Source of the DNA: Fervidobacterium thailandense | GTDB lineage: Bacteria; Thermotogota; Thermotogae; Thermotogales; Fervidobacteriaceae | Length of the DNA stretch: 38,431 nt | Assembly (NCBI RefSeq): GCF_001719065.1 | Contig: NZ_LWAF01000016.1 | Coordinates: 1 to 38,431, forward strand | Reading direction: 5' to 3' | In this document: in pieces, positions 1-38,431 of the stretch | Layout of the letters: each line of letters starts with the position of its first letter | Numbering within the stretch: the stretch's first letter is position 1 | Notes under the pieces: model-generated | Told to the model about the DNA's origin: nothing | The model's input: the letters and a program-made list of their open reading frames with translations, nothing else | The model's database searches: none | Program-made: the position numbers and the translations under genes

Positions 1-2
1 GG

Positions 3-101
3 GAGTTGAGAATTCAAGAGCCAGGAGACTGGGTGAAGATACAAAGACCACTGGTGGAGTACATGGTGAATCATTTTGAAGAGCTATTTGCGTTTGGCTG
101 A
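3..101 (+). CDS. C-terminal end of an unidentified protein (5' truncated)
   Basis: One frame stays open from the window edge for 32 codons and closes with TGA at 99-101; the other two plus frames close sooner. The residues read like ordinary globular protein (for example VEYMVNHFEELFAFG at the end), with mixed charge and aromatic residues. The stretch is too short to assign a family. It could be the tail of a real gene entering from the left or a chance open frame. The following 230 bases carry no continuation. Confidence 0.35.
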   Translation, partial: ELRIQEPGDWVKIQRPLVEYMVNHFEELFAFG

Positions 102-335
102 GTTGTGGAGCGTGTTGAGTAAATGAAAGTGGAATACTGAAGAAGTCAAGCTGCGAGAGCAGCGGGGATGATGTTTTGGCAAAGCTGAGAAAAACAGCGT
201 TTTTGCGAGCCGAAGGATGATTTCAAAGACCGAGATTTTTGTTTAAGGACGAGGGGTATACCCTCTATCAGCAAACTCTAATCATATCGTCGAACAGACT
301 CCGCTTCTTTTTTTGAATTCATGACAGCTTTTTAT
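102..335. other. Intergenic spacer without a recognisable gene
   Basis: No reading frame with a start and ribosome binding site is visible on either strand. The plus strand is broken by frequent stops. The longest minus-strand frame has no start context and a composition unlike neighbouring genes. A small palindrome, GAGGG-GTATA-CCCTC with GGTATACC at its core, lies at 251-265. It has no T-tract, so it is a weak terminator candidate for the upstream gene. The stretch may hold decayed coding sequence, but I cannot show that. Confidence 0.5.
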
Positions 336-366
336 TTAATTATATCACAGTCCGTGATATAATTAA
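336..366 (+). promoter_or_regulatory. Extended -10 promoter inside a perfect 13-bp inverted repeat (candidate operator)
   Basis: TTAATTATATCAC (336-348) and GTGATATAATTAA (354-366) are exact reverse complements separated by AGTCC. The right arm contains TATAAT at 358-363 preceded by TG at 355-356, an extended -10 element, and no good -35 is needed or seen. The PHP gene starts 42 bases downstream. A dimeric repressor bound here would cover the -10. The repeat does not match CIRCE, Fur, Rex or CRP consensus sites as I know them, so the regulator is unknown. Confidence 0.65.
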
Positions 367-408
367 GTGGACATTTTGAGAATAGTTTATTCGGAAAGGA
401 GTTGGACG

Positions 409-1254
409 ATGCTTGTCGATTTGCACACCCACAGCACCGCTTCGGATGGTACGTACCATCCCAACGAGCTTGTGGAACGCGCCAAGTTGTTAGGATTAGA
501 GGTTTTAGCTATAACGGATCACGATACAATCTCCGCCTTCGAACAACTCAATGAGAAATACTACGATGATCCGAAGATACTCGTTGTTAAAGGTGTTGAA
601 ATAAGTGCCGAGTACGTAACAGACAGTCTGCATATCCTGGGTTACAACTTCAAGGATGATGCGATGATTCAACGCGTTTTGAAAGAACTCCTCGATTACA
701 GGAACAAACGCAACGAAATGATCTTGGAGAAGATGAACGCGCACGGTTTTCATGCAACGATGGATGAACTCCGACGCATCGCAAGAGGTGAGGCGATTGG
801 ACGACCGCATTTTGCAAGGTTGATGCTCGAGAAAGGTTATGTGAAATCCTTGGACGAGGCATTTGAAAAGTACCTTGCGGACGGTGGAATCTTCTTTGTG
901 GAAAAACGCCGCTTGAAACCGGCGGAAGCTATAGAACTTATCAAAAGCGCCGGCGGTATCGCCGTCCTTGCGCATCCGTACGAGCTTCTGAGAGGTAAGC
1001 CTTCAGGAGAAAACGATTGGGATTATCTGGAAAACATGGTTAAAACCCTCGTCCGAAACGGGCTCGATGGTCTGGAGGTATTCTACTCCACACACACGAT
1101 GACACAAACGGACGATCTTTTAAGACTTGCTAAAAAATACGGCTTACTCGTGACGGCTGGGAGCGATTACCATGGTGGTAACAGACCCGGTGTTTCACTG
1201 GGAATGAACGTCCCGTACAAGTTACTCAGACCATTCCTTGAACGCTTAGGGTAA
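409..1254 (+). CDS. PHP-domain phosphoesterase (RNase AM / 3',5'-nucleoside bisphosphate phosphatase type)
   Basis: The 281-residue protein opens with the PHP signature MLVDLHTHSTASDGTYHP, and further metal-ligand motifs follow in order: ITDHDT, a GVEIS glutamate, GRPHF, LAHPYE and GSDYHG. Together they give the His/Asp/Glu set for a multi-metal phosphoesterase centre. This order matches the YciV/TrpH-like family, whose members hydrolyse phosphates from 3',5'-bisphosphonucleotides or trim the 5' ends of RNA. The start at 409 is preceded by GGAAAGGAG with good spacing and gives the family's normal N-terminus. A GTG at 367 would add 14 residues but sits against the promoter. The gene is first in the plus-strand run and ends 39 bases before the helicase start. 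The exact substrate cannot be fixed from sequence. Confidence 0.85.
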   Translation: MLVDLHTHSTASDGTYHPNELVERAKLLGLEVLAITDHDTISAFEQLNEKYYDDPKILVVKGVEISAEYVTDSLHILGYNFKDDAMIQRVLKELLDYRNKRNEMILEKMNAHGFHATMDELRRIARGEAIGRPHFARLMLEKGYVKSLDEAFEKYLADGGIFFVEKRRLKPAEAIELIKSAGGIAVLAHPYELLRGKPSGENDWDYLENMVKTLVRNGLDGLEVFYSTHTMTQTDDLLRLAKKYGLLVTAGSDYHGGNRPGVSLGMNVPYKLLRPFLERLG

Positions 1255-1293
1255 TTGAGAACAGGGCAACTTGGACATGGAGAGGTGCCAGGA

Positions 1294-3255
1294 ATGGACG
1301 ATAGGGAATACAGGGAGTACGTCGAGTACAGGCTTGATAGAGGTAAGATATCGGAACAGTCGGAAACGTTGGTTCCGGAGAAATTGAGATTTCTTGAAGA
1401 GCTCGATGAGGAGCAACGAGAAGCGGTACTGAACTCGAGTGGTCGAACGGTGGTAATCGCCGGCCCTGGAAGTGGTAAGACACGGGTAATCACGTATAAA
1501 ATAGCGTACCTGTTGCAAACGGGGATAAAACCCTCAGAAATCGTCTTGGTGACGTTCACCCGGGCTGCTGCCAAGGAGATGATCGAACGTGCACAACGCG
1601 TAACGAAGAAGGACCTCGGAGAGATGACTGCTGGTACGTTCCACCATGTGTGCAATGTTATCCTCCGACGGTACGGTAGCGTGATTGGGATAAGACCGAA
1701 CTTCACAATCCTTGACGAGTCGGATTCAAAAGACCTCATGAAAATTGTACGGGCGCGCTTTGCGACCTCAAAGCAGATGTCCAAGGCACTTCCCACAGTC
1801 GCCGAGTTGTATTCGTTACTTACATACTCAAACAACACGCTCCAAAGTCCTTACGAAGTTGTTTCTAAAAAGGCCAAACGGTGGCTTAATGTGGTGGACG
1901 TGATAGAAAGGATTTTCGAGGAGTATTCCCTTGAAAAAGATAAGCAAAATGTCCTCGACTACGACGATCTGCTACTTAAGACGCTGTATCTTTTGGAAAA
2001 CTATCCAGATATTCGTGAAAGGATAAGCTCCAAGTTCAGATGGATCCTCGTTGACGAATTTCAGGACACGAACATCGTTCAGTTGAAGATTGTCGAATTC
2101 CTCTCCCAGGTACACGGTAACATTTTCGTCGTTGCCGACGATGCCCAGAGCATTTATTCCTTCCGTGGGGCAAGGTTCGAAAACGTTAAGGAAATCATGA
2201 AAGGTGCGAATGTGTTTAAGATACAGACCAACTACAGGAGCACAGATAAAATCGTTGAGCTCGTGAACTCGATGATACCCAGCAGTTCGGTTCCAAAGCG
2301 TTTGAGGGCTGTACGCGTAGGTTCGCAAAAGCCAGTTATTGTCAACACGTACGATCACTTTGATGAAGCCAAGTTCGTTGCGCAGAGGATATTGGAGCAC
2401 GTTAACGAAGGAACGAGCTACGAAGATATAGCGGTTATCTACAGGGCACATTCGCACTCTCTGGAACTGCAAGTGGAACTTTCCAAACGGAACATACCCT
2501 TCCGCGTGCTTTCCGGACTCCGATTCACCGAAACAGCACACGCGAAAGATGTTATTGCTTTTCTAAAAGTGCTTCAAAATCCGTACGATGCGCTTTCTTG
2601 GATGCGTGTGCTAAAATTGCTTGAAAATGTGGGTGATGTAACCGCCGAGAAGATAGTCACGCAGTTACTGGAAAGTGAATCACCGATCGACACTTTGATG
2701 CAGCTTAGTGTTAAGAGCAACGATTTCTCGAATTTCAAAGAAATTGTGCTCTCAAGTCTTGGCAAGCAACCTTCCACGCAGATACGTAGATTCTACGAGG
2801 GATTCTATCAAATGTACCTTGAAACGCACTATCCTGATTTCCGTGACAGGGAAGAAGACGTGGAGCGACTGATCGAAATGGCCGAATTCTACGATACGAC
2901 TGAAGATTTCCTCAACGACATCACTGTTTCCGAAGATATAACACGAACCGGGATGGAAAAAGAAGAAGGTAAAGTTACGCTGACGACTGTTCACCAGGCC
3001 AAGGGGTTGGAATGGCGTGTGGTTTTCGTCATCGGTGTCAACCCAGGCGACTTTCCACACTTTCTTGCGGTTAAAGAGGGAAACCTCGACGAAGAGGAAC
3101 GCCTTTTTTACGTTGCCATAACGAGGGCAAAGGATTATCTGTACATAACCCACTCGCTCTTCTCCAGAAGAGACTACGGACCCTTCAACGAAATTCAACG
3201 TGATTTCATCGAGGACATTCCGAGATACCTTGTAGAATACTGGAGAGTTCGCTAA
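1294..3255 (+). CDS. UvrD/PcrA/Rep-type superfamily 1A DNA helicase
   Basis: This is a 653-residue ATP-dependent 3'-5' helicase with all SF1A motifs in order: Q motif and Walker A (AGPGSGKT, about residue 57), VTFTRAAAKEM, TAGTFHH, Walker B VDEFQDT (about 253-258), DDAQSIYSFRGA, NYRSTDKI, TTVHQAKGLEW and FYVAITRAKDYLYI. It is somewhat shorter than typical UvrD or PcrA (about 720) and lacks a long C-terminal tail. The family unwinds DNA in repair, replication restart and RecA-filament removal. I chose ATG 1294 because GAGAGGTG precedes it by about six bases. A TTG directly after the upstream stop (1255) would add 13 residues without a ribosome site. It probably shares a transcript with the phosphoesterase gene. 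UvrD, PcrA and Rep cannot be separated safely here. Confidence 0.9.
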   Translation: MDDREYREYVEYRLDRGKISEQSETLVPEKLRFLEELDEEQREAVLNSSGRTVVIAGPGSGKTRVITYKIAYLLQTGIKPSEIVLVTFTRAAAKEMIERAQRVTKKDLGEMTAGTFHHVCNVILRRYGSVIGIRPNFTILDESDSKDLMKIVRARFATSKQMSKALPTVAELYSLLTYSNNTLQSPYEVVSKKAKRWLNVVDVIERIFEEYSLEKDKQNVLDYDDLLLKTLYLLENYPDIRERISSKFRWILVDEFQDTNIVQLKIVEFLSQVHGNIFVVADDAQSIYSFRGARFENVKEIMKGANVFKIQTNYRSTDKIVELVNSMIPSSSVPKRLRAVRVGSQKPVIVNTYDHFDEAKFVAQRILEHVNEGTSYEDIAVIYRAHSHSLELQVELSKRNIPFRVLSGLRFTETAHAKDVIAFLKVLQNPYDALSWMRVLKLLENVGDVTAEKIVTQLLESESPIDTLMQLSVKSNDFSNFKEIVLSSLGKQPSTQIRRFYEGFYQMYLETHYPDFRDREEDVERLIEMAEFYDTTEDFLNDITVSEDITRTGMEKEEGKVTLTTVHQAKGLEWRVVFVIGVNPGDFPHFLAVKEGNLDEEERLFYVAITRAKDYLYITHSLFSRRDYGPFNEIQRDFIEDIPRYLVEYWRVR

Positions 3256-3281
3256 CGTGGGGGGTTAAGGAGGGGCAACCT

Positions 3282-3944
3282 ATGCCTGTCTCGAAGGAAG
3301 ATAAAAGTCGAGAAGAAAGACACGATAAAATTGATTCGAAGGATGAACGAAATTACCTTAGCGGTGGTCAAATTAATTGGAAAAACGAACATGCGCTGAT
3401 CGCCGCTCTGAAAAGAGGTGATGAGCAAGCTTTCAGGTACCTCTACAGGGTCTACGGTCCGAAGATCGGTGCACTCGCAAAAGGTTACTTGGGTGTTGAC
3501 GATGTGGATGATATTGTCCAGGATGTAATTCTTAAGGTCTTCAAAGGTGTGAAAAAGTTTCGGGAAGATGCAAAACTTTCCACGTGGATCTACAAGATAA
3601 CGATAAACGTGTGTAACAACGTCTACAAAAAGTTCAAACATCGGGAAACGCTGTTAGAATTGAACGATTCCTATGCAGAGAATGGTCATCAATCGCAGTA
3701 CTCAACAAACGAAGATCTCCAGAAAGCCGTTTTAGACGAGGTGCTTTACGAGAAGCTCAGAGATGCGATAGAAAAACTCTCACCCGAAGACAGGGCTATA
3801 CTTTACATGAAAGAAATAGAAAACTTAACCTACGAAGAGATTTCGGAAATTCTTGGAAAGCCGGTAGGTACGATCAAGAGTCGGTTACACTACGTAAAAG
3901 AAAGATTGAAAAAGGAACTCGAGGAGGAGTACGAAAATGAATGA
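3282..3944 (+). CDS. ECF-family RNA polymerase sigma factor
   Basis: The 220-residue protein shows sigma region 2 (ALKRGDEQAFRYLYRVYG, then DDVDDIVQDVILKVFKGVKKF and STWIYKITINVC) and, after a short linker, region 4 (LSPEDRAILYMKEIENLTYEEISEILGKPVGTIKSRLHY, written here without break only to show order of LSPEDRAIL, YEEISEILG and GTIKSRLHY). There is no region 1 or 3, which is the two-domain layout of extracytoplasmic-function sigma factors. The first 40 residues are an extra, highly charged extension. GGAGGGG lies ahead of ATG 3282. The gene overlaps the next ORF by 8 bases, so the two are likely translationally coupled. That suggests a sigma/anti-sigma pair controlling envelope genes, perhaps including omp-alpha further down the run. 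Confidence 0.9.
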   Translation: MPVSKEDKSREERHDKIDSKDERNYLSGGQINWKNEHALIAALKRGDEQAFRYLYRVYGPKIGALAKGYLGVDDVDDIVQDVILKVFKGVKKFREDAKLSTWIYKITINVCNNVYKKFKHRETLLELNDSYAENGHQSQYSTNEDLQKAVLDEVLYEKLRDAIEKLSPEDRAILYMKEIENLTYEEISEILGKPVGTIKSRLHYVKERLKKELEEEYENE

Positions 3945-4278
3945 GTTATTCGATGAAAAAACCTACAAAAAACTCGTAAAAATGTTTTATCTGAGGCTCG
4001 ACTATCGTCCAGGCCCTAACATGGAGGAGAAGATCCTAAGGGCTTTACGCCGCCGAAAAAGGAGAATGCTATTTTTCAAGGTCTCCATCGTAGTGCTTCT
4101 CGCTCTTATAGCTATCTGGCTTGGTCCATCGAGAACGAGGGATATTTTGAGCTCGGTTTTGGGAGACATCACCGAAGGCAAGCGAAATGAACAAGTCAAA
4201 GAGCAACAAGACATCGTGTTCGAGACTTTAAAGTACACGTCCGTTGCCAACGATGGCCATTGGTCGGAGAATTGGTAA
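3937..4278 (+). CDS. Small single-pass membrane protein, candidate anti-sigma factor
   Basis: The 113-residue protein has a basic cytoplasmic stretch (ALRRRKRRM) followed by one hydrophobic helix (about residues 46-62, FFKVSIVVLLALIAIWLG) and a hydrophilic tail of about 50 residues. By the positive-inside rule the N-terminus, about 45 residues, is cytoplasmic. Its start codon lies inside the end of the sigma factor gene, preceded by GAGGAGGAG. Position, size and topology fit an anti-sigma factor that holds the ECF sigma at the membrane. I see no zinc-binding HxxxCxxC motif, so this is not a ZAS-type anti-sigma. The role rests on context only; it could be an unrelated small membrane protein. 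Confidence 0.7.
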   Translation: MNELFDEKTYKKLVKMFYLRLDYRPGPNMEEKILRALRRRKRRMLFFKVSIVVLLALIAIWLGPSRTRDILSSVLGDITEGKRNEQVKEQQDIVFETLKYTSVANDGHWSENW

Positions 4279-4287
4279 AACACCGGA

Positions 4288-4304
4288 ACGATCCACTGGA
4301 TCGT
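4288..4304 (+). repeat. Short perfect inverted repeat between two envelope-operon genes
   Basis: ACGATCC (4288-4294) and GGATCGT (4298-4304) are exact reverse complements around ACT. The hairpin lies between the small membrane protein stop and the next gene's ribosome site. There is no T-tract after it, so termination is unlikely. It could stabilise or process the mRNA, or serve as a protein-binding site. Confidence 0.5.
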
Positions 4305-4323
4305 ATCCAAGAAGGGTGGTACA

Positions 4324-5055
4324 ATGAGAACAACGAACACTTCAAAGATTTCAGCGTTCTCTCTCATTTTTGTTCTACTTGGTGTACTCTCCTACGCGGA
4401 CGGTTATTACGTCCGCATGGTTTACGAAAGCGTTCGAGACAACGTTTCCTTAAGATACGAAGAGGTCTATGAACAAGGTGACACGAAGATTGTTTTCGTC
4501 ACAGCGAAAGATACTTTCACCTGGTTGAAGGTTGGAGACAGGTACTACGTTGGGAGCGGGAAAACGCTTTACAGAACCTTTCCCATAAAGGACCTGGAAG
4601 ATTTCGCCAGAGAATACCTGAAAGCCAGGCACGTGGAATTGAAGGATGGTATCTACAAATTCACCGAGCCAAATTTCTCACTCGAAATCGTTGTGTTGAA
4701 CTCCGAGATACTTAAGATCTCCAGAAAGGTTGGGGACGTAATCACAACGATGCACATCAGCAGATTCTCAAAAAATTTTGATATCCGCGAGATTATCTCG
4801 AAGTACCAAATTGTCGACAAGAGTCCCGTACCGGAAGAACTCTTCAGGATCTTCAATCTATTTCTATGGGCCACGGTTCAGGAAGAACGTCTGGACGTAC
4901 TCAAGATCGTTGGGTACGACAAGGATGGAAAGCTTGTTGAACTTGAGATAAACAAAACCGGTGGGGATTTTAAGATAAATAACTACTATCTAAAGATCAT
5001 AAAAGCCACCGAAAAGACCGTGAGGGATATTAAGGATGCGCTGCGCGGTAATTGA
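4324..5055 (+). CDS. Exported protein, RseB/LolA-like in character
   Basis: The 243-residue protein starts with a signal peptide (basic MRTTNTSK, then a hydrophobic SAFSLIFVLLGVLSYA core with a likely cut near SYA-DG). The mature part is rich in short beta-type segments (DTKIVFVTAKDTFTWLKVGDRYYVG, cited as the pieces TKIVFVTAKD and YYVGSGKTLYR), a pattern seen in periplasmic LolA/RseB folds that bind lipids or lipoproteins. I cannot show homology by eye. AAGGGTGG precedes the ATG. Lying directly after a sigma factor and a membrane regulator, it occupies the place of RseB/MucB in proteobacterial envelope-stress operons, so a sensor role is plausible but inferred. It ends 20 bases inside the following radical SAM gene. 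Confidence 0.7.
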   Translation: MRTTNTSKISAFSLIFVLLGVLSYADGYYVRMVYESVRDNVSLRYEEVYEQGDTKIVFVTAKDTFTWLKVGDRYYVGSGKTLYRTFPIKDLEDFAREYLKARHVELKDGIYKFTEPNFSLEIVVLNSEILKISRKVGDVITTMHISRFSKNFDIREIISKYQIVDKSPVPEELFRIFNLFLWATVQEERLDVLKIVGYDKDGKLVELEINKTGGDFKINNYYLKIIKATEKTVRDIKDALRGN

Positions 5056-6640
5056 CGGGTACGTTGACGAACCTGCCGTCCTCGGAGTTCCACCTTACAT
5101 TAGCACCTACGTTCGTTACGTTGCTGGTGCGTTTCTCTTGCGCGGTTACTCCGTCGATTACTTTACAATAGACCAAGTACGTACCAACGACCTTTGGAAC
5201 GCGTTCTCAGGTTACGACGTTCTTGTCGTTGTCGGTGGAGTCACCGTACCAGGTAGGTACGTCGGAGGAACTCCAGTATCTCCCCAAGAAGTTCAAAAGC
5301 TTTTCGAACTAAACCGCAAACCCTATAGAATAATCGTTGGAGCAATCGGCCGTGCGCACGCTGGTAGAGGTGGTAGTGTTGCAAAATCTTTCACCGATAA
5401 AGTGGAGTTTGAGGAATTCGTTGAAAATATACCACTTTGGTTCGATGAAAACGATTACTTTTCATCACTTCGTGCAATTTCACTGGCCGGTGCCGAGATT
5501 GTAAAACAGCACCCACGTTTTCCAAACGTGATCTGTGAGTTGGAAGTCTCGTTGGGGTGCGAGCGAAGGACATTTTGTACATTCTGCACCGAACCGATCC
5601 TACATCCGCGGTTTTTTTCAAGGCCGGTCAAAGATATTGTCGACGAGGTTAACGCTCTGTACAAAGTAGGGGTACGAGCTTTTAGACTTGGTAGAAGCGC
5701 GAACATCATTGCTTACGGTAGTGACTGGAACGGCGGAATTCCGAACGTAACTGCGTTGGAAGAGCTGTACACCGGTATCCGGGAGAGCTGTCCTGAGCTC
5801 CACGTTCTTCACACGGACAACGCCAACCCTGTCTACATCGCAAAACATCTGGAACTTTCAGCCAGAATAATCGAGACCATAGTTAAGCACAACACATCCG
5901 GTGATATTCTGTCCTTCGGAGTTGAGAGTTTCGATGAAACGGTACGAAAGAAAAACAACATTGACGGTGGTGTTTCTGAGGTAGATCTCGCGGTAAAAAT
6001 TGTCAACGAGATCGGAAGCGTACGTGACAAGGACGGGGTTCCAAAACTTTTGCCCGGGATAAACCTGATATTCGGGCTTTTCGGGGAAACGAAAAAGACC
6101 TACGAAACCAACTACCAAAAACTCCTTGAGTACCTGAATATGGGACTTTTACTCCGAAGAATTAACCTGCGCCAGATTATGATCTTCCCCGGTACCCCAC
6201 TTTACTACCTTGCCCAGAGGAAGACCATCAAAGTTGAGAAACGACTCTTTGAGCACTACAAACACCTTATCAGAACTAACGTGGACAATCCGATGCTGAA
6301 AAGGGTGTTTCCAATAGGCACGGTTATCAGAAACGTTATACCTGAGTACAGAGAGGGAAGAATTACCTTTGGGAGACCACTTGGCACCTACCCAATTCTT
6401 GTTGGGGTACCTGCGAACTTTGAAAAACCGGTGGATGTTGTGATAGTCGATCACGGCCAGCGCTCGGTAACGGCAGTCAGAAAGGCACCTCTCGAAGAAT
6501 TGACGCTCGAAGAATTAGAAAGCATCCCTGGCATTGGAAAAAAGAATGCATTGAGGATCAAAATGAAAGATTTCTCGGCACTCTCGGATTCGACAAAGGA
6601 ATTTATCAATAAATTTTTTCTTCCGCCAAGTGTGCGCTAG
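5036..6640 (+). CDS. Radical SAM protein with unusual CX5CX2C cluster motif and C-terminal helix-hairpin-helix
   Basis: This is a 534-residue protein. The N-terminal 160 residues resemble a Rossmann-like, B12-binding-type region (AVIDGYVDEPAVLGVPPYIS, then YDVLVVVGGVTVPG). The radical SAM core begins at SLGCERRTFCTFC, cysteines 175, 181 and 184. That spacing is CX5CX2C rather than the usual CX3CX2C; similar spacings are known in a few subfamilies. FGVESFDETV and INLIFGLFGET fit strands of the SAM barrel. A C-terminal helix-hairpin-helix (LEELESIPGIGKKNALRIK) suggests nucleic-acid contact, perhaps RNA modification. The start overlaps the upstream gene by 20 bases, with GAGGG nine bases ahead of the ATG. 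Substrate unknown. Confidence 0.85.
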   Translation: MRCAVIDGYVDEPAVLGVPPYISTYVRYVAGAFLLRGYSVDYFTIDQVRTNDLWNAFSGYDVLVVVGGVTVPGRYVGGTPVSPQEVQKLFELNRKPYRIIVGAIGRAHAGRGGSVAKSFTDKVEFEEFVENIPLWFDENDYFSSLRAISLAGAEIVKQHPRFPNVICELEVSLGCERRTFCTFCTEPILHPRFFSRPVKDIVDEVNALYKVGVRAFRLGRSANIIAYGSDWNGGIPNVTALEELYTGIRESCPELHVLHTDNANPVYIAKHLELSARIIETIVKHNTSGDILSFGVESFDETVRKKNNIDGGVSEVDLAVKIVNEIGSVRDKDGVPKLLPGINLIFGLFGETKKTYETNYQKLLEYLNMGLLLRRINLRQIMIFPGTPLYYLAQRKTIKVEKRLFEHYKHLIRTNVDNPMLKRVFPIGTVIRNVIPEYREGRITFGRPLGTYPILVGVPANFEKPVDVVIVDHGQRSVTAVRKAPLEELTLEELESIPGIGKKNALRIKMKDFSALSDSTKEFINKFFLPPSVR

Positions 6641-6679
6641 AATGATAGTATCTGGATAACTTTCAAGGGGGAAACGGCC

Positions 6680-9235
6680 GTGCGCACCGATTCTTCAACC
6701 AACAACACATTTAAGAGCTTCATCTTCTTGTTGGTGATCTTAGTCTTACTTTTCTCGATTGCTTCAACGACTACCGCAGAAACGTACAAGGACGTGCCGG
6801 AAAACCACTGGGCGTACGAAGCTATCCAAATTTTGTCCCAGCTCGGTATCGTCGTTGGGTTTCCCGATGGTACGTTCCGAGGTAACGAATCCGTAACCAG
6901 GTACCAGATCGCGGTCCTTTTGTACCGGCTGTACAGCCTTCTTGACAGTCGAATCGAAACCTTAAAAACCCACGTTGAATCCTTGGAGCGTAAGTTTAAA
7001 CTCCCCTCAGCTCCTTCGCAACCCGGTGTGGAGCAATCTATTGCGCAGCTTAAACAAAACTACCAGCGTTTGGAGTCCGACCAGCGCGAACTGCGTACGA
7101 TGGTTACAAGCTTGGTAGAAAAACTAAAATCAACCGAGGGAGCACTAAAAGTGATCGAAGACGATCTTCGAAAGGTCGCACAGGAGTTGAACCAAAGGTA
7201 CGACAACATGAGAACACAGCTGGAGGAGTTGAGCTCAAAACTTAGAAATTTGAACGAATCGGTTGAGGTCCAAAGATCAATCATCGGAACTCTAAAGGAC
7301 GAATTAAGCCTTTTAACGGCAAACCTCGAATCGGTTGAACAGGTAAGGAGCGAGGTTGAAAAGGTTCTACAACAAATCACGGAATTCAACAAACGTCTGA
7401 GAGACATGGAAAGCTCCATAAAAGCTGTTGAGGAGGAAATTCAGCGTGATCGGATAACTGTGGAGGTTAAGCCCGAAAAACCGGAAGATTTGGAAGAGTA
7501 CGATCATGGAAAGTTCACGAACGAAATCAAGAAGCTCTGGGAAAAAATAGGCGACTTAAGTGCGAGAATCGGCTCGATAGAGTCTTCTCTTGCACATGTT
7601 CAACCCGAAAGAACCAACGAAGAGATAGAGCTAATCAAGAAAGAAATTACCACTTTAAAACAAGTTGTAGAGGTCCTTCTAACGACAAGCCAGTCTGATA
7701 CTGAAAGTAGGACTTCAGAAACTCCAGGCGTTACCACCGATTTTGGTAGCGTAATTGAGAGTATCAAAAGGCTCGAAGAGACCGTATCCGAGTTGTTGAA
7801 AAGTGCACGCCAACTCGTCACCAGGATCGAAAACGTAGAATCAAGACCACAAACAACGCAGGACCTTGAATCTTTAAGGTCAAAGTTGCGAGAACTGGAA
7901 ACGGAGATTCAGAAACGAGCAACCGTGAGCCAGTTCAACTCCTTGAATTTGAGCGTTCAGAAAGTTTTGAACTTGACATTACCGCTGATGGATGAAGTGG
8001 AAAACCTGAAAGCAAGACTCTCGGAGCTAAGAGAGAATCTGTCAGCGTTAGAAAGAAAGCTCAGCGAAATCCAAATATCCACCCAGCGTGCAGCAGTGGA
8101 AAAAATTAGTTCCCTGATACAACAAATTACCAGTTCCCAGGAGGATAAGATTAGTGCGCTAGCCCAAGCTGTGAAGGAGATGAGGGATGACTTGAACACG
8201 TTGAGAAAAGAAATTCAGAACCTTCACTCATCCCTCGAAAAAATCGAAAAATCGCCACTAAAACAGATCAGTCCGACGTCAGGTACACTTGACGTGCTCT
8301 ACAACTTCGAGTCTCTGGAAACTAATCTCAGAGAGATTACTCGAAAATTCGAAGAGCTCGCGGGAATTGTTGAAGCAACCGCCCTTGATTGTCAAAACGT
8401 CAAGGTTCAATTAACAGAGTACGGTGCGAGAATCGGAACCTTAGAACAAAAATCAATTCAGAACGCAAATTCGATAGCCGAAGTTATCAAAGCGGTTTCG
8501 GAACTCATCACGGAACAAAGGATACTCTTTGAACGGATTTCATCACTCGAGACACGGGTTTCTGGGGGCGAGAAAAAACTGGAAGCTATCGCAGTAGAGC
8601 TGGATAATCAACAAATTACATTTTCACGAAAAATAGAGGAGGAAAAGCTCAGAATCGACAAAGAATTGAGCATTGTGTACGAACATCTTCGCTCCTTGGA
8701 AAACACCAATAAGAACGTTCTTGAAAAGCTTCAAAATCACGATAATTCGCTTGCTGATCATCGAAATGTCTTGACCCAACTTCAGGATCTAACTTCGCTT
8801 CAATACGCCCGCGTGAATCAATATATCGGGATGCTTGAAAAGCGCATTGAAAGCAACGAACTCAGCGTGGAATCACTCAGAACGGAGACCAGGTCGGAAT
8901 TGGAAGCGCTGAAAAGGGACGTGGAAGTTTTAAAGCCCGTTCTTCAAACTCATGACGATAGACTAAGTATCCTTGAATCAACCACCTCCATGCTCTCAAA
9001 GAAGCTCGACTCACTCAACGTTGAAATGGACATCCAGAGGGAAACTGTTCGTAAAGAATTAAGTCGCGTAGAAGAAGAACTCAAGTCGGCGCAGGAAGTG
9101 AGAATAAACGATCTTGGAAAAGAACTGAATAAAAAAATTGAGACTCTCAAGACCGAGAACAGGAATCTGATGATTTGGGCGCTTGTAATTTCCCTCTTAG
9201 CCCTTGGACTTTCCATCTACGCGATTTTTAAATAA
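6680..9235 (+). CDS. Omp-alpha-like envelope anchor protein: SLH domain, long coiled coil, C-terminal membrane anchor
   Basis: The 851-residue protein has a signal peptide (residues 1-35, with core SFIFLLVILVLLFSIAST), one SLH module (about 37-90: YKDVPENHWAYEAI, GIVVGFPDGTFRGNESVTR), then roughly 730 residues of heptad-rich, charged coiled coil. It ends in a hydrophobic segment, NLMIWALVISLLALGLSIYAIFK. This architecture matches Omp-alpha of Thermotogae, a rod that spans the periplasm and ties the outer sheath ('toga') to the cell wall, with SLH on peptidoglycan or its polymers and the tail in the outer membrane. It is about twice as long as the roughly 400-residue Thermotoga version. The start is GTG at 6680, with CAAGGGGG upstream. 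It ends the plus-strand run before a strong terminator. Confidence 0.85.
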   Translation: MRTDSSTNNTFKSFIFLLVILVLLFSIASTTTAETYKDVPENHWAYEAIQILSQLGIVVGFPDGTFRGNESVTRYQIAVLLYRLYSLLDSRIETLKTHVESLERKFKLPSAPSQPGVEQSIAQLKQNYQRLESDQRELRTMVTSLVEKLKSTEGALKVIEDDLRKVAQELNQRYDNMRTQLEELSSKLRNLNESVEVQRSIIGTLKDELSLLTANLESVEQVRSEVEKVLQQITEFNKRLRDMESSIKAVEEEIQRDRITVEVKPEKPEDLEEYDHGKFTNEIKKLWEKIGDLSARIGSIESSLAHVQPERTNEEIELIKKEITTLKQVVEVLLTTSQSDTESRTSETPGVTTDFGSVIESIKRLEETVSELLKSARQLVTRIENVESRPQTTQDLESLRSKLRELETEIQKRATVSQFNSLNLSVQKVLNLTLPLMDEVENLKARLSELRENLSALERKLSEIQISTQRAAVEKISSLIQQITSSQEDKISALAQAVKEMRDDLNTLRKEIQNLHSSLEKIEKSPLKQISPTSGTLDVLYNFESLETNLREITRKFEELAGIVEATALDCQNVKVQLTEYGARIGTLEQKSIQNANSIAEVIKAVSELITEQRILFERISSLETRVSGGEKKLEAIAVELDNQQITFSRKIEEEKLRIDKELSIVYEHLRSLENTNKNVLEKLQNHDNSLADHRNVLTQLQDLTSLQYARVNQYIGMLEKRIESNELSVESLRTETRSELEALKRDVEVLKPVLQTHDDRLSILESTTSMLSKKLDSLNVEMDIQRETVRKELSRVEEELKSAQEVRINDLGKELNKKIETLKTENRNLMIWALVISLLALGLSIYAIFK

Positions 9236-9260
9236 AGAACCCAAAGAACCCAGAGAAAAA

Positions 9261-9286
9261 ACCCCCGCCAATCGGCGGGGATTTTT
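9261..9286. terminator. Bidirectional Rho-independent terminator
   Basis: CCCCGCC (9263-9269) and GGCGGGG (9274-9280) form a 7-bp GC stem with a four-base loop. ATTTTT follows on the plus strand, and six A residues (9256-9261) ahead of the stem give a T-tract on the minus strand. It separates convergent genes and can end both the omp-alpha and VWA transcripts. Confidence 0.9.
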
Positions 9287-9301
9287 AATCATGTTATTAA
9301 A

Positions 9302-10339
9302 TCAATAAGTTACGTTTTCCAACTTAAGGTACCTTTTATCTGCGCCTTTCGTGAAGAATACTTCGATAGTGTGAGTGGCAGATGGTGAATCGCTCTCAAA
9401 GACAATGATCCAAGACGAAGCAACGTACTCCACAATACCAAGCGCATTGAGATCAACATTTCCATACGAATCCGTGTACTTGATCAAACCTCCCGTCTTT
9501 TGACAAATCTCCCTCGGATCGTCCGGAACTGAAAAATTCGTCGCACCAGGATTGTACCAATCTGGTACAAACGCACCGTGCACAATAAAATAACCGATCA
9601 GGTGCGGGAGCATGGTTTCCTTCTTCCAGGTACTGACGGAAGAGCCATCGCCATTGTAGTGCGCGGGGGCATCGGTGATCAGAATAATGTGCCGCTGAGA
9701 GCCAGTGCGCCACGAAACCTCACGCGCAGCGAACATAATGGCATCATATGGATTCTCAGGAGTATCGTCTCCACCGTATGCACTGAGCGTTGCTACATAA
9801 TTCTTCGCGGTCTCGGGATCTGACAAATTAAGAAACCTTGGATCGTACTTTTTATCGTTGGATGGGACGTAATCGTCGAAGGGTACGATGGCTATCTTAA
9901 CGTCCATCCCACTTGATTTTAGCGCGTTTGCAAAACTTATGACGCTGTTTTTGACTCCGGTTATCGAATATCCCATACTCCCTGTAACATCAATAACTAC
10001 GGCAATATCGATCTTTTTCCTCGCAGTACTCTCTTTGTATAAAACAAAGCCTTGTTCTCTGTTATCCTCAAAAACTCTGAAGTGTTCAATAGTTGCATCC
10101 TCGACACCTGGTAGCGTTATCCTCACTTTGTTAAAATCAGGTACAGTTAATGGAACCAGGAGTCCACCCTTGTCAAGGACGCCGGAAATGTTCAATGTCG
10201 AATAACCGGAAGTATTTGGTTTAGTCGTCCCAGTTGGATCAGGCGGGATATTTAGTGGAACTCTTGGAATATCGGAACAGCTGTAAAGAAAGAGTAACGT
10301 TACAAGAATCGTGGATATTGCTATAAAAGTTTTCCTCAT
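9302..10339 (-). CDS. Von Willebrand factor A domain lipoprotein
   Basis: The 345-residue protein begins with a lipoprotein signal (MRKTFIAISTILVTLLFLYS, lipid-modified Cys21 followed by SD). A proline/threonine-rich linker leads to a VWA domain with MIDAS motif DVTGSMG (Asp117, Ser121), later ITDAP, and the acidic GGDDTPENPYDAI loop typical of VWA proteins with a metal-binding site. Such domains bind protein ligands through a divalent cation. As a surface or periplasmic lipoprotein it may act in adhesion or envelope assembly; the ligand is unknown. The ATG at 10339 has an excellent ribosome site (AAGGAGGTGA). It lies 14 bases after the upstream small outer-membrane-like gene, so the two are probably one operon that ends at the bidirectional terminator. 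Confidence 0.85.
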   Translation of the reverse strand: MRKTFIAISTILVTLLFLYSCSDIPRVPLNIPPDPTGTTKPNTSGYSTLNISGVLDKGGLLVPLTVPDFNKVRITLPGVEDATIEHFRVFEDNREQGFVLYKESTARKKIDIAVVIDVTGSMGYSITGVKNSVISFANALKSSGMDVKIAIVPFDDYVPSNDKKYDPRFLNLSDPETAKNYVATLSAYGGDDTPENPYDAIMFAAREVSWRTGSQRHIILITDAPAHYNGDGSSVSTWKKETMLPHLIGYFIVHGAFVPDWYNPGATNFSVPDDPREICQKTGGLIKYTDSYGNVDLNALGIVEYVASSWIIVFESDSPSATHTIEVFFTKGADKRYLKLENVTY

Positions 10340-10353
10340 TGTCCTTCACCTCC

Positions 10354-10836
10354 TTAGAACGATATGCCGGCACCGGCACTTAAAGCGAAGATACCGAACG
10401 TTTGGAAGGAAATAGTGAATGTGGTCATACCCTCAGCAAAAAAGAAGATTTCCTTGCCAAATTTTATCCCAAGTTTTGCATGAAACAGCTCGAACGAGTA
10501 CGGTGCGAAGCCGAAATTAACCAGATCGAGGAACAATATAGGTCCGGCTCCGGCGTACACGAGTATGTTGCTGAGAGGTATACCGAAGTACAGATACGGT
10601 GTCAGCTCCAGGAACTTGACACTGGACGGGTTCAAACTTCCAAGTTCATCGAAACTGCTCATCGCATAGTACGCTTCCAAGGCAATGGAAAGTCCTCCTT
10701 CGGGCGTACCAAACCGCGCACCGATGAATGGACGGTTCTTTCCACCAAGCTCTAATCCCAGCATCGCCGACAGATCGAAGCTAAAGATCGTGCAGGCGGC
10801 GAGGATTAAAACCATAGTCAGGTAAAACTTCTTCAT
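10354..10836 (-). CDS. Small exported protein, probable outer-membrane beta-barrel
   Basis: The 160-residue protein has a signal peptide (MKKFYLTMVLILAACTIFSF) and a mature part of alternating hydrophobic residues and glycines (LGLELGGKNRPFIGARFG, LELTPYLYFGIPL, VYAGAGPILFL). It ends in a terminal phenylalanine (AGAGISF), the usual last residue of outer-membrane barrels. The LAAC sequence within the signal also fits a lipobox, so a lipoprotein is possible. Start 10836 is chosen because GGAGGTG lies six bases upstream; a GTG at 10845 would fall inside that ribosome site. It is the first gene of a two-gene unit with the VWA lipoprotein. Function is otherwise unknown. Confidence 0.75.
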   Translation of the reverse strand: MKKFYLTMVLILAACTIFSFDLSAMLGLELGGKNRPFIGARFGTPEGGLSIALEAYYAMSSFDELGSLNPSSVKFLELTPYLYFGIPLSNILVYAGAGPILFLDLVNFGFAPYSFELFHAKLGIKFGKEIFFFAEGMTTFTISFQTFGIFALSAGAGISF

Positions 10837-10876
10837 GAAACTCACCTCCGAAATTTTAGTGTGGGAACAATAGCGG

Positions 10877-10904
10877 ATTTTAAACCGTTATAATTATTAG
10901 ACAA
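10877..10904 (-). promoter_or_regulatory. Candidate promoter for the barrel / VWA lipoprotein pair
   Basis: On the minus strand, TTGTCT (10899-10904) and TAAAAT (10877-10882) are separated by 16 bases. They lie about 40 bases upstream of the first gene. Both hexamers are only partial matches, and the region is AT-rich. Confidence 0.4.
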
Positions 10905-10941
10905 CCGAACTGTTCGTTTCGTTCAAAAAAAGATTCTCCTC

Positions 10942-10985
10942 TTGAAAATCCGAAAAATGCATGTGATAATCCTTCTCGAGGATTA
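10942..10985 (+). promoter_or_regulatory. Promoter with overlapping inverted repeat ahead of the first MFS gene
   Basis: TTGAAA (10942-10947), a 17-base spacer and GATAAT (10965-10970, preceded by TG) make a sigma-A promoter. A perfect inverted repeat, TAATCCT (10967-10973) / AGGATTA (10979-10985) around TCTCG, overlaps the -10 and the likely transcription start. That is where a repressor would block initiation. The transporter starts at 11028. Confidence 0.6.
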
Positions 10986-11027
10986 ACATTACTGTGCAGA
11001 ACCTTAGAAAGTATGGGAGGAAACGAG

Positions 11028-12218
11028 ATGTTTCACTTCTATCACCTGGTCTCCTTCTCTACGTCGATCATGGCTTATCTCTACTCAACGTTCATAAACT
11101 CCACCGCAGCCAGGATGGGGTTTAAATTCAGTCAGATCGGGCTTCTCAATCTTCTCTGGTCACTTACCTACGCGTTCTCGAGTATCACTCTTGGTCACTT
11201 GGGTGATAAGGTAGGATACAAGAGAGCAATGACATTTTTGTACGCTTACATGTTCTTCGTCTCTCTGTTCGGGCTCTTCACCACCAACGCTTCCCGTTTG
11301 GTACTCTTTGCACTACTTCAAGGTGCATTCTTTGGTGCGTTTTTCCCAGAAGTTGAAGGATTGCTTGCGAGGTCAGAACGCACGTTAGGTGTACAACCTC
11401 CGCTTATCACCAGTAGATTCACACTCTCCTGGAGCTCGGGAAACATCATTGGTGTGGCACTTGGCCCCCTCCTCACCGTGAGGGCGAAGTATCTTATTTT
11501 CGCTTACGGGCTGGCACTTTCACTGGTGCTGGTCTTCCTCATCATCAAAGATGAGAGGGAAAATGGGAAACTGATCGCTTTCGTGCCGAAAAGGAAGCTC
11601 CTTGCAAATCCGACGAGTAACACCTGGCACGTGCTCGATAAGCCGAATCTGATGAAATCGCTCAGGTTTCAGTACCGTGTAGTGCTCCTTCTTGCCGGGA
11701 TCGTGTACACAAGCGTACTCGCCCATTTTCCAAAGTACATTACGGAATCGGGTATAAGACTGGAAAAAGCAGGGTTCTTGATGGTTGGAGCCAACATCGG
11801 TGTGCTCGTGACCTTTTACTTCCTCCAGGTTTGGAAAAGCTGGGTGGGCAACGAACTCGTGAGTTCGATACTCTTACTCGTTGTTCCGATGACGGGAATT
11901 CTGTCTTTGATGGCGTCATCTCCCATTCTCACCTTCGTTACAGCGTTATTTGCCGGATTCACCTACGCAGTACCGTATACTTTCGCAATCTTTTACGGAC
12001 TCATGAGCGAGGAAGAGGGACATGGGAAGCAAGGAGCAATACACGAGATGGTGATCGGACTTCTCTTCGGATTTGGACCGTTCGTTGGAGGTTTCTTCTT
12101 TGAAAAGTTCGGTGGTAAGTTTGGGCTGGCCTGCCTGGCCATACTGATCAGCGTGATAGTGTACGCCACAATTATCTATTTGAACAGCAGAAGAAAAGGA
12201 TTGGCCGTTGGCGGTTGA
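11028..12218 (+). CDS. Major facilitator superfamily transporter
   Basis: The 396-residue protein is hydrophobic throughout and fits 12 transmembrane helices. The loop between helices 2 and 3 carries the MFS signature LGHLGDKVGYKRAM (motif A type, G-x-L-x-D-x-x-G-x-K). A hydrophilic central loop (about residues 165-215, KDERENGKLIAFVPKRK) divides two six-helix halves. ATG 11028 follows GGGAGG by seven bases; an ATG at 11013 lies just ahead of that ribosome site and is less likely. Substrate cannot be predicted; sugar or drug efflux are common roles. It converges on a second MFS gene with only three bases between stop codons. Confidence 0.88.
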   Translation: MFHFYHLVSFSTSIMAYLYSTFINSTAARMGFKFSQIGLLNLLWSLTYAFSSITLGHLGDKVGYKRAMTFLYAYMFFVSLFGLFTTNASRLVLFALLQGAFFGAFFPEVEGLLARSERTLGVQPPLITSRFTLSWSSGNIIGVALGPLLTVRAKYLIFAYGLALSLVLVFLIIKDERENGKLIAFVPKRKLLANPTSNTWHVLDKPNLMKSLRFQYRVVLLLAGIVYTSVLAHFPKYITESGIRLEKAGFLMVGANIGVLVTFYFLQVWKSWVGNELVSSILLLVVPMTGILSLMASSPILTFVTALFAGFTYAVPYTFAIFYGLMSEEEGHGKQGAIHEMVIGLLFGFGPFVGGFFFEKFGGKFGLACLAILISVIVYATIIYLNSRRKGLAVGG

Positions 12219-12221
12219 TTT

Positions 12222-13424
12222 CTAAGATCTGACGTTCTTGAGTAGTCTGAGCATTACAAACGCGTTCACAAAGTAGAAAATGGAACTCACGAGGAAGATG
12301 AGTGTGTAGCCCGAATTGTACTGGGTAAAGAAAGCAAACAACTCCGCCGAAAGTGCTCTCGATACGTTGTTCAAGAAGTTGTTCAACCCGTTTACCGAAG
12401 CGAGGATAGAAGTTGGCACTTGCGAGAAGACTGTTGATGAAAGTAGCGGACTAACCATGTTCATCACGGCAAACCGGAGCACGTAAACTGCGCTAAAAAC
12501 GATCGGTTCACGTGTAAAACTCAGAAACACTATCATGATCGGGACGACAACATAAGACATTATGAGAACACGCATCTCACCAAACCTTTTACCCAGTCGG
12601 TGAGAAAAGATAGCTCCCAAACCAGTGGCAAGTTGCGCAAGTGAAAGGATCGTACCTATGAGCGAAGGTTTAAAGTTGAAAAGGTCGTGAAATATGATGT
12701 TCCCAAAAGACACAAAAAGTCCCGCACCGAATCCCACGCTGATCGTCGAAAGGAAATAGTAAATTACGACCTTTCTGACGTTAGCTGGGACGGTCGTCCG
12801 AACTTGTTTCACATTCTCTTCGGTTCTGTGCGAAACATCACGATCCGCGAGGTTCAATTTAAAAACAGGGATTAGCGCAAAAAGCCTCACCAAACTCGAA
12901 AGGAGAACACTCAACTTCAAACCAAATAGCTCACCGAGAAATCCACCGACGAAATTTCCCACCGTTCCAGTGAGCATACCGATTCCGAAATTCAGTCCGA
13001 AGTACTTACTCCTCTCATCACGCTCGGTTTTCAGAACTAGAAGCGTTGACATCACCATCGCAGTCGCGGCCGAGAAACCACCGAAGAAAAAGGAACTTAC
13101 GTTCAGTGCCACCATCGAGCTACTCAAGACCCTGTACGTTCCGAAGAACACTCCGAGAAAGTGCGTGAAAACCAAGATAGCCCGTTTGTCAACCTTGTCA
13201 GATAAAAATCCGAAAAATAAACCGAGTAACGCACTACCCCACAAGCTGTTGGACGTTATACGCCCTACTGCACTGGTTGAAAACCCTACCGATTTCAGTA
13301 GTAGGTTAAAGAGCGTTCCGTAAATCCCCATCGCCAAACCATCTATCAATGTAAAACAGGTAATTAGTAGCGCCGAATTCGCTCTCCGCTTGTCATCACT
13401 TAGATGCCCGCTCCATCTGCGCAT
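12222..13424 (-). CDS. Major facilitator superfamily transporter (second, convergent)
   Basis: The 400-residue protein has 12 predicted membrane helices and the MFS motif A segment FGFLSDKVDKRAILVF in the first half, with a corresponding SHRLGKRFGEMRVLIMSY in the second. A polar central loop (NLADRDVSHRTEENVKQ) separates the halves. Start 13424 has GAGGAGGG upstream; an ATG 18 bases further out lies before the ribosome site. It converges on the other MFS gene with no room for a terminator, so the transcripts probably overlap. The two proteins resemble each other only in general architecture. Substrate unknown. Confidence 0.88.
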   Translation of the reverse strand: MRRWSGHLSDDKRRANSALLITCFTLIDGLAMGIYGTLFNLLLKSVGFSTSAVGRITSNSLWGSALLGLFFGFLSDKVDKRAILVFTHFLGVFFGTYRVLSSSMVALNVSSFFFGGFSAATAMVMSTLLVLKTERDERSKYFGLNFGIGMLTGTVGNFVGGFLGELFGLKLSVLLSSLVRLFALIPVFKLNLADRDVSHRTEENVKQVRTTVPANVRKVVIYYFLSTISVGFGAGLFVSFGNIIFHDLFNFKPSLIGTILSLAQLATGLGAIFSHRLGKRFGEMRVLIMSYVVVPIMIVFLSFTREPIVFSAVYVLRFAVMNMVSPLLSSTVFSQVPTSILASVNGLNNFLNNVSRALSAELFAFFTQYNSGYTLIFLVSSIFYFVNAFVMLRLLKNVRS

Positions 13425-13494
13425 TTGAGCCCTCCTCAACATCCTCGGAAATTATCACGCACAAAAAAGTTCGCACTTCTAACTTCCAAGAAAA

Positions 13495-13523
13495 ATTTTA
13501 CCATCAGCGAACACCACTGACAA
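13495..13523 (-). promoter_or_regulatory. Promoter for the second MFS gene
   Basis: On the minus strand, TTGTCA (13518-13523), a 17-base spacer and TAAAAT (13495-13500, preceded by TGG) form a good sigma-A promoter about 70 bases upstream of the start codon. It is divergent from the CIRCE promoter, which begins 35 bases away. Confidence 0.6.
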
Positions 13524-13557
13524 AAAAATTAAACGAATCTTCTCACAGGATTCTGAA

Positions 13558-13584
13558 TTATCACTCTTGACAGTTGAGTGCTAA
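13558..13584 (+). promoter_or_regulatory. CIRCE element (HrcA operator)
   Basis: TTATCACTC (13558-13566), nine bases, then GAGTGCTAA (13576-13584). The CIRCE consensus is TTAGCACTC-N9-GAGTGCTAA, so the right arm is perfect, the left has one mismatch, and the spacer is the canonical nine. HrcA binds CIRCE and represses heat-shock genes. The -35 hexamer of the downstream promoter lies within the spacer, so bound HrcA would exclude RNA polymerase. HrcA itself is not in the window. Confidence 0.88.
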
Positions 13585-13595
13585 TTAGGTATAAT
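13567..13595 (+). promoter_or_regulatory. Near-consensus sigma-A promoter of the KaiC-like / Clp operon
   Basis: TTGACA at 13567-13572 and TATAAT at 13590-13595 are both perfect hexamers with an optimal 17-base spacer. This would be very strong when not repressed, which is usual for a promoter under HrcA control. Confidence 0.9.
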
Positions 13596-13632
13596 ATTGT
13601 TGCAAGCTGGTGTGGGAAGGGGGGAAGTAGGT

Positions 13633-14520
13633 ATGGCAGAAAGGGTTGAAAAGAGCGAGGTTCAAAACAATCAGTCGGCTTACCAACAACAGTACCAGCC
13701 GCTCAAGGAAGCCGTTCTGGTCGGTAGTGAGACGATCCTGAGAGCCCCAAAACTTGTTGGCGTTCCAACCGGTGTTGAAGGGCTTGACGGATTGTTCTAC
13801 ACAACGGAAATGACGCAAGAAGGGCCACGGAAAGTTTCGTTGGGTGGGATTCCGAAGTACGGAATCTTCAACCTTACCGGAGTTTCCGATACGGGCAAAA
13901 GTCTAATAGCCGAACAATTTGCCGTTAAACAAGCTTCCCGAGGGGAAAGTGTCATTTTTGTCACAGTCGAATCACCCGCAGAATTCGTGGTCATGGGAAT
14001 AAAGCAACGTGCCCAGGCAATGGGTATCGATTTCGAAGAAATAAAGGACAAAATAATATTCATCGACGTTGCGTCATACTCTTCGCTTCGAGACAACCTG
14101 GCCGAGTTCTTCGCCACCCTGGCTTACGCTATCAAGACGTACAAGGCCGAGTACACTGTCGTAGACTCGATCACCGGGTTGTTCGAGGAGAGGGAAGTTG
14201 CGGCAAGAATCGTCGTTCGAAAGGTCTTTTCGTTCCTGAAGAAGTGGAAGCAAACGGCTCTGCTAATTTCCCAGAAGAGAAGCGGACACGAAGAGTTAAC
14301 GGCCGAGGCGGCTGGTGGATACGCGGTTGGGCACATCGTCGATGGCACGTTCGTCGTCGCGAAGGAGTTGGTCGACACACCTTACAAAGCGAAGATGTAC
14401 AAGGTCGAAGTAGGGGATGTTGTAAGGTTCTTCAGGATCGACGGTTGCAGACTCACCGGACACGATACGAAGTTGCACAGAATGGAGATAACCGAGACCG
14501 GATTAGTTAGAATTCTTTAA
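13633..14520 (+). CDS. KaiC/RecA-like ATPase
   Basis: The 295-residue protein has the RecA/KaiC core: PTGVEGLDGL (residues 45-54, the KaiC-type lead-in), Walker A GVSDTGKS (83-90), a glutamate in VTVESP (E113) at the position of the catalytic base in this superfamily, and Walker B YTVVDS (174-179). It lacks the lon-protease domain and zinc finger of RadA and the DNA-binding tail of RecA. An extra glutamine-rich N-terminus of 40 residues precedes the core. KaiC-like single-domain ATPases act in signalling or as assembly motors. The start at 13633 has GGAAGGGGGG upstream; earlier in-frame starts fall on the promoter. It is the first gene of the CIRCE operon, 33 bases before the next. Specific function unknown. 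Confidence 0.82.
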   Translation: MAERVEKSEVQNNQSAYQQQYQPLKEAVLVGSETILRAPKLVGVPTGVEGLDGLFYTTEMTQEGPRKVSLGGIPKYGIFNLTGVSDTGKSLIAEQFAVKQASRGESVIFVTVESPAEFVVMGIKQRAQAMGIDFEEIKDKIIFIDVASYSSLRDNLAEFFATLAYAIKTYKAEYTVVDSITGLFEEREVAARIVVRKVFSFLKKWKQTALLISQKRSGHEELTAEAAGGYAVGHIVDGTFVVAKELVDTPYKAKMYKVEVGDVVRFFRIDGCRLTGHDTKLHRMEITETGLVRIL

Positions 14521-14553
14521 TGGACAAGAAACGACAATAAAGGGGGGATACGC

Positions 14554-15291
14554 ATGGTGGTCGTGAAACCGGTATCAGAACCGATCGAAGAGATAGTTGC
14601 AGAGATTGTTAACAGGTGTATTGAACTTGTGGGAGGTTTTGAGGGACTTCTAAAATACGACAATCTGACGTGGGTTACTTCGCTCGTTAGGAGCGCTTAC
14701 GCCGTGGTTCTGAAGCACGAGCTAAACAAAACAACCGAGGAAATCGCTAAAATTCTTGGAATAACAAAGAATACCGCAAAAGAGATTTTGGAAGCTAAGG
14801 AGGAGAAGGTTAGAGAACTTATCTCAAAAGGTGAGTTGCAAAGTATAGAGGAACTGGACACTCACATAGCCGGTGCGCTCGCAAAGATTGCTTACAAGCA
14901 ACTGAAAAGTGAAGGTGACCGGAAAATCGAAAGAATAGTTAGGAACGTGTTCAACATCGCTATAAACATCCTGGGAGGTTACAAGCGAATTGGTGAACTC
15001 AAGTTCCTAACTTGGTTACCTTCACTGGTCAGAGCTATTTACGCGGTAGTTCTGAAAAACGAACAAAACGTCACCGATGAAGAACTTACCACCAAACTTG
15101 GAATTTCGGATGTTACCTTGAAGAAGATCCTCGAAGCGGACCCAACGGAACTTGAACAGAGGTTATCCGAACTGTACGACTTCGACAACGATGATGACGA
15201 ATCAAAACACGAATCGAAGATACACATCGCCGGTGCCATCGCTAAAAGGGCTTACGAAGCGTTTAGAGAAAAACAGTTACGTGAACAATAA
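14554..15291 (+). CDS. Internally duplicated protein with two helix-turn-helix-like repeats
   Basis: The 245-residue protein consists of two clearly related repeats of about 105 residues (roughly 14-119 and 128-240). Each has an LTW-x2-SLVR-x2-YAVVLK-x-E segment (38-56 and 152-171), a helix-turn-helix-like [21 protein letters not shown] or [21 protein letters not shown] (about 61-81 and 175-195), and an HIAGA-x-AK-x-AY segment (104-114, 224-234). The order helix bundle plus helix-turn-helix in two tandem copies recalls the cyclin folds of archaeal TFB/TFIIB, but this is inference. I do not recognise the family. GGGGGG precedes the ATG. It lies between the KaiC-like ATPase and the Clp ATPase, 33 and 29 bases away, so co-transcription is very likely. 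Confidence 0.8.
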
Positions 15292-15320
15292 AAAATAATA
15301 TTATGAAAGGAGTTGATAGT

Positions 15321-17543
15321 ATGATGTTCAACATGGAAGACTTCACCGAAGGGGCGCAGGAGATACTGACGTCCGTCAACGATGTTTTGACCCGTTACAG
15401 ACACAACCAGCTTTCTCCAGAGCACATACTTTTGACGATGTTGGAGAACCAGAAAAACGCAGCTGTAGACATCTTGAACCATCTTGGTGTTGACCTTGAA
15501 GGTTTGAAACGCGACGTGGAGCGCGTACTCTCTTCGAAGGGAACCTACTACTATGCAGGAACATCCGGCGGTTCCGGGCAAATGTACATAACACCGGATG
15601 CGACCAAGATTATCAACGAAGCCAAGCGGGAAGCCAGACGTATGGGCGATGAAAAAGTCGGAACAGACCATCTATTGCTGGCCATGATACTCGTACCGGA
15701 AACGACAACGTACAGGTTACTCGCAAAGTACGGTGTCTCACCGGACAAGGTCTACAAGGCCATAAAGGATCTCAGGATGCAGCGCACGTACACCGAAGAG
15801 GAAAACATTGATGTCCTTGCCAAGTTTACTGAGAACCTCACGGAAATGGCAAAAAACGGACAGTTGATGCCCGTTGTGGGTCGTGAGAAGGAAGTTAACC
15901 GGATGATAGAAATCCTCGGCAGGAAGATAAAGAACAACCCGGTTCTCATCGGTGATCCCGGTGTTGGTAAGACGGCGATAGTGGAAGGTCTTGCGCAGAG
16001 AATAGTTGCCGGGAACGTTCCAGACTTCCTAAAAGGAAAGACAATATTAAAACTCGACCTTGCCAGACTCGTAGCTGGAACTAAGTTCAGAGGAGAATTC
16101 GAAGAAAGACTCAAAAAACTCGTCGATGTTCTGAAGAAACGTTCGGATGTAATTCTCTTCATCGATGAACTACACACCGTCGTTGGTGCGGGAGCGGCTG
16201 AGGGTGCGCTTGATGCCGGCAACATACTCAAACCCGAGCTTGCAAGGGGCACGATGCGTGTTATCGGTGCGACGACGGTGGAAGAGTACAGAAAGTACAT
16301 TGAAAAGGATAAGGCACTCGCAAGAAGGTTCCAGGTCATCTTTGTTGCAGAACCATCGGTCGAAGAAACCGTTGAAATTCTCAAAGGACTCAAACCGAAG
16401 TTTGAGGAGTTCCACGGAGTTAAAATCAGCGAAAGGGCACTCGAGTTTGCCGCTAAAATGTCCGCCCGGTATATAACCGACAGGTATCTGCCAGACAAAG
16501 CCGTAGACTTGATCGACGAAGCGGCCGCAAGATGCAAGATTGACGGAAAACAGATGGTCGAAGAGGAGGACGTTGCAAAAGTCATAGAAAGATGGACGGG
16601 AATCCCCGTTGGAAAGATGATGCAGGATGAGAAGGAGAAACTCAAGAGGTTGGAGGAGATAATCCACGAAAAGTTCGTCGACCAGGAAGAAGCGGTAAAA
16701 GTTGTTGCCAACGCAATCAAGATGTCCAGGGCCGGTATCAGGAATCCGAACAGACCTCTGGGTGTGTTCCTGTTCCTCGGACCCACAGGTGTTGGTAAAA
16801 CCGAGCTTGCAAAGAGACTTGCGGACGTACTGTTCGGTACAGAGAAGGCGCTCATACGTATCGACATGAGTGAGTACATGGAGAAACACTCTGTTGCGAG
16901 GTTGATCGGTGCACCTCCGGGCTACGTGGGTTACGAAGAAGGTGGATACCTCACCGAGCAGGTCAGAAGGAGACCGTACAGCGTTATACTCTTTGATGAG
17001 ATAGAAAAGGCACACCCGGAAGTTTTCAACGTACTTTTGCAACTGTTCGACGACGGTAGGTTGACCGACGGAAAGGGTAACACCGTGGATTTCAAGAACA
17101 CGATTATCATAATGACCAGTAACATCGGCTCTGAAGTGATCATCCAAGATATCGAGGAAGGCTTCGAGGACATGATACCAAAACACATCGAAGAGGAAAT
17201 GCGCAAGTACTTCAGACCGGAACTGATTAACAGAATCGACGCAGCGGTTGTCTTCAAGCCACTGAAGAAAGAACATATCAAACAGATTGTCAGAATTTAC
17301 TTGAGCGAGCTAAACAACAGGCTCAAAGATAAGAACATCGTTGTGGAAATTGATGAGAGTATGATGGAGTATTTGGCAACGGAAGGTTACGTACCGACGA
17401 TGGGAGCAAGACCTCTGAGGAGGTTGTTCGAAAACACTGTGGAGTTTAAGATAGCGGAGTTGATTATCAACGATCAACTCAGAGAGGGTCAAAAGATAAC
17501 ATTCTCCTGGACCGACGAGGGATTGCAGTGGAAGATTGAATAA
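15321..17543 (+). CDS. Hsp100/Clp AAA+ ATPase (ClpB/ClpC-like) lacking the middle domain
   Basis: The 740-residue protein has a Clp N-terminal repeat domain (1-145), D1 with Walker A GDPGVGKT (211-218), pore loop [13 protein letters not shown] and Walker [13 protein letters not shown], and D2 with Walker A GPTGVGKT (487-494), [15 protein letters not shown], pore loop [13 protein letters not shown] and sensor region [10 protein letters not shown]. Sequence style is ClpB-like, yet between DEAAARCKI and [14 protein letters not shown] there are about 12 residues where ClpB carries a middle coiled coil of roughly 120 and ClpC a shorter one. I also see no clear IGF/IGL ClpP-docking tripeptide. It unfolds or disaggregates proteins with ATP. 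The start after AAAGGAG at 15321 is preferred to 15303, and CIRCE control upstream fits a heat-shock role. Confidence 0.9.
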
Positions 17544-17573
17544 TCGATCAAACGACCAGTACGAAATACGGTG

Positions 17574-17605
17574 AAGGCCGACCGCAACAAACGGTCGGCC
17601 TTTTT
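17574..17605 (+). terminator. Rho-independent terminator of the CIRCE operon
   Basis: AAGGCCGACCG (17574-17584) pairs perfectly with CGGTCGGCCTT (17592-17602) around a seven-base loop, followed by further T residues. It lies 30 bases after the Clp stop codon, before the convergent queD gene. Confidence 0.92.
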
Positions 17606-17613
17606 ACTTATTA

Positions 17614-17970
17614 TCACTTGGAATATATCACAAAAGATGTTGGAGTCTCCCACAGCCTGATTTCGGATAAGCGATAGCGCTCCGTTGAAAGGTGCGGATA
17701 CAGCCTGTTCCAAATCCACTCGGCTATGTTTTCTGCAGATGGCTGTTGCAGGATTTCGTTGATGTATGAATGATCCAGAACACTCAGAACGTGTTCTTGA
17801 ACAATACGTTTCAACTCAATAAAATCAATGACCATTCCTTCCTCATCCCTCTCACCGCACACAACAACCTGGAGTTTGTACGTATGACCGTGGAGCTTCT
17901 CGCACTTTCCCTTGTAGGAAACCAGATTGTGCGCAGCATCGAAGGTGAATTCTTTAACTACACAGAGCAT
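17614..17970 (-). CDS. queD: QueD, 6-carboxytetrahydropterin synthase
   Basis: The 118-residue protein shows the PTPS/QueD fold motifs: zinc ligands in FDAAHNL and CEKLHGHTY, the catalytic cysteine in the same CEKLHGH segment, MVIDFIELK for subunit packing, the histidine of LDHSYINE, and glutamates in PSAENIAEWI and WETPTS for pterin binding. It converts 7,8-dihydroneopterin triphosphate to 6-carboxytetrahydropterin, the second step of queuosine/7-deazaguanine synthesis. The start is ATG 17970, with GAAAGGGGGA upstream; the frame extends further but without the family's usual N-terminus. It stands alone here, without queC, queE or queF, downstream of the rpoC terminator. No preQ1 riboswitch or clear promoter is visible, so it may rely on readthrough. 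Confidence 0.9.
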   Translation of the reverse strand: MLCVVKEFTFDAAHNLVSYKGKCEKLHGHTYKLQVVVCGERDEEGMVIDFIELKRIVQEHVLSVLDHSYINEILQQPSAENIAEWIWNRLYPHLSTERYRLSEIRLWETPTSFVIYSK

Positions 17971-18042
17971 AAAACCGTCCCCCTTTCCTTCGATCTTTCG
18001 ATGAGCCTTGTTTTTCATCACAAGCGGTTACTTATGGTTACT

Positions 18043-18073
18043 AAAAAGGCCCGGTGAGGTTTGCCACCGGGCC
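18043..18073 (-). terminator. Rho-independent terminator after rpoC
   Basis: On the minus strand GGCCCGGTG (plus 18065-18073) pairs with CACCGGGCC (plus 18048-18056) around an eight-base loop, followed by TTTTT. It lies about 60 bases after the rpoC stop. It ends the rplJ-rplL-rpoB-rpoC transcript. Confidence 0.9.
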
Positions 18074-18134
18074 GATGTTGTCGTTACCAATTTACCACTG
18101 ACGTGGTCATATCCTCACACTTTTAGCCCCACGC

Positions 18135-23102
<4,968 letters not shown>

Positions 23103-23121
23103 CAGGGTCCCTCCTTAACCC

Positions 23122-23142
23122 TATGGTGCTTTCAGCACCATA
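23122..23142 (-). repeat. Hairpin in the rpoB-rpoC intergenic gap
   Basis: TATGGTGCT and AGCACCATA form a perfect 9-bp stem around a three-base loop, immediately before the rpoC ribosome site. No T-tract follows on the minus strand, so it is not an intrinsic terminator. An mRNA-processing or translation-control element is possible. Confidence 0.6.
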
Positions 23143-23163
23143 TTACGTTCTTGAATTATAACT

Positions 23164-26100
23164 TTATAACTTTTCTATATCAATTTCCCTACCGTGCTCG
23201 TCGTAAACACGTACGTCCAAGGCCAATCCCTTCAGCTCTCTAACCAACACCTTAAAGCTTTCCGGAAGACCAGGTTCTGGTAGGTTCTTGGACTTCATTA
23301 TGGCCCTGTAAACTTCCGTTCTTCCTCTGATGTCGTCACTCTTGACTGTAAGCATTTCGTTGAGTGTGTAAGAAGCTCCGTACGCTTCAAGCGCCCAAAC
23401 TTCCATCTCTCCGAACCTCTGGCCACCGAATTGCGCCTTACCACCGAGCGGTTGTTGGTGGATTAGCGAGTACGGGCCTGTTGCACGAGCGTGGATCTTA
23501 TCGCGTGCAATGTGTATGAGTTTGAGCATGTACATGTAACCAACCAACACCGGTGAGTCGAACTCCTTACCCGTACGTCCGTCCCTCAGCGTGACCTTGC
23601 CGGACGGATTTTCCGGATCATCACCGTGGTGCAGGTTGAACTGTTCGCGAACCTTGTAAAGTTCCGGGAGTATTTCGTCTTCTTTTGCACCATCAAAGAC
23701 AGGAGTTGCAAAGTATCTGTTGGTCAGTTTCGCAAGCCATCCAAGAGACGTTTCGAGTACTTGTCCGATGTTCATTCGCGATGGAACTCCCAGAGGACTC
23801 AGAACGATTTGGACCGGTGTACCGTCCGGCAAGAACGGCATGTCCTCTTTCGGAAGTATCATCGAAACGACACCTTTGTTTCCATGTCTTCCAGCGAGCT
23901 TGTCACCAACTTCAAGTGGTTTCCTTGTTGCAAGGTAAACGCGCACGAGTGTGTTGACTCCAGGGCCAAGGTCTCCGACTTCCTCCTTGTGATAGACGTT
24001 AACACCGATGACTCGACCTTCAACACCGTGCGGGACTCTCAACGAAGAGTCTTTTACATCCTTACCTTTTTCCCCGAAGACAGACCTTATGATCTTCTCC
24101 TCCGGACTCGCGTCGCTCTCACCTTTCGGTGTCACTTTACCGACAAGTATATCCTGAGAGGACAGGTATTTTTGCCTACCAACGTACGCTCCAACACGTA
24201 TGATTCCATTCTCGTCCAAGTTCCTCAAGTTTTCCTTGGAAACGTTCGGCACCTCGGCTGTGATTTCTTCAGGCCCGATTCTCGTTTCTCGCGCGGTTGT
24301 CTCGTACACCTCGATATGGACCGATGTAAAGGTGTCTTCTTCGAGCAATTCTTCACTAACCAAGATAGCATCCTCGAAGTTGTAACCTTCCCACGGCAGG
24401 AACGCGACGAGCACGTTTTTACCAAGTGCCAGCTCACCGTTATCGGTAGCCGGACCATCGGCTATGGGCATACCCTTCTTCACGAAGTCACCCACGTTGA
24501 CGATTGGACGCTGGTTTATACACGTATCCTGGTTTGACCTCACGTATTTGAGCAATTGGTACTCGTCAACGATCGGGTTACCTTTTTTATCGTAAAGTGG
24601 CTCACCATTTTCGTTAACGCGTTGGATGATGATCTTTCGCGCATCAACTTTTCTGACTATACCGTCGTGTTTCGCGGTTACAACGTGTCCAGAATAGAGG
24701 GCAGCTGGATACTCCATACCCGTTCCCACAAGTGGTGCCTCGGGTTTTATCAACGGAACGGCCTGACGTTGCATGTTCGAACCCATCAGTGCACGGTTTG
24801 CGTCATCGTGTTCAAGGAACGGGATGAGCGATGTGGTAACACTGACTATCTGTTTTGGAGAGACATCTATGAAATCCACCTCGTGTTTGTCGACGAACAC
24901 GATTTTCTCCATGTACCTTACCGTAACCTTGTCGGGGATTATGTTTCCTTCCTCGTCCACAGGAATCGTAGCCGAGGCAATCCTGTAGTGTTCCTCTTCA
25001 TCAGCTGCGAGATAGACGATCTGATCGGTTACCTTACCGTTGATCACCTTCCTGTACGGGGTGATCAGGAACCCGAACTTGTCTATCGTGGCGTAGACTG
25101 CGAGTGACGTGATGAGACCGATGTTACCACCTTCCGGTGTCTCGATCGGACACATCCTACCGTAGTGTGAGTGGTGTACGTCGCGCACCTCGAACCTTGC
25201 GCGTTCCCTCTTCAATCCACCAGGTCCCACCGCCGTCAACCTTCTCTTGTGGGTCAATTCTGATATCGGATTCACCTGGTCCATGAACTGGGAAAGCGGG
25301 TTTGTTGCGAAGAAACTGTTTATCGCAGCAACAACACTCCTGAGGTTGACCACGCTTGGGATCGAGATTTTATCGAGACTGGTGTACGTTGCCAACCTTT
25401 CCTGGATCTGGTGAACAACCTTTGAAAACGCTCTCTCGAATTCCGCACCGTAGAGCTCCCCAACGGTCCTAACACGTTTGTTAGCCAAGTGGTCCTTCGT
25501 ATCGAGCGTTTCCGGGTGTCTCTCAACTTCAAGGAGCATCTTCGTAACAAGTATTATATCCATTGGAGTCAACGCGTTGAACGACTCCGAATACTCGACA
25601 TTCTCGACATCCTTGGGATTCCTGCCTTCAATCTCAACAAGGTACCTTCTGTACGCGTTCGTCAGTTTCTTGTTCATCTTATAACGCCCAACTTCGGATA
25701 GTTCGAACCGTTCCTCGTTGAAGTACAGGCTGTTCCAGTAGTTCTTCGCGGCGTTGTACCTGAACACTTCACCGGGTCTGAGTTCACGGTAAATCTCCAT
25801 GTACGCACGGAGTTCACTGATTTGCTCTTCTTGAGGAATTTTCAACCTTTCTTTCAATTTGAGATAGGTTTTGAACATGTATTTGTTGACGACCTTTATC
25901 CGCTCAATACCGTGTTCCCTGAGCTCTTGAACGAGCGACGGAGTTAAAATGCTGCCTTTCTCGGCCAGCACCTCGCCGCTCTTTGATTTCACAGTTTCGA
26001 GTATAATAACACCGTTCGCATGTTCCACAGCATAGTCATCTTCCACATCGATGTACGTCGGGAAGAGCGATAGCACGTCAAGATCGTTCTGATAACCGAG

Positions 26101-26712
26101 CGTCTTCAAAACGAGGAAAAGGTTAAGCCTCTTCCTCCTGTCGATTCTGGCGTACAGCGTCTCGTCGTTGAGATTCAACATTATCTCGAGCCACACACCT
26201 CTGACAGGTAAGAAGTGTGCAACGTATATGGGTTTTGCCCCGACGTTTCTCGTCGGCTCTTCAACAAAATATACACCCGGGCTCCTAACAAGCTGGCTTA
26301 CAACGACACGTTCAACACCGTTTATAACGAACGTTTGATTTTCCGTCATCACAGGATAATTACCGAGACTCACTTCCTCTTCACGCATCTCACCAGTTGA
26401 AAGGTCCGTCACCCTGACAGTTGCGTAGAAGGGGGCGACGTAAGTCAACAGCCTCTGCTTACACTCCTCCACGGAGTTTAGCGGAGCACCGACTCTGAAA
26501 CCGACGAACTCGAGGCTGAATCCCTTATCCTTTCTCCCTTCGCCCTTAACCGAGGTGATCGGACAGAACTTTTTGAGGATCTTCAGCAAACCGGAATTTA
26601 TCAATTCCGAGAACGAATCACGCTGAATTTGTACGAGGTCTGGCACGTCCAAGATTTCGGAAACTCTCCCGAACGAGAACCTCGTCCTGTTCCCAATCTG
26701 ATAGGTTTTCAT
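23164..26712 (-). CDS. rpoB: RNA polymerase beta subunit
   Basis: The 1182-residue protein has the conserved blocks in order: [17 protein letters not shown], the rifampicin region [20 protein letters not shown] (474-493), [48 protein letters not shown] and the C-terminal clamp [20 protein letters not shown]. Together with beta' it forms the polymerase active-site cleft. The position equal to E. coli Asn518 is Val480 and that equal to Ser531 is Thr493, changes within the rifampicin pocket. The start has AAAGAGGTGATTGA upstream. It follows rplL across a 215-base gap with an intrinsic attenuator, so its expression is probably set lower than the ribosomal proteins'. Confidence 0.98.
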
Positions 26713-26805
26713 TCAATCACCTCTTTCCAAAATTAATTGTACACGGATAACCGCAACTGAGGGAAGAAAAAATAAAAAGACGTAAGGTGGAACCGAGTGT
26801 AACCC

Positions 26806-26845
26806 ATTGGTGAACTGCGGAAATAGGGGGTAATAATACACCAAT
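26806..26845 (-). repeat. Inverted repeat in the rplL-rpoB gap
   Basis: ATTGGTG (26806-26812) and CACCAAT (26839-26845) are exact reverse complements 26 bases apart, between the attenuator and rpoB. The short arms may close a stem-loop in the mRNA or be coincidental. Apart from this and the attenuator, the rest of the 26713-26927 gap shows only the rpoB ribosome site and no convincing second promoter. Confidence 0.35.
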
Positions 26846-26860
26846 TTTATATTAAACCAC

Positions 26861-26895
26861 AAAAACCCCGCACTGTAAATCCTTGTGCGGGGTTT
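26861..26895 (-). terminator. Attenuator between rplL and rpoB
   Basis: On the minus strand AAACCCCGCAC pairs with GTGCGGGGTTT (11 bp, loop 11 bases), followed by further T residues and a T-rich stretch. It lies 33 bases after the rplL stop. As in many bacteria, partial termination here would make ribosomal protein L12, present in several copies per ribosome, in excess of polymerase subunits. Confidence 0.85.
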
Positions 26896-26927
26896 GATAC
26901 ATAATATTATCTTTCAAGAAACAGTTG

Positions 26928-27317
26928 TTACTTAATTTCAACCTCTCCGCCGGCTTCCGCAATTTTCTTCTTGATTTCCTCAGCCTCTTCCTTCTTAACG
27001 CCCTGTTTGATAAACGCGTCCGGAGCACCAGCTTTTTCAACGAGGTCTTTAGCTTCTTTCAGACCAAGTCCGGTGATTTCCCTGACAACTTTGATAACTT
27101 CTACCTTCTTCTGACCGAAGCTCTTAAGAAGCACGTCGAACGTGTCCTTTTCCTCAGCTGCCGCTGCTGCTGGAGCTGCCGCCGCTGCAACTGGCATCGC
27201 TGCCATAACTGGAGCTGCTGCGCTGACTCCGAATCTTTCTTCGAGCATCTTAACAAGTTCCGCAAGTTCCGCAACCGTCAATGACTCAATAGCTTTTACA
27301 AGTTCTTCCAACGTCAT
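26928..27317 (-). CDS. rplL: 50S ribosomal protein L7/L12
   Basis: The 129-residue protein has the L12 N-terminal dimerisation helix pair ([21 protein letters not shown]), an alanine-rich hinge (about 39-61, with [13 protein letters not shown]), and the factor-binding C-terminal domain with [19 protein letters not shown] and [11 protein letters not shown], ending in GGEVEIK. It binds L10 and recruits translational GTPases. ATG 27317 is preceded by GGAGGTG with ideal spacing; the frame extends six codons further without biological support. It lies 58 bases after rplJ in the same transcript. Confidence 0.97.
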
Positions 27318-27375
27318 AGTCACACCTCCGTACATGGATTTTTACATGCTGTTACCGAACCAAAATACCGAAAGA

Positions 27376-27921
27376 TTACTGACCTTCCTTCTTTTCCTTA
27401 ATCGCGTTAAGCACATAAAGCATATTTCTCATGACGCCTGCAAGCACGTTGACAAATCCGCGTATCGGGGCTTGGATACCACCAACGACCATCGCAAGGA
27501 GTTGTTCTCTCGACGGAAGTTTGGAGAGTTCCTCGAGTTGTTCTCCCGAGAAGAACTTTCTTTCAAGGTAGATCCCCTTACAAACTGGTGTTCCCTTGTT
27601 CTCCTTGATGAAGTTGTGCAGTATTTTGATGGCCTCCACAGGATCCCCTTGTGTGACGTACAGCACCGCCGTTGGCCCGAAGAAAACTTTCTCGGCTGCC
27701 GCAACGTCGTATTCGGCGTTTCTGAGGGCCATCTTCAGGAGTGTGTTCTTTACAACCTGGAGTTTTGCACCACTGCCCATCTTTTCGCGTAGCGATCTTC
27801 TGAGTTTGGTCATTTGGGCAACCGTCAACCCCGTGAAATCGGTGAAGAGTACAAGTGAAGAGTTCTTGAACGTTTCCGTCAATTCCTGAACCAGTTTCTC
27901 TTTTTCAGGTCTTCTGAGCAC
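27376..27921 (-). CDS. rplJ: 50S ribosomal protein L10
   Basis: The 181-residue protein matches L10: EKLVQELTETFKNSSLVLFTDFTGLTVAQM, broken here into EKLVQELTETF, SLVLFTDFTGLTV and KLRRSLRE, then VVKNTLLKMAL, the PTAVLYVTQGDPV strand, and the C-terminal helix (NVLAGVMRNMLYVLNAI) that docks L12 dimers. It is the base of the ribosomal stalk. The start is GTG 27921 with GGAGGTG upstream. The gene heads the rplJ-rplL-rpoB-rpoC operon and follows a structured leader with a terminator. rplK-rplA-nusG-secE, its neighbours in many bacteria, are absent here; a penicillin-binding protein gene lies upstream instead. Confidence 0.97.
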   Translation of the reverse strand: MLRRPEKEKLVQELTETFKNSSLVLFTDFTGLTVAQMTKLRRSLREKMGSGAKLQVVKNTLLKMALRNAEYDVAAAEKVFFGPTAVLYVTQGDPVEAIKILHNFIKENKGTPVCKGIYLERKFFSGEQLEELSKLPSREQLLAMVVGGIQAPIRGFVNVLAGVMRNMLYVLNAIKEKKEGQ

Positions 27922-28071
27922 AGGGTCACCTCCAGTCCTTGGAAAAAATTAAACGCCTCTTTCGAGGCGAAGCGAAAGAACATCATCCTGCATGGTAGCA
28001 GGACATAGTTCTTTCGTGCCTCGTGCAGGTGCCCCCGCGGGGACTTTATTTACCCTGCAGTCTTCGGCAAC
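27922..28071 (-). ncRNA. L10 leader (autoregulatory mRNA leader)
   Basis: The roughly 150-base transcript leader before rplJ folds into nested helices. CCGAAGACTGCAGG with CCTGCACGAGGC makes the closing stem around a GC-rich CCCCGC/GCGGGG arm (28030-28043), a layout typical of ribosomal protein L10 leaders, to which L10-L12 binds. A second long helix pairs 27973-27981 with 28008-28016, with an inner CCTGC/GCAGG stem. The leader ends in an intrinsic terminator. Excess L10 would promote termination and lower expression of the whole operon. Confidence 0.75.
27943..27969 (-). terminator. Leader attenuator of the rplJ operon
   Basis: On the minus strand CGCCTC and GAGGCG form a 6-bp stem with a GAAA tetraloop (27954-27969), then TTTAATTTTTT. 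CGCCTCG can instead pair with CGAGGC at 28018-28023 further up the leader, extending the long helix. The two pairings exclude each other, giving a terminator/antiterminator switch. Confidence 0.8.
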
Positions 28072-28077
28072 ACTTGT

Positions 28078-28086
28078 ATTCTACCA
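28078..28086 (-). promoter_or_regulatory. Extended -10 promoter of the rplJ operon
   Basis: On the minus strand TGGTAGAAT gives an extended -10 element. No good -35 is visible at 16-18 bases. Its position places the transcription start at about 28070, exactly where the L10 leader structure begins. It lies in the 70-odd bases after the upstream penicillin-binding protein gene. Confidence 0.55.
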
Positions 28087-28157
28087 GATGATGACGTTCC
28101 GTGGTTACCCAAAGGTAAATCTTACATTACCTCACTGTTACTACCACGGTCGCTACC

Positions 28158-29978
28158 TCAGTCCGTCGGCTCGGAAATCTTTGTGAGTTTGGGGGGAAGC
28201 CATGTTAACCAAACCTTGAGACTATCACCTTGGAAGGAAAAATCTTTGACGTACAGCCCATCACCGTGCAACTCGATGGTGAGACCGTTACGCTTCGCGA
28301 ATTCCAGTACTTGCGGCAGGCTGCAACCTTTTAAGTCCTCGATATCTCTTCCTTTATAATTGCTACGCTGCAACAAAGTGGTTTCAGCGTTTGGAGTTTG
28401 GTATTCGCAAATTGTCCGCACCACGTCAGCGAAAAGCGGTGCGGCCACAAGACTACTCAGCTTTTCTTTTTGTGGGCTGTCAACCCAGACAATGATGGAA
28501 TATTGAACATTGGAAATAACCGTGCTTCCAACGAAGATCGCAGTCACATCCTTTTTCCCAGGTTTTTGAGCCGTACCCGTCTTCCCCAGAATTTTCAAAC
28601 CTTCGACTCTGGCCTTTACTCCTGTTCCCCTCTCAACAACATCCACAAGCATTGACTGAACAATACCCACGGTCTTTTCCGAGAAGACCCTTTTACCAAC
28701 GGGCTTCTTACTCTCATCGAGTGTCGGTGTAACGTAAATTCCACCGTTGAACAACGTGTTCAGGGCAGCAAGAAGTTGTATCGGAGTTGTACCAACAGAT
28801 TGTCCTATCGACACGTACGCCCAATCGAGTTTGTACCAATTATCAACAGGCCTGAGCACACCCGCAACTTCACCTGGAAGTTCGATCCCCGTGGGACTTC
28901 CGAATCCCACAGCCGAAAGGATCTCATAAAGTTTTTCTTGCCCGTACTTTTCCACAAGTTTGCGCGCGGTTTCAACCGCAACCGTGTTGCACGAATGCAC
29001 TAAACCGTCGTACAAGGTTATATCTTTGTGCACCTCAATGTCCCTGATGGATATTCTAAGGTTGGGATCCGGCTTGACGTAACCCGGGCAATAGAATCTC
29101 GTGTCAGGTGCGACCTCTCCAAGTTCCAAAGCGGCTGCGAAAACGAGGGGTTTTACCGTGGAACCGGGCTCGAAGTACCCCATATAGAAGGTGGGCCACG
29201 ACTGCGTAGAAAAAGCTACACGCACCTTTCCAGTTTTCGTCTCCATAACGATGACGCCAACTTCGGAGGCTTCCTTTTCCTTTTGATAGTTCAAGGCAAC
29301 GTCGAAGAGTTTTTTTTGAAGCAGGCTATCTATGGTAATTTGGACATTCTTTCCGTTTTGAGGAGGTACTTCTATCTTCTGGAACCTTCCACCAATGAAT
29401 CCGGAATAACTAACGGATGCTATTCCATCCCTTATAGGTCTCAGGAGCTTATCAAAGTACGCCTCGACACCGGTTATTCCCGTTCGCGATTCGGCTTTTC
29501 CAATAATGAAGTTCATCCCGGCACTCGAGAGCGAGATCCTTTTCTCCTCCGGTTCTATGCTGACAAACCTCATGTATTGGACCGGAATCTTCTTTATAAT
29601 TTCCTCTCTATTCGAGAACGTTCCAAGCTTCAAGAAACGCACAGAATCGAGGTCTTCCAGCTTTTCAACAACATTGAAGTTCCCGATCAACCTGAGAAAA
29701 TCCGGATCCTTTTTATAAGCGTTTCCGGAAACGGACTTTAAAAATTCAACATCCAGGTAAGCTGCGTAAACAACCTCACTTGTTGCGATCAATCTGCCTT
29801 TGCTGTCGTAAATATTACCACGCAACGCGATCTGCTTCGTTGTGATGGCGTACTTGTGATCTCGGATGTTGTGCCAAATCTTGAAAGTAAACATCCCCAC
29901 CAAAAGTATGAGGACGAAGATCACCAGGAAGACCCTTCGACCGTCCAAATATCCAGTTCCAAAGCCCAAACCTCTCAT
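28158..29978 (-). CDS. ftsI: Class B penicillin-binding protein / FtsI-type transpeptidase with PASTA domain
   Basis: The 606-residue protein has an N-terminal membrane anchor (VFLVIFVLILLVGMF, about 16-30), a dimerisation domain with RGNIYDSKGRLIA (53-65), and the transpeptidase domain with SxxK active site STVK (Ser273), SCN (329-331) and KTGT (466-469). A C-terminal PASTA-like module (about 545-600, GCSLPQVLEFAKRNGLTI) may bind peptidoglycan. It cross-links septal peptidoglycan during division. The ATG at 29978 is preceded by GGGGATTGAAGG. It follows the ftsL-like gene by 27 bases and rsmH beyond, the standard order of the division cluster, which favours FtsI over an elongation PBP2. Confidence 0.9.
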   Translation of the reverse strand: MRGLGFGTGYLDGRRVFLVIFVLILLVGMFTFKIWHNIRDHKYAITTKQIALRGNIYDSKGRLIATSEVVYAAYLDVEFLKSVSGNAYKKDPDFLRLIGNFNVVEKLEDLDSVRFLKLGTFSNREEIIKKIPVQYMRFVSIEPEEKRISLSSAGMNFIIGKAESRTGITGVEAYFDKLLRPIRDGIASVSYSGFIGGRFQKIEVPPQNGKNVQITIDSLLQKKLFDVALNYQKEKEASEVGVIVMETKTGKVRVAFSTQSWPTFYMGYFEPGSTVKPLVFAAALELGEVAPDTRFYCPGYVKPDPNLRISIRDIEVHKDITLYDGLVHSCNTVAVETARKLVEKYGQEKLYEILSAVGFGSPTGIELPGEVAGVLRPVDNWYKLDWAYVSIGQSVGTTPIQLLAALNTLFNGGIYVTPTLDESKKPVGKRVFSEKTVGIVQSMLVDVVERGTGVKARVEGLKILGKTGTAQKPGKKDVTAIFVGSTVISNVQYSIIVWVDSPQKEKLSSLVAAPLFADVVRTICEYQTPNAETTLLQRSNYKGRDIEDLKGCSLPQVLEFAKRNGLTIELHGDGLYVKDFSFQGDSLKVWLTWLPPKLTKISEPTD

Positions 29979-30005
29979 CCTTCAATCCCCATCAAATGCG
30001 AGTTT

Positions 30006-30266
30006 TTAGTTAACTAAATCCCTGCCAACCGTGAGCTTAACTATTTTTTGATTTAGCACTTCACTCTGTTCCTTCAGAACTTCAAGACTTCTACGCATTT
30101 CCAAAACCGCGCTTTCAAGTTTTGCCGCCTTTGCCGATAGGAAGATACTCGCAAAAGTTAAAAGTCCAAGCAGTGCCACGGGAATCAAGTAAGCAAGAAA
30201 CCCAAAGCTCCGCTCCTGCTGTCGTTCAACAACCGCTTCTCTCGGCTTCACTCTCGCCAACGTCAT
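30006..30266 (-). CDS. ftsL: FtsL-like cell-division protein
   Basis: The 86-residue protein has a short basic cytoplasmic tail, one membrane helix (about 25-44, LAYLIPVALLGLLTFASIFL) and a coiled-coil segment (AAKLESAVLEMRRSLEVL, EQSEVLNQKIVKL). This is the bitopic design of FtsL/DivIC proteins that hold the septal synthase FtsW-FtsI. Sequence identity in the family is always low, so the call leans on its place between rsmH and ftsI. GGAGGAGG lies ahead of the ATG. Confidence 0.75.
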   Translation of the reverse strand: MTLARVKPREAVVERQQERSFGFLAYLIPVALLGLLTFASIFLSAKAAKLESAVLEMRRSLEVLKEQSEVLNQKIVKLTVGRDLVN

Positions 30267-30425
30267 AACTATCCTCCTCCGCTTCGCTGGTTTTAAGTTT
30301 TAAAGAAATCGAGCACGCTACCTCCGCTTCACTAAAAACTTCCGGGAAAATGACCAGAGATGCCGTACACTCCGCTCTGAAGGGAACCTCGGATTTTAAC
30401 CCCCCAAACGAATAAAAAACCACAA
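30267..30425 (-). other. Gap between rsmH and the ftsL-like gene
   Basis: A 159-base gap is unusual inside a tight division cluster. One minus-strand frame (30226-30423, 65 codons, GTG start two bases after the rsmH stop) crosses it and overlaps ftsL by 41 bases. Its product is Ser/Glu-rich with two GAA-GCG-GAG codon repeats and resembles no protein I know. Repeats of AGCGGAG occur here and at the rsmH ribosome site. I see no promoter or terminator. Confidence 0.4.
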
Positions 30426-31385
<960 letters not shown>

Positions 31386-31448
31386 CTAATCCTCGAAGAA
31401 CACCATACAATGCTTTATTCATGCTGATTTTTAGCGCTTCAAAAAGAG

Positions 31449-31462
31449 TATACTTAAGTATA
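31449..31462. repeat. Perfect 14-bp palindrome TATACTTAAGTATA
   Basis: The sequence is identical on both strands and lies between the arcC terminator and the rsmH promoter. With the preceding G it reads GTATACTTAAG, nearly the same as the half-sites at 34407 (GTATACTTTAG) and, reversed, 34432 (GTATACTCAAG). It could be an operator for a dimeric regulator. The rest of the 31311-31486 interval is AT-rich and shows no gene. Confidence 0.45.
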
Positions 31463-31481
31463 ATAAAAATTCACAAAGAAC

Positions 31482-31508
31482 AAAAAATCGGAGGGATTCC
31501 CCTCCGAT
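31482..31508 (-). terminator. Rho-independent terminator after carbamate kinase
   Basis: On the minus strand ATCGGAGGG pairs with CCCTCCGAT (9 bp, four-base loop, plus positions 31487-31508), followed by TTTTTTG. It lies 50 bases past the arcC stop and closes the dppA-ptb-arcC transcript. Confidence 0.9.
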
Positions 31509-31558
31509 CACCAATATTGTTCTCCTATGCGCTTTCCTGATTTGCGTTTTCGAGAACA

Positions 31559-32494
31559 TCACGGAACGATACGCGTACCTGTTTCTCCTCTTAGAGCCTT
31601 ATCGAGTACAGCCATGTCGGTAATGAGGCATTCACGTCCCGTGGCGGAGACAAAATCTATAGCAGCCTCTATCTTTGGCCCCATACTACCTGAGGGGAAC
31701 TGCCCTTCCGCCAAATACTTCTTCGCCTCTTCAACGGTCAATCTATCGAGTTCTATTTGATCGGGTTTCTTGTAGTTCAGGCACACTTTCTCCACACCTG
31801 TAAGAATTATCAGGATGTCTGCATTGATCTCTTTTGCCAGGAGCGCACTGGCCCTATCCTTGTCGATAACAGCCTCCACACCGCGCAGAAAACCGTTTTC
31901 CTCCACAACAGGGATACCACCACCACCAGCTGCAATGACGATGACATCCTGTTCAACGAGCATCTTTATCACGTCTTTCTCAACAATATCGAGTGGTTGA
32001 GGTGATGGTACAACCCTTCGCCAGCCTCTGCCGGCGTCCTCTTTCATAATCCACCCTTTCTCAGCGGCAAGCTTTTCCGCTTCTTCTTTCGAATAGAACG
32101 GTCCAACCGGTTTCGAGGGTTTCGAGAAGCCCGGGTCGTCCTTAGAAACAATAATCTGCGTAATTAGTGCCACAACTTCGCGATTGATGCCTTTCTTTTT
32201 GAGCTCATTTCGCAAAGTTAGTGAGATCATGTACCCTAAGCTTCCCTGCGTCTGAGCATCGTTGACATCGAGTGGGAACGGGGGAATCACGTGCTTGGCA
32301 AGATCCTGCTGCACGAGGATGTTCCCAACCTGCGGACCGTTACCGTGTGTAATGACGATGTCGTATTCTTCAAGCATCGTTGCCAAGTAGTTCGCAGTTT
32401 CCGAAAGGTTGCGGATCATGTTTTCAGCCGTTGGTTCCTCACCGGGCCTGTTCACCGCATTACCACCGATTGCAACAACGGCAAGTTTTTTCAT
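31559..32494 (-). CDS. arcC: Carbamate kinase
   Basis: The 311-residue protein has the amino-acid-kinase fold with carbamate kinase hallmarks: VVAIGGNAV at the N-terminus, VITHGNGPQVGN, the GSLGYMI region, IAAGGGGIPVV and VIDKDRASALLA, and the C-terminal GSMGPKIEAA. It makes ATP from carbamoyl phosphate and ADP, giving carbamate. GGAAGGAGG precedes the ATG. No arginine deiminase or ornithine carbamoyltransferase gene lies nearby. Instead the gene follows phosphate butyryltransferase by 51 bases, the place where butyrate kinase normally stands, so its physiological partner is open. Confidence 0.95.
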   Translation of the reverse strand: MKKLAVVAIGGNAVNRPGEEPTAENMIRNLSETANYLATMLEEYDIVITHGNGPQVGNILVQQDLAKHVIPPFPLDVNDAQTQGSLGYMISLTLRNELKKKGINREVVALITQIIVSKDDPGFSKPSKPVGPFYSKEEAEKLAAEKGWIMKEDAGRGWRRVVPSPQPLDIVEKDVIKMLVEQDVIVIAAGGGGIPVVEENGFLRGVEAVIDKDRASALLAKEINADILIILTGVEKVCLNYKKPDQIELDRLTVEEAKKYLAEGQFPSGSMGPKIEAAIDFVSATGRECLITDMAVLDKALRGETGTRIVP

Positions 32495-32545
32495 CTTAAT
32501 CCTCCTTCCTAAAGTCTGGCTTGTAAAGATTTTCAGCTTGCTTTT

Positions 32546-33427
32546 TCACGCTAAGGCCATCGCTAAGGCAATTGATGCGAACTTAGAATCGCTCGTGTCG
32601 GCTCTCGATATCACGATCACCGGTGCACGTGCTCCCGCGATCACACCGGCGATTCGCCCGTTTGCAAAGTACACGGCTGATTTACCAAGGAAGTTGCCGC
32701 TGTGAATATCCGGTACTACCAGAATATCGGCATGACCGGCCACTTCTCCCCTAACTCCCTTAACTTCCGCCGCGTAGATACTCAACGCGTTGTCAATCCC
32801 AAGTGGCCCGTCAATTTTACAGCCCTTAATCTGTCCTCTCTCGCTCATCTTCGCCAGGATAGCTGCCTCGAGAGTTTCTGGCATGTCGGGATTGACAGTC
32901 TCAACCGCGGCAATCAGTGCAACTTTGGGCATCTCGTACCCAAGCTTACGGGCAACTCCGACCGCGTTCTCGATGATCTGGACTTTCTGCTCGAGTGTGG
33001 GCCTGATGACCATTCCCCCGTCGGTGATAAATATCAACCTGTTAACGCCAGGCACCTCGACCACGGCCACGTGCGACAGAAGGCGTTCCGTTCTCAACCC
33101 GTACTCTTTGTCAAGTACCGCCTTGAGGAGTGTTGACGTTTTAACCAAGCCCTTCATAACGATGTGGGCCTTGCCCTCATTCACGGCCTTGACCGCCATT
33201 TTCGATGCTTCCTCTTCCGTCTCGCAATCGACTATCGGGTACTCGCATCCAAGTTCTTCAAGGTTCTTCTCCACAACTGCCTTCTTTCCAAAGAGGATCG
33301 CAGAGACACCGAGTTCCCGGGCTTCGTAAACGGCCTTCAATGCTTCCTTGTCCTCCGCTCCAGCTATGGCGATGACTTTCGATTTGCCTCGCGCCAGTTC
33401 GATAATCTCGTTCATACTTCTGAGCAT
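32546..33427 (-). CDS. ptb: Phosphate butyryltransferase / phosphate acyltransferase
   Basis: The 293-residue protein resembles the Ptb/Pta catalytic domain: VIAIAGAEDKEALKAV, HIVMKGLVKTSTLLKAVL (as GLVKTSTLLKAVL), FITDGGMVIRPTLEQK, LIAAVETVNPDMPET and the closing IHSGNFLGKS and ARAPVIVISRAD-S motifs. It transfers an acyl group between CoA and phosphate, yielding an acyl phosphate usable for ATP synthesis. Length and lack of an N-terminal domain fit phosphate butyryltransferase better than long Pta forms, but chain-length preference cannot be read from sequence. GGAGGTG lies ahead of ATG 33427. Its neighbours are a D-aminopeptidase upstream and carbamate kinase downstream. Confidence 0.88.
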   Translation of the reverse strand: MLRSMNEIIELARGKSKVIAIAGAEDKEALKAVYEARELGVSAILFGKKAVVEKNLEELGCEYPIVDCETEEEASKMAVKAVNEGKAHIVMKGLVKTSTLLKAVLDKEYGLRTERLLSHVAVVEVPGVNRLIFITDGGMVIRPTLEQKVQIIENAVGVARKLGYEMPKVALIAAVETVNPDMPETLEAAILAKMSERGQIKGCKIDGPLGIDNALSIYAAEVKGVRGEVAGHADILVVPDIHSGNFLGKSAVYFANGRIAGVIAGARAPVIVISRADTSDSKFASIALAMALA

Positions 33428-33482
33428 ACGAGCACCTCCGAATTCTCAGTACCAACATTCCATTCCGACGTACCGTTTGCAC

Positions 33483-34319
33483 TTACACAAGGTACTTCGC
33501 AGCTGCGCAAATGTAGGTCATGGCCAGCAAGGCCTCGAAAACCACGGCGTAGTCCTCGTGAACCAATCGCACCTTACGTCCGTCGATTCGCTCAACCAGC
33601 GGCATCGACGAAACAAGATCCGCTCGGAGTGTGTCCGAGAATTCAACGACAAGTTCCACAGGGGATTGGAACTTGAAGACCTTAAAATCTTCGCGTACAG
33701 AACTTTTCACACGTTCGGCTGCACTTTTTATCTCTTCAAGCAAAACTTTTCGTGGTTTCATCACCGCACTATGACGTCCTATCGATCTTTTCGTTTCCAC
33801 GTACACGGCATCGGGTAGGTACACCTTGGTTTGAGCCACAACTTTATCGTCCCCCACCAGCATCGCAACTGGAACGTTGAAAATTCCAGCGTATCCGGCG
33901 TTGATAAGTGCTTCGTTCATGTGGATACCGTTTATCCAGATATTGTGGATCGACGAACTTGAGTACGTGTGGTCCATGTTCGATTCGAGCGTTCCAACGG
34001 CTCCGTGGTAACCAAAAAAGATCACCGCGTCAAACGTCGCGTCTATGCCGTACATCATGTAATACTTTCTTACTCCACCAGTTACAAGCGACACGTTCGG
34101 AAACTCATCCGTTATCTCCCACGGTATGTTGTCTCCGGATGCGTGAGAATCAACAAGAAAGACTTCGACGTTTCCAAGCCCTTCGAGCAACGCCTTGAGC
34201 TGGTTAACGGCGTAGGTTCTCTTGAAATCCGGGCTTTTCTTATCCACATCCGACCAAGATGTGACACCCGCAAGTCCTTCGAAATCGAAGGAAACAAAGA
34301 TCTTTTTCATCATCTTCAT
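33483..34319 (-). CDS. M55-family D-aminopeptidase (DppA-like)
   Basis: The 278-residue protein carries the M55 metal ligands: FVSFDFEGLAGV (Asp12, Glu14), LVDSHASGDN, FFGYHGAVG and the GIHMNEALINAGYAG glutamate segment. DppA of Bacillus subtilis is a zinc D-aminopeptidase forming a decamer and releasing D-Ala from peptides. Thermophile relatives may act on other peptides. The start is uncertain: ATG 34319 has AGGGG five bases upstream, ATG 34313 and GTG 34325 are alternatives. It is the first gene of the unit with ptb and arcC, suggesting peptide or peptidoglycan-fragment breakdown feeding fermentation. It is divergent from dnaA. Confidence 0.88.
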   Translation of the reverse strand: MKMMKKIFVSFDFEGLAGVTSWSDVDKKSPDFKRTYAVNQLKALLEGLGNVEVFLVDSHASGDNIPWEITDEFPNVSLVTGGVRKYYMMYGIDATFDAVIFFGYHGAVGTLESNMDHTYSSSSIHNIWINGIHMNEALINAGYAGIFNVPVAMLVGDDKVVAQTKVYLPDAVYVETKRSIGRHSAVMKPRKVLLEEIKSAAERVKSSVREDFKVFKFQSPVELVVEFSDTLRADLVSSMPLVERIDGRKVRLVHEDYAVVFEALLAMTYICAAAKYLV

Positions 34320-34362
34320 CAACACCCCTGAACCCTTGAAGACGCGTTTTCAATCACCATTT

Positions 34363-34391
34363 ATTATATACGTTTCACGACACAAATTGAA
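34363..34391 (-). promoter_or_regulatory. Candidate promoter of the dppA-ptb-arcC unit
   Basis: On the minus strand TTCAAT (34386-34391), a 17-base spacer and TATAAT (34363-34368) lie about 45 bases upstream of the gene. The -10 is perfect, the -35 weaker. Confidence 0.6.
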
Positions 34392-34406
34392 GCTTCGATA
34401 AGCCCC

Positions 34407-34432
34407 GTATACTTTAGCATTCTTGAGTATAC
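34407..34432. repeat. Inverted repeat GTATACT-N12-AGTATAC
   Basis: Two exact 7-bp arms (34407-34413 and 34426-34432) lie just upstream of the dppA promoter. Each reads outward as GTATACT followed by TTAG or CAAG. The same half-site occurs at the palindrome 31449-31462. A candidate operator. Confidence 0.45.
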
Positions 34433-34501
34433 ACACGCAAAAACCCCTTCTCATCTACTTTTTCCAGCTGCTCGATGGCACTTTCCGTTAGTTAGATTTT
34501 A

Positions 34502-34520
34502 AGTACTCACGTTGAGTACT
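34502..34520. repeat. Inverted repeat AGTACTCA-CGT-TGAGTACT
   Basis: This is a perfect 8-bp inverted repeat with a three-base centre, in the dppA-dnaA divergent gap. It shares TTGAGTA with the right arm of the 34407 repeat. No T-tract is adjacent, so a DNA-binding site or mRNA hairpin is more likely than a terminator. Confidence 0.5.
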
Positions 34521-34629
34521 CGAAAAGGTGGAAGACGAAATTGTGCACACATACATCCGAAACTTAACAAAACTTAATACCAAATTTTCTCAGGCCAAAA
34601 ATCATTAATGAGTTAACATAAAATCCCCC
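34521..34629. other. AT-rich part of the dppA-dnaA gap
   Basis: The stretch 34555-34625 is AT-rich, with a direct repeat (AAACTTAAC / AAACTTAAT) and the palindromes TCATTAATGA and GTTAAC. No gene is visible. I find neither TTATCCACA-type nor AAACCTACCACC-type DnaA boxes here, so an origin is not supported despite the position next to dnaA. Confidence 0.45.
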
Positions 34630-34659
34630 TTGATTTTTAACAGTACCCTGTGGGATAAT
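34630..34659 (+). promoter_or_regulatory. Candidate dnaA promoter
   Basis: TTGATT (34630-34635), 18 bases, then GATAAT (34654-34659). It lies 85 bases before the dnaA start, leaving an untranslated leader of about 75 bases. Confidence 0.55.
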
Positions 34660-34743
34660 TTTACAGCGGTGGGGGACACCCAAAATTTAGTACCTCCCAA
34701 TTTGGAATCTTTCCTTAAAATTCTCCATTGCACGAGGTGCGTT

Positions 34744-36081
34744 ATGTCCTCTTACGTGAAGGACAAAATTCTTTCCCTACTAAGGGAAAAGGTCAGCAGA
34801 CAACAGTGGGAACACTGGTTCATAGATTTTTCGGTAAAACGCATCGAAGGTACCCACGTGATTTTCGAAGTGGGTAATTTGTTCATAAAGGGATATTTGG
34901 AGAAGAAGTTTGACAAGATCATTCGCAAAGCCGTTTCAGAAGTGCTTGGTCAGGGGGCGACCTACGAGATAGTTTACGCCGAGATCCTACAAAACGACAT
35001 GACGGTACACGATAACAACCAGGCCCTTGTGAAAAAACGGCCAGTTCTGATAACACCACTGAATCCAAAGTACACGTTCGATAACTTTGTGGTAGACGAG
35101 TTTAACCAGTTCGCTTATAACCTACTTCTGGAGGCCGCTAAAAAACCTGGAACTTACAACCCGATTTTCATCTACAGCGAGGCTGGAATGGGAAAAACCC
35201 ACCTCGTGCAAGCGTTCGGTAATTATCTCTTAACGGAAAACCCGGATCTGAGGTTTGCGTACTTAACAAGCGAGCAATTTATGAACGAACTAATAAACAA
35301 GATAAAGTCGGGAACAGTGGAAGAGTTTAGGGAAAAGTACAGGCGAAAGATTGACGTGCTTGTTATAGACGACATCCAGTTCCTCGCCGGTAAGAAAGGC
35401 ATTCAGATCGAACTTTTCCATACGTTCAACGCCCTCTACGAATCTGGCAAACAGATTATCGTCTGCTCGGACCGTCCCCCTAAGGAGCTGAAAGATTTCC
35501 AGGAGAGAGTTATCTCCCGTTTCCAGATGGGCGTGATTGCGCAGATAAAAACCCCTTCGAAAGAGGCACTGAAAAAGATCGCGTTCAAAGTTGTCGAAGA
35601 CGAGAAGGTGAAGATTCCTCCTGAGATAATTAATTTCATCGCGACCCACATTAAAGGGAGCATCAGGGTGCTGAAGGGAGCCATAGTAAAGGTAATAGCT
35701 TACAAGAGCATGTACGACTATGTGGATCTTGAAATTGTGAAGAACCTTTTGAGGGACAACCTCGAAATGGAAAACCATAATCATGCTCCCGATGTTATCG
35801 AGCTGATAGCCAAACAATTCGGAGTTTCTAAAGAGGATCTCCTATCATCTAAAAAAGACAGAAAGACTTCGTTGGCTCGTCAGATCAGTATGTACGTGCT
35901 GAACAAAAAGTACGAACTTTCAGTCAGGAAGATCGCGGAGATGTTCGGAAAAACGCATCCGGCGGTTGTAAGTGCGATTAAAAACGTTGAAGAGATGATC
36001 AAAACGGACAAATTTTTGGCAAATTTAGTCAGATTAGCTTTCGAAAGTTCGGATCAACACGCAGGAAAGCTGATGTCTTGA
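34744..36081 (+). CDS. dnaA: Chromosomal replication initiator DnaA
   Basis: The 445-residue protein has the DnaA domains in order: domain I (LLREKVSRQQWEHWFIDF), a short linker, the AAA+ domain with NPIFIYSEAGMGKTHLVQAF (Walker A GMGKTH), Walker B VLVIDDIQFLAGK, the SDRPPKEL sensor and the arginine finger region ERVISRFQMG. The C-terminal DNA-binding domain has LARQISMYVLNKKYELS and the signature FGKTHPAVVSAIKNVEE. The signature reads GKTHPAV where many bacteria have GRDHTTV, a feature likely tied to a non-standard DnaA box. ATG 34744 has GAGGTG upstream and gives the normal N-terminus. dnaN, often next, is not here; ferredoxin follows. Confidence 0.96.
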   Translation: MSSYVKDKILSLLREKVSRQQWEHWFIDFSVKRIEGTHVIFEVGNLFIKGYLEKKFDKIIRKAVSEVLGQGATYEIVYAEILQNDMTVHDNNQALVKKRPVLITPLNPKYTFDNFVVDEFNQFAYNLLLEAAKKPGTYNPIFIYSEAGMGKTHLVQAFGNYLLTENPDLRFAYLTSEQFMNELINKIKSGTVEEFREKYRRKIDVLVIDDIQFLAGKKGIQIELFHTFNALYESGKQIIVCSDRPPKELKDFQERVISRFQMGVIAQIKTPSKEALKKIAFKVVEDEKVKIPPEIINFIATHIKGSIRVLKGAIVKVIAYKSMYDYVDLEIVKNLLRDNLEMENHNHAPDVIELIAKQFGVSKEDLLSSKKDRKTSLARQISMYVLNKKYELSVRKIAEMFGKTHPAVVSAIKNVEEMIKTDKFLANLVRLAFESSDQHAGKLMS

Positions 36082-36110
36082 AGATGTCTTATTAAAAGAG
36101 TTGTCAGAGT

Positions 36111-36139
36111 TTGCAAAAAAATATCCATCGTGGTATAAT
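36111..36139 (+). promoter_or_regulatory. Ferredoxin promoter
   Basis: TTGCAA (36111-36116), a 17-base spacer and a perfect TATAAT (36134-36139) with TG ahead of it. It lies 35 bases before the ferredoxin start, giving that gene strong independent expression. Confidence 0.75.
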
Positions 36140-36170
36140 CCTGATGAGGCCGGAGAAAGGGAGGTGCTAA

Positions 36171-36353
<183 letters not shown>

Positions 36354-36374
36354 GAGTGGGGACAGCGGCACGCT

Positions 36375-36399
36375 GGGGGGGTTTTTCCCCCCGTTTTTC
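36375..36399 (+). terminator. Rho-independent terminator after ferredoxin
   Basis: A run of seven G, five T and six C residues forms a GC-only stem of six base pairs, followed by GTTTTTCTTT. It lies 22 bases after the ferredoxin stop. Confidence 0.9.
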
Positions 36400-36484
36400 T
36401 TTATGTAAAACGGCAAAGTTGGAGAATGCAAACGCTAAACTGGTAACGCAATTGTTTTTCGCTGAAAAGCAAAGTTATTCGTCT

Positions 36485-36514
36485 TTGGCAAGAATGTATG
36501 TGCTATAATATAAT
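36485..36514 (+). promoter_or_regulatory. Promoter of the large membrane protein gene
   Basis: TTGGCA (36485-36490), 18 bases, then TATAAT (36509-36514). A second overlapping TATAAT begins five bases earlier with TG ahead of it. It lies about 90 bases before the start codon. The rest of the 36400-36603 interval shows no gene. Confidence 0.65.
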
Positions 36515-36603
36515 TGTTCAGCGCCGAATTCAAAACTTTTTCAACGGTCGTTCGGTAATCGCTTAGAACTACCATAAAACGGAGAAAGGGAAGGTGTGAG
36601 ACG

Positions 36604-38431
36604 GTGAAGGTAAAGAGGCTACTGGTCTTGCTTTGTGTCGGCGCTCTTCTACTCTTATCCCAACCCCTTTGGGCCCTCGACCTGGAAACTGCAAAGAGTC
36701 TGTACGTAAGTATGCTCGATGGAAAGCACGAGTTCAGCCGTGAGGTAAAAAAGAGCATTTTCGAAGAGCTGCCGTTTTACCGCTTCTTCAAAATCTACAT
36801 AGTTGGCTCAGTTGAGAGAACGGAGACGACGAAGAAGACTGGCGATTATTTGGAACCATTCTTTCTGGAAAGCATAAAAGGAGATAATGAGGAAACGATA
36901 CTCGCAAAGGCGATATACCTCACTTGGTGGGAAGCGAAGCTGAACAACAGGCCGCATACTGTCGAAATTGTCAAGAACTCCCCAATTTTCAACGATTTCT
37001 TCAATGAGTACCAGATGCGAATAACGGAAGCGTTCGGTAACTACGCCCAAGATCTCGCGGCATTCTTACTGGGAGTGGACGTTGACGTTCCCTACGTTCC
37101 CGAAGAACTTACCAAAATCAGGGAAAAGATCGTAAATGCCGACTTTGTTTATGAACCCGTTTACGATGGTAGGGAGTCCCACGTTGTGTCCCTCTTGATG
37201 TCAAACCCGGATATCGTTAAATCTATAGTTGAGAATTTCGGTGAAATAAGGTCAGAGCGCGACAAATTCGATGCCGAAACACTCCTGTCCAGAACCCGCG
37301 CGATGATTTTCAGGACAGCCTTCTCTCAGATTGCCGGTCTCAAAGACGAAATCGCCCAAGAATTTGTTAAACTTTCTCCAAAATCCTTGAATTTACTCTG
37401 GGTTCGATGGATAGCGTACCTGATAATTTTCTTGATTGGATACTTTAAGCTAAAGAACACCGAAATTCCCCTTATGCTCCTTCTGGCTGGTGAAACAGTT
37501 TACATTGGTACGGCGCTAAACATTTCATCCCCCGTCGATGGTATGATTTACGGAATCGCCGCGGCTGTAGCGATTCTTTTCTCGATCTTTTATTTCGTCG
37601 CTAAGAAAAAGTGGAACTTCGCGATACTATCGCTCCTCACACTCGTGTCACTCTTTATTCCACAGGCTGCGACAACAAATTTGATAATGACGGACAACTT
37701 CACCAACTCGCCCTTTTATAACTCGCTACTTCAAGACGTCCTTAGGGATCCACTTGGAAAAGTTCAGAGGAGCTTGAAGAATTACAACACAGCATTGAAC
37801 GAATCAGTCCAAAGTTTCTCTTCTCTCATCGGCGAGTTGGGAATTTCGGATACCGAAATCGATCAGTCACTCTTTGAACCAAGCAATTTTGACGGTCGTA
37901 TCAAGTTTGCCGGTGAACTCAAACTGAAACACAAAGATCAGAAAAACCTTATCGACGATTTCCTCTACTTTGAGAGAAAAAGAGCTTCAAGCGTGATGAA
38001 TGAGATAGCGAACGTAAGATCCGTGCTTACAAGGGCCGCAGAAATTTCCTCAGAACCTCTGAGACGAGAGTTTTACAACTTTGTCGAATCCAACTTTGAG
38101 GGCCAACATCGTGAGCTTCTTGAAGACGCCTTGAGATCTACGAAAACCAAGAGGTACGTGGCCGTCGGTGGCTTCTCAGTAAGAAATATTTTCGTGTCCT
38201 ATCTGATGCTGTACGTTGCGCTCTTTCTGATCGCGCTCAACAGACGTGAAAGTTTCATCCCCATCGCCGGAGCTTTTGCTTCCTCACTAGTTTCCTTCTT
38301 CAATGCCCAAGAGTTCTTCGTACAATCTGGCGTACCGACGATACTGATAAGCTTAGTTTACCAAATCCCCATCGGCCTGATTCTAACGATCATACTCGGT
38401 TTACTCTGGTTCAGAGGAAACCACTCTTTTG
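36604..38431 (+). CDS. Large multi-pass membrane protein with signal peptide (3' truncated by window end)
   Basis: The frame is open for 609 codons to the last base of the window. It begins GTG with AAGGTG seven bases upstream. Residues 1-24 form a signal peptide (KRLLVLLCVGALLLLSQPLWA). A mostly helical, charged exported region of about 240 residues follows. Then come four hydrophobic segments (about 264-285, 290-310, 318-340, 345-362), a second charged helical region of about 150 residues (LGISDTEIDQSLFEPSN, FLYFERKRASSVMNEI), and at least three more hydrophobic segments (about 525-545, 550-566, 575-600). The two-fold alternation of soluble helical region and membrane bundle may reflect an internal duplication. 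I do not recognise the family. Strong own promoter, no operon partner visible. Confidence 0.8.
   Translation, partial: MKVKRLLVLLCVGALLLLSQPLWALDLETAKSLYVSMLDGKHEFSREVKKSIFEELPFYRFFKIYIVGSVERTETTKKTGDYLEPFFLESIKGDNEETILAKAIYLTWWEAKLNNRPHTVEIVKNSPIFNDFFNEYQMRITEAFGNYAQDLAAFLLGVDVDVPYVPEELTKIREKIVNADFVYEPVYDGRESHVVSLLMSNPDIVKSIVENFGEIRSERDKFDAETLLSRTRAMIFRTAFSQIAGLKDEIAQEFVKLSPKSLNLLWVRWIAYLIIFLIGYFKLKNTEIPLMLLLAGETVYIGTALNISSPVDGMIYGIAAAVAILFSIFYFVAKKKWNFAILSLLTLVSLFIPQAATTNLIMTDNFTNSPFYNSLLQDVLRDPLGKVQRSLKNYNTALNESVQSFSSLIGELGISDTEIDQSLFEPSNFDGRIKFAGELKLKHKDQKNLIDDFLYFERKRASSVMNEIANVRSVLTRAAEISSEPLRREFYNFVESNFEGQHRELLEDALRSTKTKRYVAVGGFSVRNIFVSYLMLYVALFLIALNRRESFIPIAGAFASSLVSFFNAQEFFVQSGVPTILISLVYQIPIGLILTIILGLLWFRGNHSF

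Follow-up and report, generated by a model that had tools for sequence, protein, structure and literature searches.

What brings a KaiC-like ATPase and a helix-turn-helix (HTH) protein into a predicted heat-shock operon that ends in a Clp ATPase? Such an operon is found in the window, the whole stretch of 38,431 nucleotides analysed here, and an earlier note on this DNA had proposed that the first two proteins select or sense targets for the Clp unfoldase or regulate its use. Our best reading, held with moderate confidence, is a different one, namely that a DNA module linked to reverse gyrase was captured by a clp unit under control of the heat-shock repressor HrcA.

A predicted HrcA-controlled operon

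The sequence at 13558..13584 reads TTATCACTC-N9-GAGTGCTAA and is a CIRCE-like element, the predicted operator of HrcA (given without strand), with one mismatch to TTAGCACTC-N9-GAGTGCTAA. It is the sole match to CIRCE with three or fewer mismatches in the whole window, where 0.01 is expected from shuffling, and genome-wide the same genome (G000) contains four CIRCE sites with at most two mismatches and, at that threshold, no site for a reversed control pattern. A sigma-70-type promoter on the + strand, TTGACA-N17-TATAAT (13567..13595, score 12/12), has its -35 hexamer (13567-13572) inside the CIRCE spacer and its TATAAT at 13590-13595, confirming the one-mismatch CIRCE around the -35 of a perfect promoter that the note had described. 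Three ORFs follow on the + strand (13633-14520, 14554-15291 and 15321/15324-17543), with gaps of about 30 nt, and behind them an intrinsic terminator of the same strand (17573..17603), consisting of a GC-rich hairpin of 12 bp followed by a T tail; the claimed layout of three closely spaced genes and one terminator is thus correct. A promoter scan flagged no second + strand promoter inside the unit, and no tRNA was found within the window. The divergent MFS transporter gene upstream (12222..13442, - strand) lies outside the operon and provides a syntenic anchor.

The genome encodes HrcA, GrpE, GroES, GroEL, DnaK and Hsp20 with CIRCE-like sites upstream, those preceding dnaK and hsp20 being of the same design as the element at 13558-13584, and the site at the operon promoter is conserved in the sister species of the same genus (G076). 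These observations support HrcA/CIRCE control of the three-gene heat-shock unit and, by its sequence, kaiC-HTH-clp belongs to the predicted HrcA/CIRCE regulon. HrcA at CIRCE would block the promoter, and its release under heat stress would yield one transcript for the KaiC ATPase, its partner with two HTH repeats and an Hsp100 unfoldase that works on its own; we infer that this transcript is heat-induced.

The three gene products

The first gene, kaiC_2 (13633..14520, + strand), encodes a single-domain KaiC/RecA-type ATPase with the Walker A motif GVSDTGKS, which matches TIGR03878 (thermo_KaiC_2) with 408 bits (cut-off 232) over positions 1-254 of 259. A circadian clock KaiC, with CI and CII, was rejected: the protein of 295 amino acids has one domain only, and circ_KaiC scores 46 bits against 546. 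The window genus forms a separate branch in the KaiC_2 tree, and no named donor could be assigned for a transfer of the gene, because the AU test does not reject a single clade with the Pseudothermotoga-type KaiC_2 (p 0.72). NCBIfam lists the 'thermo_KaiC' families without an assigned function, and we found no mention of TIGR03878 or TIGR03879 in a literature search covering mainly freely accessible papers.

The second gene (14554..15291, + strand) adjoins kaiC_2. Its product had been taken for an unrecognised two-repeat protein and is instead recognised as two TIGR03879 (near_KaiC_dom) domains, with HTH-type repeats at about 14623-14913 and about 14965-15270; the protein scores 163 bits in two stretches, and each repeat exceeds the cut-off in G000. 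As TIGR03878 and two copies of TIGR03879, the first two genes were already known to annotators. PHROGs gave generic HTH and helicase matches only. An AF2 model of the double-HTH protein (pLDDT 87, pTM 0.62) had no Foldseek match at E <= 0.001, and a fold assignment was discarded as too weakly supported: the best VIA Z was 5.9, and several matches to the TFIIB core, to DnaA and to sigma region 4 scored about 4-5.5.

The third gene, clp (15321..17543, + strand), encodes an Hsp100 ATPase that has two Clp_N motifs and two AAA domains and lacks both a middle domain and a ClpP loop. Its start is likely at 15321/15324, because the Shine-Dalgarno stretch overlaps the earlier ATG, at 15303. Assignment to ClpB was rejected on the missing insert between D1 and D2 (i.e. 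no long coiled-coil middle domain) and a TIGR03346 score of 976 bits against 1232, and assignment to the ClpP partners ClpC/ClpA on the absence of an IGL/IGF-type loop from D2, where the loop region is shortened as in ClpB. The genome's own ClpC (contig C3), unlike the operon Clp, has SLGF and a middle domain.

Association of the pair with reverse gyrase

Hyperthermophiles have reverse gyrase as their hallmark protein (PMC6878951). Among 103 Thermotogota genomes, 27 hold both the KaiC-TIGR03879 pair and reverse gyrase, 67 hold neither, and 4 and 5 hold a single one of the two; the corresponding counts in 121 Campylobacterota are 10 (both), 0 and 2 (single) and 109 (neither), so that 10 of 10 pair holders have reverse gyrase. 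Operons are shared as well, in the order kaiC_2-TIGR03879-rgy in Campylobacterota and Persephonella-type Aquificota and in the order rgy-kaiC_1-TIGR03879 in Thermotogota. The linkage thus involves two KaiC types and is seen as co-occurrence in two phyla and as shared operons in three. The window genome encodes a true rgy (TIGR01054, 1360 bits), located on contig C10 and the pair on C16, without a shared operon. Four Fervidobacterium genomes have rgy without the pair, and no rgy was detected in four genomes that carry the pair (G036, G037, G002 and G100). Growth temperature alone may be reflected in this co-occurrence. Among the papers searched, mainly freely accessible ones, a single one names both reverse gyrase and KaiC, and the passages concerned draw no link between the two.

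A RecA-fold ATPase with an HTH partner would most likely act on DNA, and the pair is probably a DNA-side heat-protection module serving the same process as reverse gyrase, and not a Clp adaptor. It could help or control reverse gyrase, or regulate the high-temperature state; DNA binding by the pair, its functional contact with reverse gyrase and its mode of action on DNA are features we infer. Alternatively, the pair could be a transcription switch, in which KaiC, through its ATP state, governs the HTH protein and thereby thermal-stress genes (perhaps rgy), making the link with reverse gyrase regulatory and not physical. The double-HTH protein exceeds the Pfam cut-off for HTH_10 and has sigma-region-4-like and other regulator matches, NCBIfam describes TIGR03879 as a probable regulatory domain, and PF1932, next to a KaiC-domain gene in Pyrococcus furiosus, is called a predicted transcriptional regulator in PMC10746257. 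However, no operator was identified, the structural matches are weak, and a position within or overlapping rgy operons equally fits a direct partner, and we consider such a switch unlikely.

Insertion into a clp unit and recurrent heat-shock operators

In the sister genus Fervidobacterium, TIGR03878 and TIGR03879 are absent from nine of nine genomes, and in the seven whose data include the clp start, a CIRCE precedes clp by 75-117 bp, with 0-1 mismatch in six of them and 4 mismatches in the seventh. The divergent MFS gene next door is the same in both genera, whose leaders also match at TCGGAAA. By this comparison with an empty site, only the window genus carries the kaiC-HTH pair as an insert between the promoter and clp. 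The CIRCE-controlled clp unit common to both genera would have received a thermophile kaiC_2-TIGR03879 cassette between promoter and clp ribosome-binding site. Because in this hot-spring bacterium the two-gene cassette, which occurs mostly where the high-temperature DNA enzyme reverse gyrase is present, sits between the heat-shock switch and clp, DNA-side and protein-side heat protection are probably encoded on one transcript.

Heat-shock operators recur at similar pairs. CIRCE lies upstream of kaiC_1 of the kaiC_1-TIGR03879 pair in Thermotoga, where the pair is located beside argR and near dnaK, and in the distant family of G100, scoring above every one of 6660 shuffles (six genomes), and for P. 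furiosus PF1931 (KaiC domain) and PF1932 Phr motifs and a strong rise on heat shock are reported (PMC10746257). No CIRCE was found upstream of kaiC_2 in other phyla or in the rgy-kaiC_1 loci, and neither KaiC nor ClpC comes up in a proteomics paper on temperature in T. maritima. An accidental insertion into the clp leader, with the pair simply transcribed along with clp under an HrcA control that has no function for it, would suit an arrangement seen in one genus only and the KaiC_2 pairs elsewhere (e.g. G058-G062, Aquificota) that lack CIRCE. Yet operator and gene order are kept in both species of the genus despite divergence of the double-HTH protein to 80% identity, and heat-shock operators also stand before the paralogous pair in Thermotoga and G100 and, with Phr, at the Pyrococcus KaiC gene, which makes an accident improbable.

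That the pair acts as adaptor or regulator of the Clp unfoldase, as the earlier note proposed, draws on the one transcript, the tight spacing and the arrangement kept in both genomes of the genus, but was rejected as very improbable because the three-gene synteny, set beforehand as the test, is confined to these two genomes: the sister genus has CIRCE-clp without the pair, the pair adjoins reverse gyrase instead, and among 80 KaiC_2 loci (some on short contigs) only that of the sister species (L103) shows the pair followed by clp, a Clp gene lying about 0.7 kb upstream in L161 and, on the opposite strand, about 6 kb off in L105.

The reverse-gyrase linkage, in our favoured reading of a captured DNA module, offers a concrete, testable function for the widespread KaiC-TIGR03879 pair, and the linkage found connects the heat-shock response with KaiC-like ATPases. 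More tentatively, a KaiC-like ATPase with TIGR03879 might be a dedicated reverse-gyrase partner, a heat-inducible DNA-topology/protection module of bacteria and archaea that comes under the heat-shock repressor its host possesses, HrcA in the case of Thermotogota and Phr in that of Pyrococcus, and in the window genome is joined to an unfoldase on one transcript.

Compared with known systems, the operon shares with the Fervidobacterium-type CIRCE-clp unit the CIRCE with embedded -35, the upstream MFS gene and a clp 82-86% identical, and differs by the kaiC-HTH genes between promoter and clp. In the kaiC_2-TIGR03879-rgy operons of Nitratiruptor-type Campylobacterota and Persephonella, kaiC_2 likewise precedes the TIGR03879 gene (five Campylobacterota have a KaiC at 61-63% identity), but reverse gyrase takes the third place instead of clp, and no CIRCE was found. 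With the TIGR03878/TIGR03879 pair of many thermophiles, it has in common that both proteins score above curated cut-offs and are encoded side by side, whereas elsewhere (other phyla, other Thermotogota) TIGR03879 is present in one copy and here it is duplicated, in a unit under CIRCE ending in clp. The Thermotoga KaiC_1 pair (TIGR03877, PH0284-type, with TIGR03879; one KaiC_1 matches PH0284, 2dr3, with 433 bits) likewise combines a KaiC ATPase, a TIGR03879 partner and an upstream CIRCE-like operator, but its paralogous KaiC is only about 25% identical to KaiC_2, it stands apart from clp and it has one TIGR03879 domain. PF1931/PF1932 of the Phr regulon (PMC10746257) are a candidate counterpart, with a KaiC-domain gene and a neighbouring predicted regulator, strongly heat-induced and with heat-shock repressor motifs, the repressor being the archaeal Phr in place of the HrcA of the window genome.

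Operator, operon layout and the predicted HrcA regulon

The operon opens with a 27-bp CIRCE-like inverted repeat (13558-13584, one mismatch), the sole match in a scan of the window at up to three mismatches (0.01 expected by chance). Its spacer encloses the -35 box TTGACA of a promoter scoring 12/12, with TATAAT 17 bp further on, and downstream come three genes spaced about 30 nt apart and, after the third, an intrinsic terminator (17573-17603). This confirms the layout described in the earlier note. In the 2.04-Mb genome carrying the window (99.95% complete), four CIRCE sites with at most two mismatches were found (none for a reversed control pattern), preceding dnaK, hsp20, the operon and an MCP gene, and weaker sites with three mismatches lie at groESL and hrcA-grpE-dnaJ (dnaJ being identified from its position alone). 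At dnaK, hsp20 and the operon, the sites have one design in common, with TTGACA inside CIRCE. Because such sites lie at chaperone genes and HrcA is encoded in the same genome, HrcA control of the operon is a prediction well supported by sequence, in line with the regulatory reading of the earlier note.

The CIRCE-like site (L070:5940-5966; C7:12939-12965 in the same genome) about 60 bp upstream of the methyl-accepting chemotaxis protein gene has two mismatches and likewise holds TTGACA, and the chemoreceptor may be a member of this HrcA regulon. As read from translations, rpoB, rpoC and rplJ/rplL-like genes lie downstream of the operon on the opposite strand (18135-27921), and a dnaA-like gene lies close to the window's end (34630-36081).

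The Clp gene and its leader

The third gene (15321-17543) encodes an Hsp100 protein of about 740 amino acids with D1 and D2, no middle domain and a short ClpB-like loop at the position of the ClpP-binding loop of ClpC/ClpA; its best NCBIfam match is ClpB, under cut-off. A separate, ordinary ClpC with both middle domain and ClpP-binding loop is encoded in the same genome. In two families of the order, full-length orthologues lack both the middle domain and the ClpP loop; the two T. maritima relatives have an Hsp100 with middle domain, likewise without the loop (loci compared: L073, L075-L099, L195 and L196). Hsp100 proteins lacking the ClpP loop are a little-studied branch.

TIGR03878 and TIGR03879, the families of the first two genes, are absent from all nine genomes of the sister genus. 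In all seven of these in which the clp start is present, the orthologous clp is directly preceded, at 75-117 bp, by CIRCE with an embedded -35 (0-1 mismatches in six, four in one), and the MFS transporter gene (12222-13442 in the window) is divergent on the other side there too. The leader directly past the -10 (TCGGAAA) is common to several sister-genus genomes and G076, the sister species within the window genus. Judged from these sequences, the parsimonious reading is that the first two genes were inserted as a cassette in the 5' leader of a pre-existing CIRCE-clp unit; the cassette is retained in both window-genus genomes, and in more distant relatives clp has neither CIRCE nor kaiC alongside. 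That the sister genus instead lost the pair is less probable.

The KaiC-HTH pair and reverse gyrase

The product of the first gene (13633-14520) belongs to TIGR03878 (thermo_KaiC_2; 408 bits, cut-off 232) and is a single-domain KaiC/RecA ATPase with an intact Walker A (GVSDTGKS) and E113 and D178 invariant in the alignment. The second protein (14554-15291), formerly called unrecognised, consists of two domains of a known family, TIGR03879 (near_KaiC_dom, labelled 'probable regulatory domain'), and its HTH_10 match exceeds the Pfam cut-off. This duplication was found in both window-genus genomes and in none of the KaiC_2-locus partners of other phyla or other Thermotogota; partners in other phyla are mostly single-copy and extended at the C-terminus by about 90 residues. 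For the HTH protein, AF2 gives a confident, all-helical model whose structural matches are all weak; several are with TFIIB, DnaA and sigma region 4.

KaiC_2 together with TIGR03879 is found widely among thermophiles, including Aquificota, Thermodesulfobacteriota, Campylobacterota and Aminicenantes, an adjacent partner being present in 53 of the best 80 KaiC_2 loci. Among these 80, clp follows the pair only in L103, the sister species' locus, so that the three-gene order was found only in the window genus and the proposal that the first two proteins select targets for Clp or regulate it is not supported. The recurrent third gene is instead that of reverse gyrase (rgy), whose start lies within some 110 bp of the TIGR03879 stop in 15 of 53 loci having a partner and downstream room, in Campylobacterota and Persephonella-type Aquificota; a phylum search gave the same order in five Campylobacterota genomes. 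Two genera of the window's family have the order rgy-kaiC_1-TIGR03879, with genes overlapping or abutting in most, and there the KaiC is TIGR03877, only about 25% identical to KaiC_2. None of the 31 TIGR03879-bearing Thermotogota genomes has both KaiC types, as if they replace one another.

Among 103 Thermotogota, counting TIGR03879 matches over cut-off, 27 have TIGR03879 and rgy, four TIGR03879 alone, five rgy alone and 67 neither (by genus 11/3/2/22), and the contrast recurs inside three genera (g3, g14, g38); the corresponding counts for 121 Campylobacterota are 10/0/2/109. In KaiC_2 genomes of other phyla, rgy is over cut-off in 27 of 33 and fragmented in three more, and the window's genome has a true reverse gyrase (1360 bits) on another contig. 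The co-occurrence P values (1e-15 and 5e-13) overstate the case, because of relatedness among the genomes and confounding by growth temperature, a weakness of which the shared rgy operons are free.

Heat-shock operators elsewhere and a proposed role

With a CIRCE matrix whose training sites included none preceding kaiC, 111 kaiC upstream regions and 6660 shuffles (top score 10.8) were scored. The window genus scored 32.3. Five of the seven Thermotoga genomes have kaiC_1 regions scoring 26.3, 26.3, 20.2, 15.7 and 15.7, and the kaiC_1 region of G100, of another family, reached 23.5; nothing was detected in other phyla or in rgy-linked Thermotogota operons. The other two Thermotoga genomes hold decayed sites (8.1 and 4.2).

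At up to three mismatches, Thermotoga CIRCE sites are few: two strong ones in every genome, presumably those of hrcA and groESL on the T. maritima map, one at kaiC_1 in three genomes and one just upstream of a clpC-type match in six (for full-length matches, the first aligned codon is about 65 bp away). In Thermotoga, therefore, the pair and a Clp gene appear to be separate members of one regulon, whereas in the window genus both lie on one transcript. Near kaiC_1-TIGR03879 in Thermotoga (L051, G090) are argR, an AcrB-type transporter gene and DnaK-type and Hsp20-type genes. In a distant family (L046, G002), a perfect CIRCE half-site, TTAGCACTC, with no matching second arm, precedes the kaiC_2 ORF by about 50 bp.

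In P. furiosus, the KaiC-domain gene PF1931 and the predicted regulator PF1932 have Phr motifs upstream and are strongly induced by heat shock (PMC10746257). Heat-shock control of KaiC/HTH pairs thus seems to have more than one origin. In Nautilia profundicola, rgy rises more than 100-fold with heat (PMC2628731).

Most likely, one transcript would supply two arms of heat protection, the Hsp100 serving proteins and the KaiC-HTH pair serving DNA, the pair most probably working together with reverse gyrase; it may do so by contact with reverse gyrase, by architectural DNA binding or as a transcription switch, each a candidate. Our literature search found no description of the gene combination, the domain duplication or, foremost among these features, the pair's link to reverse gyrase and heat-shock operators; the ingredients of the operon are themselves of known kinds.

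Follow-up and report, generated by a model that had tools for sequence, protein, structure and literature searches.

KaiC proteins are members of the RecA superfamily, and reverse gyrase, the enzyme that overwinds DNA, is a hallmark of life at high temperature. TFIIB and TFB, the transcription factors to which the protein described below has been likened, begin with an N-terminal zinc ribbon of Cys pairs. According to the accessible text of the report concerned, the KaiC-domain protein PF1931 and the predicted regulator PF1932 of P. furiosus are heat-shock-induced targets of Phr (PMC10746257). Similarly, the available portion of a study on Nautilia profundicola describes a more than 100-fold induction of its reverse gyrase gene (rgy) at 20 degrees over the optimum (PMC2628731). 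In a comparison of phyletic vectors, likewise available in part, reverse gyrase came nearest to hyperthermophily, and COG0467 (RecA-superfamily ATPases implicated in signal transduction) figures in the ranked table of the same paper (PMC2670198). The accessible sections of three further papers (PMC6878951, PMC10653856 and PMC11946384) contain nothing on KaiC. A link between reverse gyrase and KaiC is not drawn in the accessible text of the searched literature, which is thin on subscription journals, and older comparative-genomics reports may exist; no bacterial accessory system for reverse gyrase is reported in the same literature.

The window analysed here is the whole stretch of 38,431 nucleotides that makes up contig NZ_LWAF01000016.1 of Fervidobacterium thailandense. 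It contains a gene for a 245-residue protein, here called P0001, which lies between genes for a KaiC-family ATPase and a ClpC-type protein:

13558..13584, + strand: predicted CIRCE-like operator, TTATCACTC-N9-GAGTGCTAA, 1 mismatch of 18 against the CIRCE consensus
13567..13595, + strand: predicted sigma-70-type promoter, TTGACA-17-TATAAT, 12/12 matches, overlapped by the CIRCE-like site
13633..14520, + strand: KaiC-family ATPase, single domain, TIGR03878 thermo_KaiC_2 (E 1.5e-122)
14554..15291, + strand: P0001, tandem near_KaiC protein, an ORF of 245 aa
14584..14913, + strand: repeat 1 of P0001, one near_KaiC domain, residues 11-120
14734..14790, + strand: predicted helix-turn-helix (HTH) of repeat 1, residues about 61-79 (HTH_10 over cut-off, and AlphaFold model)
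14926..15273, + strand: repeat 2 of P0001, one near_KaiC domain, residues 125-240
15076..15135, + strand: predicted HTH of repeat 2, residues about 175-194 (AlphaFold models)
15303..17543, + strand: ClpC-type AAA+ protease subunit (Pfam), third gene of the apparent operon, the order being kept in G001, the other genome of the genus
17573..17603, + strand: terminator-like hairpin, 12 pairs and a T tract, at the end of the apparent operon

Elsewhere the window encodes an ECF-type sigma factor (3282-3944; PF04542, PF08281), two ORFs of 243 and 216 aa with no Pfam match at E<=1e-5 (4324-5055 and 27142-27792), and a predicted secreted protein (6680-9235) in which an N-terminal SLH domain, a very long coiled coil and a C-terminal membrane segment can be made out by eye.

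By profile comparison, P0001 consists of TIGR03879 near_KaiC_dom twice in tandem, a domain that is catalogued in NCBIfam as a 'probable regulatory domain' and is otherwise uncharacterised. The whole protein scores 163.1 bits against this model in two stretches, and the repeats taken singly score 91.0 and 79.3 bits, all above the cut-off of 65.1. The two tandem repeats pointed out in the preliminary description are real: 49 of 110 aligned residues (44.5%) are identical between residues 11-120 and 125-240, and the BLOSUM62 local score of one repeat against the other is 190, against a mean of 30.8 (sd 5.5, maximum 56) for 1000 shuffles of repeat 2. The motifs LTW..SLVR..YAVVLK, LGI...T.K.ILEA and HIAGA.AK.AY, by which they had been recognized, occur in both copies. 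The same description called the protein unknown and suggested a profile search for homologues; that search gave a clear match to TIGR03879, whose name already places the domain near KaiC, so that the protein belongs to a catalogued family while its function is, as far as we have seen, uncharacterised. The accession itself is absent from the papers covered by a full-text literature search.

An HTH had been expected near the end of each repeat, but the models place it in the middle (residues ~61-79 and ~175-194), with about 40 residues after each, including the helix that carries HIAGA.AK.AY. Of the two, only the HTH of repeat 1 is matched by PF04967 HTH_10 (30.6 bits, cut-off 23.1). A sigma-70 region 4 profile matches 66 of the 68 aligned near_KaiC members at E<=1; this likeness is confined to the HTH, and a sigma factor of the type III-E CRISPR kind was rejected, NF041236 scoring 25.6 bits against a cut-off of 100. 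We also discarded an assignment to defence systems, for which PADLOC returned one weak match (E 0.006), and a phage origin: no relative was confirmed in viral contigs, and the PHROG matches, for the most part HTH regulators and sigma factors, were of low strength. P0001 probably binds DNA through one or both of its predicted HTHs. The protein is acidic (pI 5.4), as is the HTH of repeat 2, which makes DNA binding by this repeat less likely; the second copy may instead contact KaiC.

The resemblance to TFIIB and cyclin folds proposed in the preliminary description would mean that P0001 is a TFIIB-like factor in bacteria, built of two cyclin repeats. We addressed this fold with two AlphaFold models, Foldseek, VIA, Pfam, PDB sequence searches and hhalign, the AlphaFold alignments drawing on 66 or 67 fragments from the best 80 of 260 near_KaiC loci. 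The whole-chain model reached a mean pLDDT of 84.9 and a pTM of 0.55 (68 sequences; in its trial alignment the homologues landed on repeat 2 only), and the model of repeat 2 alone a pLDDT of 88.1 and a pTM of 0.83 (69 sequences). The repeat 2 fragment is all helical in the model (helices at 2-21, 25-29, 36-53, 57-64, 68-75, 79-90 and 98-126), and the near_KaiC domain is accordingly predicted to be a helical domain with a central helix-turn-helix. With the whole model, 28 of 50 VIA rows are TFIIB/Brf or cyclins, the best being yeast TFIIB at Z 5.4 (82 residues, 3.5 A), and hhalign against six haloarchaeal TFBs sets the P0001 HTH in register with the second TFB repeat, though over the HTH only (35-36 columns, probability 9.6 and 39%). 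Against this, the better single-repeat model has its best VIA match in a Rel enzyme (Z 5.0, 98 residues, 4.8 A); TFIIB accounts for 3 of its 50 rows and cyclins for none, TFIIB being tied with TrpR, DeoR, DnaA and phycobiliproteins, and many of the rows are phycobiliproteins, that is, helical look-alikes. When both repeats are superposed on TFIIB or Brf, the deviation is 11.7-14.2 A over 132-157 residues in the low-confidence whole-chain model; the Pfam TFIIB profile (E 0.023) stays under its cut-off (15.1 bits versus 23.6), and P0001, with a single Cys in 245 residues, is missing the zinc ribbon. Foldseek found nothing at E<=0.001 in the PDB for either model, nor in BFVD. Thus, of the original proposal a two-copy HTH protein stands, while the structure prediction and fold search yielded no decisive match to TFB/TFIIB or to any other solved fold, and a cyclin fold is not established (Z at most 5.4). 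We did not adopt it, and regard a TFIIB-like factor as very improbable.

TIGR03879 is found in 33 of 103 Thermotogota genomes, over the cut-off in 31, and only those of the window (G000) and its congener G001 encode two over-cut-off domains in one frame; the tandem form is hence present in both genomes of the window's genus. A search of genome contigs with P0001 alone as query found no relative, and one with a single-domain alignment recovered 260, of which the best 80 were analysed. At all 80 of these loci the homologue has one near_KaiC domain (own profile, E<1e-3). The single-domain proteins have three architectures, namely a short form of ~125-150 aa, a long form of ~220 aa with an extra C-terminal domain, and a Thermotoga-type form, 'B', with a different C-terminal tail. 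The extra domain, of ~85 residues, is conserved (L048:5001-5636, L050:2936-3583 and L084:3240-3890) with the pattern IPWAY..LK..KG..YPI....LK..L.G..IKG....E......YPIKNPA.LL..IK, and it has no Pfam match over the cut-off, only a 20-residue match to MTH865 below it. Seven Aquificota genomes (G148, G150 and G684-G688) hold second, more diverged TIGR03879 copies of 62-95 bits besides the main one. Among 14 named control genomes, to which the archaeal evidence is confined, TIGR03879 is over the cut-off in Thermus composti, Thermotoga maritima and Methanocaldococcus jannaschii.

The ATPase gene upstream ends 33 nt before P0001. Its product scores 407.9 bits against TIGR03878 (cut-off 232.2) and has an intact Walker A motif (GVSDTGKS); the circ_KaiC model gives it 45.7 bits against a cut-off of 546.25. 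The reading frame is open from a TTG at 13597, but the ATG at 13633 is the likelier start because the TTG lies only 2 nt past the -10 hexamer. In the wider family KaiC adjoins near_KaiC on the same strand at 51 of the best 80 of 260 loci and is missing from the stretch at 28; TIGR03878 is held elsewhere in the genome in all 11 whole genomes searched from among these 28. At one locus, on the 918-kb megaplasmid of Thermomicrobium roseum, the KaiC and near_KaiC reading frames have 4 nt in common (L135:5096-6375). At 20 of the best 80 of 260 loci, mostly of Aquificaceae (L045-L049, L053 and others), near_KaiC lies apart from KaiC and the gene after it belongs to a TamB-domain cluster, an identity tested in L048. 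Among the Thermotogota, TIGR03878 is over the cut-off in 11 genomes, exactly those whose TIGR03879 match is of the 90-residue type A, whereas in the 20 type-B genomes the KaiC relatives are below that cut-off, and both of those examined have TIGR03877 members. No genome of the 103 has types A and B both over the cut-off, so that the two pairs look interchangeable. P0001 is thus almost certainly partnered with the neighbouring KaiC ATPase. Of the DNA-binding partner of KaiC suggested in the preliminary description, the HTH protein and the partnership are supported, and DNA binding is a likely property of the former.

KaiC, P0001 and clpC are separated by 33 and 11 nt and appear to make up one operon, preceded by a predicted sigma-70 promoter and a predicted CIRCE heat-shock operator. 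The CIRCE-like site is the sole match in the window at <=3 mismatches, for which 0.01 are expected. A one-mismatch CIRCE-like operator also precedes KaiC in G001, where clpC again comes after the near_KaiC gene. Three of the seven genomes of genus g7 that have the pair show such a site before their type-B KaiC gene, at 2, 2 and 3 mismatches (loci L025, L030/L154 and L031). All sites at <=3 mismatches in the 969,735 bases fetched sit at KaiC promoters of this kind (loci overlap in this set, and repeated rows represent one site), and three shuffles gave zero sites at <=2 mismatches and two with 3. Upstream stretches of 21 reverse gyrase genes and of 14 KaiC genes, with the window as the 15th, were scanned for CIRCE and read by eye; no such site was present before the 21 reverse gyrase genes at <=4 mismatches, nor at the best 80 of 260 near_KaiC loci at <=3. 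The order KaiC-P0001-ClpC in both genomes of the genus, and the single promoter in the window, could also be taken to mean that here the pair serves the ClpC protease as adaptor or regulator. As ClpC lies beside the pair at none of the other loci scanned, the link with ClpC is not the general function of the family, and we give this alternative only a slim chance for the genus.

The near_KaiC family, which is met mostly in thermophilic bacteria, co-occurs with reverse gyrase in four phyla. In the Thermotogota reverse gyrase is present in 27 of 31 genomes with near_KaiC (4 with near_KaiC only, 4 with reverse gyrase only and 68 with neither; one-sided Fisher 1.7e-16), in the Campylobacterota in 10 of 10 (0, 3 and 236; 1.4e-15), in the Thermodesulfobacteriota in 13 of 15 (2, 0 and 232; 7.1e-20), and in the Aquificota in 110 of 116 (6, 14 and 6; 0.0025), values which ignore shared ancestry and the incompleteness of many draft genomes. 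For the Thermotogota both families had to be over their cut-offs; elsewhere the thresholds were E<=1e-10 for near_KaiC and E<=1e-110 for reverse gyrase. At the latter threshold, reverse gyrase is present in 41 of the genomes tested for 50 of the best 80 near_KaiC loci; among the nine without a match, one (G134, locus L077) contains part of a reverse gyrase gene where a contig ends. The two families also covary inside genera: in g5, G005 and G011 have both and G008 and G014 neither, and in g12 G044 has both and G039 and G041 neither. There are exceptions on either side, including four genomes of genus g2, which belongs to the window's family, with reverse gyrase and without near_KaiC. Of the 14 control genomes, Thermus composti, T. 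maritima, M. jannaschii and Sulfolobus acidocaldarius have reverse gyrase over the cut-off. Thermus plasmids gave no near_KaiC match, though those of Thermus thermophilus carry reverse gyrase; on one of them, pTT27 of strain HB8 (L136, 2258-7351), genes for a response regulator and an ATP-binding protein precede rgy in place of a KaiC pair.

The association extends to gene neighborhoods. In some Aquificota and Campylobacterota the long homologues are followed by a gene of ~1,100 codons which is reverse gyrase (Pfam domains zf_Rg, DEAD, Toprim and Topoisom_bac in L075), and the reverse gyrase cluster comes after near_KaiC at 11 of the best 80 of 260 loci. The order KaiC - near_KaiC - reverse gyrase is seen in Campylobacterota and some Aquificota; in G165, of the Campylobacterota, rgy begins at the base immediately following the near_KaiC stop codon. 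The order reverse gyrase - KaiC - near_KaiC is found, from coordinates, in six Thermotogota genomes (g3 and g5), and in G003, where the genes were read, rgy (2072-5170), KaiC (5157-5885) and near_KaiC (5882-6310 of L174) overlap. Linkage is seen in 5 of the 10 Campylobacterota genomes with both genes. The two genes lie within 2.5 kb of each other in 12 of 16 Aquificota, 11 in the same orientation and G135 divergent, a figure that is no rate, these 16 genomes having been picked with linkage in mind. Near_KaiC can therefore adjoin reverse gyrase in three of the four phyla. The pair in G003 consists of type B and KaiC_1, and that in G165 of type A and KaiC_2; these differing gene orders and subfamilies argue for at least two independent linkages to reverse gyrase. 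In the window's own genome, reverse gyrase is on another contig (G000:C10).

The co-occurrence might be a consequence of temperature, since the presence of reverse gyrase in its own right marks life in the heat. The pair might be a sensor of thermal stress in general, or a regulator of transcription, with reverse gyrase merely co-retained by lineages living in hot places. The predicted CIRCE control and the clpC operon do point to general heat shock, near_KaiC occurs without reverse gyrase in four Thermotogota genomes (G047, G055, G060 and G085), and PF1931 and PF1932 of P. furiosus, the latter a possible relative of the family, are heat-shock-induced according to the accessible text (PMC10746257). 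It is harder to reconcile with this the gene linkage to reverse gyrase, in two orders and with two KaiC/near_KaiC subfamilies, and the covariation inside g5 and g12. We consider such a general sensor possible, if on the unlikely side. It is also conceivable that the pair forms a module for chromosome organisation or DNA repair, P0001 acting like ParB or DnaA to tether a RecA-fold ATPase to DNA, independently of transcription. KaiC lies within the RecA superfamily, the structure comparison returned weak matches to DnaA domain IV (Z 4.5-5.0) and to ParB, and an SMC-family gene (PF02463, tested in L052) is directly downstream of near_KaiC at 6 of the best 80 of 260 loci, all Thermodesulfobacteriota (L050, L051, L052, L059, L060 and L063). 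Yet no fold match is decisive, generic HTH families score equally, and the CIRCE/ClpC setting suggests regulation; a module of this kind appears rather improbable to us.

The reading that we prefer, to which we would give an even chance, is that P0001 is the DNA-binding half, in the form of a single-chain dimer, of a regulator that is driven by KaiC, linked to heat and connected with reverse gyrase. Through the tandem duplication, one chain has both putative DNA-binding units, whereas relatives with a single copy would need to dimerise to combine two. Together with ClpC, the ATPase and P0001 would be co-produced from one CIRCE-controlled heat-shock promoter, and ATP binding and hydrolysis by a KaiC ring would switch P0001 on and off DNA. 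The module might thereby tune DNA topology, or its heat response, in concert with reverse gyrase, acting on rgy expression or on DNA topology. More speculatively, KaiC-near_KaiC pairs at large could be a dedicated accessory of reverse gyrase, a heat-induced ATP-driven DNA-binding switch controlling its expression or where and when positive supercoils form, with KaiC_2/type A and KaiC_1/type B interchanging between lineages and the single-chain dimer arising in the window's genus; this generalization we hold only tentatively and, on balance, doubt. If the association is functional, reverse gyrase gains an identified pair of partners, open to testing and centred on a clock-type ATPase of the KaiC family, and families which NCBI lists as 'probable regulatory domain' and 'KaiC domain-containing protein' acquire a role. 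As a natural two-domain, single-chain version, P0001 would ease structural and DNA-binding work.

Among known systems, P0001 is closest to the TIGR03879 family, with which it shares both over-cut-off repeats and a gene adjoining that of a KaiC-family ATPase; it differs in having two domains per chain in place of the one in all other homologues examined, and the name of the model mentions neither reverse gyrase nor heat shock. Unlike circadian KaiC, a double-domain protein acting with KaiA and KaiB, the neighbour of P0001 has a single KaiC domain, and it belongs to TIGR03878 thermo_KaiC_2, in contrast to the TIGR03877 thermo_KaiC_1 partner of the parallel Thermotoga-type pair (two genomes). P0001 resembles archaeal TFB and TFIIB in its HTH, which over 35-36 columns aligns in register with their second cyclin repeat, but P0001 has one Cys and no zinc ribbon, no full-length repeat match, and a different inter-repeat arrangement in the low-confidence whole-chain model. 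The operon resembles those under CIRCE/HrcA heat-shock control in its one-mismatch operator on a perfect sigma-70 promoter and in its clpC protease gene, and differs from them in carrying a KaiC ATPase and its HTH partner, which to our knowledge have not been counted among the members of the CIRCE regulon. Finally, P0001 is not homologous to reverse gyrase (rgy, TIGR01054), but the latter is the genomic companion of the near_KaiC family in four phyla, at times within the same operon.
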